The notes under the pieces: model-generated
What the model was told of the DNA's origin: nothing
Databases searched by the model: none
What the model saw: only the letters and a program-made list of their open reading frames with translations
In this document: positions 1 to 33,217 of the stretch, piece by piece
Position numbering within the stretch: the first letter of the stretch is position 1
Layout: each line of letters opens with the position of its first letter
Translations under genes and position numbers: made by a program
Source: Pedobacter sp.
GTDB lineage: Bacteria > Bacteroidota > Bacteroidia > Sphingobacteriales > Sphingobacteriaceae
DNA: 33,217 nucleotides
Direction of reading: 5' to 3'
Assembly (NCBI GenBank): GCA_014377775.1
Contig: JACMOW010000247.1
Coordinates: forward strand, 1 to 33,217

Positions 1-183
1 ATTGGCCATCCTTTCAGCTTCTAGTTTAAATTCTTTATAGATAAAGTTTCTGCGCTTATCTGTGTCGTTCCATATCTCGGACGGCATGGCCATAGAGCAA
101 AGAAGATCGTTTACCTCGTCAAATACCGATACCATCAATAGCCCAGGCGCAAGTTCTGCTGCTTTAAGGTTTAATTTAAGCAT
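1..183 (-). CDS. Unknown element protein, C-terminus cut off by window edge
   Basis: An open frame runs from an ATG (complement of 181-183) to the left window edge, giving 61 residues starting MLKLNLKAAELAPG. It overlaps the stop of the next upstream gene by 8 bases, which suggests the two are translated together. The visible part has an acidic middle (FDEVNDLL) and a lysine/arginine-rich end around residues 45-58. I do not recognise the family. No signal peptide or membrane segment is visible. Its reality rests on the overlapping-operon layout and the uninterrupted frame, since the piece is short. Confidence 0.55.
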   Translation of the reverse strand, partial: MLKLNLKAAELAPGLLMVSVFDEVNDLLCSMAMPSEIWNDTDKRRNFIYKEFKLEAERMAN

Positions 184-493
184 TCGAACCTCCTTCGCCA
201 AATAAATCTAGCTGCGGTGTTACTACGAATAGGGTAGGGTTGGAAGTATAGAAGCCTACGTTTCTATGTCCAGTTATCGGGCATCTACCTATTTTAATTT
301 TGCATACTTGCCCAGCTTTACGAAGGTCGGCAATCCTACGGCAGATATTTTCTCTCAATACAGTCGTATTAATGAAAACCTGTTTCATTGTGGCTATATT
401 ATTAAATAGGTATTCTTTTACTTTTTGTAATTCTGTTTGCTTATATTTGTCTCGATCCCCATCAAGAACAATATTTTTAGGAGTTTTAGCCAT
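176..493 (-). CDS. Small winged-helix-like protein of the mobile element
   Basis: A 105-residue basic protein. Residues about 24-75 (LQKVKEYLFNN... through RENICRRIADLRKAG) look like a winged-helix fold: a helix, a helix-turn-helix with arginine-rich recognition helix, then a beta wing ending near GFYTSNP. This resembles small DNA-binding proteins often found in Bacteroidota integrated elements, but I cannot name the family. It starts 3 bases downstream of the stop of the preceding HTH gene and overlaps the next gene by 8 bases, so it sits in the middle of a leftward operon. It may act in element regulation or replication; that is inference. Confidence 0.6.
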   Translation of the reverse strand: MAKTPKNIVLDGDRDKYKQTELQKVKEYLFNNIATMKQVFINTTVLRENICRRIADLRKAGQVCKIKIGRCPITGHRNVGFYTSNPTLFVVTPQLDLFGEGGSNA

Positions 494-496
494 CGG

Positions 497-778
497 TTAA
501 GCTCCTTTCTTTTTGCTGCCAACTTCCAACGCCTTGATAACGGCATTTAAGTCATATCGAATTGAAGATCCAATTTTTAAAAAAGGAATTTTGTTTTTGT
601 TTCTCCAACGAATTATAGTTTGAATAGTAACACCTAATTCGCTAGTTAAGGTGTTTCCATTGACTATGTGAGGGGCTTGGGTTACCTCTTTTGCTGGTAA
701 TGATTTTACCGCTTCGGTAAACATTTGATTAAATGCGCTCTGCATTTCATCGTAGGTGCTGATTATTTGTATTTGCAT
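497..778 (-). CDS. Helix-turn-helix (HTH_17/MerR-like) protein, possible excisionase
   Basis: About 93 residues from the ATG at 778. A GTG 30 bases upstream (808) would add ten residues, but ATG is preferred. The C-terminal half carries a MerR/excisionase-type helix-turn-helix: TSELGVTIQTIIRWRNKNKI is followed by the wing IPFLKIGSSIRYDLNAVI. The FLKIGSSIRYD stretch is typical of the HTH_17 family that includes excisionases and element regulators. The N-terminal part is helical and lacks known motifs. Inference: with the integrase nearby, it may direct excision or control the element's promoters. The repeats at 829-935 lie directly upstream and are candidate binding sites. Confidence 0.75.
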   Translation of the reverse strand: MQIQIISTYDEMQSAFNQMFTEAVKSLPAKEVTQAPHIVNGNTLTSELGVTIQTIIRWRNKNKIPFLKIGSSIRYDLNAVIKALEVGSKKKGA

Positions 779-828
779 TTTGTGGGTGCTGGCATTGTTG
801 CTCAACACTCCAAAATTGATATGCGTTT

Positions 829-935
829 ATACGATAATTATTACGACAATCTTTTTAAACAAAAAATGCAACTACCTTATTTAAAGATAATTGCATTACG
901 ATAGTTAATATATTTTTACGAGGTATTACGATAGT
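829..935. repeat. Four near-identical 11-bp direct repeats (ATTACGATAGT type)
   Basis: Copies on the + strand are ATACGATAATT (829-839), ATTACGACAAT (840-850), ATTACGATAGT (895-905) and ATTACGATAGT (925-935). The last two are identical over 13 bases including the following TA. Start-to-start distances are 11, 55 and 30 bases, close to whole helical turns. They sit between the 272-aa gene and the HTH gene, where the HTH operon promoter should be. Iteron or operator function is inferred. Confidence 0.6.
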
Positions 936-954
936 TAGCTTGTATAGTTACCTA

Positions 955-1773
955 TTATACCACCTGCTTAACAATTTTATCAATTTTTAATGTAATTTCT
1001 GGTCTTGGTTTTGCTCTTTTAAGTTCGCTTTTATCATTTGTATAGTTTTTTATGCCAAAATTACTATTTGCTATTTTACTGTTTATCGTATCGAATTTTG
1101 ATAAGAAATAAATAAATTGATTTTTTACCTTAAAGGCAGGATAATTTGAGGGAGTTGCAATGTTATCTTTAAAGCATTCAATAAAATCAAATTCACTTAT
1201 TCGGGTGGCAAATAACTCTTTTAAGATGCAAAATTTATGAAAATCTGATAGTATTTTTATCGGTACTAAGGGGTGCACATCCAAGTTATAAACAAAATCC
1301 TCTCTGTTTCGATGAATTACACCTTTATCTTTTATAACATCTTCGAGGGCGTACACCCTGCGGATACCTTTAAAAAAGGGTGCCAAATAATACTCTTCTA
1401 AATCTTTCAGGTGCTTGCCATCATCACTTATCTCTTTGTAATGACCTTTGTTAAAATGATAAATATCATTTTCTTTCTCTTTAATGAAGTAGTCAGTTGC
1501 TAATTCGATAATGTGGCTAATTACATCGTTAGTAAAAACCTCAGGGCAATTACTATTTATCCATGCTGATCCTAAACTAGATCCTTTCTTTAATTCTTTT
1601 TTTTGCTCAAATATCACCTCTGTAATATGTGTACTCAATCCCTTTGGATGCTGTTTCCCTATCGAAGTTTCATTTTTAGCAAAATTATCAGCTTGCTGCT
1701 TCGCATCATTAGCACATTTTATAATTAAATGCTGTATCGCTAATCTCGTTTCCTCGCTTAATAATTCACTCAT
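955..1773 (-). CDS. Unknown protein coupled to the integrase gene
   Basis: A 272-residue protein I do not recognise. It is lysine- and glutamate-rich, mainly helical by appearance, with no signal peptide or membrane segment. Residues 1-40 form a likely amphipathic helix, and the centre is rich in Asp/Glu/Tyr (HLKDLEEYYLAPFFKG). Its ATG overlaps the integrase stop by one base (TAATG), so it is probably made by re-initiation after integrase translation. Genes in this position in Bacteroidota elements are often accessory cargo or recombination helpers, but nothing in the sequence decides this. The length and uninterrupted frame make the gene itself secure. Confidence 0.8.
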   Translation of the reverse strand: MSELLSEETRLAIQHLIIKCANDAKQQADNFAKNETSIGKQHPKGLSTHITEVIFEQKKELKKGSSLGSAWINSNCPEVFTNDVISHIIELATDYFIKEKENDIYHFNKGHYKEISDDGKHLKDLEEYYLAPFFKGIRRVYALEDVIKDKGVIHRNREDFVYNLDVHPLVPIKILSDFHKFCILKELFATRISEFDFIECFKDNIATPSNYPAFKVKNQFIYFLSKFDTINSKIANSNFGIKNYTNDKSELKRAKPRPEITLKIDKIVKQVV

Positions 1774-3116
1774 TACCCTACAATTTTAAGATTAGAAACT
1801 TCGCCCCATGCTTTAGTAACGGATAGTTTTAACGCCTTTTCAGTTATTTTTACATACCTTTTAAAAGAGTTGTATGTTTCCCACCCACCGGCCAACATGA
1901 CTTCTTCAGCACTCATTCCTTTCTCTAAAGACAGTGAGGCAAACGTTTTTCTTGCGGTGTGAAAATGCACTAATTCGTACTTGGGATAAACAACTTCTAC
2001 ACGTTTTGCACCATAATAGCGAACTATTTCAATTGGTGTATTAATACCAACTAACTTGCATAAATCTTTTAAGCATCTATTTAATTCTTGATTGGTAACC
2101 ATTGGAAGTATTTTTTTATCATTCCTATATTTATCCAATATTGATGCTGAAATACTATTTAATGGAATAGATAATTTTTGCTTTGTTTTCTTAACAACAA
2201 ATTTGATTTCATTGTTAATAATGTGTTCACGGCTTAATAGTGCTGTATCGCTGTATCTCATGCCACTTGATGCGCTAAAAACAAAGATGTCACGCACTCT
2301 ATCTAAACGCTTATTGTTGCTTAGATCGTGATTAATAAGGGCATCAAGTTCGTGCTGTTCTAAGGCTATAACTTCTAATTTCTGTTTTGAAATTGAATAG
2401 TCTTTGTAGCTGTCATTTACTTTTATTCCTTGTTTACGTGCATACCCTAAAAAAGTTTTTAAGGTGCTTAATGTTTTAGCTATGGTAGTATTGTTAAGCA
2501 TCGGACTTGTAACGTCTGCTTTATCTGTTTTAGTTCTATTGATTAAAAAAGTATTTAGTTTGTTGAAAAATTCATAATCAACTGTTTCAAATGTTACTTT
2601 GTGGCGTGTAATTTTCTGATAGGCTTCTAAATGTCTTTTTACTGATTTATATACAGATAGGCTGCCTTTTGCCCTTGTTATTTCATGATCTTTAATGTAG
2701 GTATCCATAAAATCAAACAAGAAGTTATTAGGCTCTTCTTTTTTCGTTTTAGATTTATTGATGTTTTTTAATTCATCTATAACCATTTGTGAAGAAAATT
2801 GAATTTTATTAGCAACAAACTTATTTTCAATACTAATTATATTGCTTTCAAAATCTTTAATTGTTTTGTTGATTTCTTCTATCTCGGTTTCTGTTAAAAA
2901 TTCACTCGGAGAAAGCCCTGGTAATAGTACTTTAACTTCTTTTTTTGGAATATAAAAAGCGTTCTTATTTTCTGTATTCCAATACTCTTTATAAATGTTT
3001 CTATCTATAGAATAGAACAACCTAGCACGATGTACTGAATAAGTTAAATAAATAGGGGTTTTACCACTCTTAAGGGTTTTTTGTGTTCGTAACACAAAGT
3101 TTAATGTTCCTGTCAT
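1773..3116 (-). CDS. Tyrosine recombinase / site-specific integrase
   Basis: A 447-residue phage-type integrase that cuts and joins the element's attachment sites. Domains in order: an N-terminal arm-type DNA-binding domain (about 1-110), a SAM-like core-binding domain (about 130-235), and the catalytic domain (about 250-430). Visible catalytic residues are R287 in SGMRYSD, H386 and R389 in HFHTARKTFA, W412 in GGWETY (Trp in place of the second His, common in this family) and the nucleophile Y421 in RYVKI. A lysine near 310-315 in the KKTKQKL hairpin fits the catalytic beta-hairpin Lys. It reads away from the attachment site at 3293-3316, which lies 177 bases upstream of its start. Its promoter region carries a 12-bp tandem repeat. 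Confidence 0.95.
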   Translation of the reverse strand: MTGTLNFVLRTQKTLKSGKTPIYLTYSVHRARLFYSIDRNIYKEYWNTENKNAFYIPKKEVKVLLPGLSPSEFLTETEIEEINKTIKDFESNIISIENKFVANKIQFSSQMVIDELKNINKSKTKKEEPNNFLFDFMDTYIKDHEITRAKGSLSVYKSVKRHLEAYQKITRHKVTFETVDYEFFNKLNTFLINRTKTDKADVTSPMLNNTTIAKTLSTLKTFLGYARKQGIKVNDSYKDYSISKQKLEVIALEQHELDALINHDLSNNKRLDRVRDIFVFSASSGMRYSDTALLSREHIINNEIKFVVKKTKQKLSIPLNSISASILDKYRNDKKILPMVTNQELNRCLKDLCKLVGINTPIEIVRYYGAKRVEVVYPKYELVHFHTARKTFASLSLEKGMSAEEVMLAGGWETYNSFKRYVKITEKALKLSVTKAWGEVSNLKIVG

Positions 3117-3140
3117 TGTTGTTATTATAAAATCTTAGGA

Positions 3141-3148
3141 CAAATATA
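3141..3148 (-). promoter_or_regulatory. Candidate -7 box of the integrase promoter
   Basis: The minus strand reads TATATTTG, an exact match to the Bacteroidota -7 consensus TAnnTTTG, 24 bases before the integrase ATG. The -33 element is poor: the nearest TTG (3173-3171) is 22 bases away and lies inside the tandem repeat. Confidence 0.45.
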
Positions 3149-3158
3149 AGTTATTTTA

Positions 3159-3182
3159 CAATAGGTATCACAATAGGTATCA
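3159..3182. repeat. 12-bp perfect tandem repeat in the integrase promoter
   Basis: CAATAGGTATCA occurs twice head to tail (3159-3170 and 3171-3182). The pair covers the expected -33 region of the integrase promoter and lies about 110 bases from the attachment site. It could be an operator for autoregulation or a pair of arm-type integrase sites. Confidence 0.65.
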
Positions 3183-3292
3183 CATAAGTTGTTAACAAGG
3201 TTTAAAACATTATAAGGCTATACAAGCCCTAAACGCATTATTTGTATTATAGATTAATTTTTGTAGTAGGTATTTGTATCTAAATACCATAA

Positions 3293-3316
3293 GTTCGAAT
3301 CCGATATTCTCCACCA
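3293..3316 (+). other. Attachment site: displaced 3' end of an alanine-type tRNA (att right end)
   Basis: GTTCGAATCCGAT followed by ATTCTCC, A and CCA is the T-loop, 3' T-stem strand, 3' acceptor strand, discriminator and encoded CCA of a tRNA. The 5' side does not fold with it: the expected T-stem partner ATCGG is replaced by ATAAG, and no GGGGAAT or GGAGAAT acceptor start is present upstream. U70 beside C71/C72 with A73 allows a G3-U70 pair, so the source is probably tRNA-Ala or possibly tmRNA. Directly 5' lies an inverted repeat, GGTATTT (3269-3275) and AAATACC (3282-3288). Confidence 0.8.
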
Positions 3317-3330
3317 TTAAAATTTTATTT

Positions 3331-3361
3331 ATGCCTTTAGTGTAATGCTAAAGGCATTTTT
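3331..3361 (+). terminator. Terminator-like hairpin downstream of the tRNA tail
   Basis: A perfect 10-bp stem, ATGCCTTTAG (3331-3340) and CTAAAGGCAT (3348-3357) with a 7-base loop, is followed by TTTT. Its place 15 bases after the tRNA tail suggests it was the terminator of the tRNA gene before the element inserted. Confidence 0.65.
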
Positions 3362-3462
3362 ATGGGTTAATATTCCAAAAGGGATATCGAAGGTACTTTT
3401 GAAGCTGGTTTTCATCGAATAAGACAATAGGCCTAGATGAACGGCAGTAGAGCGGCTGTACA

Positions 3463-3506
3463 TTGGACTTGAGTTGGACTTGGGTTGGACTTGGGTTGGA
3501 CTTGGG
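3463..3506. repeat. Four tandem copies of an 11-bp unit (TTGGACTTGGG)
   Basis: Units at 3463-3473 (TTGGACTTGAG, one change), 3474-3484, 3485-3495 and 3496-3506, then a broken fifth copy starting TTGCACC. The period is close to one helical turn. The surrounding 3362-3630 shows no gene. The part after 3540 is very AT-rich. Confidence 0.85.
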
Positions 3507-3630
3507 TTGCACCTGTGGAAAAGAAAACTGAGAAAAGCTTTTTTATTATTACCTCTAGCTAATAAGATTAACTTTTAGCTAAAATACAAAAAAAATAGCA
3601 ATTCATTCAAACCTGAGCTCGAGAATTTAA

Positions 3631-4144
3631 TATGGTGAAAAATCTTTTCATTTTATTACCAATCACCTAATAGGTTAGTTAAAAAAATACCTTGATAATA
3701 TTGTGTACAATAGAGATTTCGTCACATTTTCCCTCATTCGGTTACATTTATTTGCACTTATAGAAAACCTTAATACACTCAAGGCACAAGATAAGCCTAC
3801 GAATACCAATTGGTGACATAACATTGCCTTCTCGAAATCGCAAGAACCTGTTAGCTTAGTTACGGAATTGGATACTATATGTTCACAAATTCTTCTCTAG
3901 GGTTTCATATCGAAAAACACCTTCAAAAATGAGAGGGTTGGTTATTGAAAAATAAGGATATAATTTTTTTTAGTCCTTTTTGGACGCCAAACATTGATTT
4001 TGTAGTGATCATAACAACTGGGCATCTGATTTACGAATGCCTTGGCATGAAACTAATGAAAATGGATATATATATTAAGCTGCTAAAATCCCCGCCAAAG
4101 TGGCAAAGCCAAGACTAGAACTATTGGATGGTTTGAATAACTAA
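3631..4144 (+). pseudogene. Possible decayed coding region of unknown family
   Basis: No intact gene fills 3317-4175, but part of it reads like protein. One frame from 3631 is broken by TAG (3676), TGA (3814) and TAG (3898), with protein-like segments such as HLFALIENLNTLKAQDKP and SQEPVSLVTELDTICSQI. A second frame from 3998 gives NNWASDLRMPWHETNENG, a stop at 4076 inside a TA-dinucleotide run, then AAKIPAKVAKPRLELLDGL and a final stop at 4142-4144. Read together these could be one gene of about 170 codons ruined by stops and at least one frameshift. I do not recognise the product, and a competing open frame of about 60 codons overlaps the second half, so chance is possible. Confidence 0.3.
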
Positions 4145-4147
4145 GGT

Positions 4148-4155
4148 TATATTTG
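4148..4155 (+). promoter_or_regulatory. Candidate -7 promoter box for the response regulator gene
   Basis: TATATTTG matches TAnnTTTG and ends 20 bases before the ATG at 4176. A TTG at 4124-4126 is 21 bases upstream, slightly long for a -33 partner. This would give a short leader and housekeeping expression of the regulator. Confidence 0.4.
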
Positions 4156-4175
4156 TATGCAAACCTTAAAATTTT

Positions 4176-5507
4176 ATGGAACATATCGTATTAATCATCG
4201 ACGACGAAAGTAAGATTCGTAGCCTGCTTTCTAGAATCATTGAACTCGAAGGCTATCAGGTTATCCAGGCCGCAACGGCCAAGGAAGGGGTTAAACTGCT
4301 CAAAACAAATGATGTAATGGTAGTTATCAGTGATGTGAAACTCCCCGATGCCAATGGCGTAGAACTGGTTAGCGTACTTAAGAAAATCCGCCCCTATGTG
4401 GAGGTGATCAACCTCACCGCTTTCGGTACTATTGCCGATGGGGTGACTGCCATGCGAAACGGGGCTTTTGATTATATTACCAAAGGTGATGATAATGATA
4501 AGATCATCCCACTAGTGCATCGTGCGCTGGAGAAAGCGAAGCTTCAGGTACGAGTTTTCGACCTTGAGAAAATGGTAGGACTGAAGCACAGTTTTGAAAG
4601 TATTATCGGCACTTCACCTGCCATTAAAGAGGCCATCGAATTGGCGCAGAAGGTTGCAGTTACAGATACAACGGTACTGTTGTTAGGCCAAACCGGCACC
4701 GGAAAGGAAGTATTTGCACAAGCGATTCACTATGCGAGTTCCAGAAGGCTCAAACCTTTTGTAGCACTCAACTGTAGTAGTTTCAATCCCGAACTGCTCG
4801 AAAGTGAACTCTTTGGTTACAAAGAAGGTGCTTTTACTGGGGCAAACAAGGATAAAAAAGGACTGCTAGAAGAGGCTAACGAAGGTACACTCTTTCTTGA
4901 CGAGATAGGAGAGATGAACATCGATCTACAAGCCAAGCTCTTAAGGGTACTTGAAAACCAGAGTTTCATCAAGATTGGCAGTACCCAGACAAGCAAGGTT
5001 AACGTTAGGATTATCGCTGCCACCAATCGTGACCTAAAAGCTGAATCGGAAACAGGCCAGTTCAGAGCGGATCTTTTTTACAGGCTTTCGGTGTTTTCAA
5101 TCAGACTGCCAAGCCTTTCCCAACGTAAGGGAGATGTTGTACAGATCGCCAAATATTACCTCAAGGAATTTACTGCGAAGGTAAACCAATCCGACGTGAC
5201 AATGGATCAAAAATTCATTGAGTTTTTGACCAACCATCATTGGAAGGGGAATATCAGGGAACTCAAAAACATCATTGAAAGAGCTGTGATTCTTGCAACC
5301 GGAAATACCCTTGGGGCCGACCTGCTTCCTTATGAATTTCATGACCAGGAGCTACAACCAAGCTCGATGGACATGGCAGCAATGGAACGACAGCATATTA
5401 TAAGAGTACTTTCCCATGCTCGTGGCAACAAGACTGAAACATCGAGATTATTAGGAATTGGGCTAACAACCCTCTACCGCAAAATTGAGGAGTACCAAAT
5501 TTCTTAA
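4176..5507 (+). CDS. Sigma-54-dependent response regulator of the Kdp locus (NtrC family)
   Basis: A 443-residue activator in three parts. The receiver domain (1-120) has D9/D10, phospho-acceptor D53 in ISDVKLPD, T81 and K103. The AAA+ domain (about 140-380) has Walker A GQTGTGKE (171-178), the sigma-54 contact loop GAFTGA (218-223) and Walker B LFLDE (239-243). A Fis-type helix-turn-helix fills about 403-443 (NKTETSRLLGIGLTTLYRKI). All key residues are present, so it should be a working phosphorylation-controlled enhancer-binding protein. Its place just upstream of kdpFABC, with the cognate sensor proteins downstream, suggests it replaces the OmpR-type KdpE. A terminator follows, so it appears to be its own transcript. 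The matching sigma-54 promoter candidate is at 5627-5642. Confidence 0.9.
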   Translation: MEHIVLIIDDESKIRSLLSRIIELEGYQVIQAATAKEGVKLLKTNDVMVVISDVKLPDANGVELVSVLKKIRPYVEVINLTAFGTIADGVTAMRNGAFDYITKGDDNDKIIPLVHRALEKAKLQVRVFDLEKMVGLKHSFESIIGTSPAIKEAIELAQKVAVTDTTVLLLGQTGTGKEVFAQAIHYASSRRLKPFVALNCSSFNPELLESELFGYKEGAFTGANKDKKGLLEEANEGTLFLDEIGEMNIDLQAKLLRVLENQSFIKIGSTQTSKVNVRIIAATNRDLKAESETGQFRADLFYRLSVFSIRLPSLSQRKGDVVQIAKYYLKEFTAKVNQSDVTMDQKFIEFLTNHHWKGNIRELKNIIERAVILATGNTLGADLLPYEFHDQELQPSSMDMAAMERQHIIRVLSHARGNKTETSRLLGIGLTTLYRKIEEYQIS

Positions 5508-5530
5508 AACTTGACACCCCGATATGAAAA

Positions 5531-5558
5531 AAACCCTTCCGTTTTGGAAGGGTTTTTT
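5531..5558 (+). terminator. Rho-independent terminator after the response regulator
   Basis: AAACCCTTCC (5531-5540), loop GTTTT, GGAAGGGTTT (5546-5555) and a T run to 5558 form a 10-bp stem with U tail. The A run before the stem could make it work in both directions. It separates the regulator gene from the kdp structural genes. Confidence 0.9.
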
Positions 5559-5626
5559 ATGAAGTATATTTTTACCAATTTTTAATATATCTGTATTTCA
5601 GATAGTTATATCTAATTTTTTCTTTA

Positions 5627-5642
5627 TGGTATGGGAGTTGGT
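5627..5642 (+). promoter_or_regulatory. Candidate sigma-54 (-24/-12) promoter for the kdp operon
   Basis: TGGTATGGGAGTTGGT places TGG and TTGG with GG-N10-GG spacing, matching the sigma-54 pattern TGGCAC-N5-TTGC in position though not in every base (GG for GC at -12). It lies downstream of the terminator at 5531-5558 and about 24 bases before the first small ORF. The neighbouring regulator carries the GAFTGA sigma-54 loop. The call is inferred from motif plus context. Confidence 0.55.
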
Positions 5643-5665
5643 ATAAGCTTATAAATTATAAAAAT

Positions 5666-5746
5666 ATGACCATACTTCTCTTTCTCCTGCTCTTGCTGCT
5701 CTGTTGGGTATGCTACAAATCAATCGACTGGTTCGAAAAAATCTAA
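5666..5746 (+). CDS. 26-aa membrane microprotein preceding kdpF
   Basis: A tiny ORF encodes a run of Leu/Phe residues (about 2-13, starting MTILLFLLLLLLCW) followed by CYKSIDWFEKI. It has one membrane span with a short charged tail, probably C-terminus in the cytoplasm. It starts about 24 bases after the candidate sigma-54 promoter and ends 6 bases before the kdpF ATG, so it is the first gene of the operon. The length and layout resemble KdpF, but the sequence is different from the KdpF next to it. It could be a second accessory subunit of the potassium pump; no function is established from the sequence. Confidence 0.6.
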   Translation: MTILLFLLLLLLCWVCYKSIDWFEKI

Positions 5747-5752
5747 AAAATT

Positions 5753-5830
5753 ATGATCGCATTATTCCTTATCGCAATCGCAGTATTTATCTATATGATA
5801 TACGTGCTGATTAAACCTGAAAAGTTCTAA
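5753..5830 (+). CDS. kdpF: KdpF, small subunit of the potassium-transporting ATPase
   Basis: A 25-residue single-span membrane peptide, MIALFLIAIAVFIYMIYVLI followed by KPEKF. The YVLIKPEKF ending is the recognisable KdpF signature (E. coli KdpF is 29 residues and also ends in a short polar tail after one helix). Known role: it sits in the KdpFABC complex and stabilises it. It lies between the upstream microprotein and kdpA, 38 bases before the kdpA start. That gap contains a short palindrome, TCCCAA-C-TTGGGA (5840-5852), of unknown meaning. Confidence 0.85.
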   Translation: MIALFLIAIAVFIYMIYVLIKPEKF

Positions 5831-5868
5831 ACGCTTAACTCCCAACTTGGGAACTAACAATAAAAAAA

Positions 5869-7590
5869 ATGAATACAGAATTACTTGGAATTATAGCTAC
5901 TTACCTGCTTACGCTGATTATAGCTATTCCTTTGGGTAAATATCTTGCAAAGGTATTTGCCGGAGAAAAGGTCTGGACAGACTTTTTGAAACCCATAGAA
6001 TATGGCATCTTTAAACTTTCGGGTATTAACCCAAAAGATGAGATGAACTGGAAGCAACACCTAAAAGCACTATTAACCATTAATTTAGTTTGGTTGGTTT
6101 ATGGCTTTTTTGTACTGATTTATCAAGATAAACTGCCTTGGAATCCCGACGGTAATCCGGGGATGCCGGCAGATCTTTCTTTCAACTCTATCATTAGTTT
6201 TGTGGTAAACTGTAACCTGCAACACTATTCTGGCGAAACCGGTGTTAGTTATTTATCTCAGCATTATGTAATGATGTTCTTGCAATTTGTGAGCTGTGCC
6301 ACGGGCATCGCTGCTGCTGTGGTACTATTTAAAGCATTCCGGGATAAAACTACGACCAATCTGGGCAATTTTTGGGACTTCTTTGTGAAATCGATCACTC
6401 GTTTGTTATTGCCCTTATCATTGGTTATTGCCTTAATCCTTACTTTTAACGGAACACCATCCAGCTATGAAGGCAAAGACCAGTTTATTTCGGTACAAGG
6501 CGATACAGTGAATGTTTCGAGGGGTCCAGCTGCAGGTTTTATTGCCATTAAACATCTTGGTACAAATGGTGGAGGTTGGTTTGGCGCAAACTCTGCGCAT
6601 CCGCTAGAGAATCCAAACTATCTCACAGCTATGGTTGAGCTTATTGCTCAAGTAATTATTCCAATTGCCATGGTTATTGCCTTTGGGTTTTTTATTAGAA
6701 GAAAGAAACTGGCTTGGACAATCTTTGGTGTAATGACCATAGGTATGTTATTGCTGCTCATTCCAACATTAAGTTCTGAATTGGGTGGCAATGTGGCCAT
6801 TGAAAAAATGGGCATATCGCAGACTACAGGTGCTATGGAAGGTAAGGAAGTTAGGTTTGGGCCGGCAATTTCGGCTTACTGGAGTACGGTAACTACCATT
6901 ATTTCTACAGGATCAGTTAACAGTATGCACGATAGTTCTATGCCATTAACAGGAGTATGGCAACTGCTGGGTATGATGATTAATTCATTCTATGGAGGCT
7001 GTGGTGTAGGGATCTTAAATTATTTTATCTATCTGATCATTGCTGTGTTTATTTCGGGATTAATGGTTGGTAGAACACCTGAGTTTTTAGGGCATAAGGT
7101 TGAAGCAAGAGAGATCAAAATTGCGGCCCTCGTTACCCTACTTAGTCCATTTTTGATTTTGGCAGGTACTGCAATTGCAACCTATACCTTTAACAACCAT
7201 GGCGATGCAAACTGGGCAGTACAGCCCCAAAATTGGCTGAATAATCCAGGCTCACATGGCTTCTCGGAAATGTTATATGAGGTTACTTCTTCCAATGCGA
7301 ACAATGGTTCAGGTTTTGAGGGATTGGGCGACAATAACATTTTCTGGAACGTACTAACAGGTATAGTATTATTACTGAGTCGTTTCTTGCCTATTATAGG
7401 GCCAATTGCTATTGCTGGTTTGCTTGGTGCTAAGAAATTTATACCAGAATCTGCAGGCACTTTAAAAACCGATACCAAAACCTTTGCGCTGATGACTTTT
7501 GCGGTTATCATCGTGCTCAATGCACTTTCATATTTCCCAGCTTTGACTTTAGGGCCATTAGCAGAATATTTTACAGCTTTAAGTAGATAA
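5869..7590 (+). CDS. kdpA: KdpA, potassium-binding channel-like subunit of the Kdp ATPase
   Basis: A 573-residue inner-membrane protein (E. coli KdpA is 557) with about ten hydrophobic spans. It selects and takes up K+ in the KdpFABC complex. Pore-loop motifs are recognisable: NLQHYSGETGVSYLSQ, the GTNGGGWFGANSAHPLENP filter region, and TGSVNSMHDS, each matching the known KdpA selectivity-filter repeats. The frame is complete, and it starts at ATG after an A-rich stretch rather than a Shine-Dalgarno. kdpB starts only 3 bases after its stop, so the two are translationally linked. Confidence 0.97.
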   Translation: MNTELLGIIATYLLTLIIAIPLGKYLAKVFAGEKVWTDFLKPIEYGIFKLSGINPKDEMNWKQHLKALLTINLVWLVYGFFVLIYQDKLPWNPDGNPGMPADLSFNSIISFVVNCNLQHYSGETGVSYLSQHYVMMFLQFVSCATGIAAAVVLFKAFRDKTTTNLGNFWDFFVKSITRLLLPLSLVIALILTFNGTPSSYEGKDQFISVQGDTVNVSRGPAAGFIAIKHLGTNGGGWFGANSAHPLENPNYLTAMVELIAQVIIPIAMVIAFGFFIRRKKLAWTIFGVMTIGMLLLLIPTLSSELGGNVAIEKMGISQTTGAMEGKEVRFGPAISAYWSTVTTIISTGSVNSMHDSSMPLTGVWQLLGMMINSFYGGCGVGILNYFIYLIIAVFISGLMVGRTPEFLGHKVEAREIKIAALVTLLSPFLILAGTAIATYTFNNHGDANWAVQPQNWLNNPGSHGFSEMLYEVTSSNANNGSGFEGLGDNNIFWNVLTGIVLLLSRFLPIIGPIAIAGLLGAKKFIPESAGTLKTDTKTFALMTFAVIIVLNALSYFPALTLGPLAEYFTALSR

Positions 7591-7593
7591 CAA

Positions 7594-9624
7594 ATGAAAA
7601 CTAACAATAAATTATTCGAGCCTGCCTTGGTGCAGACTGCACTAAAACAATCCTTTATCAAGCTCGACCCCCGGGTAATGGTACGCAACCCAGTGATGTT
7701 TACCGTAGAGGTTGGTACCGTGGTGATGGCCTATGTAACCATTTATTCGATGGGTAATGAAGGACAGGGTTCGCCAGTATATAACTTTTTTATATTTTTG
7801 ATACTGTTATTAACCTTACTTTTTGCCAACTTCGCCGAGGCCATTGCCGAGGCTAGGGGAAAGGCACAGGCAGACAGTTTACGCAAGACCCGTGAAGAAA
7901 CACCAGCTAAGGTGCTGTTGGAAAATGGAAAGATCGAAATCCGCTCTTCCAGCTTATTGAGAAAGGGCGATGTGTTTCTATGTGAAACCGGTGATACCAT
8001 TCCTACCGATGGAGAGATCATTGAGGGGATCGCTACTATCGACGAATCGGCAATTACCGGCGAATCTGCTCCTGTAATCAGGGAATCTGGAGGCGATAAA
8101 TCATCAGTAACAGGGGGTACAAAAGTGTTGTCAGATCAAATCAAGGTAAAGGTTAGTACCGAGCCGGGAGAAAGCTTCCTCGACAAGATGATAGCCCTTG
8201 TAGAAGGCGCTTCACGCCAGAAAACACCAAACGAAATTGCGTTGACTATTCTTTTGGCAAGTTTCACTTTAGTTTTTATCATTGTGTGCGTAACCTTAAA
8301 GCCATTCGCTGATTATGCAAATACACCGATTACAATTGCGGCACTGATTTCTCTTTTTGTATGTCTGATCCCAACAACAATTGGTGGCCTATTGTCTGCC
8401 ATCGGTATTGCTGGAATGGATAGGGCATTAAGGGCTAATGTGATTACAAAATCTGGTAAAGCGGTAGAAACCGCTGGTGATATTGATGTGTTGTTATTGG
8501 ATAAAACGGGTACCATTACCATCGGTAACCGTAAGGCAACCAATTTTTATCCAACTGCAGGGGTAACTATTAAGCATTTTACTGATGCCTGCGTACTAAG
8601 TTCGCTGGCCGATGAGACACCGGAAGGTAAATCAATTATAGAATTGGCAAAAAACGATAGCCATATCGTAATGGAAACTGCCCCTGAGGGATCTGAGTTC
8701 ATTAAGTTTACTGCCGAGACCCGTTCTAGTGGGATCAATACACCAGATGGAACAAGGATCCGCAAAGGTGCCTTCGATTCGATTCGCAATATCGTATTGG
8801 AAGCAGGAAATCCTTTTCCGATGGATATCGAAGAAGCGGTAAAAAAGATCGCTTCTAACGGTGGAACGCCATTGGTCGTTTGTGAAAATGAAAAGGCATT
8901 AGGTGTGATTGAGCTACAGGATATCATTAAGCCAGGCATAAGCGAACGCTTCGAACGTTTGCGCAAAATGGGTGTAAAAACGGTGATGGTTACTGGTGAT
9001 AATCCACTAACTGCCAAATATATCGCCCAAAAGGCGGGCGTTGATGATTTCATTGCCGAGGCCAAACCTGAAGATAAAATGAATTACATCAAAGATGAAC
9101 AGGCTTTAGGTAAGTTGGTAGCGATGATGGGCGACGGTACAAATGATGCCCCGGCATTGGCACAAGCAGATGTGGGCGTAGCAATGAACAGTGGTACCCA
9201 AGCAGCAAAAGAAGCAGGAAATATGGTAGATCTTGATAATGACCCTACCAAGTTGATTGAGATCGTGGAAATCGGAAAGCAATTGTTGATTACCCGAGGA
9301 ACGCTTACAACCTTTTCTATTGCCAATGATGTGGCCAAATATTTTGCCATTGTACCGGCATTGTTTATCGCATCCATTCCTGCACTGCAAAGCTTGAACA
9401 TTATGGGCTTGCATAGTCCCGAAAGTGCAATCATGTCTGCAGTTATCTTCAATGCGATCATCATTCCGATATTAATTCCATTGGCGCTGAAAGGCGTTGC
9501 TTATAAACCGATTGGTGCTACGGCTTTGTTGAGAAGGAATCTTTTCATCTATGGTATTGGTGGTGTGGTGGCTCCATTTATCGGCATCAAATTAATTGAT
9601 TTATTGGTTGGTCTTTTTGTTTAG
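7594..9624 (+). CDS. kdpB: KdpB, P-type ATPase catalytic subunit
   Basis: A 676-residue P-type ATPase (E. coli KdpB is 682). It hydrolyses ATP and drives K+ uptake together with KdpA. Visible catalytic features: the dephosphorylation motif TGES (155-158), the phosphorylated aspartate D303 in LDKTGTIT, the nucleotide-domain residues around KGAFDS, and the hinge [14 protein letters not shown] starting near 513. Membrane spans flank these domains in the usual order. All key residues are intact. It lies 3 bases after kdpA and 18 before kdpC. Confidence 0.98.
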
Positions 9625-9642
9625 GCCTTAAAATTTAAGAAA

Positions 9643-10206
9643 ATGAAAAAGTATATTATACAATCGCTACGTTTAACACTTGTATTAATTGTGTTGTTAT
9701 GCGTACTATATCCACTCGGCATCGCCCTTGCAGGAAGATTGAGCAACGGAAAAGGTGGAGGAGAAAAGATCATCAAAAACGGAAAAGTAGTAGGGTACGC
9801 CCTGCTCGGACAATCGTTTACCAAACCAGAATATTTCTGGGGACGGCCGTCGGCCGTTGGCTATAATGCAGCAGGCTCTGCAGGTTCTAATAAAGGACCT
9901 TCAAATAAAGATTACTTGAAAACAGTTTCGGATAGGATTGACACTTTATTAAAATACAATCCGACCATCAAAAAGGCAGATATCCCAGCTGATATGGTAA
10001 CCGCATCGGGAAGTGGTCTTGATCCGAATATCTCTGAGCAGGGTGCTACTATCCAGATCAAAAGGATTGCAGTTGCCCGCAAGATGGATGAGCGTAAAGT
10101 TGCCGAGTTGGTGGTTAAACACACTGATGGCCCTTACTTAGGATTGTTCGGTCCAACTTCGGTGAACGTACTCAAACTGAACCTTGCCCTAGATGAGCTT
10201 AAATAA
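9643..10206 (+). CDS. kdpC: KdpC, accessory subunit of the potassium-transporting ATPase
   Basis: A 187-residue protein with one N-terminal membrane span (about 8-30, LTLVLIVLLCVLYPLGIALA) and a periplasmic domain, as in KdpC of other bacteria (about 190 residues). The conserved FTKPEYFWGRPSA and GLDPNIS motifs are present, as is the C-terminal NVLKLNLAL. KdpC links KdpA and KdpB and raises their affinity for ATP and K+. It ends the pump genes; a long hairpin sequence begins 7 bases after its stop. Confidence 0.96.
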   Translation: MKKYIIQSLRLTLVLIVLLCVLYPLGIALAGRLSNGKGGGEKIIKNGKVVGYALLGQSFTKPEYFWGRPSAVGYNAAGSAGSNKGPSNKDYLKTVSDRIDTLLKYNPTIKKADIPADMVTASGSGLDPNISEQGATIQIKRIAVARKMDERKVAELVVKHTDGPYLGLFGPTSVNVLKLNLALDELK

Positions 10207-10212
10207 CATATG

Positions 10213-10290
10213 TTATCCATTCGGAAGGCCAGCCAATTTTAACAGCGTTTGCCAAAACAGGAGTATTGGTGGGCCTGCCGAAAAGGATAA
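10213..10290 (+). promoter_or_regulatory. Long imperfect hairpin between kdpC and the porin gene
   Basis: The 5' arm blocks TTATCC, TTCGG, AGGCC, GCCAAT (10213-10237) pair with ATTGGT, GGCCT, CCGAA, GGATAA (10265-10290). This gives 22 pairs, including one G-U, with single A-G mismatches about every six bases and a 1x2 bulge. The loop is 27 bases. No T run follows, so it is not a standard terminator. In the RNA it could protect the kdp message from decay, reduce read-through to the porin gene, or bind a regulator. Confidence 0.65.
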
Positions 10291-10318
10291 ACTATCAAAT
10301 TAAAACAAATTTATACAG

Positions 10319-11389
10319 ATGAAAAAACTACTTACTACCCTTCTAGCCCTTGCCGTTTCAGTTTATGCACATGCCCAAGAAGTACCAAAAATTAAGGTAA
10401 CAGGTTACCTTGAGACCTATTATGGATACGATTTTAACGAGCCAACAAATAACAACAGACCTGGGTTTGTGTATTCCCACAACAGGCACAATGAGGTGAA
10501 TCTGAACCTTGGGTTTATCAAGGCTGCTTACGACAGTGGCAAAATCCGGGCAAATGTGGCACTAATGGCTGGTACGTATACCAATGCCAACCTCGCCGCA
10601 GAGCCTGGGGTATTAAAAAATATTTTTGAGGCCAATGCTGGGATCAAGCTGAGCGAAACACAAAATATATGGGCAGATGCAGGTATCTTCTCTTCACACA
10701 TTGGCTTTGAAAGCGCAATCTCGAAGGACTGTTGGGTGCTAACTAGAAATATTTTTTCTGAAAATACACCTTACTATGAGTCTGGTGCAAAAATAACTTA
10801 TGGCTCGCCTGAAGGGCAGTTTACGGCTACTTTATTGTATTTGAACGGATGGCAAAGAATAAACCGTTTTGAAGGCAATAGTAAACCTGCTGGTGGAGTT
10901 CAGCTTACCTACAAACCAACAGGAAAACTGACTCTTAACTATAGCAATTACATCGGAACAGAGGGCGTTAATGCAGTTCGTGTGACCAGGATTTACCATA
11001 ACTTTTATGGGATTGCTCAGATAACTGATGAATTTGGATTAATTGCTGGATTTGACTATGGTACGCAGCAGAAAGTAAAAGGGCAATCGGATAAGAGCGA
11101 AATTATTTCTCCGGTTCTTATTGCTCAATATAAACTCGATCCCAAATTTGCAGTTGCAGCAAGAGTAGAATATTATAAGGATAAAGACGGCGTTTTAATT
11201 GCAACCGGAACTCCGAGCGGATTCAAAACCATGGGCTACTCTTTAAATTTGGATTATGCGCCCATCAGCAACGCAGTACTGAGATTGGAAGGCAAGGTTT
11301 ATGATAGCAAGGACAAAATCTTTACAAGAAATCTTGGTCTGGTGAACCATAATGCTGCGCTTACTGCAAGTATTGCGGTATCATTCTAG
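10319..11389 (+). CDS. Outer-membrane beta-barrel protein (OmpL-like porin family)
   Basis: A 356-residue exported protein. A signal peptide covers 1-20 (KKLLTTLLALAVSVYAHAQ), with the mature protein starting near EVPKIKV. The rest alternates polar and aromatic/hydrophobic residues in barrel-like strands (KVTGYLETYYGYDFN, IKAAYDSGKIRANVALMAGTY) and ends in an aromatic residue (ASIAVSF), as outer-membrane barrels do. It resembles the putative beta-barrel porin-2 (OmpL-like) family. Known: such genes often accompany kdp in Bacteroidota. Inference: it lets K+ or other ions across the outer membrane when the high-affinity pump is active. It lies 112 bases after kdpC, beyond the hairpin. Confidence 0.8.
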   Translation: MKKLLTTLLALAVSVYAHAQEVPKIKVTGYLETYYGYDFNEPTNNNRPGFVYSHNRHNEVNLNLGFIKAAYDSGKIRANVALMAGTYTNANLAAEPGVLKNIFEANAGIKLSETQNIWADAGIFSSHIGFESAISKDCWVLTRNIFSENTPYYESGAKITYGSPEGQFTATLLYLNGWQRINRFEGNSKPAGGVQLTYKPTGKLTLNYSNYIGTEGVNAVRVTRIYHNFYGIAQITDEFGLIAGFDYGTQQKVKGQSDKSEIISPVLIAQYKLDPKFAVAARVEYYKDKDGVLIATGTPSGFKTMGYSLNLDYAPISNAVLRLEGKVYDSKDKIFTRNLGLVNHNAALTASIAVSF

Positions 11390-11463
11390 TTATAATTGTG
11401 GCTATTTGGGATAGAACTAATTGGTCTGGTTAAAAAAAAGGAAGACGATTAATAGATTTAACA

Positions 11464-11586
11464 ATGATGCCTTTTAAAAAAGAGAACAAAAAAGCAAGGA
11501 GGGTCATCTTATTGGTTATTTTAGCAGTGCTGATACTGGGTACACTGATACTAATCGATAAGGGGACAGTCTCAATTAAATGGTAA
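11464..11586 (+). CDS. 40-aa single-span membrane microprotein in the kdp operon
   Basis: A short ORF that begins with two consecutive ATGs and has a lysine/arginine-rich start (MMPFKKENKKARR), one hydrophobic helix (about 14-32, VILLVILAVLILGTLILI) and a short tail DKGTVSIKW. The positive-inside rule predicts the N-terminus in the cytoplasm. It ends 9 bases before the KdpD-like gene, in the 206-base gap after the porin gene. I do not recognise it. A role in anchoring or tuning the otherwise soluble KdpD-like sensor is possible but is only inference. Confidence 0.55.
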   Translation: MMPFKKENKKARRVILLVILAVLILGTLILIDKGTVSIKW

Positions 11587-11595
11587 AAACCTCTA

Positions 11596-12723
11596 ATGGA
11601 AGAAAATAAGGAAGAATCGGTACGCAGGTTTCTGAACCTAGTCAAAAAATCTAGAAGAGGAAAGCTGAAGATCTACATTGGCATGAGCCCTGGCGTAGGA
11701 AAGACTTATCGCATGTTGCAGGAGGCGCATGCCCTATTGCGTAATGGAGTAGATGTTTGTGTTGGCTATGTAGAAACTCATAAAAGAGCGGAAACTGAGG
11801 CACTTGTAGCCGGCCTTCCAATAATACCAAGGAAAAACATTTTCTATCGCGGCAAATCTTTGGAGGAAATGGATGTTCAGGCGGTGATCAACCGTTACCC
11901 CGAAATTGTGATTGTTGATGAGCTGGCCCACACCAATGCCGAGGGTAGCAAGAATGCTAAGCGCTGGCAGGATGTGTATGATATTTTGGAGGCCGGAATA
12001 AGTGTTGTTTCGGCGGTAAATATACAGCATCTGGAAAGCATTAATGAAGACGTACAGCAGATTACCGGTATTACTATTACAGAACGTATCCCAGATAAAA
12101 TCCTCGAGATTGCAGACGAAATTGTAAATATCGACCTTACCGCAGACGAGCTGGTTACAAGGTTAAAAGAGGGCAAGATTTACGACAAAAGCAAGATCGA
12201 GCAGGCGCTGGGGAATTTTTTCCAATCAGATAAGATTTTACAGCTACGAGAGCTTGCACTAAAAGAAGTGGTGCATCAGGTAGAGCGAAAGATCCATATC
12301 GAGATCCCAAAATCCATCAAGCTTCGGCCAGAGAAATTTTTAGCCTGTATTTCATCAAATGCCGAAACCGCAGGAATCGTAATTAGAAAGACAGCGAGGT
12401 TGGCTTCTTATTACCACTCGCCTTGGATCGTGCTTTATGTGCAGAGTGATAGCGAAAGTTTGGACAGGATCAAATTGGATAAACAACGACACCTTATCAA
12501 CCACTTCAAGCTTGCCACAGAACTTGGGGCAGAGGTAGTGAAGGTGAAGAGTAACAACATTACCGAGGCCATTATGGATATGGCAAGCGAAAGAGAGATC
12601 ACTACAATCTGTATCGGAAAACCCCATCTAACTATTTTTCAGGTGATCCTTCGAACGGCGGTATTTAACCAACTCCTGCGCAACTTGGCAACCAAGGAGA
12701 TCGATATGGTAATTCTTTCATAA
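11596..12723 (+). CDS. Stand-alone KdpD N-terminal sensor domain with Usp domain
   Basis: A 375-residue protein corresponding only to the cytoplasmic front part of KdpD (E. coli KdpD is 894 residues). The KdpD domain carries Walker A GMSPGVGKT (29-37) and the Walker B-like IVIVDELAHTN (D108, E109). The universal-stress-protein-like domain spans about 245-375 (FLACISSNAETAGIVIRKTA). There are no membrane spans, no histidine-kinase core and no phospho-acceptor His. It is a natural split, since the frame ends cleanly and the kinase is a separate gene 114 bases downstream. Inference: it senses K+/ATP status and acts on the neighbouring kinase. The serine-rich c-di-AMP signature known from Staphylococcus KdpD is not clearly present. 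Confidence 0.92.
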   Translation: MEENKEESVRRFLNLVKKSRRGKLKIYIGMSPGVGKTYRMLQEAHALLRNGVDVCVGYVETHKRAETEALVAGLPIIPRKNIFYRGKSLEEMDVQAVINRYPEIVIVDELAHTNAEGSKNAKRWQDVYDILEAGISVVSAVNIQHLESINEDVQQITGITITERIPDKILEIADEIVNIDLTADELVTRLKEGKIYDKSKIEQALGNFFQSDKILQLRELALKEVVHQVERKIHIEIPKSIKLRPEKFLACISSNAETAGIVIRKTARLASYYHSPWIVLYVQSDSESLDRIKLDKQRHLINHFKLATELGAEVVKVKSNNITEAIMDMASEREITTICIGKPHLTIFQVILRTAVFNQLLRNLATKEIDMVILS

Positions 12724-12837
12724 GTAATACAATAGTTATAAGTTTTAAAAAAAAACATCAAACTTTCATGATTTACTACATTCAAAAGAATCAATTAAAC
12801 ATCATAGCCTCATTAAAGTTGGAAATAACCTAAAACC

Positions 12838-14586
12838 ATGAAAATCAAAACCAAACTTCACGCAGGATTCGGATTTCTGTTTGTCATTGTACTTGCCTTT
12901 GGGCTTATCGCCCTTTTCTTTTTGAACCAGATCTCGACCAAAGCAAAGCTGATTCTGAAGGATAATTATAAATCAATTAATTATGTGGCGCAGATACGGA
13001 ATGTAATGGATGAGGAGGGCTATCCGTTTTCAAGGCTAAATGCTCAAGTTTTTGAACGAAACCTTGAATTGGAAAAGGAGAATATTACAGAGCCTGGAGA
13101 AAGGAATGCTGTTGAACGCATTATTGCAGGATATGAACAGTTGAAAACTGCCAGTTCCGCTGTTGCTATCAAAAGCGTTGAAAGAAATATTAGGTTTGCC
13201 ATCAGGAATATTGAGGAGGTGAATATGAAAGCGATCCATGACAAGAATGAACTGGCCAACCGGGAGTACTCGCGAGCAGGGATCTATATCTCCGTTGCCG
13301 CATCTTTCTGCTTCATTATACTGTTTACTTTTATTGTGAATTTTCCGGGCTTTGTAGCCAACCCACTTGCCGAATTCAGCCAGGCAATTCGCCAAGTGGG
13401 TAATGGAAACTACCTACAACGCCTGCACTTTAATAATAACGATGAGTTCTCTGAGCTTGCTACCTCTTTTAATTCGATGGCCAAAAAGCTAAACGATTGG
13501 GAGAACAGCAACCTGTCTAAACTCAAATCAGAGAAATCAAGGATCGAGGCCATCATCGCCCAGATGCAGGATGCCATTATTGGGGTGGACGAAAAGGGAG
13601 ATGTTCTGTTCTTAAACCAATTAGCTGCTAAACTTATTGGTGTCGACGAGAAGACCACCCTCAGTCAAAATGTAGAGGATTTGATGAAAAGGAACGAACT
13701 ACTGAAAAATATCATCCAACCTCAGGATGATAACATTATATTAAAAATTTATGCCGATGAACGAGAATCCTTTTTCCAGCTAGAAAGTAGGGAAATTGTA
13801 GTACCTAATATTCAAGTCGAAGAAGATCAGCCCATCATATCATCGAGCAGGTCGGTAGGTAACGTATACGTATTGAAAAATGTAACCCAGTTTAAGGAGC
13901 TAGACCAAGCGAAGACCAATTTTATCGCTACGGTTTCCCATGAACTGAAAACACCGTTATCTTCTATTAAAATGAGCCTGCAGCTATTAAGGGATATTAG
14001 GGTGGGTGAGATGAACGGGGAACAATTGGAGCTCTTAGCACATATACAGGATGATAGCGATAGGCTATTGAAGATTACAAGTGAACTTTTAGATCTTTCA
14101 CAAGTAGAAAGTGGCAATCTCAAGCTCAGCTTTGCACTCACAAAGCCACAGGAAATCGTTCAGTTTGCGGTTGATGCGGTAAAGTTCCAGGCCGAGCAAA
14201 AGTCTATTCAATTGGAGCTAAAATGTGAAGACAACCTTCCAGAAGTGAACGTAGATATCCAGAAAACGGCATGGGTACTGGTAAATTTTCTTTCCAATGC
14301 GCTGCGCTATAGTTCAGAGAAGTCGAAGGTAGTGATCGAAGTGGTTGAAAGGAATGGTTTTGTCGAATTTTCGGTTAGGGATTTTGGAAAAGGAATTGAA
14401 GAGAAATATCAGAAGAGACTTTTTGACCGCTATTTCCAAGTGCCTACCGATGGACAGAATAAATCGGGCTCTGGGCTTGGGCTTGCGATATCAAAGGATT
14501 TCATAGAGGCCGAGAGCGGAAAGATTTGGGTAGAGAGTGCGATTGGCGAAGGGAGTAGATTCTGCTTTACCTTGCCGAAGATTTAA
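12838..14586 (+). CDS. Membrane sensor histidine kinase partnered with the split KdpD
   Basis: A 582-residue kinase. Order: membrane helix (about 10-31), a small extracytoplasmic helical region of about 115 residues, second membrane helix (about 148-172), HAMP (about 173-225), a PAS-like domain (about 235-355), HisKA with phospho-acceptor H368 in VSHELKTPLSSIKM, then HATPase_c with N box NFLSNALRYS, G1 DFGKGI and G2 GSGLGLAIS. All catalytic boxes are intact. It probably supplies the kinase activity that KdpD carries in other bacteria, and phosphorylates the sigma-54 regulator at 4176-5507. The 114-base gap before it may hold its own promoter; I see no clear box. No terminator is evident after it. 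Confidence 0.93.
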   Translation: MKIKTKLHAGFGFLFVIVLAFGLIALFFLNQISTKAKLILKDNYKSINYVAQIRNVMDEEGYPFSRLNAQVFERNLELEKENITEPGERNAVERIIAGYEQLKTASSAVAIKSVERNIRFAIRNIEEVNMKAIHDKNELANREYSRAGIYISVAASFCFIILFTFIVNFPGFVANPLAEFSQAIRQVGNGNYLQRLHFNNNDEFSELATSFNSMAKKLNDWENSNLSKLKSEKSRIEAIIAQMQDAIIGVDEKGDVLFLNQLAAKLIGVDEKTTLSQNVEDLMKRNELLKNIIQPQDDNIILKIYADERESFFQLESREIVVPNIQVEEDQPIISSSRSVGNVYVLKNVTQFKELDQAKTNFIATVSHELKTPLSSIKMSLQLLRDIRVGEMNGEQLELLAHIQDDSDRLLKITSELLDLSQVESGNLKLSFALTKPQEIVQFAVDAVKFQAEQKSIQLELKCEDNLPEVNVDIQKTAWVLVNFLSNALRYSSEKSKVVIEVVERNGFVEFSVRDFGKGIEEKYQKRLFDRYFQVPTDGQNKSGSGLGLAISKDFIEAESGKIWVESAIGEGSRFCFTLPKI

Positions 14587-14749
14587 TTCTCATCGAATTG
14601 CATCACAACGGGAAAGGTCTTAACGTTCACTATTTTCTTTGCTTAGTGCTGCCTAACCATCTATTTAATTTCATAAAACTTCAATTTTTTTTTTATAAAT
14701 TTATCTTTTACTAAAACTATATTTTAAGCGTGCCAAATAATTAAACCCT

Positions 14750-15301
14750 ATGAAAAAAATCTTTCTATCGCTATTTTGCTTAAGCCTTACTTTAGCTTTA
14801 TTTGCCCAAAAAACGCTGCCAGAAATTAAAGACGGCACTGCAGTTACTGCAAGTGCATTTTTACAAGGTCAAGCATATCCTTTAAATTTTACTATAAAAT
14901 CTACAAAGGCACCTGTAAACATAGCTTGGTCTGTGGAGGGATATGGTAATGGCGAATTTGTAATTAGCGAGAAAGCATTAGAAAGTGGGACCTCAATTTA
15001 TTTAACACAGCCTAGTTTAGGGACTACAAAATTAGGCGATTCGGAAACTTATGGTCTTATTTCAAAAGCGGCATATAAATCATTAGTAGATACAAAAGCA
15101 TTTACCTATGGTGGAATTAAGTTCAAAGCAAAAACAACGGCTCTGAGCCCAATCAAAATTGGCAGTAAAGAAATGGATGCCGCACAGATTGTTAGCGAAG
15201 ATGGTAAAATTGAACTCTGGATCTTAAATAACCCAAATTTCCCTTTTATTTTACAAACTGCCGGTCTACCAATTGATGTTGTGGTAACGGAGATTAAGTA
15301 A
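14750..15301 (+). CDS. Secreted/periplasmic protein of unknown function
   Basis: A 183-residue protein with a clear signal peptide (1-19, KKIFLSLFCLSLTLALFAQ). The mature part is rich in Thr/Ser/Lys and beta-strand-like, with no cysteines to suggest a lipoprotein or disulfides. Segments such as APVNIAWSVEGYGNGEF and IELWILNNPNFPFIL look like a small beta-sandwich. I do not recognise the family. It stands alone, 163 AT-rich bases after the kdp kinase, and is followed at once by a strong terminator, so it is probably a single-gene transcript. Confidence 0.75.
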   Translation: MKKIFLSLFCLSLTLALFAQKTLPEIKDGTAVTASAFLQGQAYPLNFTIKSTKAPVNIAWSVEGYGNGEFVISEKALESGTSIYLTQPSLGTTKLGDSETYGLISKAAYKSLVDTKAFTYGGIKFKAKTTALSPIKIGSKEMDAAQIVSEDGKIELWILNNPNFPFILQTAGLPIDVVVTEIK

Positions 15302-15320
15302 GGAAATAGGAAAAAAATAC

Positions 15321-15340
15321 AAGCCCGAAAGGGCTTTTTT
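15321..15340 (+). terminator. Rho-independent terminator
   Basis: AAGCCC (15321-15326), GAAA tetraloop, GGGCTT (15331-15336) and a T run to 15340, starting 20 bases after the stop of the secreted protein gene. The A run before the stem may allow some action in the other direction. Confidence 0.9.
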
Positions 15341-15353
15341 CATTTCTAACCCG

Positions 15354-15361
15354 TACTTTTG
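15354..15361 (+). promoter_or_regulatory. Candidate -7 promoter box for the cupin gene
   Basis: TACTTTTG matches TAnnTTTG. It ends 8 bases before the ATG at 15370, so a start 6-7 bases after the box would leave only a 2-3 base leader. No good -33 partner is seen; that position falls in the terminator. Confidence 0.4.
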
Positions 15362-15369
15362 CAACAATT

Positions 15370-15867
15370 ATGGAAACTAAGAAAAAAGAAATATTCGACA
15401 CCGTTGCGCAGCGATTACAAATTGAAGGGTTTAAGGTAATTAGCAGAGACGAAACTCGTCCGTGGGGTGGTTTTTTTGTAATAGACGAAGCACAAGCGCA
15501 ACAGTTTGCTGATACTTATTTTGATGGTTTGGATGTAGATAGCTTGAAAATTGGAGGTAAACTAAGTCCAAAGGTATTAATTGTTGCACCCAACACCCGT
15601 CTTTCTTGGCAGTATCATCATCGCCGTGCCGAAATATGGCAAATAATTAGCGGAACAGTTGGCATTAAAACCAGTGCAACCGATGAAGAAGGCGAAGTAA
15701 AATCATATCAACCAACAAACCAGATTAAATTACAGCAAGGTGAGCGTCACCGCTTAATCGGATTAGACGATTGGGGCGTAGTGGCTGAAATTTGGCAACA
15801 TACCGATGCCGAAAATCCATCAGACGAGAGCGATATTGTTCGCGTACAAGACGATTTTGGTAGGTAA
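15370..15867 (+). CDS. Cupin-fold protein related to type II mannose-6-phosphate isomerase
   Basis: A 165-residue protein with a single cupin barrel. The first cupin motif includes PNTRLSWQYHHRRAEIW (H83, H84, E88), followed by QIISGTVGI; the second holds LQQGERHRLIG (H127). These residues would bind one metal ion. The RLSWQYHHRRAEIW stretch resembles the C-terminal isomerase domain of ManC/type II phosphomannose isomerases, which are much longer, so this is a domain-only relative. It may isomerise a sugar phosphate, but substrate is not determinable. It lies 48 bases before the lipid-modification operon and may or may not be co-transcribed with it. Confidence 0.8.
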   Translation: METKKKEIFDTVAQRLQIEGFKVISRDETRPWGGFFVIDEAQAQQFADTYFDGLDVDSLKIGGKLSPKVLIVAPNTRLSWQYHHRRAEIWQIISGTVGIKTSATDEEGEVKSYQPTNQIKLQQGERHRLIGLDDWGVVAEIWQHTDAENPSDESDIVRVQDDFGR

Positions 15868-15915
15868 CAAAAACTAAAGCAAACTAAAATTCGTTTATAC
15901 AGATACACATTATAC

Positions 15916-16644
15916 ATGATTATTCTATTCTTTTTTTTAGCACATTGGTTTCTATCGCTTTTTAGTCAAACCTTTTTTCTACATCGTTATTCATCACATA
16001 AAATGTTTAAGATGGAGAAATTTTGGGAACGATTTTTCTATCTTATTTTGTTGGTTTCTCAAGGATCATCTTTTTTAAATCCTCGTGCCTATGCCATTTT
16101 ACACCGTATGCACCATGCCTATAGCGATACGGAAAAGGACCCACATTCGCCACATTTCTTTAAAGATGTGTTTGGGATGATGTTGGCTACAAAAAATATG
16201 TATCTCAACTACTTACGCTATAAAATCGAGCCCGAACCTGCATTTAGAGGTAATTATCCGGAGTGGCATTTGATTGATAAAATTGGAGATTCTTGGGTTT
16301 GGAGGTTGAGTTGCGCACTATTCTATATAGGGTTTTATGTTGCCTTCGCCGAATATTGGTGGATGTTTATTTTATTACCAATCCATTTTTTAATGGGGCC
16401 TTTACATGGTGCAATTGTAAATTGGTGTGGACATAAATACGGTTATTCAAATCACGATAACGACGATCATAGTAAAAATTCATTGCCATGGGATTTCTTA
16501 ATGATGGGTGAATTATTTCAAAATAACCACCACAAAAAGCCAAATAGTCCTAAATTTTCTTCCCATTGGTGGGAGTTCGATCCTACCTATCCAGTGATGA
16601 AAGTTTTACATTGGATGCGAATTATTAGAATTAGAAAGGTTTAA
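15916..16644 (+). CDS. Membrane acyl (stearoyl-CoA-type) fatty acid desaturase
   Basis: A 242-residue integral membrane di-iron desaturase, short compared with typical bacterial delta-9 enzymes. Histidine boxes are visible: HRYSSH (23-28), HRMHH (63-67) and QNNHH (202-206), plus the extra metal-ligand region [12 protein letters not shown] (169-180). In the last box a Gln stands where many relatives have His. It would use O2 and electrons to place a cis double bond in a fatty acyl chain. Inference: as first gene of the operon it supplies the unsaturated chain that the downstream methyltransferases modify. The next gene begins 32 bases later. Confidence 0.88.
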
Positions 16645-16645
16645 T

Positions 16646-16658
16646 CTTCCATCTTCCA
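16646..16658. repeat. Short dispersed repeat (inverted copy at 23675-23687)
   Basis: CTTCCATCTTCCA here is the exact reverse complement of TGGAAGATGGAAG at 23675-23687. Both copies lie in intergenic gaps and are built on a TGGAAGA heptamer. This looks like remnants of a simple repeat family. Confidence 0.5.
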
Positions 16659-16676
16659 ATTTCCCTCTAATCTTAA

Positions 16677-17006
16677 ATGATCACTACATTAAAAATTGTT
16701 TTCTCTGCTCTTTTAATCTGGGTAACCTATGTTGTCATTAGCACCAGCTTTAAAAGTTCTTTATTTACGGAATGGGACTCTTTAGCCGCAATTCCTTGGA
16801 TGCGTGCTACACTGTGGGATTTCTATGCCAATATTTTTATCATCACCTTGTGGATGTTTTATAAAGAAAAATCTATCTTTCTTAAAGTCATTTGGTTAAT
16901 TTTATTCGTATGTTTAGGTAGCATTGCCACTTGTGCTTATGTGTTGATTAAGCTATTCAAACTAAAGGCTAGTGAAGGTGTTGAAGAACTTGTAAGTAAA
17001 AAATGA
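16677..17006 (+). CDS. DUF1475-family small membrane protein
   Basis: A 109-residue protein with three hydrophobic spans (about 5-22, 45-62 and 70-92). The central PWMRATLWDFYANIF is what I recognise as typical of the DUF1475 family. Function is unknown. Its stop overlaps the start of the DUF1295 gene by 4 bases (ATGA), so the two are translationally coupled. Placement between a desaturase and lipid-modifying enzymes suggests a membrane role in the same process, perhaps as a scaffold or partner; this is inference. Confidence 0.75.
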   Translation: MITTLKIVFSALLIWVTYVVISTSFKSSLFTEWDSLAAIPWMRATLWDFYANIFIITLWMFYKEKSIFLKVIWLILFVCLGSIATCAYVLIKLFKLKASEGVEELVSKK

Positions 17007-17812
17007 ACTCAAACTCGCTCATATTTATTGCGCTTATATCTCTCCTTGCCTGTTGCATCATTATGTTTTTGGTTTGGCTATGGGCGAAAAAAATTAAAAA
17101 TGCTGGAATAGTAGATGTGTTTTGGGCATTAAATTTCCCTGTAATTACCCTCATTACTTATTTTTTATCAGATGGCTTTGGGGAGCGGAAAATATTGATC
17201 TGTGGGATGTTTTTAATCGCCGAACTACGATTGGGCCTTCATCTTTGGCAACGGGTAATTGGCCATATCCATGAAGAAGAAGGTCGATATGTGCAGTTGC
17301 GAAAAGAATGGGGTGAAAATGCCAATCGCAATTTTTTCTTTTTCTTCCAATTTCAGGCCATCTCGAATGTGCTTTTGGCTATTCCTTTTTTTATCATTAC
17401 TGCAAATGCTACAGAAAAACTATCCATCTTAGAGTATATGGCTGTTGGTGTTTGGGTAATTTCATTTTTTGGTGAAGCCATAGCGGACAAGCAATTGGCG
17501 ATTTTTAAGAAGAATTCTCAAAACAAAGGAAAAGTTTGCGATACGGGTTTATGGAGCTACAGTAGGCACCCTAATTATTTTTTCGAATGGCTTGCTTGGA
17601 TGAGCTATTTCATCTTCGCTTTAGCTTCGCCTTGGGGCGTTTTGGCCATCATCAGCCCCGCTATTATTTTATATTTATTATTAAAAGTTACAGGAGTGCC
17701 CAATAATGAAGAGCAAAATTTAAGAAGCAAGCCCGTAGCATATAAAAAATATCAAGAAACAATTAGTGCGTTTTTCCCATTGGGAAAAAAGAATGGAAGA
17801 GGTTCCATTTAA
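17003..17812 (+). CDS. DUF1295-family membrane protein (steroid 5-alpha-reductase-like fold)
   Basis: A 269-residue protein with about six membrane spans. The C-terminal GLWSYSRHPNYFFEW (182-196) is the signature shared by DUF1295, isoprenylcysteine methyltransferases and steroid 5-alpha reductases, which bind NADPH or SAM at this site. It could therefore reduce a double bond or transfer a methyl group in a lipid chain. It follows DUF1475 with a 4-base overlap and precedes the first CFA-like methyltransferase by 22 bases. DUF1295 proteins are known companions of CFA/DUF1365 gene clusters. Confidence 0.85.
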   Translation: MNSNSLIFIALISLLACCIIMFLVWLWAKKIKNAGIVDVFWALNFPVITLITYFLSDGFGERKILICGMFLIAELRLGLHLWQRVIGHIHEEEGRYVQLRKEWGENANRNFFFFFQFQAISNVLLAIPFFIITANATEKLSILEYMAVGVWVISFFGEAIADKQLAIFKKNSQNKGKVCDTGLWSYSRHPNYFFEWLAWMSYFIFALASPWGVLAIISPAIILYLLLKVTGVPNNEEQNLRSKPVAYKKYQETISAFFPLGKKNGRGSI

Positions 17813-17834
17813 CCCTTTTATATCTTACATCAAC

Positions 17835-18869
17835 ATGTGGTACGATAAACTTATAGAAAACGATAAATTACCCGACTCAGTTTTACGCGTAGGGATTAGG
17901 AAATTATTAAAGCAACGATTAATCGACGAAACGTTGGGCGATGAAGAATTGCAACAGCAGAAACTTATAGATTTGGTGGATGAACTTAAATCATCGCCAA
18001 TTGCGATAAATACTGTTGATGCCAACGAACAACATTATGAATTACCCACCAAGTTTTTTCAGTATTGCTTAGGTAAAAACCTGAAATACAGCAGTGGATA
18101 CTGGAAGCCTGGGGTTACTGCTATCGATACTGCTGAAGATGATATGTTGGCACTTACCTGTAAGCGTGCAGATTTACAAAGTGGACAGAATGTATTGGAA
18201 TTAGGCTGCGGATGGGGTTCGTTATCGTTATATATGTCGGCTAAGTTTCCTGAAAGTCGTTATACAGTAGTGTCTAATTCTGCTACGCAGAAAATCTTTA
18301 TAGACGAAACGGCTAAGCAACGAGGGATACAGAATTTAACTGTTTTAACTGCTGATATGAATACTTTTACGATTGCTGACACCTTTGATCGGGTAGTTTC
18401 TGTAGAAATGTTCGAGCACATGCGAAATTATAAATTGCTTTTGGCGAAAGTTGCTTCATTTTTAAAACCAGCGGGAAAATTGTTTGTTCATATTTTTACC
18501 CATAAAACTTTGGCTTATAAATATGAGATAATAGACGAGAGCGATTGGATGAGCAAGTATTTTTTTACTGGAGGAATTATGCCGTCGAACCATCTATTTT
18601 TTTATTTTAATGATGATCTAAAAATTAGCAGACATTGGGTGGTAAATGGAACCAATTATGGCAAAACTTCTGAAGCATGGTTAAGCAATATGGATATGCA
18701 CAAGCAAGAAATTATGCCAATTTTGGAAAGTACTTATGGCAAGGATCAAGCGGTAAAATGGTGGGTGTATTGGCGCTTATTTTATATGGCTTGCGCCGAA
18801 TTGTTCAATTACAATAGGGGGAATGAGTGGATGGTGTGCCATTATTTGTTTGAGAAATGCAAAAGGTAG
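17835..18869 (+). CDS. SAM-dependent methyltransferase, CFA / coclaurine N-methyltransferase-like
   Basis: About 344 residues from the ATG at 17835, the first one after the upstream stop that matches the usual MWYDKLIE-type N-terminus. Earlier ATGs at 17766 and 17793 overlap the previous gene and are possible. The SAM-binding motif is LELGCGWGSL (121-130). It has the CFA fold but not a full cyclopropane-synthase active site. By eye alignment to E. coli Cfa, the position of C139 holds Ser (S87 in YSSGYW), the Glu/His pair is kept (E194, H195 in EMFEHM), the second His is kept (H219 in FVHIF), and the Tyr is not. The substrate is uncertain: a lipid chain is likely from context, a small amine is possible from family. 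Its end overlaps the FAD gene by 13 bases. Confidence 0.85.
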   Translation: MWYDKLIENDKLPDSVLRVGIRKLLKQRLIDETLGDEELQQQKLIDLVDELKSSPIAINTVDANEQHYELPTKFFQYCLGKNLKYSSGYWKPGVTAIDTAEDDMLALTCKRADLQSGQNVLELGCGWGSLSLYMSAKFPESRYTVVSNSATQKIFIDETAKQRGIQNLTVLTADMNTFTIADTFDRVVSVEMFEHMRNYKLLLAKVASFLKPAGKLFVHIFTHKTLAYKYEIIDESDWMSKYFFTGGIMPSNHLFFYFNDDLKISRHWVVNGTNYGKTSEAWLSNMDMHKQEIMPILESTYGKDQAVKWWVYWRLFYMACAELFNYNRGNEWMVCHYLFEKCKR

Positions 18870-20101
18870 CAATAATTGGAACGGGAATAGCCGGAATGGG
18901 TTGTGCACATTTTCTTCATAAAAAGTACGATATTACCCTTTTCGAAGAGCTCGATTATATAGGTGGACATACCAATACGGTAGCCATTGAAGAGGAGGGG
19001 AAGCTGGTTTATATTGATACTGGTTTTATGGTGTTCAATTACGCAACCTATCCGAATCTTTGTAAATTATTTGCCGAAATTGAGGCACCCGTAAAGAAAA
19101 CGGATATGTCGTTTAGCGTGCAGTACTTGCCAAGCGGATTGGAATATTCGGGATCAAGCTTAAAGCATTTATTTGCGCAAAAGCGGAATGTGTTTAATCC
19201 TGCTTTCTTAAAAATGTTGATGCAGATTAATCGTTTTAACAAGGAGAGCATAGCCATTTTAGATGACCCTAAATATGTGGATTACTCGCTCGGTCGGTAT
19301 GTAAAAGAATTTGGTTACAATGATAATATGGTTTGGAAATACTTAATTCCGATGAGCTCTGCCGTATGGTCTACACCAATGGATCAAATTTTAGACTTTC
19401 CAGCCGTTTCTTTGATTAGATTTTTTAAAAATCACGGCTTTTTAGGTTTAGATACACAGCACCAGTGGTACACATTACACAAAGGTAGTCAGGCTTATCG
19501 TGAAAAATTGATTGCTCCATTTCATCACCAAATTCGAGTAAATACAAAGATCGTTTCGGTAGAGCGTTTAGAAAATGGGAAGGTATTGGTGGTTACTGCT
19601 TATGGAGAGCAAATGGAGTTTGACAAGGTGATTATGGCAAGCCATGCCAATCAAAGCTATCACATCGTTCAACGGAAAACGAAAGATGAGGAACGTCTTT
19701 TGTCCAAATTTAAGTATCAAGCTAATATGGCAGTTCTGCATACCGATAAGGGGCAGATGCCGAAAAAGAAATTGGCCTGGAGCAGTTGGAATTATAGAGT
19801 AGAAAAACAGGGAGATGTTTTAGTGCCTAGTACTATTTATTGGATGAATAAATTGCAAGGTGTATCGGAAGAAGTAGATTATTTCGTGTCTATTAATCCT
19901 TCAGCTACGCTGGATAAAAGCAAGATTATAAAAAAGATTGCGTATGAACATCCTTTATTTGATGTGCCGGCCATGCAAGCGCAAGCGGAATTATATAAAC
20001 TAAATGAAAGTGGCCCAATTTATTATTGTGGAAGCTATTTTAAATACGGATTTCATGAGGATGCATATAAAAGTGCTGTAGATTTATGCGAGAAGTTTTA
20101 A
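18857..20101 (+). CDS. FAD-dependent oxidoreductase (amine-oxidase/desaturase-like)
   Basis: A 414-residue flavoprotein. The dinucleotide-binding motif GTGIAG (8-13) is followed by ITLFEELDYIGGHTNTV, the second FAD contact, and the C-terminal FAD motif is GPIYYCGSYFKYGFHEDAYK. It lacks membrane spans. It belongs to the NAD/FAD oxidoreductase group that is regularly found beside DUF1365 and CFA-like genes. In Rhodobacter and Rhodopseudomonas a gene cluster of this kind is tied to furan fatty acid synthesis; whether this protein is the equivalent desaturase (UfaD) cannot be settled here. It overlaps both neighbours (13 bases before, 16 bases after), a strong sign of coupled translation. Confidence 0.9.
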   Translation: MQKVAIIGTGIAGMGCAHFLHKKYDITLFEELDYIGGHTNTVAIEEEGKLVYIDTGFMVFNYATYPNLCKLFAEIEAPVKKTDMSFSVQYLPSGLEYSGSSLKHLFAQKRNVFNPAFLKMLMQINRFNKESIAILDDPKYVDYSLGRYVKEFGYNDNMVWKYLIPMSSAVWSTPMDQILDFPAVSLIRFFKNHGFLGLDTQHQWYTLHKGSQAYREKLIAPFHHQIRVNTKIVSVERLENGKVLVVTAYGEQMEFDKVIMASHANQSYHIVQRKTKDEERLLSKFKYQANMAVLHTDKGQMPKKKLAWSSWNYRVEKQGDVLVPSTIYWMNKLQGVSEEVDYFVSINPSATLDKSKIIKKIAYEHPLFDVPAMQAQAELYKLNESGPIYYCGSYFKYGFHEDAYKSAVDLCEKF

Positions 20102-20901
20102 AATCATCAATTTATATGGCTAAAGTTATGCATCATAGGTTATCGCCTAAGAAGCATTCCTTTTGGTATAGTATTTATTTATTCTATATCGATATAGATG
20201 AAATCGATAACTTGAGTAAGAAATTAAGATGGTTTAGTCGTAATAGATTTAATCTTTTTAACTTTAGAGATAAAGATCATTTACAATTGCCGAGAGAAAA
20301 TCCCGACCAAAGTAAAAATATTAAACAGCAAATAAGTGATTATTTAAAATCGAATACCGTTGAAATAGGCAATGGAAAAATTATGCTTTTAACAAACCTG
20401 AGCGTATTCGGTTATAATTTCAATCCAGTTTCTTTTTACTTTTGTTTCGACGAGAATAATAATCCACTATGTGCAGTTTCAGAAATTAGCAACACCTACC
20501 GGGAAATGAAGTTGTTCTTTTTTAGCAAAGATGAATTGGAAGGAAATAGATTTAGGCAGCGAGTTAAAAAACTTTTCTACGTGTCACCATTTATTGATTT
20601 GGATGCTTTTTTCGATTTTAATCTAGCTATTCCGGCAGAAAAATTGAATATTAAGATTGATGATTATGATGCTGACGGTAAGCGATTTTTCTTAAGTACC
20701 TTAACTGGAGAAAGAAAACCATTAACTAATAAGATTATGTTGTGGTATTTCTTTTCTTTACCTTTAATTCCTTTAAGGGTGATGGGACTGATCCACTGGC
20801 AGGCATTTAAATTATGGATAAAAAAGATCGGTTATCACCCAAAATCTGCAAACCAACATTTACAAAAAAGCGTACATAAGCCCTATCAACCCAAAGCATA
20901 A
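20086..20901 (+). CDS. DUF1365-family protein
   Basis: A 271-residue protein. The DUF1365 family is recognisable from the N-terminal SSIYMAKVMHHRLSPKKHSF, the central FGYNFNPVSFYFCFD, and EISNTYREMKLFF. Function is not firmly known. A hydrophobic segment near 213-230 (LWYFFSLPLIPLRVMGLIHW) may touch the membrane. It begins inside the end of the FAD gene (16-base overlap) and ends 5 bases before the CFA-family gene. The FAD oxidoreductase-DUF1365-CFA trio is a recurring cluster in many bacteria and is linked to modified unsaturated fatty acids and oxidative-stress regulons. Confidence 0.88.
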   Translation: MREVLKSSIYMAKVMHHRLSPKKHSFWYSIYLFYIDIDEIDNLSKKLRWFSRNRFNLFNFRDKDHLQLPRENPDQSKNIKQQISDYLKSNTVEIGNGKIMLLTNLSVFGYNFNPVSFYFCFDENNNPLCAVSEISNTYREMKLFFFSKDELEGNRFRQRVKKLFYVSPFIDLDAFFDFNLAIPAEKLNIKIDDYDADGKRFFLSTLTGERKPLTNKIMLWYFFSLPLIPLRVMGLIHWQAFKLWIKKIGYHPKSANQHLQKSVHKPYQPKA

Positions 20902-20906
20902 TTAAA

Positions 20907-22148
20907 ATGTCTTCTTCACTCTCTATAACGAAAAATAGATCAGGTTTTTATGAAAATGCAGTTGTTTCTGCATTGTGCAAAATGAATAGGGGATTTCTGA
21001 ATCTCAGTCTGCCCAACGGTGAGAATTTAGAAATTGGAGAAAAAAATTCGACGATTAAGGCCAACTTAGTCATAAAAAATCATCAATTTTTTAAGCGTGT
21101 AGTTTTGTATGGCGACATTGGTTTTGGTGAAGCTTATGTGGATGGTTTATGGGAAACGGATAACATTACCAATATCATTAAATGGATCATTTTAAACATT
21201 GAAAATGCACCATCTGTTTCGGGGAATAAGGTTAAAAATATCGGCTTAAACCTGTTTAAATGGTTCAATAGAATGTATCACAATGGGAGATCGAACAGCA
21301 TTATAGGCGCTCAAAAAAATATAGCCGAGCATTATGATTTGAATAATGATTTTTTCGCTACGTTTTTGGATCCTTCTATGACCTATTCGGCAGCCTATTT
21401 TAAAACATCAGATTTATCGTTGGCAGCCGCACAAGAAGAAAAGTACAACCGTTTATGTGAGCAATTACAATTAAAAGCGACCGATCATGTGCTTGAAATT
21501 GGAAGTGGTTGGGGGGCAAATGCCATTTTTATGGCCAAAAATTATGGCTGTAAAGTAACTTCCGTTACCATTTCTAAAGAACAACAAAAACTAGCCCAGC
21601 AACGGGTTGAGGCTGCGGGCTTATCTAATAAAGTTGATATCATCATTAAAGATTATCGAGACATTGAGGGGGAATTTGACAAAATTGTTTCGATTGAAAT
21701 GTTGGAAGCGGTAGGTCATAACTTTTATGAAACCTATTTTGCAAAATGTGCTGAAGTTTTAAAACCCAATGGGATTTTAGCTTTTCAGGTAATTACTAGT
21801 CCAGATAGTCGATATGATCACCTCAGAAAAGGGGTAGATTGGATACAAAAACATATTTTTCCTGGATCTTTATTGCCTTCTGTTGCACAATTAAATAAGG
21901 CCATTAATCATACCAGTGATCTTACCATGGTAGATTTGAAAGATTTAGGCTTAGATTATGCAAAAACATTAAAGCTGTGGTTTGAAGACTTTAACCAAAA
22001 GGTAAATGAGGTGAAAGCTTTAGGCTTTGATGATCGCTTTATTCGAAAATGGAATTATTATCTAAACTATTGCGAAGCAGCATTTGAGATGCGGAATATT
22101 AATGTGATGCAAATGGTGTATACCAGGCCGAATAATGTGGAACGGTAA
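20907..22148 (+). CDS. CFA-family fatty acyl-phospholipid methyltransferase with altered active site
   Basis: A 413-residue protein of the cyclopropane-fatty-acyl-phospholipid synthase family (E. coli Cfa is 382). It has an N-terminal lipid-binding domain (about 1-120), the SAM motif VLEIGSGWGAN (195-205), and VTISKEQQKLAQQRV. Aligned by eye to E. coli Cfa, three of the five residues that hold the catalytic bicarbonate differ: C139 is A162, H266 is Q294 and Y317 is F359; the Glu (E267) and Ile (I296) are kept. Inference: methyl transfer to a double bond may remain, while ring closure may be lost, so the product could be a methyl-branched unsaturated chain. It is the last gene of the operon and a terminator follows. 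Confidence 0.88.
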   Translation: MSSSLSITKNRSGFYENAVVSALCKMNRGFLNLSLPNGENLEIGEKNSTIKANLVIKNHQFFKRVVLYGDIGFGEAYVDGLWETDNITNIIKWIILNIENAPSVSGNKVKNIGLNLFKWFNRMYHNGRSNSIIGAQKNIAEHYDLNNDFFATFLDPSMTYSAAYFKTSDLSLAAAQEEKYNRLCEQLQLKATDHVLEIGSGWGANAIFMAKNYGCKVTSVTISKEQQKLAQQRVEAAGLSNKVDIIIKDYRDIEGEFDKIVSIEMLEAVGHNFYETYFAKCAEVLKPNGILAFQVITSPDSRYDHLRKGVDWIQKHIFPGSLLPSVAQLNKAINHTSDLTMVDLKDLGLDYAKTLKLWFEDFNQKVNEVKALGFDDRFIRKWNYYLNYCEAAFEMRNINVMQMVYTRPNNVER

Positions 22149-22163
22149 AAAGGTGTAATATGG

Positions 22164-22193
22164 AAAATGGTTCGTATTGCCACGAACCATTTT
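22164..22193. terminator. Bidirectional terminator between convergent genes
   Basis: AAAATGGTTCGT (22164-22175) pairs perfectly with ACGAACCATTTT (22182-22193) around a 6-base loop. It has A and T runs on the outer sides, so it can end both the rightward lipid operon and the leftward helicase gene. Confidence 0.9.
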
Positions 22194-22196
22194 TGT

Positions 22197-23552
22197 TTAA
22201 TCTCTTCTCCTTGAACTCCCAGTACCAAATCTCCTGTTGCCACCACCAGCATTTGCACTTGTAGTGCTCCCGGTATGATTAGGCTTTCCACCACCTTGAT
22301 GCGGTTTCTTTTTTGCGCCACTTAAATTAGGCTCACGTTCGCGGGGCTCACGTTGGTTCGATTTTTTCTTTCCTTTTCCTTTTGCCTCAGCAGCGGCTGA
22401 TAATAAACTCTGCCAACTCATCGCAAAAGGATGATCTTCGTTTACAGGGATTTTTAAACCGATTAATTTCTCAATATCGTCTAAAAACTCTTTCTCTTCA
22501 CCGTCGCAAAACGAATAGGCTATGCCACTTAAACCTGCTCTGCCTGTTCTGCCAATTCGGTGAACATACGTTTCTGGAATATTCGGTAACTCATAGTTAA
22601 TTACATGGGCTAATTCATCTACATCGATGCCACGAGCAGCAATATCAGTTGCTACTAAAACACGGGTAGTACGGGCTTTAAAGTTGCTTAAGGCACGCTG
22701 ACGAGCATTCTGTGATTTATTTCCATGAATGGCTTCTGCTCGCACATTGATTTTCATTAAATCTTTAACTACTTTATCGGCGCCATGTTTGGTTCGGGTA
22801 AATACCAAAACCGTTTCAATAGCCTTATCTTTCAATAAGTGAATTAATAAGTTTTTCTTATCGTTTTTCTCCACAAAATAAACCGCTTGCTGTATTTTTT
22901 CGGCAGTTGAGGAAACCGGCGTAACTTCAACTTTAACTGGATTAGTTAATATGGTGCTTGATAACTTTTGAATTTCGCTTGGCATGGTAGCCGAGAAAAA
23001 CAAGGTTTGTCGCTTAGCAGGTAATTTGGCGATAATTTTTTTCACATCGTGAATAAAACCCATGTCGAGCATACGATCGGCCTCATCTAGAACGAAAATC
23101 TCAACATCGCGTAGGTTCACAAAACCTTGGTTCATTAAATCCAATAAGCGACCAGGTGTGGCCACCAGAATATCAACCCCACGATGTAGCGCATCGGTTT
23201 GTGATTTTTGTCCAACGCCACCAAAAATTACCAAATGTTTTAAAGGTAAATTACGGCCATAAGCTTTAAAGCTTTCTTCAATTTGTATGGCTAATTCTCT
23301 TGTTGGTGTTAAAATTAAGGCTTTAATGGGTTTAGGACCTTTTGTATTTAAATGTGGTTGATTTAACAATTGCAACATCGGTATCGCAAATGCTGCAGTT
23401 TTCCCTGTGCCAGTTTGGGCACAGCCCAAAAGATCTCTTTTCTGTAAAATAGAAGGAATAGATTGTTCCTGTATAGGTGTAGGTTGTGTATAACCTTCGG
23501 TTTCAAGCGCCTTCAAAATAGGAGCTATGAGGTTTAATTCTGAAAATAACAA
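22197..23552 (-). CDS. rhlE: DEAD-box ATP-dependent RNA helicase, RhlE type
   Basis: A 451-residue helicase that unwinds RNA, usually in ribosome assembly, mRNA decay or cold adaptation. Motifs: Q motif [11 protein letters not shown] (21-31), Walker A AQTGTGKT (45-52), PTRELA (83-88), DEAD (156-159), SAT (187-189) and the C-terminal [10 protein letters not shown]. After about residue 375 comes a Gly/Arg/Lys-rich unstructured tail, typical for RNA binding. The start is a TTG (complement of 23550-23552): no in-frame ATG lies between it and the upstream stop, and the family N-terminus [10 protein letters not shown] begins right there. It is transcribed alone and ends at a terminator shared with the lipid operon. 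Confidence 0.93.
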
Positions 23553-23674
23553 AGTATATTTTTTAAGTGTATAATAACGAAGAAGCTAGAACAATCATTG
23601 CTGGAAGGACTAACTTGCGAGTTGCTTTAAATGATAAAGAAATTCTGCTTCGCTGCAAAGATAGGGAAATTTAA

Positions 23675-23687
23675 TGGAAGATGGAAG
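23675..23687. repeat. Short dispersed repeat (inverted copy at 16646-16658)
   Basis: TGGAAGATGGAAG in the 140-base gap between the transporter gene's end and the helicase start, exact reverse complement of the other copy. No other feature is visible in this gap. Confidence 0.5.
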
Positions 23688-23692
23688 CCACG

Positions 23693-25033
23693 CTATTCCT
23701 TCTCTTTAAACCTTGCAAAAAATGCCAGAGCAAGTATACACAACACAAACCCAACCACCCCATTTAAACGCAAACCATAATCATTGCCAGGATCTTTTCC
23801 ATAAACGGTAAGCATCGCGAAAACGGCAATTCCTAAAGTTTGTCCGAGTTTAACAAAGAGATATTTAACGGCAAAAAACATACCTTCATGATTTTCGCCA
23901 GTTTCGAGCGTATCTTTCTGAGCAATGTCTGCTAAAATTGCATTCGGTAAAATGCCCAATGCAGCTAATGGAAATGAAGCAAAAGTAACTAAGATGTACA
24001 TTTGGTTAGTTGGACTAAAGGGTAATTTTCCTAAGAAGAAAATGGTGACAAAGATTAAACTCAACACTCCAAATGCTAACAGTACTAATTTCTTTCTTCC
24101 AAATCTTTTTGATCCGTAGTTAATAAATGGATAAAATAGCAAGGAAAGAAAAACCATTAATCCCATAAATTTTCCACCATCTGATTCGGGTAAGCCAAGC
24201 AATACAGTTACAAAGAATAATAAACCACTCGATATAATGCTTAGCGCAGTGTAGTAGGCAAAGTCGGAGATGAGGTAATATTTAAAATTAGAATTTCTAA
24301 ATGTATTTTGAATGGCTGGCCACAATGGAACATGAGTTGGCTTACTCTGTACGTAGTCTTTCTCATCAATGCATAAAATGGGTAAAATCATCACCAAGCC
24401 CGAAAAAACGCTTAGTCCAAGAATAGTATACTGTAAGGCTTCAAACCTATCGGTAATGTTCAATACAGTTTGTATGAGATCGGCAAAGTTATTGCTTAGC
24501 GCACCTAAAATCATCCCTAAAACAAACCCAACTTGCTGAAAAGTTGATAATTTTACCTTTTCCTCGGTTGTATTCGTTAATTCAGCTAATAGAGCATTGT
24601 AAGGAATAATATAAGTGGTAACGGATACGAAAAATCCTCCAAGTACAAAAGTTAACCACCAAGCATTACTCATGCTTTCTCCTTTAACCAATGGATAAAA
24701 AACAAGGGTGCAAAAAATAACAGCAGGCAGAATTGCCCATTTCATAATGGGAAAACGCCTACCTTTCGGATTCGTACTTCCGTCACTAATTGAAGCAATA
24801 AAAGGGTCGTAAGCGGCATCAAATAGTCGGCCTGAAGCAGCAATAAGTGATAAAATATTAAATGCCCCAAAAACCAACACTTGTGGCACCAAGGGTGTTA
24901 AACCGGAATTACTCGGTGGAAGATAAAAGTAGGGAAGCATTACGATAATAATATTAGTCATAATGCTCCAGCCCATCATTCCAGAAGAATAAGCTAGCTG
25001 CTTTTTGAAAGAGAGTGTTTTTAGGGTAGCCAT
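23693..25033 (-). CDS. MFS transporter of the glycoside-pentoside-hexuronide (MelB-like) family
   Basis: A 446-residue inner-membrane symporter with about twelve membrane helices. The MelB-type signature around DAAYDPFIASISDGS followed by NPKGRRFPIMKW between helices 2 and 3 marks the GPH family, whose members carry sugars with Na+ or H+. A central charged loop (CIDEKDYVQSKPTHVPLW) separates the two halves. The substrate cannot be read from the sequence. It is the last gene of a leftward operon, starting directly after the stop of the PLP-enzyme gene with no gap. Confidence 0.9.
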   Translation of the reverse strand: MATLKTLSFKKQLAYSSGMMGWSIMTNIIIVMLPYFYLPPSNSGLTPLVPQVLVFGAFNILSLIAASGRLFDAAYDPFIASISDGSTNPKGRRFPIMKWAILPAVIFCTLVFYPLVKGESMSNAWWLTFVLGGFFVSVTTYIIPYNALLAELTNTTEEKVKLSTFQQVGFVLGMILGALSNNFADLIQTVLNITDRFEALQYTILGLSVFSGLVMILPILCIDEKDYVQSKPTHVPLWPAIQNTFRNSNFKYYLISDFAYYTALSIISSGLLFFVTVLLGLPESDGGKFMGLMVFLSLLFYPFINYGSKRFGRKKLVLLAFGVLSLIFVTIFFLGKLPFSPTNQMYILVTFASFPLAALGILPNAILADIAQKDTLETGENHEGMFFAVKYLFVKLGQTLGIAVFAMLTVYGKDPGNDYGLRLNGVVGFVLCILALAFFARFKEKE

Positions 25034-26194
25034 TTATAATTTATCAAACGCTTGTTCTAAGTCTGCAATTAAATAATCGGCATCCTCTAAGCCAATGTAA
25101 ATTCGAATTAGCGTATGGCGTTTATTGTTAAGGTCAAATTCGGCGGTACTTAATCCTGCACAAGCAGGAATAATTAAGCTCTCGTAGCCACCCCACGAAA
25201 CAGCCATGAGTATATGTTTTAGGCTATTACAAAAGGTTTCGATTTTCTCTAATTGGGCATTTTTTAGCACAATACTAAACAATCCACCGCATTTTTTCAT
25301 TTGTTTTTTTGCCAATGCGAGATCTTTGTTGGTAGCACTAAAAGGATGTAAAACGCGTTCTATTTTGGGATGATGGTTTAAATAATTGATCACTTTGTCT
25401 GCGGTTTCACTAATTTTCTCCAGCCTTATTTCTAAGGTGCGCAAACCTCTCAGCAATAACCATGCATTTTGAGGCGCCAGTGCAGCTCCAATATTTAAAT
25501 ATTCATTGTTGAAAATCTTTTCTAGCACTTCCTTTTTTCCAGTTAACACACCCGCTACCACATCGCTGTGCCCAGCTAGATATTTGGTGGCCGATTGTGC
25601 AACTAAATCAATTCCGTACGCAATAGGTTGTTGGTAAAGAGGAGAGCAGTAACTGTTATCGATCATAGTTAAAATGCCGCGTGATTTAGCAATTACCGAA
25701 ACAGCCGCTAAATTCTGAACATCAAAACTAAATGTATTTGGCGACTCGAGATAAATCAGTTTTGTTTTATTCGTTACCGCCGCTTCAAGCTTATTTAAAT
25801 CCGTTCCATCAATAAATGTTGTTGTTATCCCGAATTTTGGTAAAAAATTCTTAAAGAGTTTGATGGTCCAGCTATACGGGTTTTCTACACAAATCACCTC
25901 ATCACCACTTTGCAATAAGGCTAAAATGGGAACCGTAATGGCTGCAATTCCACTACTAAAAACCAATGCATCTTCTGCGCCATCTAAAGCGGCCAATTTT
26001 TTTCTTAGTATATCAATGGTAGGATTAAATCCTCTCGAATATAGGTTTCCTTGGTATTCATCAGCCAATGCTGCCCTAAAATGTTCGACGGTATTAAATT
26101 TGAAATTACTAGTTTGTATAATAGGCGGTGCAATTGCATTGAAATAATTTTCGCGCTCTTCACCTAGTTCATTGAGGATGTAGGATAAATTCAT
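25034..26194 (-). CDS. Cys/Met-metabolism PLP enzyme (cystathionine gamma-synthase/lyase family)
   Basis: A 386-residue PLP-dependent enzyme. The cofactor lysine is K204 in SATKYLAGHSD, preceded by D179 in MIDNSYCSP; the YSRGFNPT motif (52-59) contacts the PLP of the partner subunit and is typical of this family. Possible reactions include gamma-synthase, gamma-lyase or beta-lyase activity on sulfur amino acids; the sequence alone does not choose. Its ATG overlaps the stop of the upstream permease by one base (TAATG), and the GPH transporter starts right at its own stop. The pairing with an amino acid permease suggests uptake then breakdown of an amino acid. Confidence 0.92.
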   Translation of the reverse strand: MNLSYILNELGEERENYFNAIAPPIIQTSNFKFNTVEHFRAALADEYQGNLYSRGFNPTIDILRKKLAALDGAEDALVFSSGIAAITVPILALLQSGDEVICVENPYSWTIKLFKNFLPKFGITTTFIDGTDLNKLEAAVTNKTKLIYLESPNTFSFDVQNLAAVSVIAKSRGILTMIDNSYCSPLYQQPIAYGIDLVAQSATKYLAGHSDVVAGVLTGKKEVLEKIFNNEYLNIGAALAPQNAWLLLRGLRTLEIRLEKISETADKVINYLNHHPKIERVLHPFSATNKDLALAKKQMKKCGGLFSIVLKNAQLEKIETFCNSLKHILMAVSWGGYESLIIPACAGLSTAEFDLNNKRHTLIRIYIGLEDADYLIADLEQAFDKL

Positions 26195-27531
26195 TAAATA
26201 GTTGGATTTGCTTTTTTAGCGTAGAAAATATAATATAATAACAAAAATAGCAATAAAAGTCCTGTTCCAATAAAGGCAGCGTTAACATCTTTAATCACTA
26301 CGCCAATCGCAATCATAAAATAGCTGAAAACAAAAAAAGCAGCGAGCATTGGCGTAAATTTATTCCATAAACCTTTTGTCATATCACTACCCTGCATTCT
26401 TTTTCTTAAAATAAATAAGGTAGCTGCTGATGTGCTCATGCCTATACTGTCTAAAAACATGGTAAAATTTAAAATGTTATCCACTCCTTTTCCAAAAAAT
26501 GTAATGATAACAGTGATAATCGAAAAGGTTGCCAATCCGGCTACCAATGCTCCGGTTTTTGGACTGGTATACGAAAATATTTTAGGAAAAACTTTATCCA
26601 TACTCATGGCGTACATCACTCTAGGGTTACTCATCAATAAAATATTAACATAAGCCATTACCGAAAGAAACATTAAGGCATCGAACACTTTGGCTCCGAA
26701 GGGACCAAACCAAGCTTCGCAAAGTAGGGCGCCAATGGCCGATGCATTTTTCATTTTATCGAAGCCAATCACATTTATATAAGCAACATTAATTAAAAGG
26801 TAAAGTAAAACTACAATGATGATTCCAATAAATATTCCTTTGGGTATAATGGTAGTTCGTTTTACTTCGGCACCAAAATTTATCGATTGTTGGTATCCGC
26901 CGTAGGCAAAGCAAACTGGGATCATAGACACTAAGAATAATGAAAGTGCGCTACGGTTGGAGAGTGAATAAAGTGGAGAACCTTGTTCGTAGCCATGAGG
27001 CTCGATCACTACGCCCTTAAAAACACTGGCGATGAGCAGTAAAACAAGGCTTACTTTAATAATGATTAGTATGTTTAGTGTTCTGCTACTTGTTTTTAGT
27101 CCTAATAAATTAACAAAGAAAAATATCCCTACTGCTATAATGGCAATGGTGGTGTTAAATAAAGTACCGCTTGGTTTACCAAACAACAGATCGCTGATGT
27201 AATCTGAACCAATTAAAGCCACAACGGCCAATGATGCAGCATTGCTGATTAATATAATTGCATTAACAGAAAAGCCGATGGCAGGATGATAGCAATGCGC
27301 AAAAACTTTATAGTAACCACCAGTGGCGGGTAGTCTAAGTCCAATTTCGGCATAAGTTAATGCGCCACACAGCGCAATTAGGCCCCCAATAATCCATACT
27401 GCAAAAAAGATAGAACTATCGCCCGCAGTAGCTGCAACGGAAGCAGGATTTCTGAAGATTCCCATCCCGATTACCAAGCTTACAACGATCATAGAAAGAT
27501 CGAAAAGAGAGAGCTGTTTTTTTTCTTGCAT
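26194..27531 (-). CDS. APC-family amino acid permease
   Basis: About 445 residues from the ATG at 27531 (MQEKKQLSLFDLSM), preferred over an upstream ATG at 27561 that adds ten unusual residues. It has about twelve membrane helices. Helix 1 has the VIGMGIFRNPASVAA stretch, the conserved glycine-rich unwound region that binds the amino acid backbone in APC transporters. It is the first gene of the leftward operon with the PLP enzyme and GPH transporter, divergent from parE. The substrate is unknown. The 110 bases upstream are shared with the parE promoter. Confidence 0.92.
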   Translation of the reverse strand: MQEKKQLSLFDLSMIVVSLVIGMGIFRNPASVAATAGDSSIFFAVWIIGGLIALCGALTYAEIGLRLPATGGYYKVFAHCYHPAIGFSVNAIILISNAASLAVVALIGSDYISDLLFGKPSGTLFNTTIAIIAVGIFFFVNLLGLKTSSRTLNILIIIKVSLVLLLIASVFKGVVIEPHGYEQGSPLYSLSNRSALSLFLVSMIPVCFAYGGYQQSINFGAEVKRTTIIPKGIFIGIIIVVLLYLLINVAYINVIGFDKMKNASAIGALLCEAWFGPFGAKVFDALMFLSVMAYVNILLMSNPRVMYAMSMDKVFPKIFSYTSPKTGALVAGLATFSIITVIITFFGKGVDNILNFTMFLDSIGMSTSAATLFILRKRMQGSDMTKGLWNKFTPMLAAFFVFSYFMIAIGVVIKDVNAAFIGTGLLLLFLLLYYIFYAKKANPTI

Positions 27532-27606
27532 GTGGTTACAAATTGATTTTGGAAGATACATATTTTAGTCTTAAGTCCAAAGCAGCAAAATTGTGGAAAA
27601 TTCTAA

Positions 27607-27636
27607 TTGCTTTGCAATAGGATTAAATTAAATTTG
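27607..27636 (+). promoter_or_regulatory. Candidate promoter for parE with almost no leader
   Basis: TTG (27607-27609), 19 bases, then TAAATTTG (27629-27636) fits the Bacteroidota -33/-7 pattern well. The -7 box ends 5 bases before the ATG at 27642, so the transcript would start at or next to the start codon. An inverted repeat ATTGC-TTT-GCAAT (27606-27618) overlaps the -33 element. Confidence 0.55.
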
Positions 27637-27641
27637 TAGCT

Positions 27642-29510
27642 ATGGCAGAACCAATTTATAACGACGATAGTATACGCTCACTTGACTGGAAAGAACACAT
27701 TCGTTTACGCCCAGGCATGTATATTGGTAAACTTGGCGATGGTTCGGCACAAGATGATGGTATTTATGTGCTTTTAAAGGAAATTGTAGATAACTCGATT
27801 GACGAGTTTGTGATGGGTTCTGGAAAAACGATTGAGGTTACTGTATCTGACCAGAAAGTTAACATTCGTGATTATGGAAGAGGTATTCCGCTTGGTAAAG
27901 TGATTGATTGTGTTTCGAAAATAAACACTGGTGGCAAATACGATAGCAACGCTTTCCAGAAATCTGTAGGTTTAAATGGGGTAGGTACTAAAGCAGTAAA
28001 CGCATTGTCTACCAATTTTTTAGTACAATCTTATCGCGACAATAAAACGAAGAAAGTGGAGTTTTCTAGGGGTGAAATTGAAATTGATCATCCAATTATT
28101 GATACTACGCAACGCAATGGCACTGCAATTACCTTTTATCCTGACGAAAGTATTTTTAGAAACTACCATTATATTACTGACTTTGTGGAAAGTATGATTT
28201 GGAATTATGTATATCTAAATACAGGTTTAACAATTAATTTCAATAATGAAAAATATTTCTCGGAACGTGGTTTATACGATTTGCTATCAAAACAAAATAA
28301 GCCCGAAGAATTACGTTATCCGATTATTCACCTCAAGGGGCCAGATATAGAAATCGCTATGACCCATGGGCAGCAATATGGTGAAGATTACCATTCATTT
28401 GTAAATGGACAACATACTACACAGGGTGGGACACACCAAGCTGCTTTTAGGGAAGCTGTGGTAAAAACAATTCGCGAATTTTATAAGAAGGAGTTCGAGG
28501 CATCGGATGTAAGGGCCTCTATTATTGCTGCAGTTTCGGTTAGAGTACAAGAACCAGTTTTCGAATCGCAAACTAAAACTAAACTTGGCTCTCAAAACAT
28601 GGGTCCCGAAGGGCCATCAGTTCGAACATTTATCATGGATTTTGTGAAAAAGGAGCTGGATGATTACTTACATAAACATGCTGACGTGGCTGATGCCCTC
28701 TTAAAAAGAATTATTCAATCAGAAAGAGAGCGTAAAGATATTGCTGGGATTAAAAAATTGGCGAATGATAGAGCAAAAAAGGCCTCATTGCATAACAAAA
28801 AGCTAAGGGACTGCAAAGTTCACTTTAATAGCACACACGATAAGCGTTACGAAACTACATTATTTATTACTGAAGGCGATTCTGCATCAGGCTCAATCAC
28901 CAAATCAAGAGATGTAGATTGTCAGGCTGTATTTAGCTTAAAAGGAAAGCCACTAAATTGTTATGAGCTCACCAAAAAGGTAGTTTACGAAAACGAAGAG
29001 TTTAATCTTTTGCAACATGCTTTAAACATTGAAGATGGGTTGGAAGGCTTACATTATAATAATATTGTGATTGCAACCGATGCCGATGTAGATGGTATGC
29101 ATATTCGTTTATTGATGATGACTTTCTTTCTTCAGTTTTTCCCAGATTTGGTAAAAGCGGGACATGTTTACATTCTGCAAACGCCATTGTTTAGGGTTAG
29201 AAATAAAAAGGAAACAATTTATTGTTATAGTGATGAAGAGCGAAGAGACGCAATTGCCAAACTAGGTAATAAGCCAGAAATTACGCGATTTAAAGGATTG
29301 GGAGAAATTTCGCCGGATGAATTTGGATTATTTATTGGTAAAGACATTCGGCTAGACCCAGTTATTTTAAAAGAACAGACCATTAAAAAGCTTTTAGAAT
29401 ATTACATGGGAAAAAACACACCAGAAAGGCAACAGCATATTATTAAAAACTTAAGAATAGAAAAGGATGAAATAAAGGAAGTTGAAGAATTATCCGTTTC
29501 ATCACCTTAA
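27642..29510 (+). CDS. parE: DNA topoisomerase IV subunit B (ParE)
   Basis: A 622-residue type IIA topoisomerase ATPase subunit, which acts with ParC to unlink daughter chromosomes. GHKL ATPase motifs: [10 protein letters not shown] (ATP/Mg site), DYGRGIPLG, and [15 protein letters not shown]. The TOPRIM domain has EGDSASG (E411) and the metal-binding DADVDG. The length and the absence of the long GyrB insertion favour ParE over GyrB. It stands alone here: the next gene is a histidine kinase, not parC, so parC must lie elsewhere. Its start is set by conservation and by the promoter that sits directly against the ATG. Confidence 0.93.
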
Positions 29511-29596
29511 ATCTCCATTTCAATTTTTTTAACCCATATTTTGCGCGCAGCGCTGAATTTTTTAGATACACTTGCAACACACAAAATTGTGATCAG

Positions 29597-30994
29597 ATGC
29601 AGGTTAATCCCATTACCCACGCTACAAAAAAATATAAAGCATTAGTGCTTTTACATTTTGCTTTATTGCTTTTATACGGCTACTTAGCCAATTCCTATAA
29701 AAGCGGGTTTACTCCCGCACTTGGAAGCGTCAATGAGCAATTCAGGTATTATATTGTACTATGTTTTATTTTGTTTTTAAGTATTTTGTACTACCTCTTA
29801 AAAATTTACAAACAAGAAAACAGATTGCTACATTCAAATCAACAAGCAATTGCGTTTGCCCAAATTAAGCGAAAGCTTTTGGTAAATATGAGTCACGAAA
29901 TCAGAACTCCTCTAAATTCTATAATTGGTTTTTCAGAACAACTTAGCCAAAGTAAATTGGATGCTAAACAGACGGAGCAGTTAAAGGCAATTCGAAGCTC
30001 ATCAACCATGTTGCTTAATTTGGTAAATAACATTCTCGATTTTTCTAAATACGAAACCTATAAAGTTAATTTTGATAAATTACCTTTTTTTCCATTCGAA
30101 GCGATCCATGACGTGGTTAATGGTATTGCCATACAAGCCCATCAGAAAGGTGTTGAGCTTAAAACCGAGGTTTCATTTAAAAACACGATTTGCTTTTCTG
30201 GAGATTCACTTTGCTTAAAGCAAGTAGTTATAAATCTTTTAAGTAACGCAATTAAATTTACAGAGAGCGGCTCAGTAACTTTAAAGGCAGATATTGTTTT
30301 AGTTGCTAACAGGCAAGTGATGCTAAACGTACAAATTATAGATACAGGGGTAGGTATTGCTGCTAAAGATTTGGATAAAATATTTGAAGAGTTTGCTCAA
30401 GTCAATTATTCATTAAGTCATGTTAAACATAAGGGAACTGGATTAGGCTTGGCCATCTGTAAAAGAATCGTTGAATTTCAAAGTGGGAAAATTAAAGTGA
30501 TCAGCGAAATGGGTAGAGGTTCCATCTTTAGTTTTTCTATTCCTTACCCATTGTGCGACAAGAAACTATTTCAAAGCAAGGTTCTAGCAAAAATAGACTC
30601 GTCGAATTTAACAGGTAAATACATTTTAATAGTTGATGATAATAAGATGAACATTTTCTTAGCGCAAACTGTAATTGCCAATTATAATATGATCGCCGAT
30701 ATTGCTTATGATGGTGAAGAGGCTTTTGAATTATTTGAGAGAAACAAATATGATCTCATATTAACTGATATTCAAATGCCAAAAATGAATGGGGTGCAGT
30801 TATCAAAAGCCATCCGATCTTACAGCGATAAAACAAAAAGGAACATACCAATTTTAGGTGTTACCGCCAGTGTTTTGTCTGAAGGGTGTGAATTATACGC
30901 TAATTCGGGGATGAATGATGTAGTTTTGAAACCTTTTTCAGAGAACGAGCTAATCGATAAAATTGCTGCTCAGTTTAAACAACCTAAACTTTAG
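29597..30994 (+). CDS. Hybrid histidine kinase with C-terminal receiver domain
   Basis: A 465-residue signalling protein. Two membrane helices (about 15-33 and 51-68) flank a very short outer loop of about 18 residues, so it probably senses something in the membrane or cytoplasm. HisKA has phospho-acceptor H100 in NMSHEIRTPLNSI, HATPase_c has the N box NLLSNAIKFTE and G2 GTGLGLAIC, and the receiver domain has its phospho-acceptor D391 in LTDIQMPKMNG. No output domain is present, so the phosphate probably goes to another protein. It follows parE by 86 bases and overlaps the end of the opposing YihY gene by 11 bases. Confidence 0.92.
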   Translation: MQVNPITHATKKYKALVLLHFALLLLYGYLANSYKSGFTPALGSVNEQFRYYIVLCFILFLSILYYLLKIYKQENRLLHSNQQAIAFAQIKRKLLVNMSHEIRTPLNSIIGFSEQLSQSKLDAKQTEQLKAIRSSSTMLLNLVNNILDFSKYETYKVNFDKLPFFPFEAIHDVVNGIAIQAHQKGVELKTEVSFKNTICFSGDSLCLKQVVINLLSNAIKFTESGSVTLKADIVLVANRQVMLNVQIIDTGVGIAAKDLDKIFEEFAQVNYSLSHVKHKGTGLGLAICKRIVEFQSGKIKVISEMGRGSIFSFSIPYPLCDKKLFQSKVLAKIDSSNLTGKYILIVDDNKMNIFLAQTVIANYNMIADIAYDGEEAFELFERNKYDLILTDIQMPKMNGVQLSKAIRSYSDKTKRNIPILGVTASVLSEGCELYANSGMNDVVLKPFSENELIDKIAAQFKQPKL

Positions 30995-31973
30995 GACAAT
31001 CTACAGTATCTTCTGGGTGTTGTGGTGGTAATACATCAACTTTTTTCTCTACGGTTATTATTTTTAAATGTACCGCATACTTTGATGGTGTAATGGCTGA
31101 ACCAAATTTTTCAGCATATACTTGTGTAAATTCTGCGCCAAAGTATAAAATAATTGAAGTATAATAAATCCAAATCAAGATCACTATAATAGCACTAGCG
31201 GCACCAAAAGCAGACCCAGGCTCGCCTTTTTCAATATATATTCCAATAACATATTGTCCTAAACTGAACAGAATAGCAGTAAATAGCGCTCCAACAAGTG
31301 CAGGTTTCCATTTTAAATTTACATCTGGTAATACTTTAAAAATGATGGCAAATATACTAGTTACAACGGCTAAAGTAAGTAAATTTGTTACAATGAGCAT
31401 TACAACCTCCGAAATTTGAACTATTCCAATTTTTGAAGCATAAATCTCCAATTTACTGCCAATTCCTACTATTATACTATTGATAACGAGTGAAACTAAA
31501 AGTAAAAAACCCAAAGACGCAATCAATGAAAAGGACAGTAACCGGTTGGTAAGTAATTTTTTCCACCCTCTTTTCGGAACCGCTTTCACCTTCCATATAA
31601 GATTTATACTGTCTTGGATTTCTATAAAAATAGCAGTTGAGCCAATAATTAAGGTTCCTATGCCAACCACTAAGCCAAAGGTGCTCTTTCCAGAAAAATT
31701 GGCATTTTTAACAAAGCCTCTAAGCTCATTCGCAGCATCCATACCAATCATTTTGCTAATTTCTCCAAATAATTTCGTGTTGGGATCCATATTGTCACCT
31801 AAAAATATACTTGCCGCAGAAATTATAATAATAATTAAAGGAGTTAGCGAGAATAGGGTATAGTAGGCTAGGGCTGCACTAAGTTTCATTACACGGTCTT
31901 CAGCAAAACCTTTTCCAGCGGCTAGAAACAAATGGTAAGTGTTTACTGAAAAGATTTTTATTTTCTTTATCAT
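30984..31973 (-). CDS. YihY/BrkB-family inner-membrane protein
   Basis: A 329-residue protein with about six membrane helices. The N-terminal LSAALAYYTLFSLTPLIIII is the hallmark of the YihY (once called ribonuclease BN) family; the middle helices contain the GSAFGAASAIIVILIWIYY segment, also conserved. The family's function is not firmly known and the old ribonuclease label is considered wrong. A proline- and histidine-containing tail (VLPPQHPEDTVDC) ends the protein and overlaps the opposing kinase gene. It begins 13 bases after the BamA-family gene, so both are probably one transcript. Confidence 0.9.
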   Translation of the reverse strand: MIKKIKIFSVNTYHLFLAAGKGFAEDRVMKLSAALAYYTLFSLTPLIIIIISAASIFLGDNMDPNTKLFGEISKMIGMDAANELRGFVKNANFSGKSTFGLVVGIGTLIIGSTAIFIEIQDSINLIWKVKAVPKRGWKKLLTNRLLSFSLIASLGFLLLVSLVINSIIVGIGSKLEIYASKIGIVQISEVVMLIVTNLLTLAVVTSIFAIIFKVLPDVNLKWKPALVGALFTAILFSLGQYVIGIYIEKGEPGSAFGAASAIIVILIWIYYTSIILYFGAEFTQVYAEKFGSAITPSKYAVHLKIITVEKKVDVLPPQHPEDTVDCPKV

Positions 31974-31986
31974 AATTTTAATCTAA

Positions 31987-33217
31987 TTAAAACGGATATC
32001 CAATGCCAATGTTTAAAATAAAATTCTCTTTTCGCCAAGTTTTGTTTCCAAAATCTACCTCATTTAACACCCACCGTTGCCCATTTGGAAGATAAGGTTT
32101 TCGGATGGGAAATGCTCCATCTAATCGGATAACGAAGATTGTAGCATCCATCCTCAATCCGGCACCTGTACCAACAGCCAGTTCATTTAATGCGTTTCTA
32201 AATTGGAAGCCTGAACCTATACGCTCATCTTCTTTACGTAACCAAATATTACCTGCATCTACAAAAACAGCACCATTTAATACGCCAGCAATCTTGAATC
32301 GCAGTTCAGAATTTAGAAGTAATTTTATATCTCCAGCTTGATCAGCAAAGGGTTGGTTGGCGCCAACTTTATAACTGCCAGGGCCTAACGATCGAGCTCT
32401 AAATGCACGAATATCATTGCTTCCACCTGCAAAAAACTGACGAACAAAGGGCAATGATGTACTATTGCCATAGGCATATCCATACCCAAAATTAAAACGG
32501 TTCGCCCAAATTAAGTTTCTATTAACTTTGTGATAATTTCTTAAATCGGTTTCTAATCTGATAAATTGAGTTAATGGGATATTAAAAAGATCCCGTTTTC
32601 CATTACCATCTTTATTTACAAACGCCCCCCATAAGTTTCCTGCAGTTTCTAAGCTGGCATAAAAATAGGTATTGTTCCGACGACTTTCCTCCATCTGATT
32701 CGTATAGGTGAAATTATAATTACTACCGATAATAAATTGCTCCTGAAGGGTGTTTTCTAAGCCTGGTATTTTATTGTATAATTTTGCCAAATCGGCAGAA
32801 TCTCTTTTGGTTGGCCGTACAAGGTTAATCGAAATGGGATTTAAATTATGCTCTTTGTAAAGATTTTCTTTCCAGTTATACCCAAATTCTGCCTTAAAGG
32901 AGTTTAATTTATATACGGTATCTCTGCTCAGCAACTGATAAGAAAGTGAGGCCACCGTTTTCGGAATAAAGGCAGTTGTACTTTTTGGCTTGTAAAACGG
33001 AACAATAAATTGAGGGAAAGTTAATTTACCTTCGGCAGTAAAAGAATAGGAGTTAATGCCTTTCGATTGTCCGCTGTATTGGGTTTCGAACCCTCCACTT
33101 GCACTTACGTCTAAGATTTCGGCTCCTCTAAATAAATTTCTAGTGGTATGTGTAATTTTAACTTCAGAACCAACAAAATTGTTCGATTTGTTTGTTCCAG
33201 TTACCGAAAAGGACAAT
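31987..33217 (-). CDS. BamA/TamA-family outer-membrane protein, N-terminus cut off by window edge
   Basis: The visible 409 residues are the C-terminal part of an Omp85-superfamily barrel; the frame is open to the window edge, so the true start lies outside. The sequence alternates in barrel strands and ends NIGIGYPF, with the C-terminal phenylalanine that outer-membrane barrels use for assembly. The RQFFAGGSNDIRAFRARSLGPGSY segment matches the conserved loop-6 region of BamA/TamA-type barrels (GG.N.IR.F). Known: such proteins insert or move proteins or lipids at the outer membrane. The essential BamA and TamA-like paralogues cannot be told apart without the POTRA region. Confidence 0.88.
   Translation of the reverse strand, partial: LSFSVTGTNKSNNFVGSEVKITHTTRNLFRGAEILDVSASGGFETQYSGQSKGINSYSFTAEGKLTFPQFIVPFYKPKSTTAFIPKTVASLSYQLLSRDTVYKLNSFKAEFGYNWKENLYKEHNLNPISINLVRPTKRDSADLAKLYNKIPGLENTLQEQFIIGSNYNFTYTNQMEESRRNNTYFYASLETAGNLWGAFVNKDGNGKRDLFNIPLTQFIRLETDLRNYHKVNRNLIWANRFNFGYGYAYGNSTSLPFVRQFFAGGSNDIRAFRARSLGPGSYKVGANQPFADQAGDIKLLLNSELRFKIAGVLNGAVFVDAGNIWLRKEDERIGSGFQFRNALNELAVGTGAGLRMDATIFVIRLDGAFPIRKPYLPNGQRWVLNEVDFGNKTWRKENFILNIGIGYPF

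Follow-up and report, generated by a model that had tools for sequence, protein, structure and literature searches.

The seven rightward genes at positions 15,916 to 22,148 of the window (the whole 33,217-nucleotide stretch of Pedobacter sp. DNA analysed here) quite probably encode, judging from homology, a complete route by which a saturated or monounsaturated phospholipid acyl chain would be converted into a dimethyl-furan fatty acid. Furan fatty acids are antioxidant lipids. The route through UfaM, UfaD, UfaO and FufM has been shown in R. sphaeroides and R. palustris, where RSP1090, RSP1091, RSP2144, RPA2569-2571 and RPA0924 were assayed and RPA0924, given SAM, converted 9M5 in liposomes to 9D5 (PMC7380195). 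As comparison set we used R. palustris orthologues of these four enzymes rather than the R. sphaeroides sequences; they came from strains XCP, 2.1.18 and JSC-3b, the assayed strain being CGA009.

Gene order and proposed pathway

An open reading frame check bore out the seven genes at the place and on the strand proposed in a sequence-only reading of the same DNA, as well as their spacing (32, -4, 22, -13, -16 and 5 bases, with gene 4 counted from its ATG), and homology supported its view that they form a membrane-lipid modification operon. All seven Pfam matches exceed the curated cut-offs. Gene 4 could also be read as a longer frame from GTG 17766, but since its relatives align from residue 24 of that frame, ATG 17835 is the likely start. 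The transcription unit probably begins one gene earlier than the sequence-only reading had it, at a cupin gene that precedes the desaturase gene in all nine same-genus loci with an intact upstream side (the window, L012, L014-L018, L145 and L147); the cupin protein had no BLAST match in eight loci outside the genus. Hairpins of the terminator type are hardly commoner here than in shuffled sequence (7 versus 5.0 +/- 2.4). Rfam and tRNA scans of the window found nothing, nor did a search of it for one Bacteroidota promoter pattern.

Features of the predicted furan fatty acid operon and its flanks
Feature	Position	Strand	Evidence
Terminator-like hairpin ahead of unit	15321..15336	+	consensus match only
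Cupin (MannoseP_isomer-type) protein	15370..15867	+	Pfam 7.1e-10; probable first gene of unit in genus
Membrane acyl desaturase (gene 1)	15916..16644	+	Pfam FA_desaturase 5.8e-15; boxes HX4H, HX2HH, QX2HH
DUF1475 protein (gene 2), 109 aa	16677..17006	+	Pfam 8.9e-18, second half of profile only
DUF1295 protein (gene 3)	17003..17812	+	Pfam 3.2e-63; weaker: steroid 5-alpha-reductase 6.5e-09
FufM homologue (gene 4), predicted furan-ring SAM methyltransferase	17835..18869	+	Pfam CMAS 8e-35
UfaD homologue (gene 5), predicted FAD-dependent desaturase of methylated acyl chain	18857..20101	+	Pfam Amino_oxidase 7.3e-17
UfaO homologue (gene 6, DUF1365), predicted O2-dependent ring-forming enzyme	20086..20901	+	Pfam 1.7e-74
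UfaM homologue (gene 7), predicted double-bond SAM methyltransferase	20907..22148	+	Pfam CMAS 1.2e-90
Terminator-like hairpin, 13 pairs, 3' of last gene	22163..22194	+	consensus match only

In the proposed pathway, the membrane desaturase would introduce the first double bond, and the UfaM protein would transfer a methyl group from SAM onto it, with a double bond left next to the branch in trans configuration. A second one, conjugated, would come from the UfaD flavoprotein, the DUF1365/UfaO protein would insert an oxygen atom from O2 and close the furan ring, and the FufM protein would methylate that ring; the UfaM, UfaD, UfaO and FufM steps are transferred to this operon by homology. From an omega-7 16:1 chain the expected product would be 7-(3,4-dimethyl-5-pentylfuran-2-yl)heptanoate (FAME m/z 308, calculated from the published 9D5 value), whereas an 18:1 delta-11 chain would give 9D5 (FAME m/z 336).

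Assignment of the two methyltransferases

Over its whole length, gene 7 is no nearer to UfaM than to E. coli Cfa (37.7-39.2% identity over 398 residues to R. palustris UfaM, 41.9% over 339 to Cfa). The two enzymes share family and SAM domain, but Cys139, His240 and the ligand His266 of Cfa are replaced in gene 7, which carries A, A and Q at these positions. All 20 operon-linked proteins, the three R. palustris UfaM included, have S or A at 139 (S in 18 of them, A in L012 and the window), A at 240 and Q at 266, versus C, H and H/Q in the comparison CFAs, namely the 21 best-scoring Bacteroidota matches from DUF1365-free genomes, two further Rhodopseudomonas CFAs and E. coli Cfa. The three-residue signature separates UfaM-type from other CFA-family proteins in all compared sequences; Gln266 by itself is shared by 10 of the 21 non-operon CFAs. 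Bicarbonate is bound in Cfa by Glu239, His266 and Tyr317 (PMC11387697), where gene 7 has E, Q and Y and does not reproduce the full ligand set. In the phylogenetic tree, UfaM-type and Cfa-type proteins split with 100/99 support and gene 7 groups with R. palustris UfaM, and the AU test rejects placing the Bacteroidota operon proteins with Cfa (p-AU 0.008). Gene 7 is thus, on residues and phylogeny, probably not a cyclopropane synthase. Existing plasmid annotation calls such operon proteins 'cyclopropane-fatty-acyl-phospholipid synthase family'. At one locus (L013), no UfaM-type gene was found in the 18 kb read, and tblastn there matched the FufM gene only.

Gene 4 shares 41-45% identity with the R. 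palustris FufM orthologues versus 24-28% with Rhodopseudomonas UfaM; in each of six Rhodopseudomonas genomes it matches FufM at 42-45%, other CFA-type proteins there reaching 22-28%. Its structural neighbours (chain 6gkv at 2.1e-80 versus E. coli Cfa at 6.8e-28) are the same as those of FufM from strain XCP (coclaurine N-methyltransferase 3.5e-61, Cfa 4.5e-27), and it retains all 74 columns that are invariant across 16 other sequences. On homology, gene 4 is a coclaurine-N-methyltransferase-like/FufM protein, predicted to methylate the furan ring; its nearest structures and its identity to FufM rule it out as a CFA synthase. The sequence-only reading had described two CFA-family enzymes, which resolve into one FufM-type and one UfaM-type protein, and it is from this combination that dimethyl furans are predicted.

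Double-bond supply, ring formation and distribution

Comparison with UfaM, UfaD and UfaO, as the sequence-only reading had advised, is supported by homology, at 38-39%, 35% and 29-31% identity, respectively. In detail, gene 5 adjoins UfaO-type gene 6, shares 34.9-35.6% over 410 residues with two R. palustris UfaD orthologues and retains all 52 columns that do not vary among 14 other sequences. Of the four, gene 6 has diverged furthest, at 28.7-30.8% to three R. palustris UfaO orthologues, and it keeps all 14 columns invariant in 15 other DUF1365 sequences and 17 of the 20 invariant in nine non-Bacteroidota ones. The furan reading was the best of the options then offered, although UfaO had not been assigned to DUF1365 and FufM had gone unrecognised.

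The histidine boxes of the desaturase are conserved in 13 of 13 aligned Bacteroidota proteins, with Gln replacing the first His of box 3. At E 1e-30 the desaturase is found in all nine operon-carrying genomes, though separate from the cluster in G138, G159 and G195, and in 24 of 287 others. FabA was found at cut-off in none of 25 genomes (the organism's own and 24 relatives; best score 37.7 bits versus a cut-off of 238), so a desaturase is the probable source of the double bond, a role in which this one had already been cast and which, by homology, it could fill.

Gene 3 shares 34-35% identity with the R. palustris protein encoded beside FufM. A deletion of RPA0923, which judging from the compared loci is probably this DUF1295 neighbour, is listed in PMC7380195, and no outcome for it was found in the main text. 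DUF1475 is found in 8 of 9 carrier genomes and 1 of 287 others; a strict tie to the furan genes is ruled out by a DUF1475-DUF1295 pair in the DUF1365-free genome G132, and L017 has at the corresponding place a 138-residue frame that is not recognisable as DUF1475. DUF1295 and DUF1475 probably act as an accessory pair, which might, for example, reduce or protect an intermediate, or feed electrons to UfaO or the desaturase. That the operon is self-sufficient for dimethyl-furan acids from saturated chains, starting with its own desaturase to make up for missing FabA, and that the pair serves the furan pathway, is a joint proposal we advance only tentatively. AlphaFold models made without relatives were too poor for a fold search (mean pLDDT 36.9 for DUF1365 and 50.7 for DUF1295).

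Among 296 Bacteroidota genomes, DUF1365, FufM (at least 56% identity) and UfaM-type proteins (at least 54%) occur in the same nine (Fisher p 2.4e-17, kinship ignored). The UfaO-type gene is clustered with UfaD- and FufM-type genes in all 17 unbroken Bacteroidota loci, each of which was found through DUF1365; an 18th, L020, was left out as it starts at a contig edge and has DUF1365 in two reading frames. This clustering is more than chance. Within the genus, DUF1365 is present in 7 of 24 genomes besides the window's, one copy being broken or cut by a contig edge, and a scan of viral contigs for it found no relative. Membership of the host in Bacteroidota is borne out by KdpB, which matches plasmid copies from Phocaeicola, Bacteroides and Parabacteroides at 78.5-79.5%, with 64.6% for the next best, among the 8 best of at least 5000 records.

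Singlet-oxygen control by sigma-E/ChrR is known in R. sphaeroides and is not a defining trait of the furan pathway. A Pfam scan of 21 window proteins found no sigma-70 domain, but a regulator may be encoded in another part of the genome. A sigma-70 region 2 protein is encoded upstream at L142, and two Bacteroidota clusters adjoin a MerR-B12 regulator, one of them also a glutathione peroxidase.

Alternative readings, related loci and implications

Two CFA synthases making ordinary cyclopropane fatty acids, with unrelated genes around them, would fit the Pfam CMAS matches of both methyltransferases and the identity of gene 7 to Cfa, which is as high as that to UfaM; however, the replaced bicarbonate ligand together with Cys139 and His240, the gene 7 tree and AU test, and the nearest relatives of gene 4, which are not CFA, leave this reading highly improbable, and the two proteins are assigned instead to the FufM type (gene 4) and the UfaM type (gene 7). 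Plain cyclopropane acids, the outcome that the sequence-only reading had named as contrary to its proposal, are likewise unlikely from the active-site residues. A furan pathway yielding mono-methyl acids only, with the FufM-like protein methylating a different small molecule or another lipid, much as related plant enzymes act on alkaloid nitrogen, would fit the nearest solved structures of gene 4 (coclaurine and pavine N-methyltransferases), and the substrate is not readable from sequence. Against this, R. palustris FufM shares these nearest structures, relatives of gene 4 (at least 56%) are found in every DUF1365 genome and in no other (9 of 9, versus 0 of 287), the FufM-type gene directly precedes UfaD in 11 of 17 loci, and gene 4 and its relatives fall together with Rhodopseudomonas FufM, leaving the plant enzyme outside, at 84/85 only and with a long-branch warning; we consider the mono-methyl product unlikely.

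Slightly less likely again is a pathway that ends earlier or elsewhere, in methyl-branched monoenes, conjugated dienes or a non-furan oxidised product serving membrane fluidity. It gains from the divergence of UfaO, whose cofactors and mechanism are called unresolved (PMC7380195), but the window's DUF1365 protein keeps all 14 columns invariant in the 15 other sequences, and it would be difficult to account for a FufM-type gene if no furan were made. We accordingly retain the dimethyl-furan route as the preferred reading.

The operon resembles R. palustris in its four homologous enzymes and in the order UfaD-UfaO-UfaM, side by side in three strains, in which FufM lies apart beside a DUF1295 gene. 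In contrast to these two loci, the window has everything in one operon, and it differs from R. sphaeroides and R. palustris in its own membrane desaturase, DUF1475, a Bacteroidota host and the absence of sigma-70/ChrR genes among the scanned window proteins. The sequence-only reading saw in the combination with a desaturase in Bacteroidota a possible new version of the pathway, but this combination is not special to the phylum: Acinetobacter plasmid NZ_CP053948.1 (L030) carries consecutive desaturase, FAD, DUF1365, CFA-type, DUF1295 and FufM-type genes. The UfaM-type protein of this plasmid is placed as sister to those of Bacteroidota (98/90, long branch); the cluster differs in gene order, in a larger desaturase (29% to the window's), in having no DUF1475 annotated and in adjoining lipocalin and two-component genes. 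Clusters of FAD, DUF1365, DUF1295 and FufM-type genes are likewise found on plasmids of alpha-, beta- and gammaproteobacteria, with sigma-70/ChrR genes adjoining in three of five. In Chlamydomonas, CFA1, CFA2, DUF1365 and DUF1295 require SAK1 for singlet-oxygen induction, CFA2 being listed in another table as coclaurine N-methyltransferase CPLD27; this set is eukaryotic, and the available part of the source names no furan product for it (PMC4067076).

The core chemistry is already known, and what is new, as far as searched, is the phylum: the titles and abstract openings listed, in a search outside which most subscription journals lay, yielded no report of furan acid synthesis in Bacteroidota. 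Also new are the packaging in one operon with its own desaturase, in genomes where FabA was not found, and the DUF1475-DUF1295 pair within a furan-type operon. By analogy with R. sphaeroides, the likely benefit would be protection of the membrane against singlet oxygen. If the furan reading is true, a pathway resting biochemically on two purple bacteria extends into Bacteroidota, and a single six-kilobase cassette should give dimethyl furan acids from common acyl chains, offering a route to antioxidant lipids. DUF1295 and DUF1475 would become proteins of interest in furan lipid metabolism, DUF1295 in algae too, where it is singlet-oxygen-induced together with DUF1365 (PMC4067076).

Composition and bounds of the operon

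All seven rightward genes reported by the sequence-only reading are present and spaced as it described, and their products matched, in order, the Pfam families desaturase, DUF1475, DUF1295, CMAS, FAD amine oxidase, DUF1365 and CMAS. Gene 4 probably begins at the ATG at 17835, because its relatives start at the same point. A cupin gene precedes the desaturase gene, and terminator-like hairpins flank the eight genes. The cupin gene held this position in every same-genus locus whose upstream side was intact (9/9); the 8 loci from other genera gave no match to it. Elsewhere in the window, kdpA, kdpB, kdpC and a porin-type gene are followed by a gene for the KdpD sensor domain (375 aa, with no further Pfam match) and then by a separate HAMP/PAS histidine kinase gene (582 aa); the two are perhaps a split KdpD. 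Near the left end, a phage-integrase-type recombinase gene (447 aa) has a 272-aa gene of no assigned family 3' of it.

Coordinates of features in the window and in related loci (L-numbers)
Locus	Position	Feature	Context
Window	955-3116	Recombinase gene and 272-aa gene	Near left end
Window	11596-14586	KdpD sensor-domain and histidine kinase genes	After kdpABC and porin-type gene
Window	15321; 22163	Terminator-like hairpins	Flank the eight genes
Window	15370-15867	Cupin gene	Ahead of desaturase gene
Window	15916-22148 (+)	Seven-gene operon	
L019	8132-9265	Alpha/beta hydrolase (BD-FAE family)	Between FufM and UfaD genes
L143	12213-13397	Alpha/beta hydrolase (BD-FAE family)	Between FufM and UfaD genes
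L020	1-2638	DUF1365 gene split over two ORFs	Near contig edge
L142	2216-3806	Sigma-70 region 2 protein and 343-aa protein	Directly upstream of desaturase
L148	5585-6532	MerR-B12 regulator	Beside furan cluster
L149	4865-5848	MerR-B12 regulator	Beside furan cluster
L189	5808-7097	DUF1475-DUF1295	Stand-alone module
L190	5398-6520	DUF1475-DUF1295	Stand-alone module

Assignment of the operon proteins to furan fatty acid enzyme types

In the parts of PMC7380195 consulted, UfaM (RSP2144, RPA2569) methylates cis-vaccenate chains within phospholipids, the FAD-type UfaD (RSP1091, RPA2571) forms a conjugated diene, the DUF1365 protein UfaO (RSP1090, RPA2570) closes the furan ring with oxygen from O2, and FufM (RPA0924) adds a second methyl group to the ring. 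Our R. palustris reference proteins are orthologues identified by type and arrangement in strains other than the assayed one, and Rhodopseudomonas genomes were located through a light-harvesting peptide. DUF1365 occurred once in each of the 6/6 Rhodopseudomonas genomes searched; in R. palustris XCP, 2.1.18 and JSC-3b its gene is flanked by an FAD gene and a CFA-type gene, and a FufM-type gene lies at a separate place, adjoining a DUF1295 gene.

Gene 7 is about equally similar to E. coli Cfa (41.9% identity over 339 residues) and to UfaM (37.7-39.2% over 398), and identity therefore cannot assign its type. We compared the E. coli Cfa positions Cys139, which we take to have a role, Glu239, His240, His266, Ile268 and Tyr317. 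Glu239, His266 and Tyr317 are described as holding the catalytic bicarbonate in the consulted part of PMC11387697. Operon-linked proteins carried S/A, E, A, Q, I and Y at these positions in 20/20 cases, three R. palustris UfaM among them, versus C, E, H, H/Q, I/V and Y in E. coli Cfa, two further Rhodopseudomonas CFAs and 21 non-operon Bacteroidota CFAs (the best 21 matches among at least 30 loci, from genomes without DUF1365). Positions 139 and 240 separated the two sets completely. Gln266 alone was discarded as a UfaM marker, as it also occurs in 10/21 of these best-scoring non-operon CFAs. CFA-only trees split the UfaM type from the Cfa type with support of 100/99 in a 44-row tree and of 100/100 in a 40-row tree that omits Rhodococcus, Acinetobacter and the two further Rhodopseudomonas CFAs; a topology constrained to group the Bacteroidota operon proteins with Cfa was rejected (p-AU 0.008). 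The predicted type of gene 7 is decidable from active-site residues rather than from identity, and these residues are UfaM-like.

Gene 4 had one match per Rhodopseudomonas genome at 42-45% identity over about 330 residues, versus 22-28% for the other CFA-type proteins found there. For gene 4 and R. palustris FufM alike, coclaurine N-methyltransferase was a far better match than Cfa; Arabidopsis AT4G33110 is listed at 37.9% identity to FufM in the consulted part of PMC10940516. Gene 4, R. palustris FufM and the proteobacterial operon copies formed one group beside the plant enzyme, set apart from it by a branch with support of only 84/85 and a long-branch warning from the tree program. Gene 4 keeps 74/74 columns invariant in the other sequences of its set, and 83/95 when set against non-Bacteroidota rows only. 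The FAD protein (34.9-35.6% identical over 410 residues to two UfaD orthologues of R. palustris) keeps 52/52 and 58/67 such columns, respectively, and the DUF1365 protein (28.7-30.8% to three R. palustris UfaO) 14/14 and 17/20, with just one histidine among its invariant columns.

Distribution and gene neighbourhoods

Of 296 evenly drawn Bacteroidota genomes, among them the window's own, 9 carried DUF1365, and these span 7 genera. FufM-type (at least 56%) and UfaM-type (at least 54%) matches occurred in exactly these 9, with only 25-39% matches elsewhere; DUF1475 was present in 8/9 carriers and one other genome, and the desaturase in 9/9 and 24 others (Fisher values for co-occurrence, kinship ignored, 2.4e-17, 6e-14 and 9e-10). 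Within the genus, DUF1365 was found in 7/24 genomes besides the window's, and the operon therefore seems to have been gained and lost. One same-genus copy (L020, genome 78% complete), which looks broken or misassembled, was set aside.

Among 17 unbroken loci (the window, L012-L019 and L142-L149), all found via DUF1365, this gene was clustered with UfaD in 17/17, FufM in 17/17, UfaM in 16/17 (not L013) and DUF1295 in 16/17 (the exception being L143; the matches in L144, L148 and L149 were weak, at 31-34%, and those in L148 and L149 lie on the opposite strand), and with the desaturase in 13, DUF1475 in 12 and cupin in 9. DUF1475-DUF1295 looks like a separate module, because the pair stands apart in genome G138, where it and the desaturase occupy two other sites, and occurs without DUF1365 in G132; stand-alone two-gene copies are tabulated, one from a genome lacking DUF1365.

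L148 and L149, from Bacteroidota outside the window's class, carry a MerR regulator with a B12-binding domain divergent from the furan cluster. Such regulators are often light sensors. L149 additionally has glutathione peroxidase and DUF1295, and resembles the Chlamydomonas singlet-oxygen gene set, in which the consulted part of PMC4067076 reports SAK1-dependent induction by singlet oxygen for CFA1, CFA2, DUF1365 and DUF1295, with CFA2 listed as coclaurine N-methyltransferase in another table. In L142, the sigma-70 region 2 protein (188 aa) and its 343-aa neighbour, which matched no Pfam family, may be that cluster's own regulator pair.

Outside Bacteroidota, we compared five plasmids picked from protein matches, one from each of Mesorhizobium, Rhizobium, Shinella, Acinetobacter and Cupriavidus. 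FAD, DUF1365, DUF1295 and FufM-type genes were together on 5/5 and a CFA-type gene on 4/5; in the Shinella stretch, tblastn found no CFA-type gene apart from the FufM gene. The three alphaproteobacterial clusters (Mesorhizobium, Rhizobium, Shinella) adjoin sigma-70/ChrR genes, and photolyase-family genes lie near the Acinetobacter and Cupriavidus clusters. Like the window operon, the Acinetobacter cluster includes an (acyl-CoA) desaturase gene. A Rhodococcus plasmid carries FAD, DUF1365, CFA and DUF1295 genes and another, unannotated CFA-like stretch, with no close FufM match. Alpha/beta hydrolases are also annotated close to the Mesorhizobium, Rhizobium, Cupriavidus and Rhodococcus clusters.

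A proposed dimethyl furan fatty acid pathway

Judged from sequence, the operon most likely encodes a complete pathway to dimethyl furan fatty acids; the sequence-only reading, which had offered methylated, diene or furan fatty acids, had the genes right and came close to this route. On phospholipid chains, UfaM-type methylation would be followed by introduction of a second double bond, O2-dependent closure of the furan ring and methylation of that ring, four steps shown by others and transferred here by homology. The in-operon desaturase, which keeps all three His boxes (the third QX2HH), would supply the first double bond and set furan position and chain length. The FabA route serves many proteobacteria. 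It is probably missing from the window's organism and its relatives, because 25/25 genomes (its own, 88% complete, and 24 relatives) gave only weak matches and none over the cut-off of the FabA model, which 2/14 control genomes exceeded. According to PMC7380195, FufM is active both when expressed from a plasmid in R. sphaeroides and as cell-free protein; DUF1295 is therefore dispensable for the methylation itself, unless the host or extract provides one. The enzymes themselves are already known; new are their occurrence in the phylum Bacteroidota, as far as the literature searched shows, and their packaging in one operon with a desaturase and the unexplained DUF1475-DUF1295 pair.
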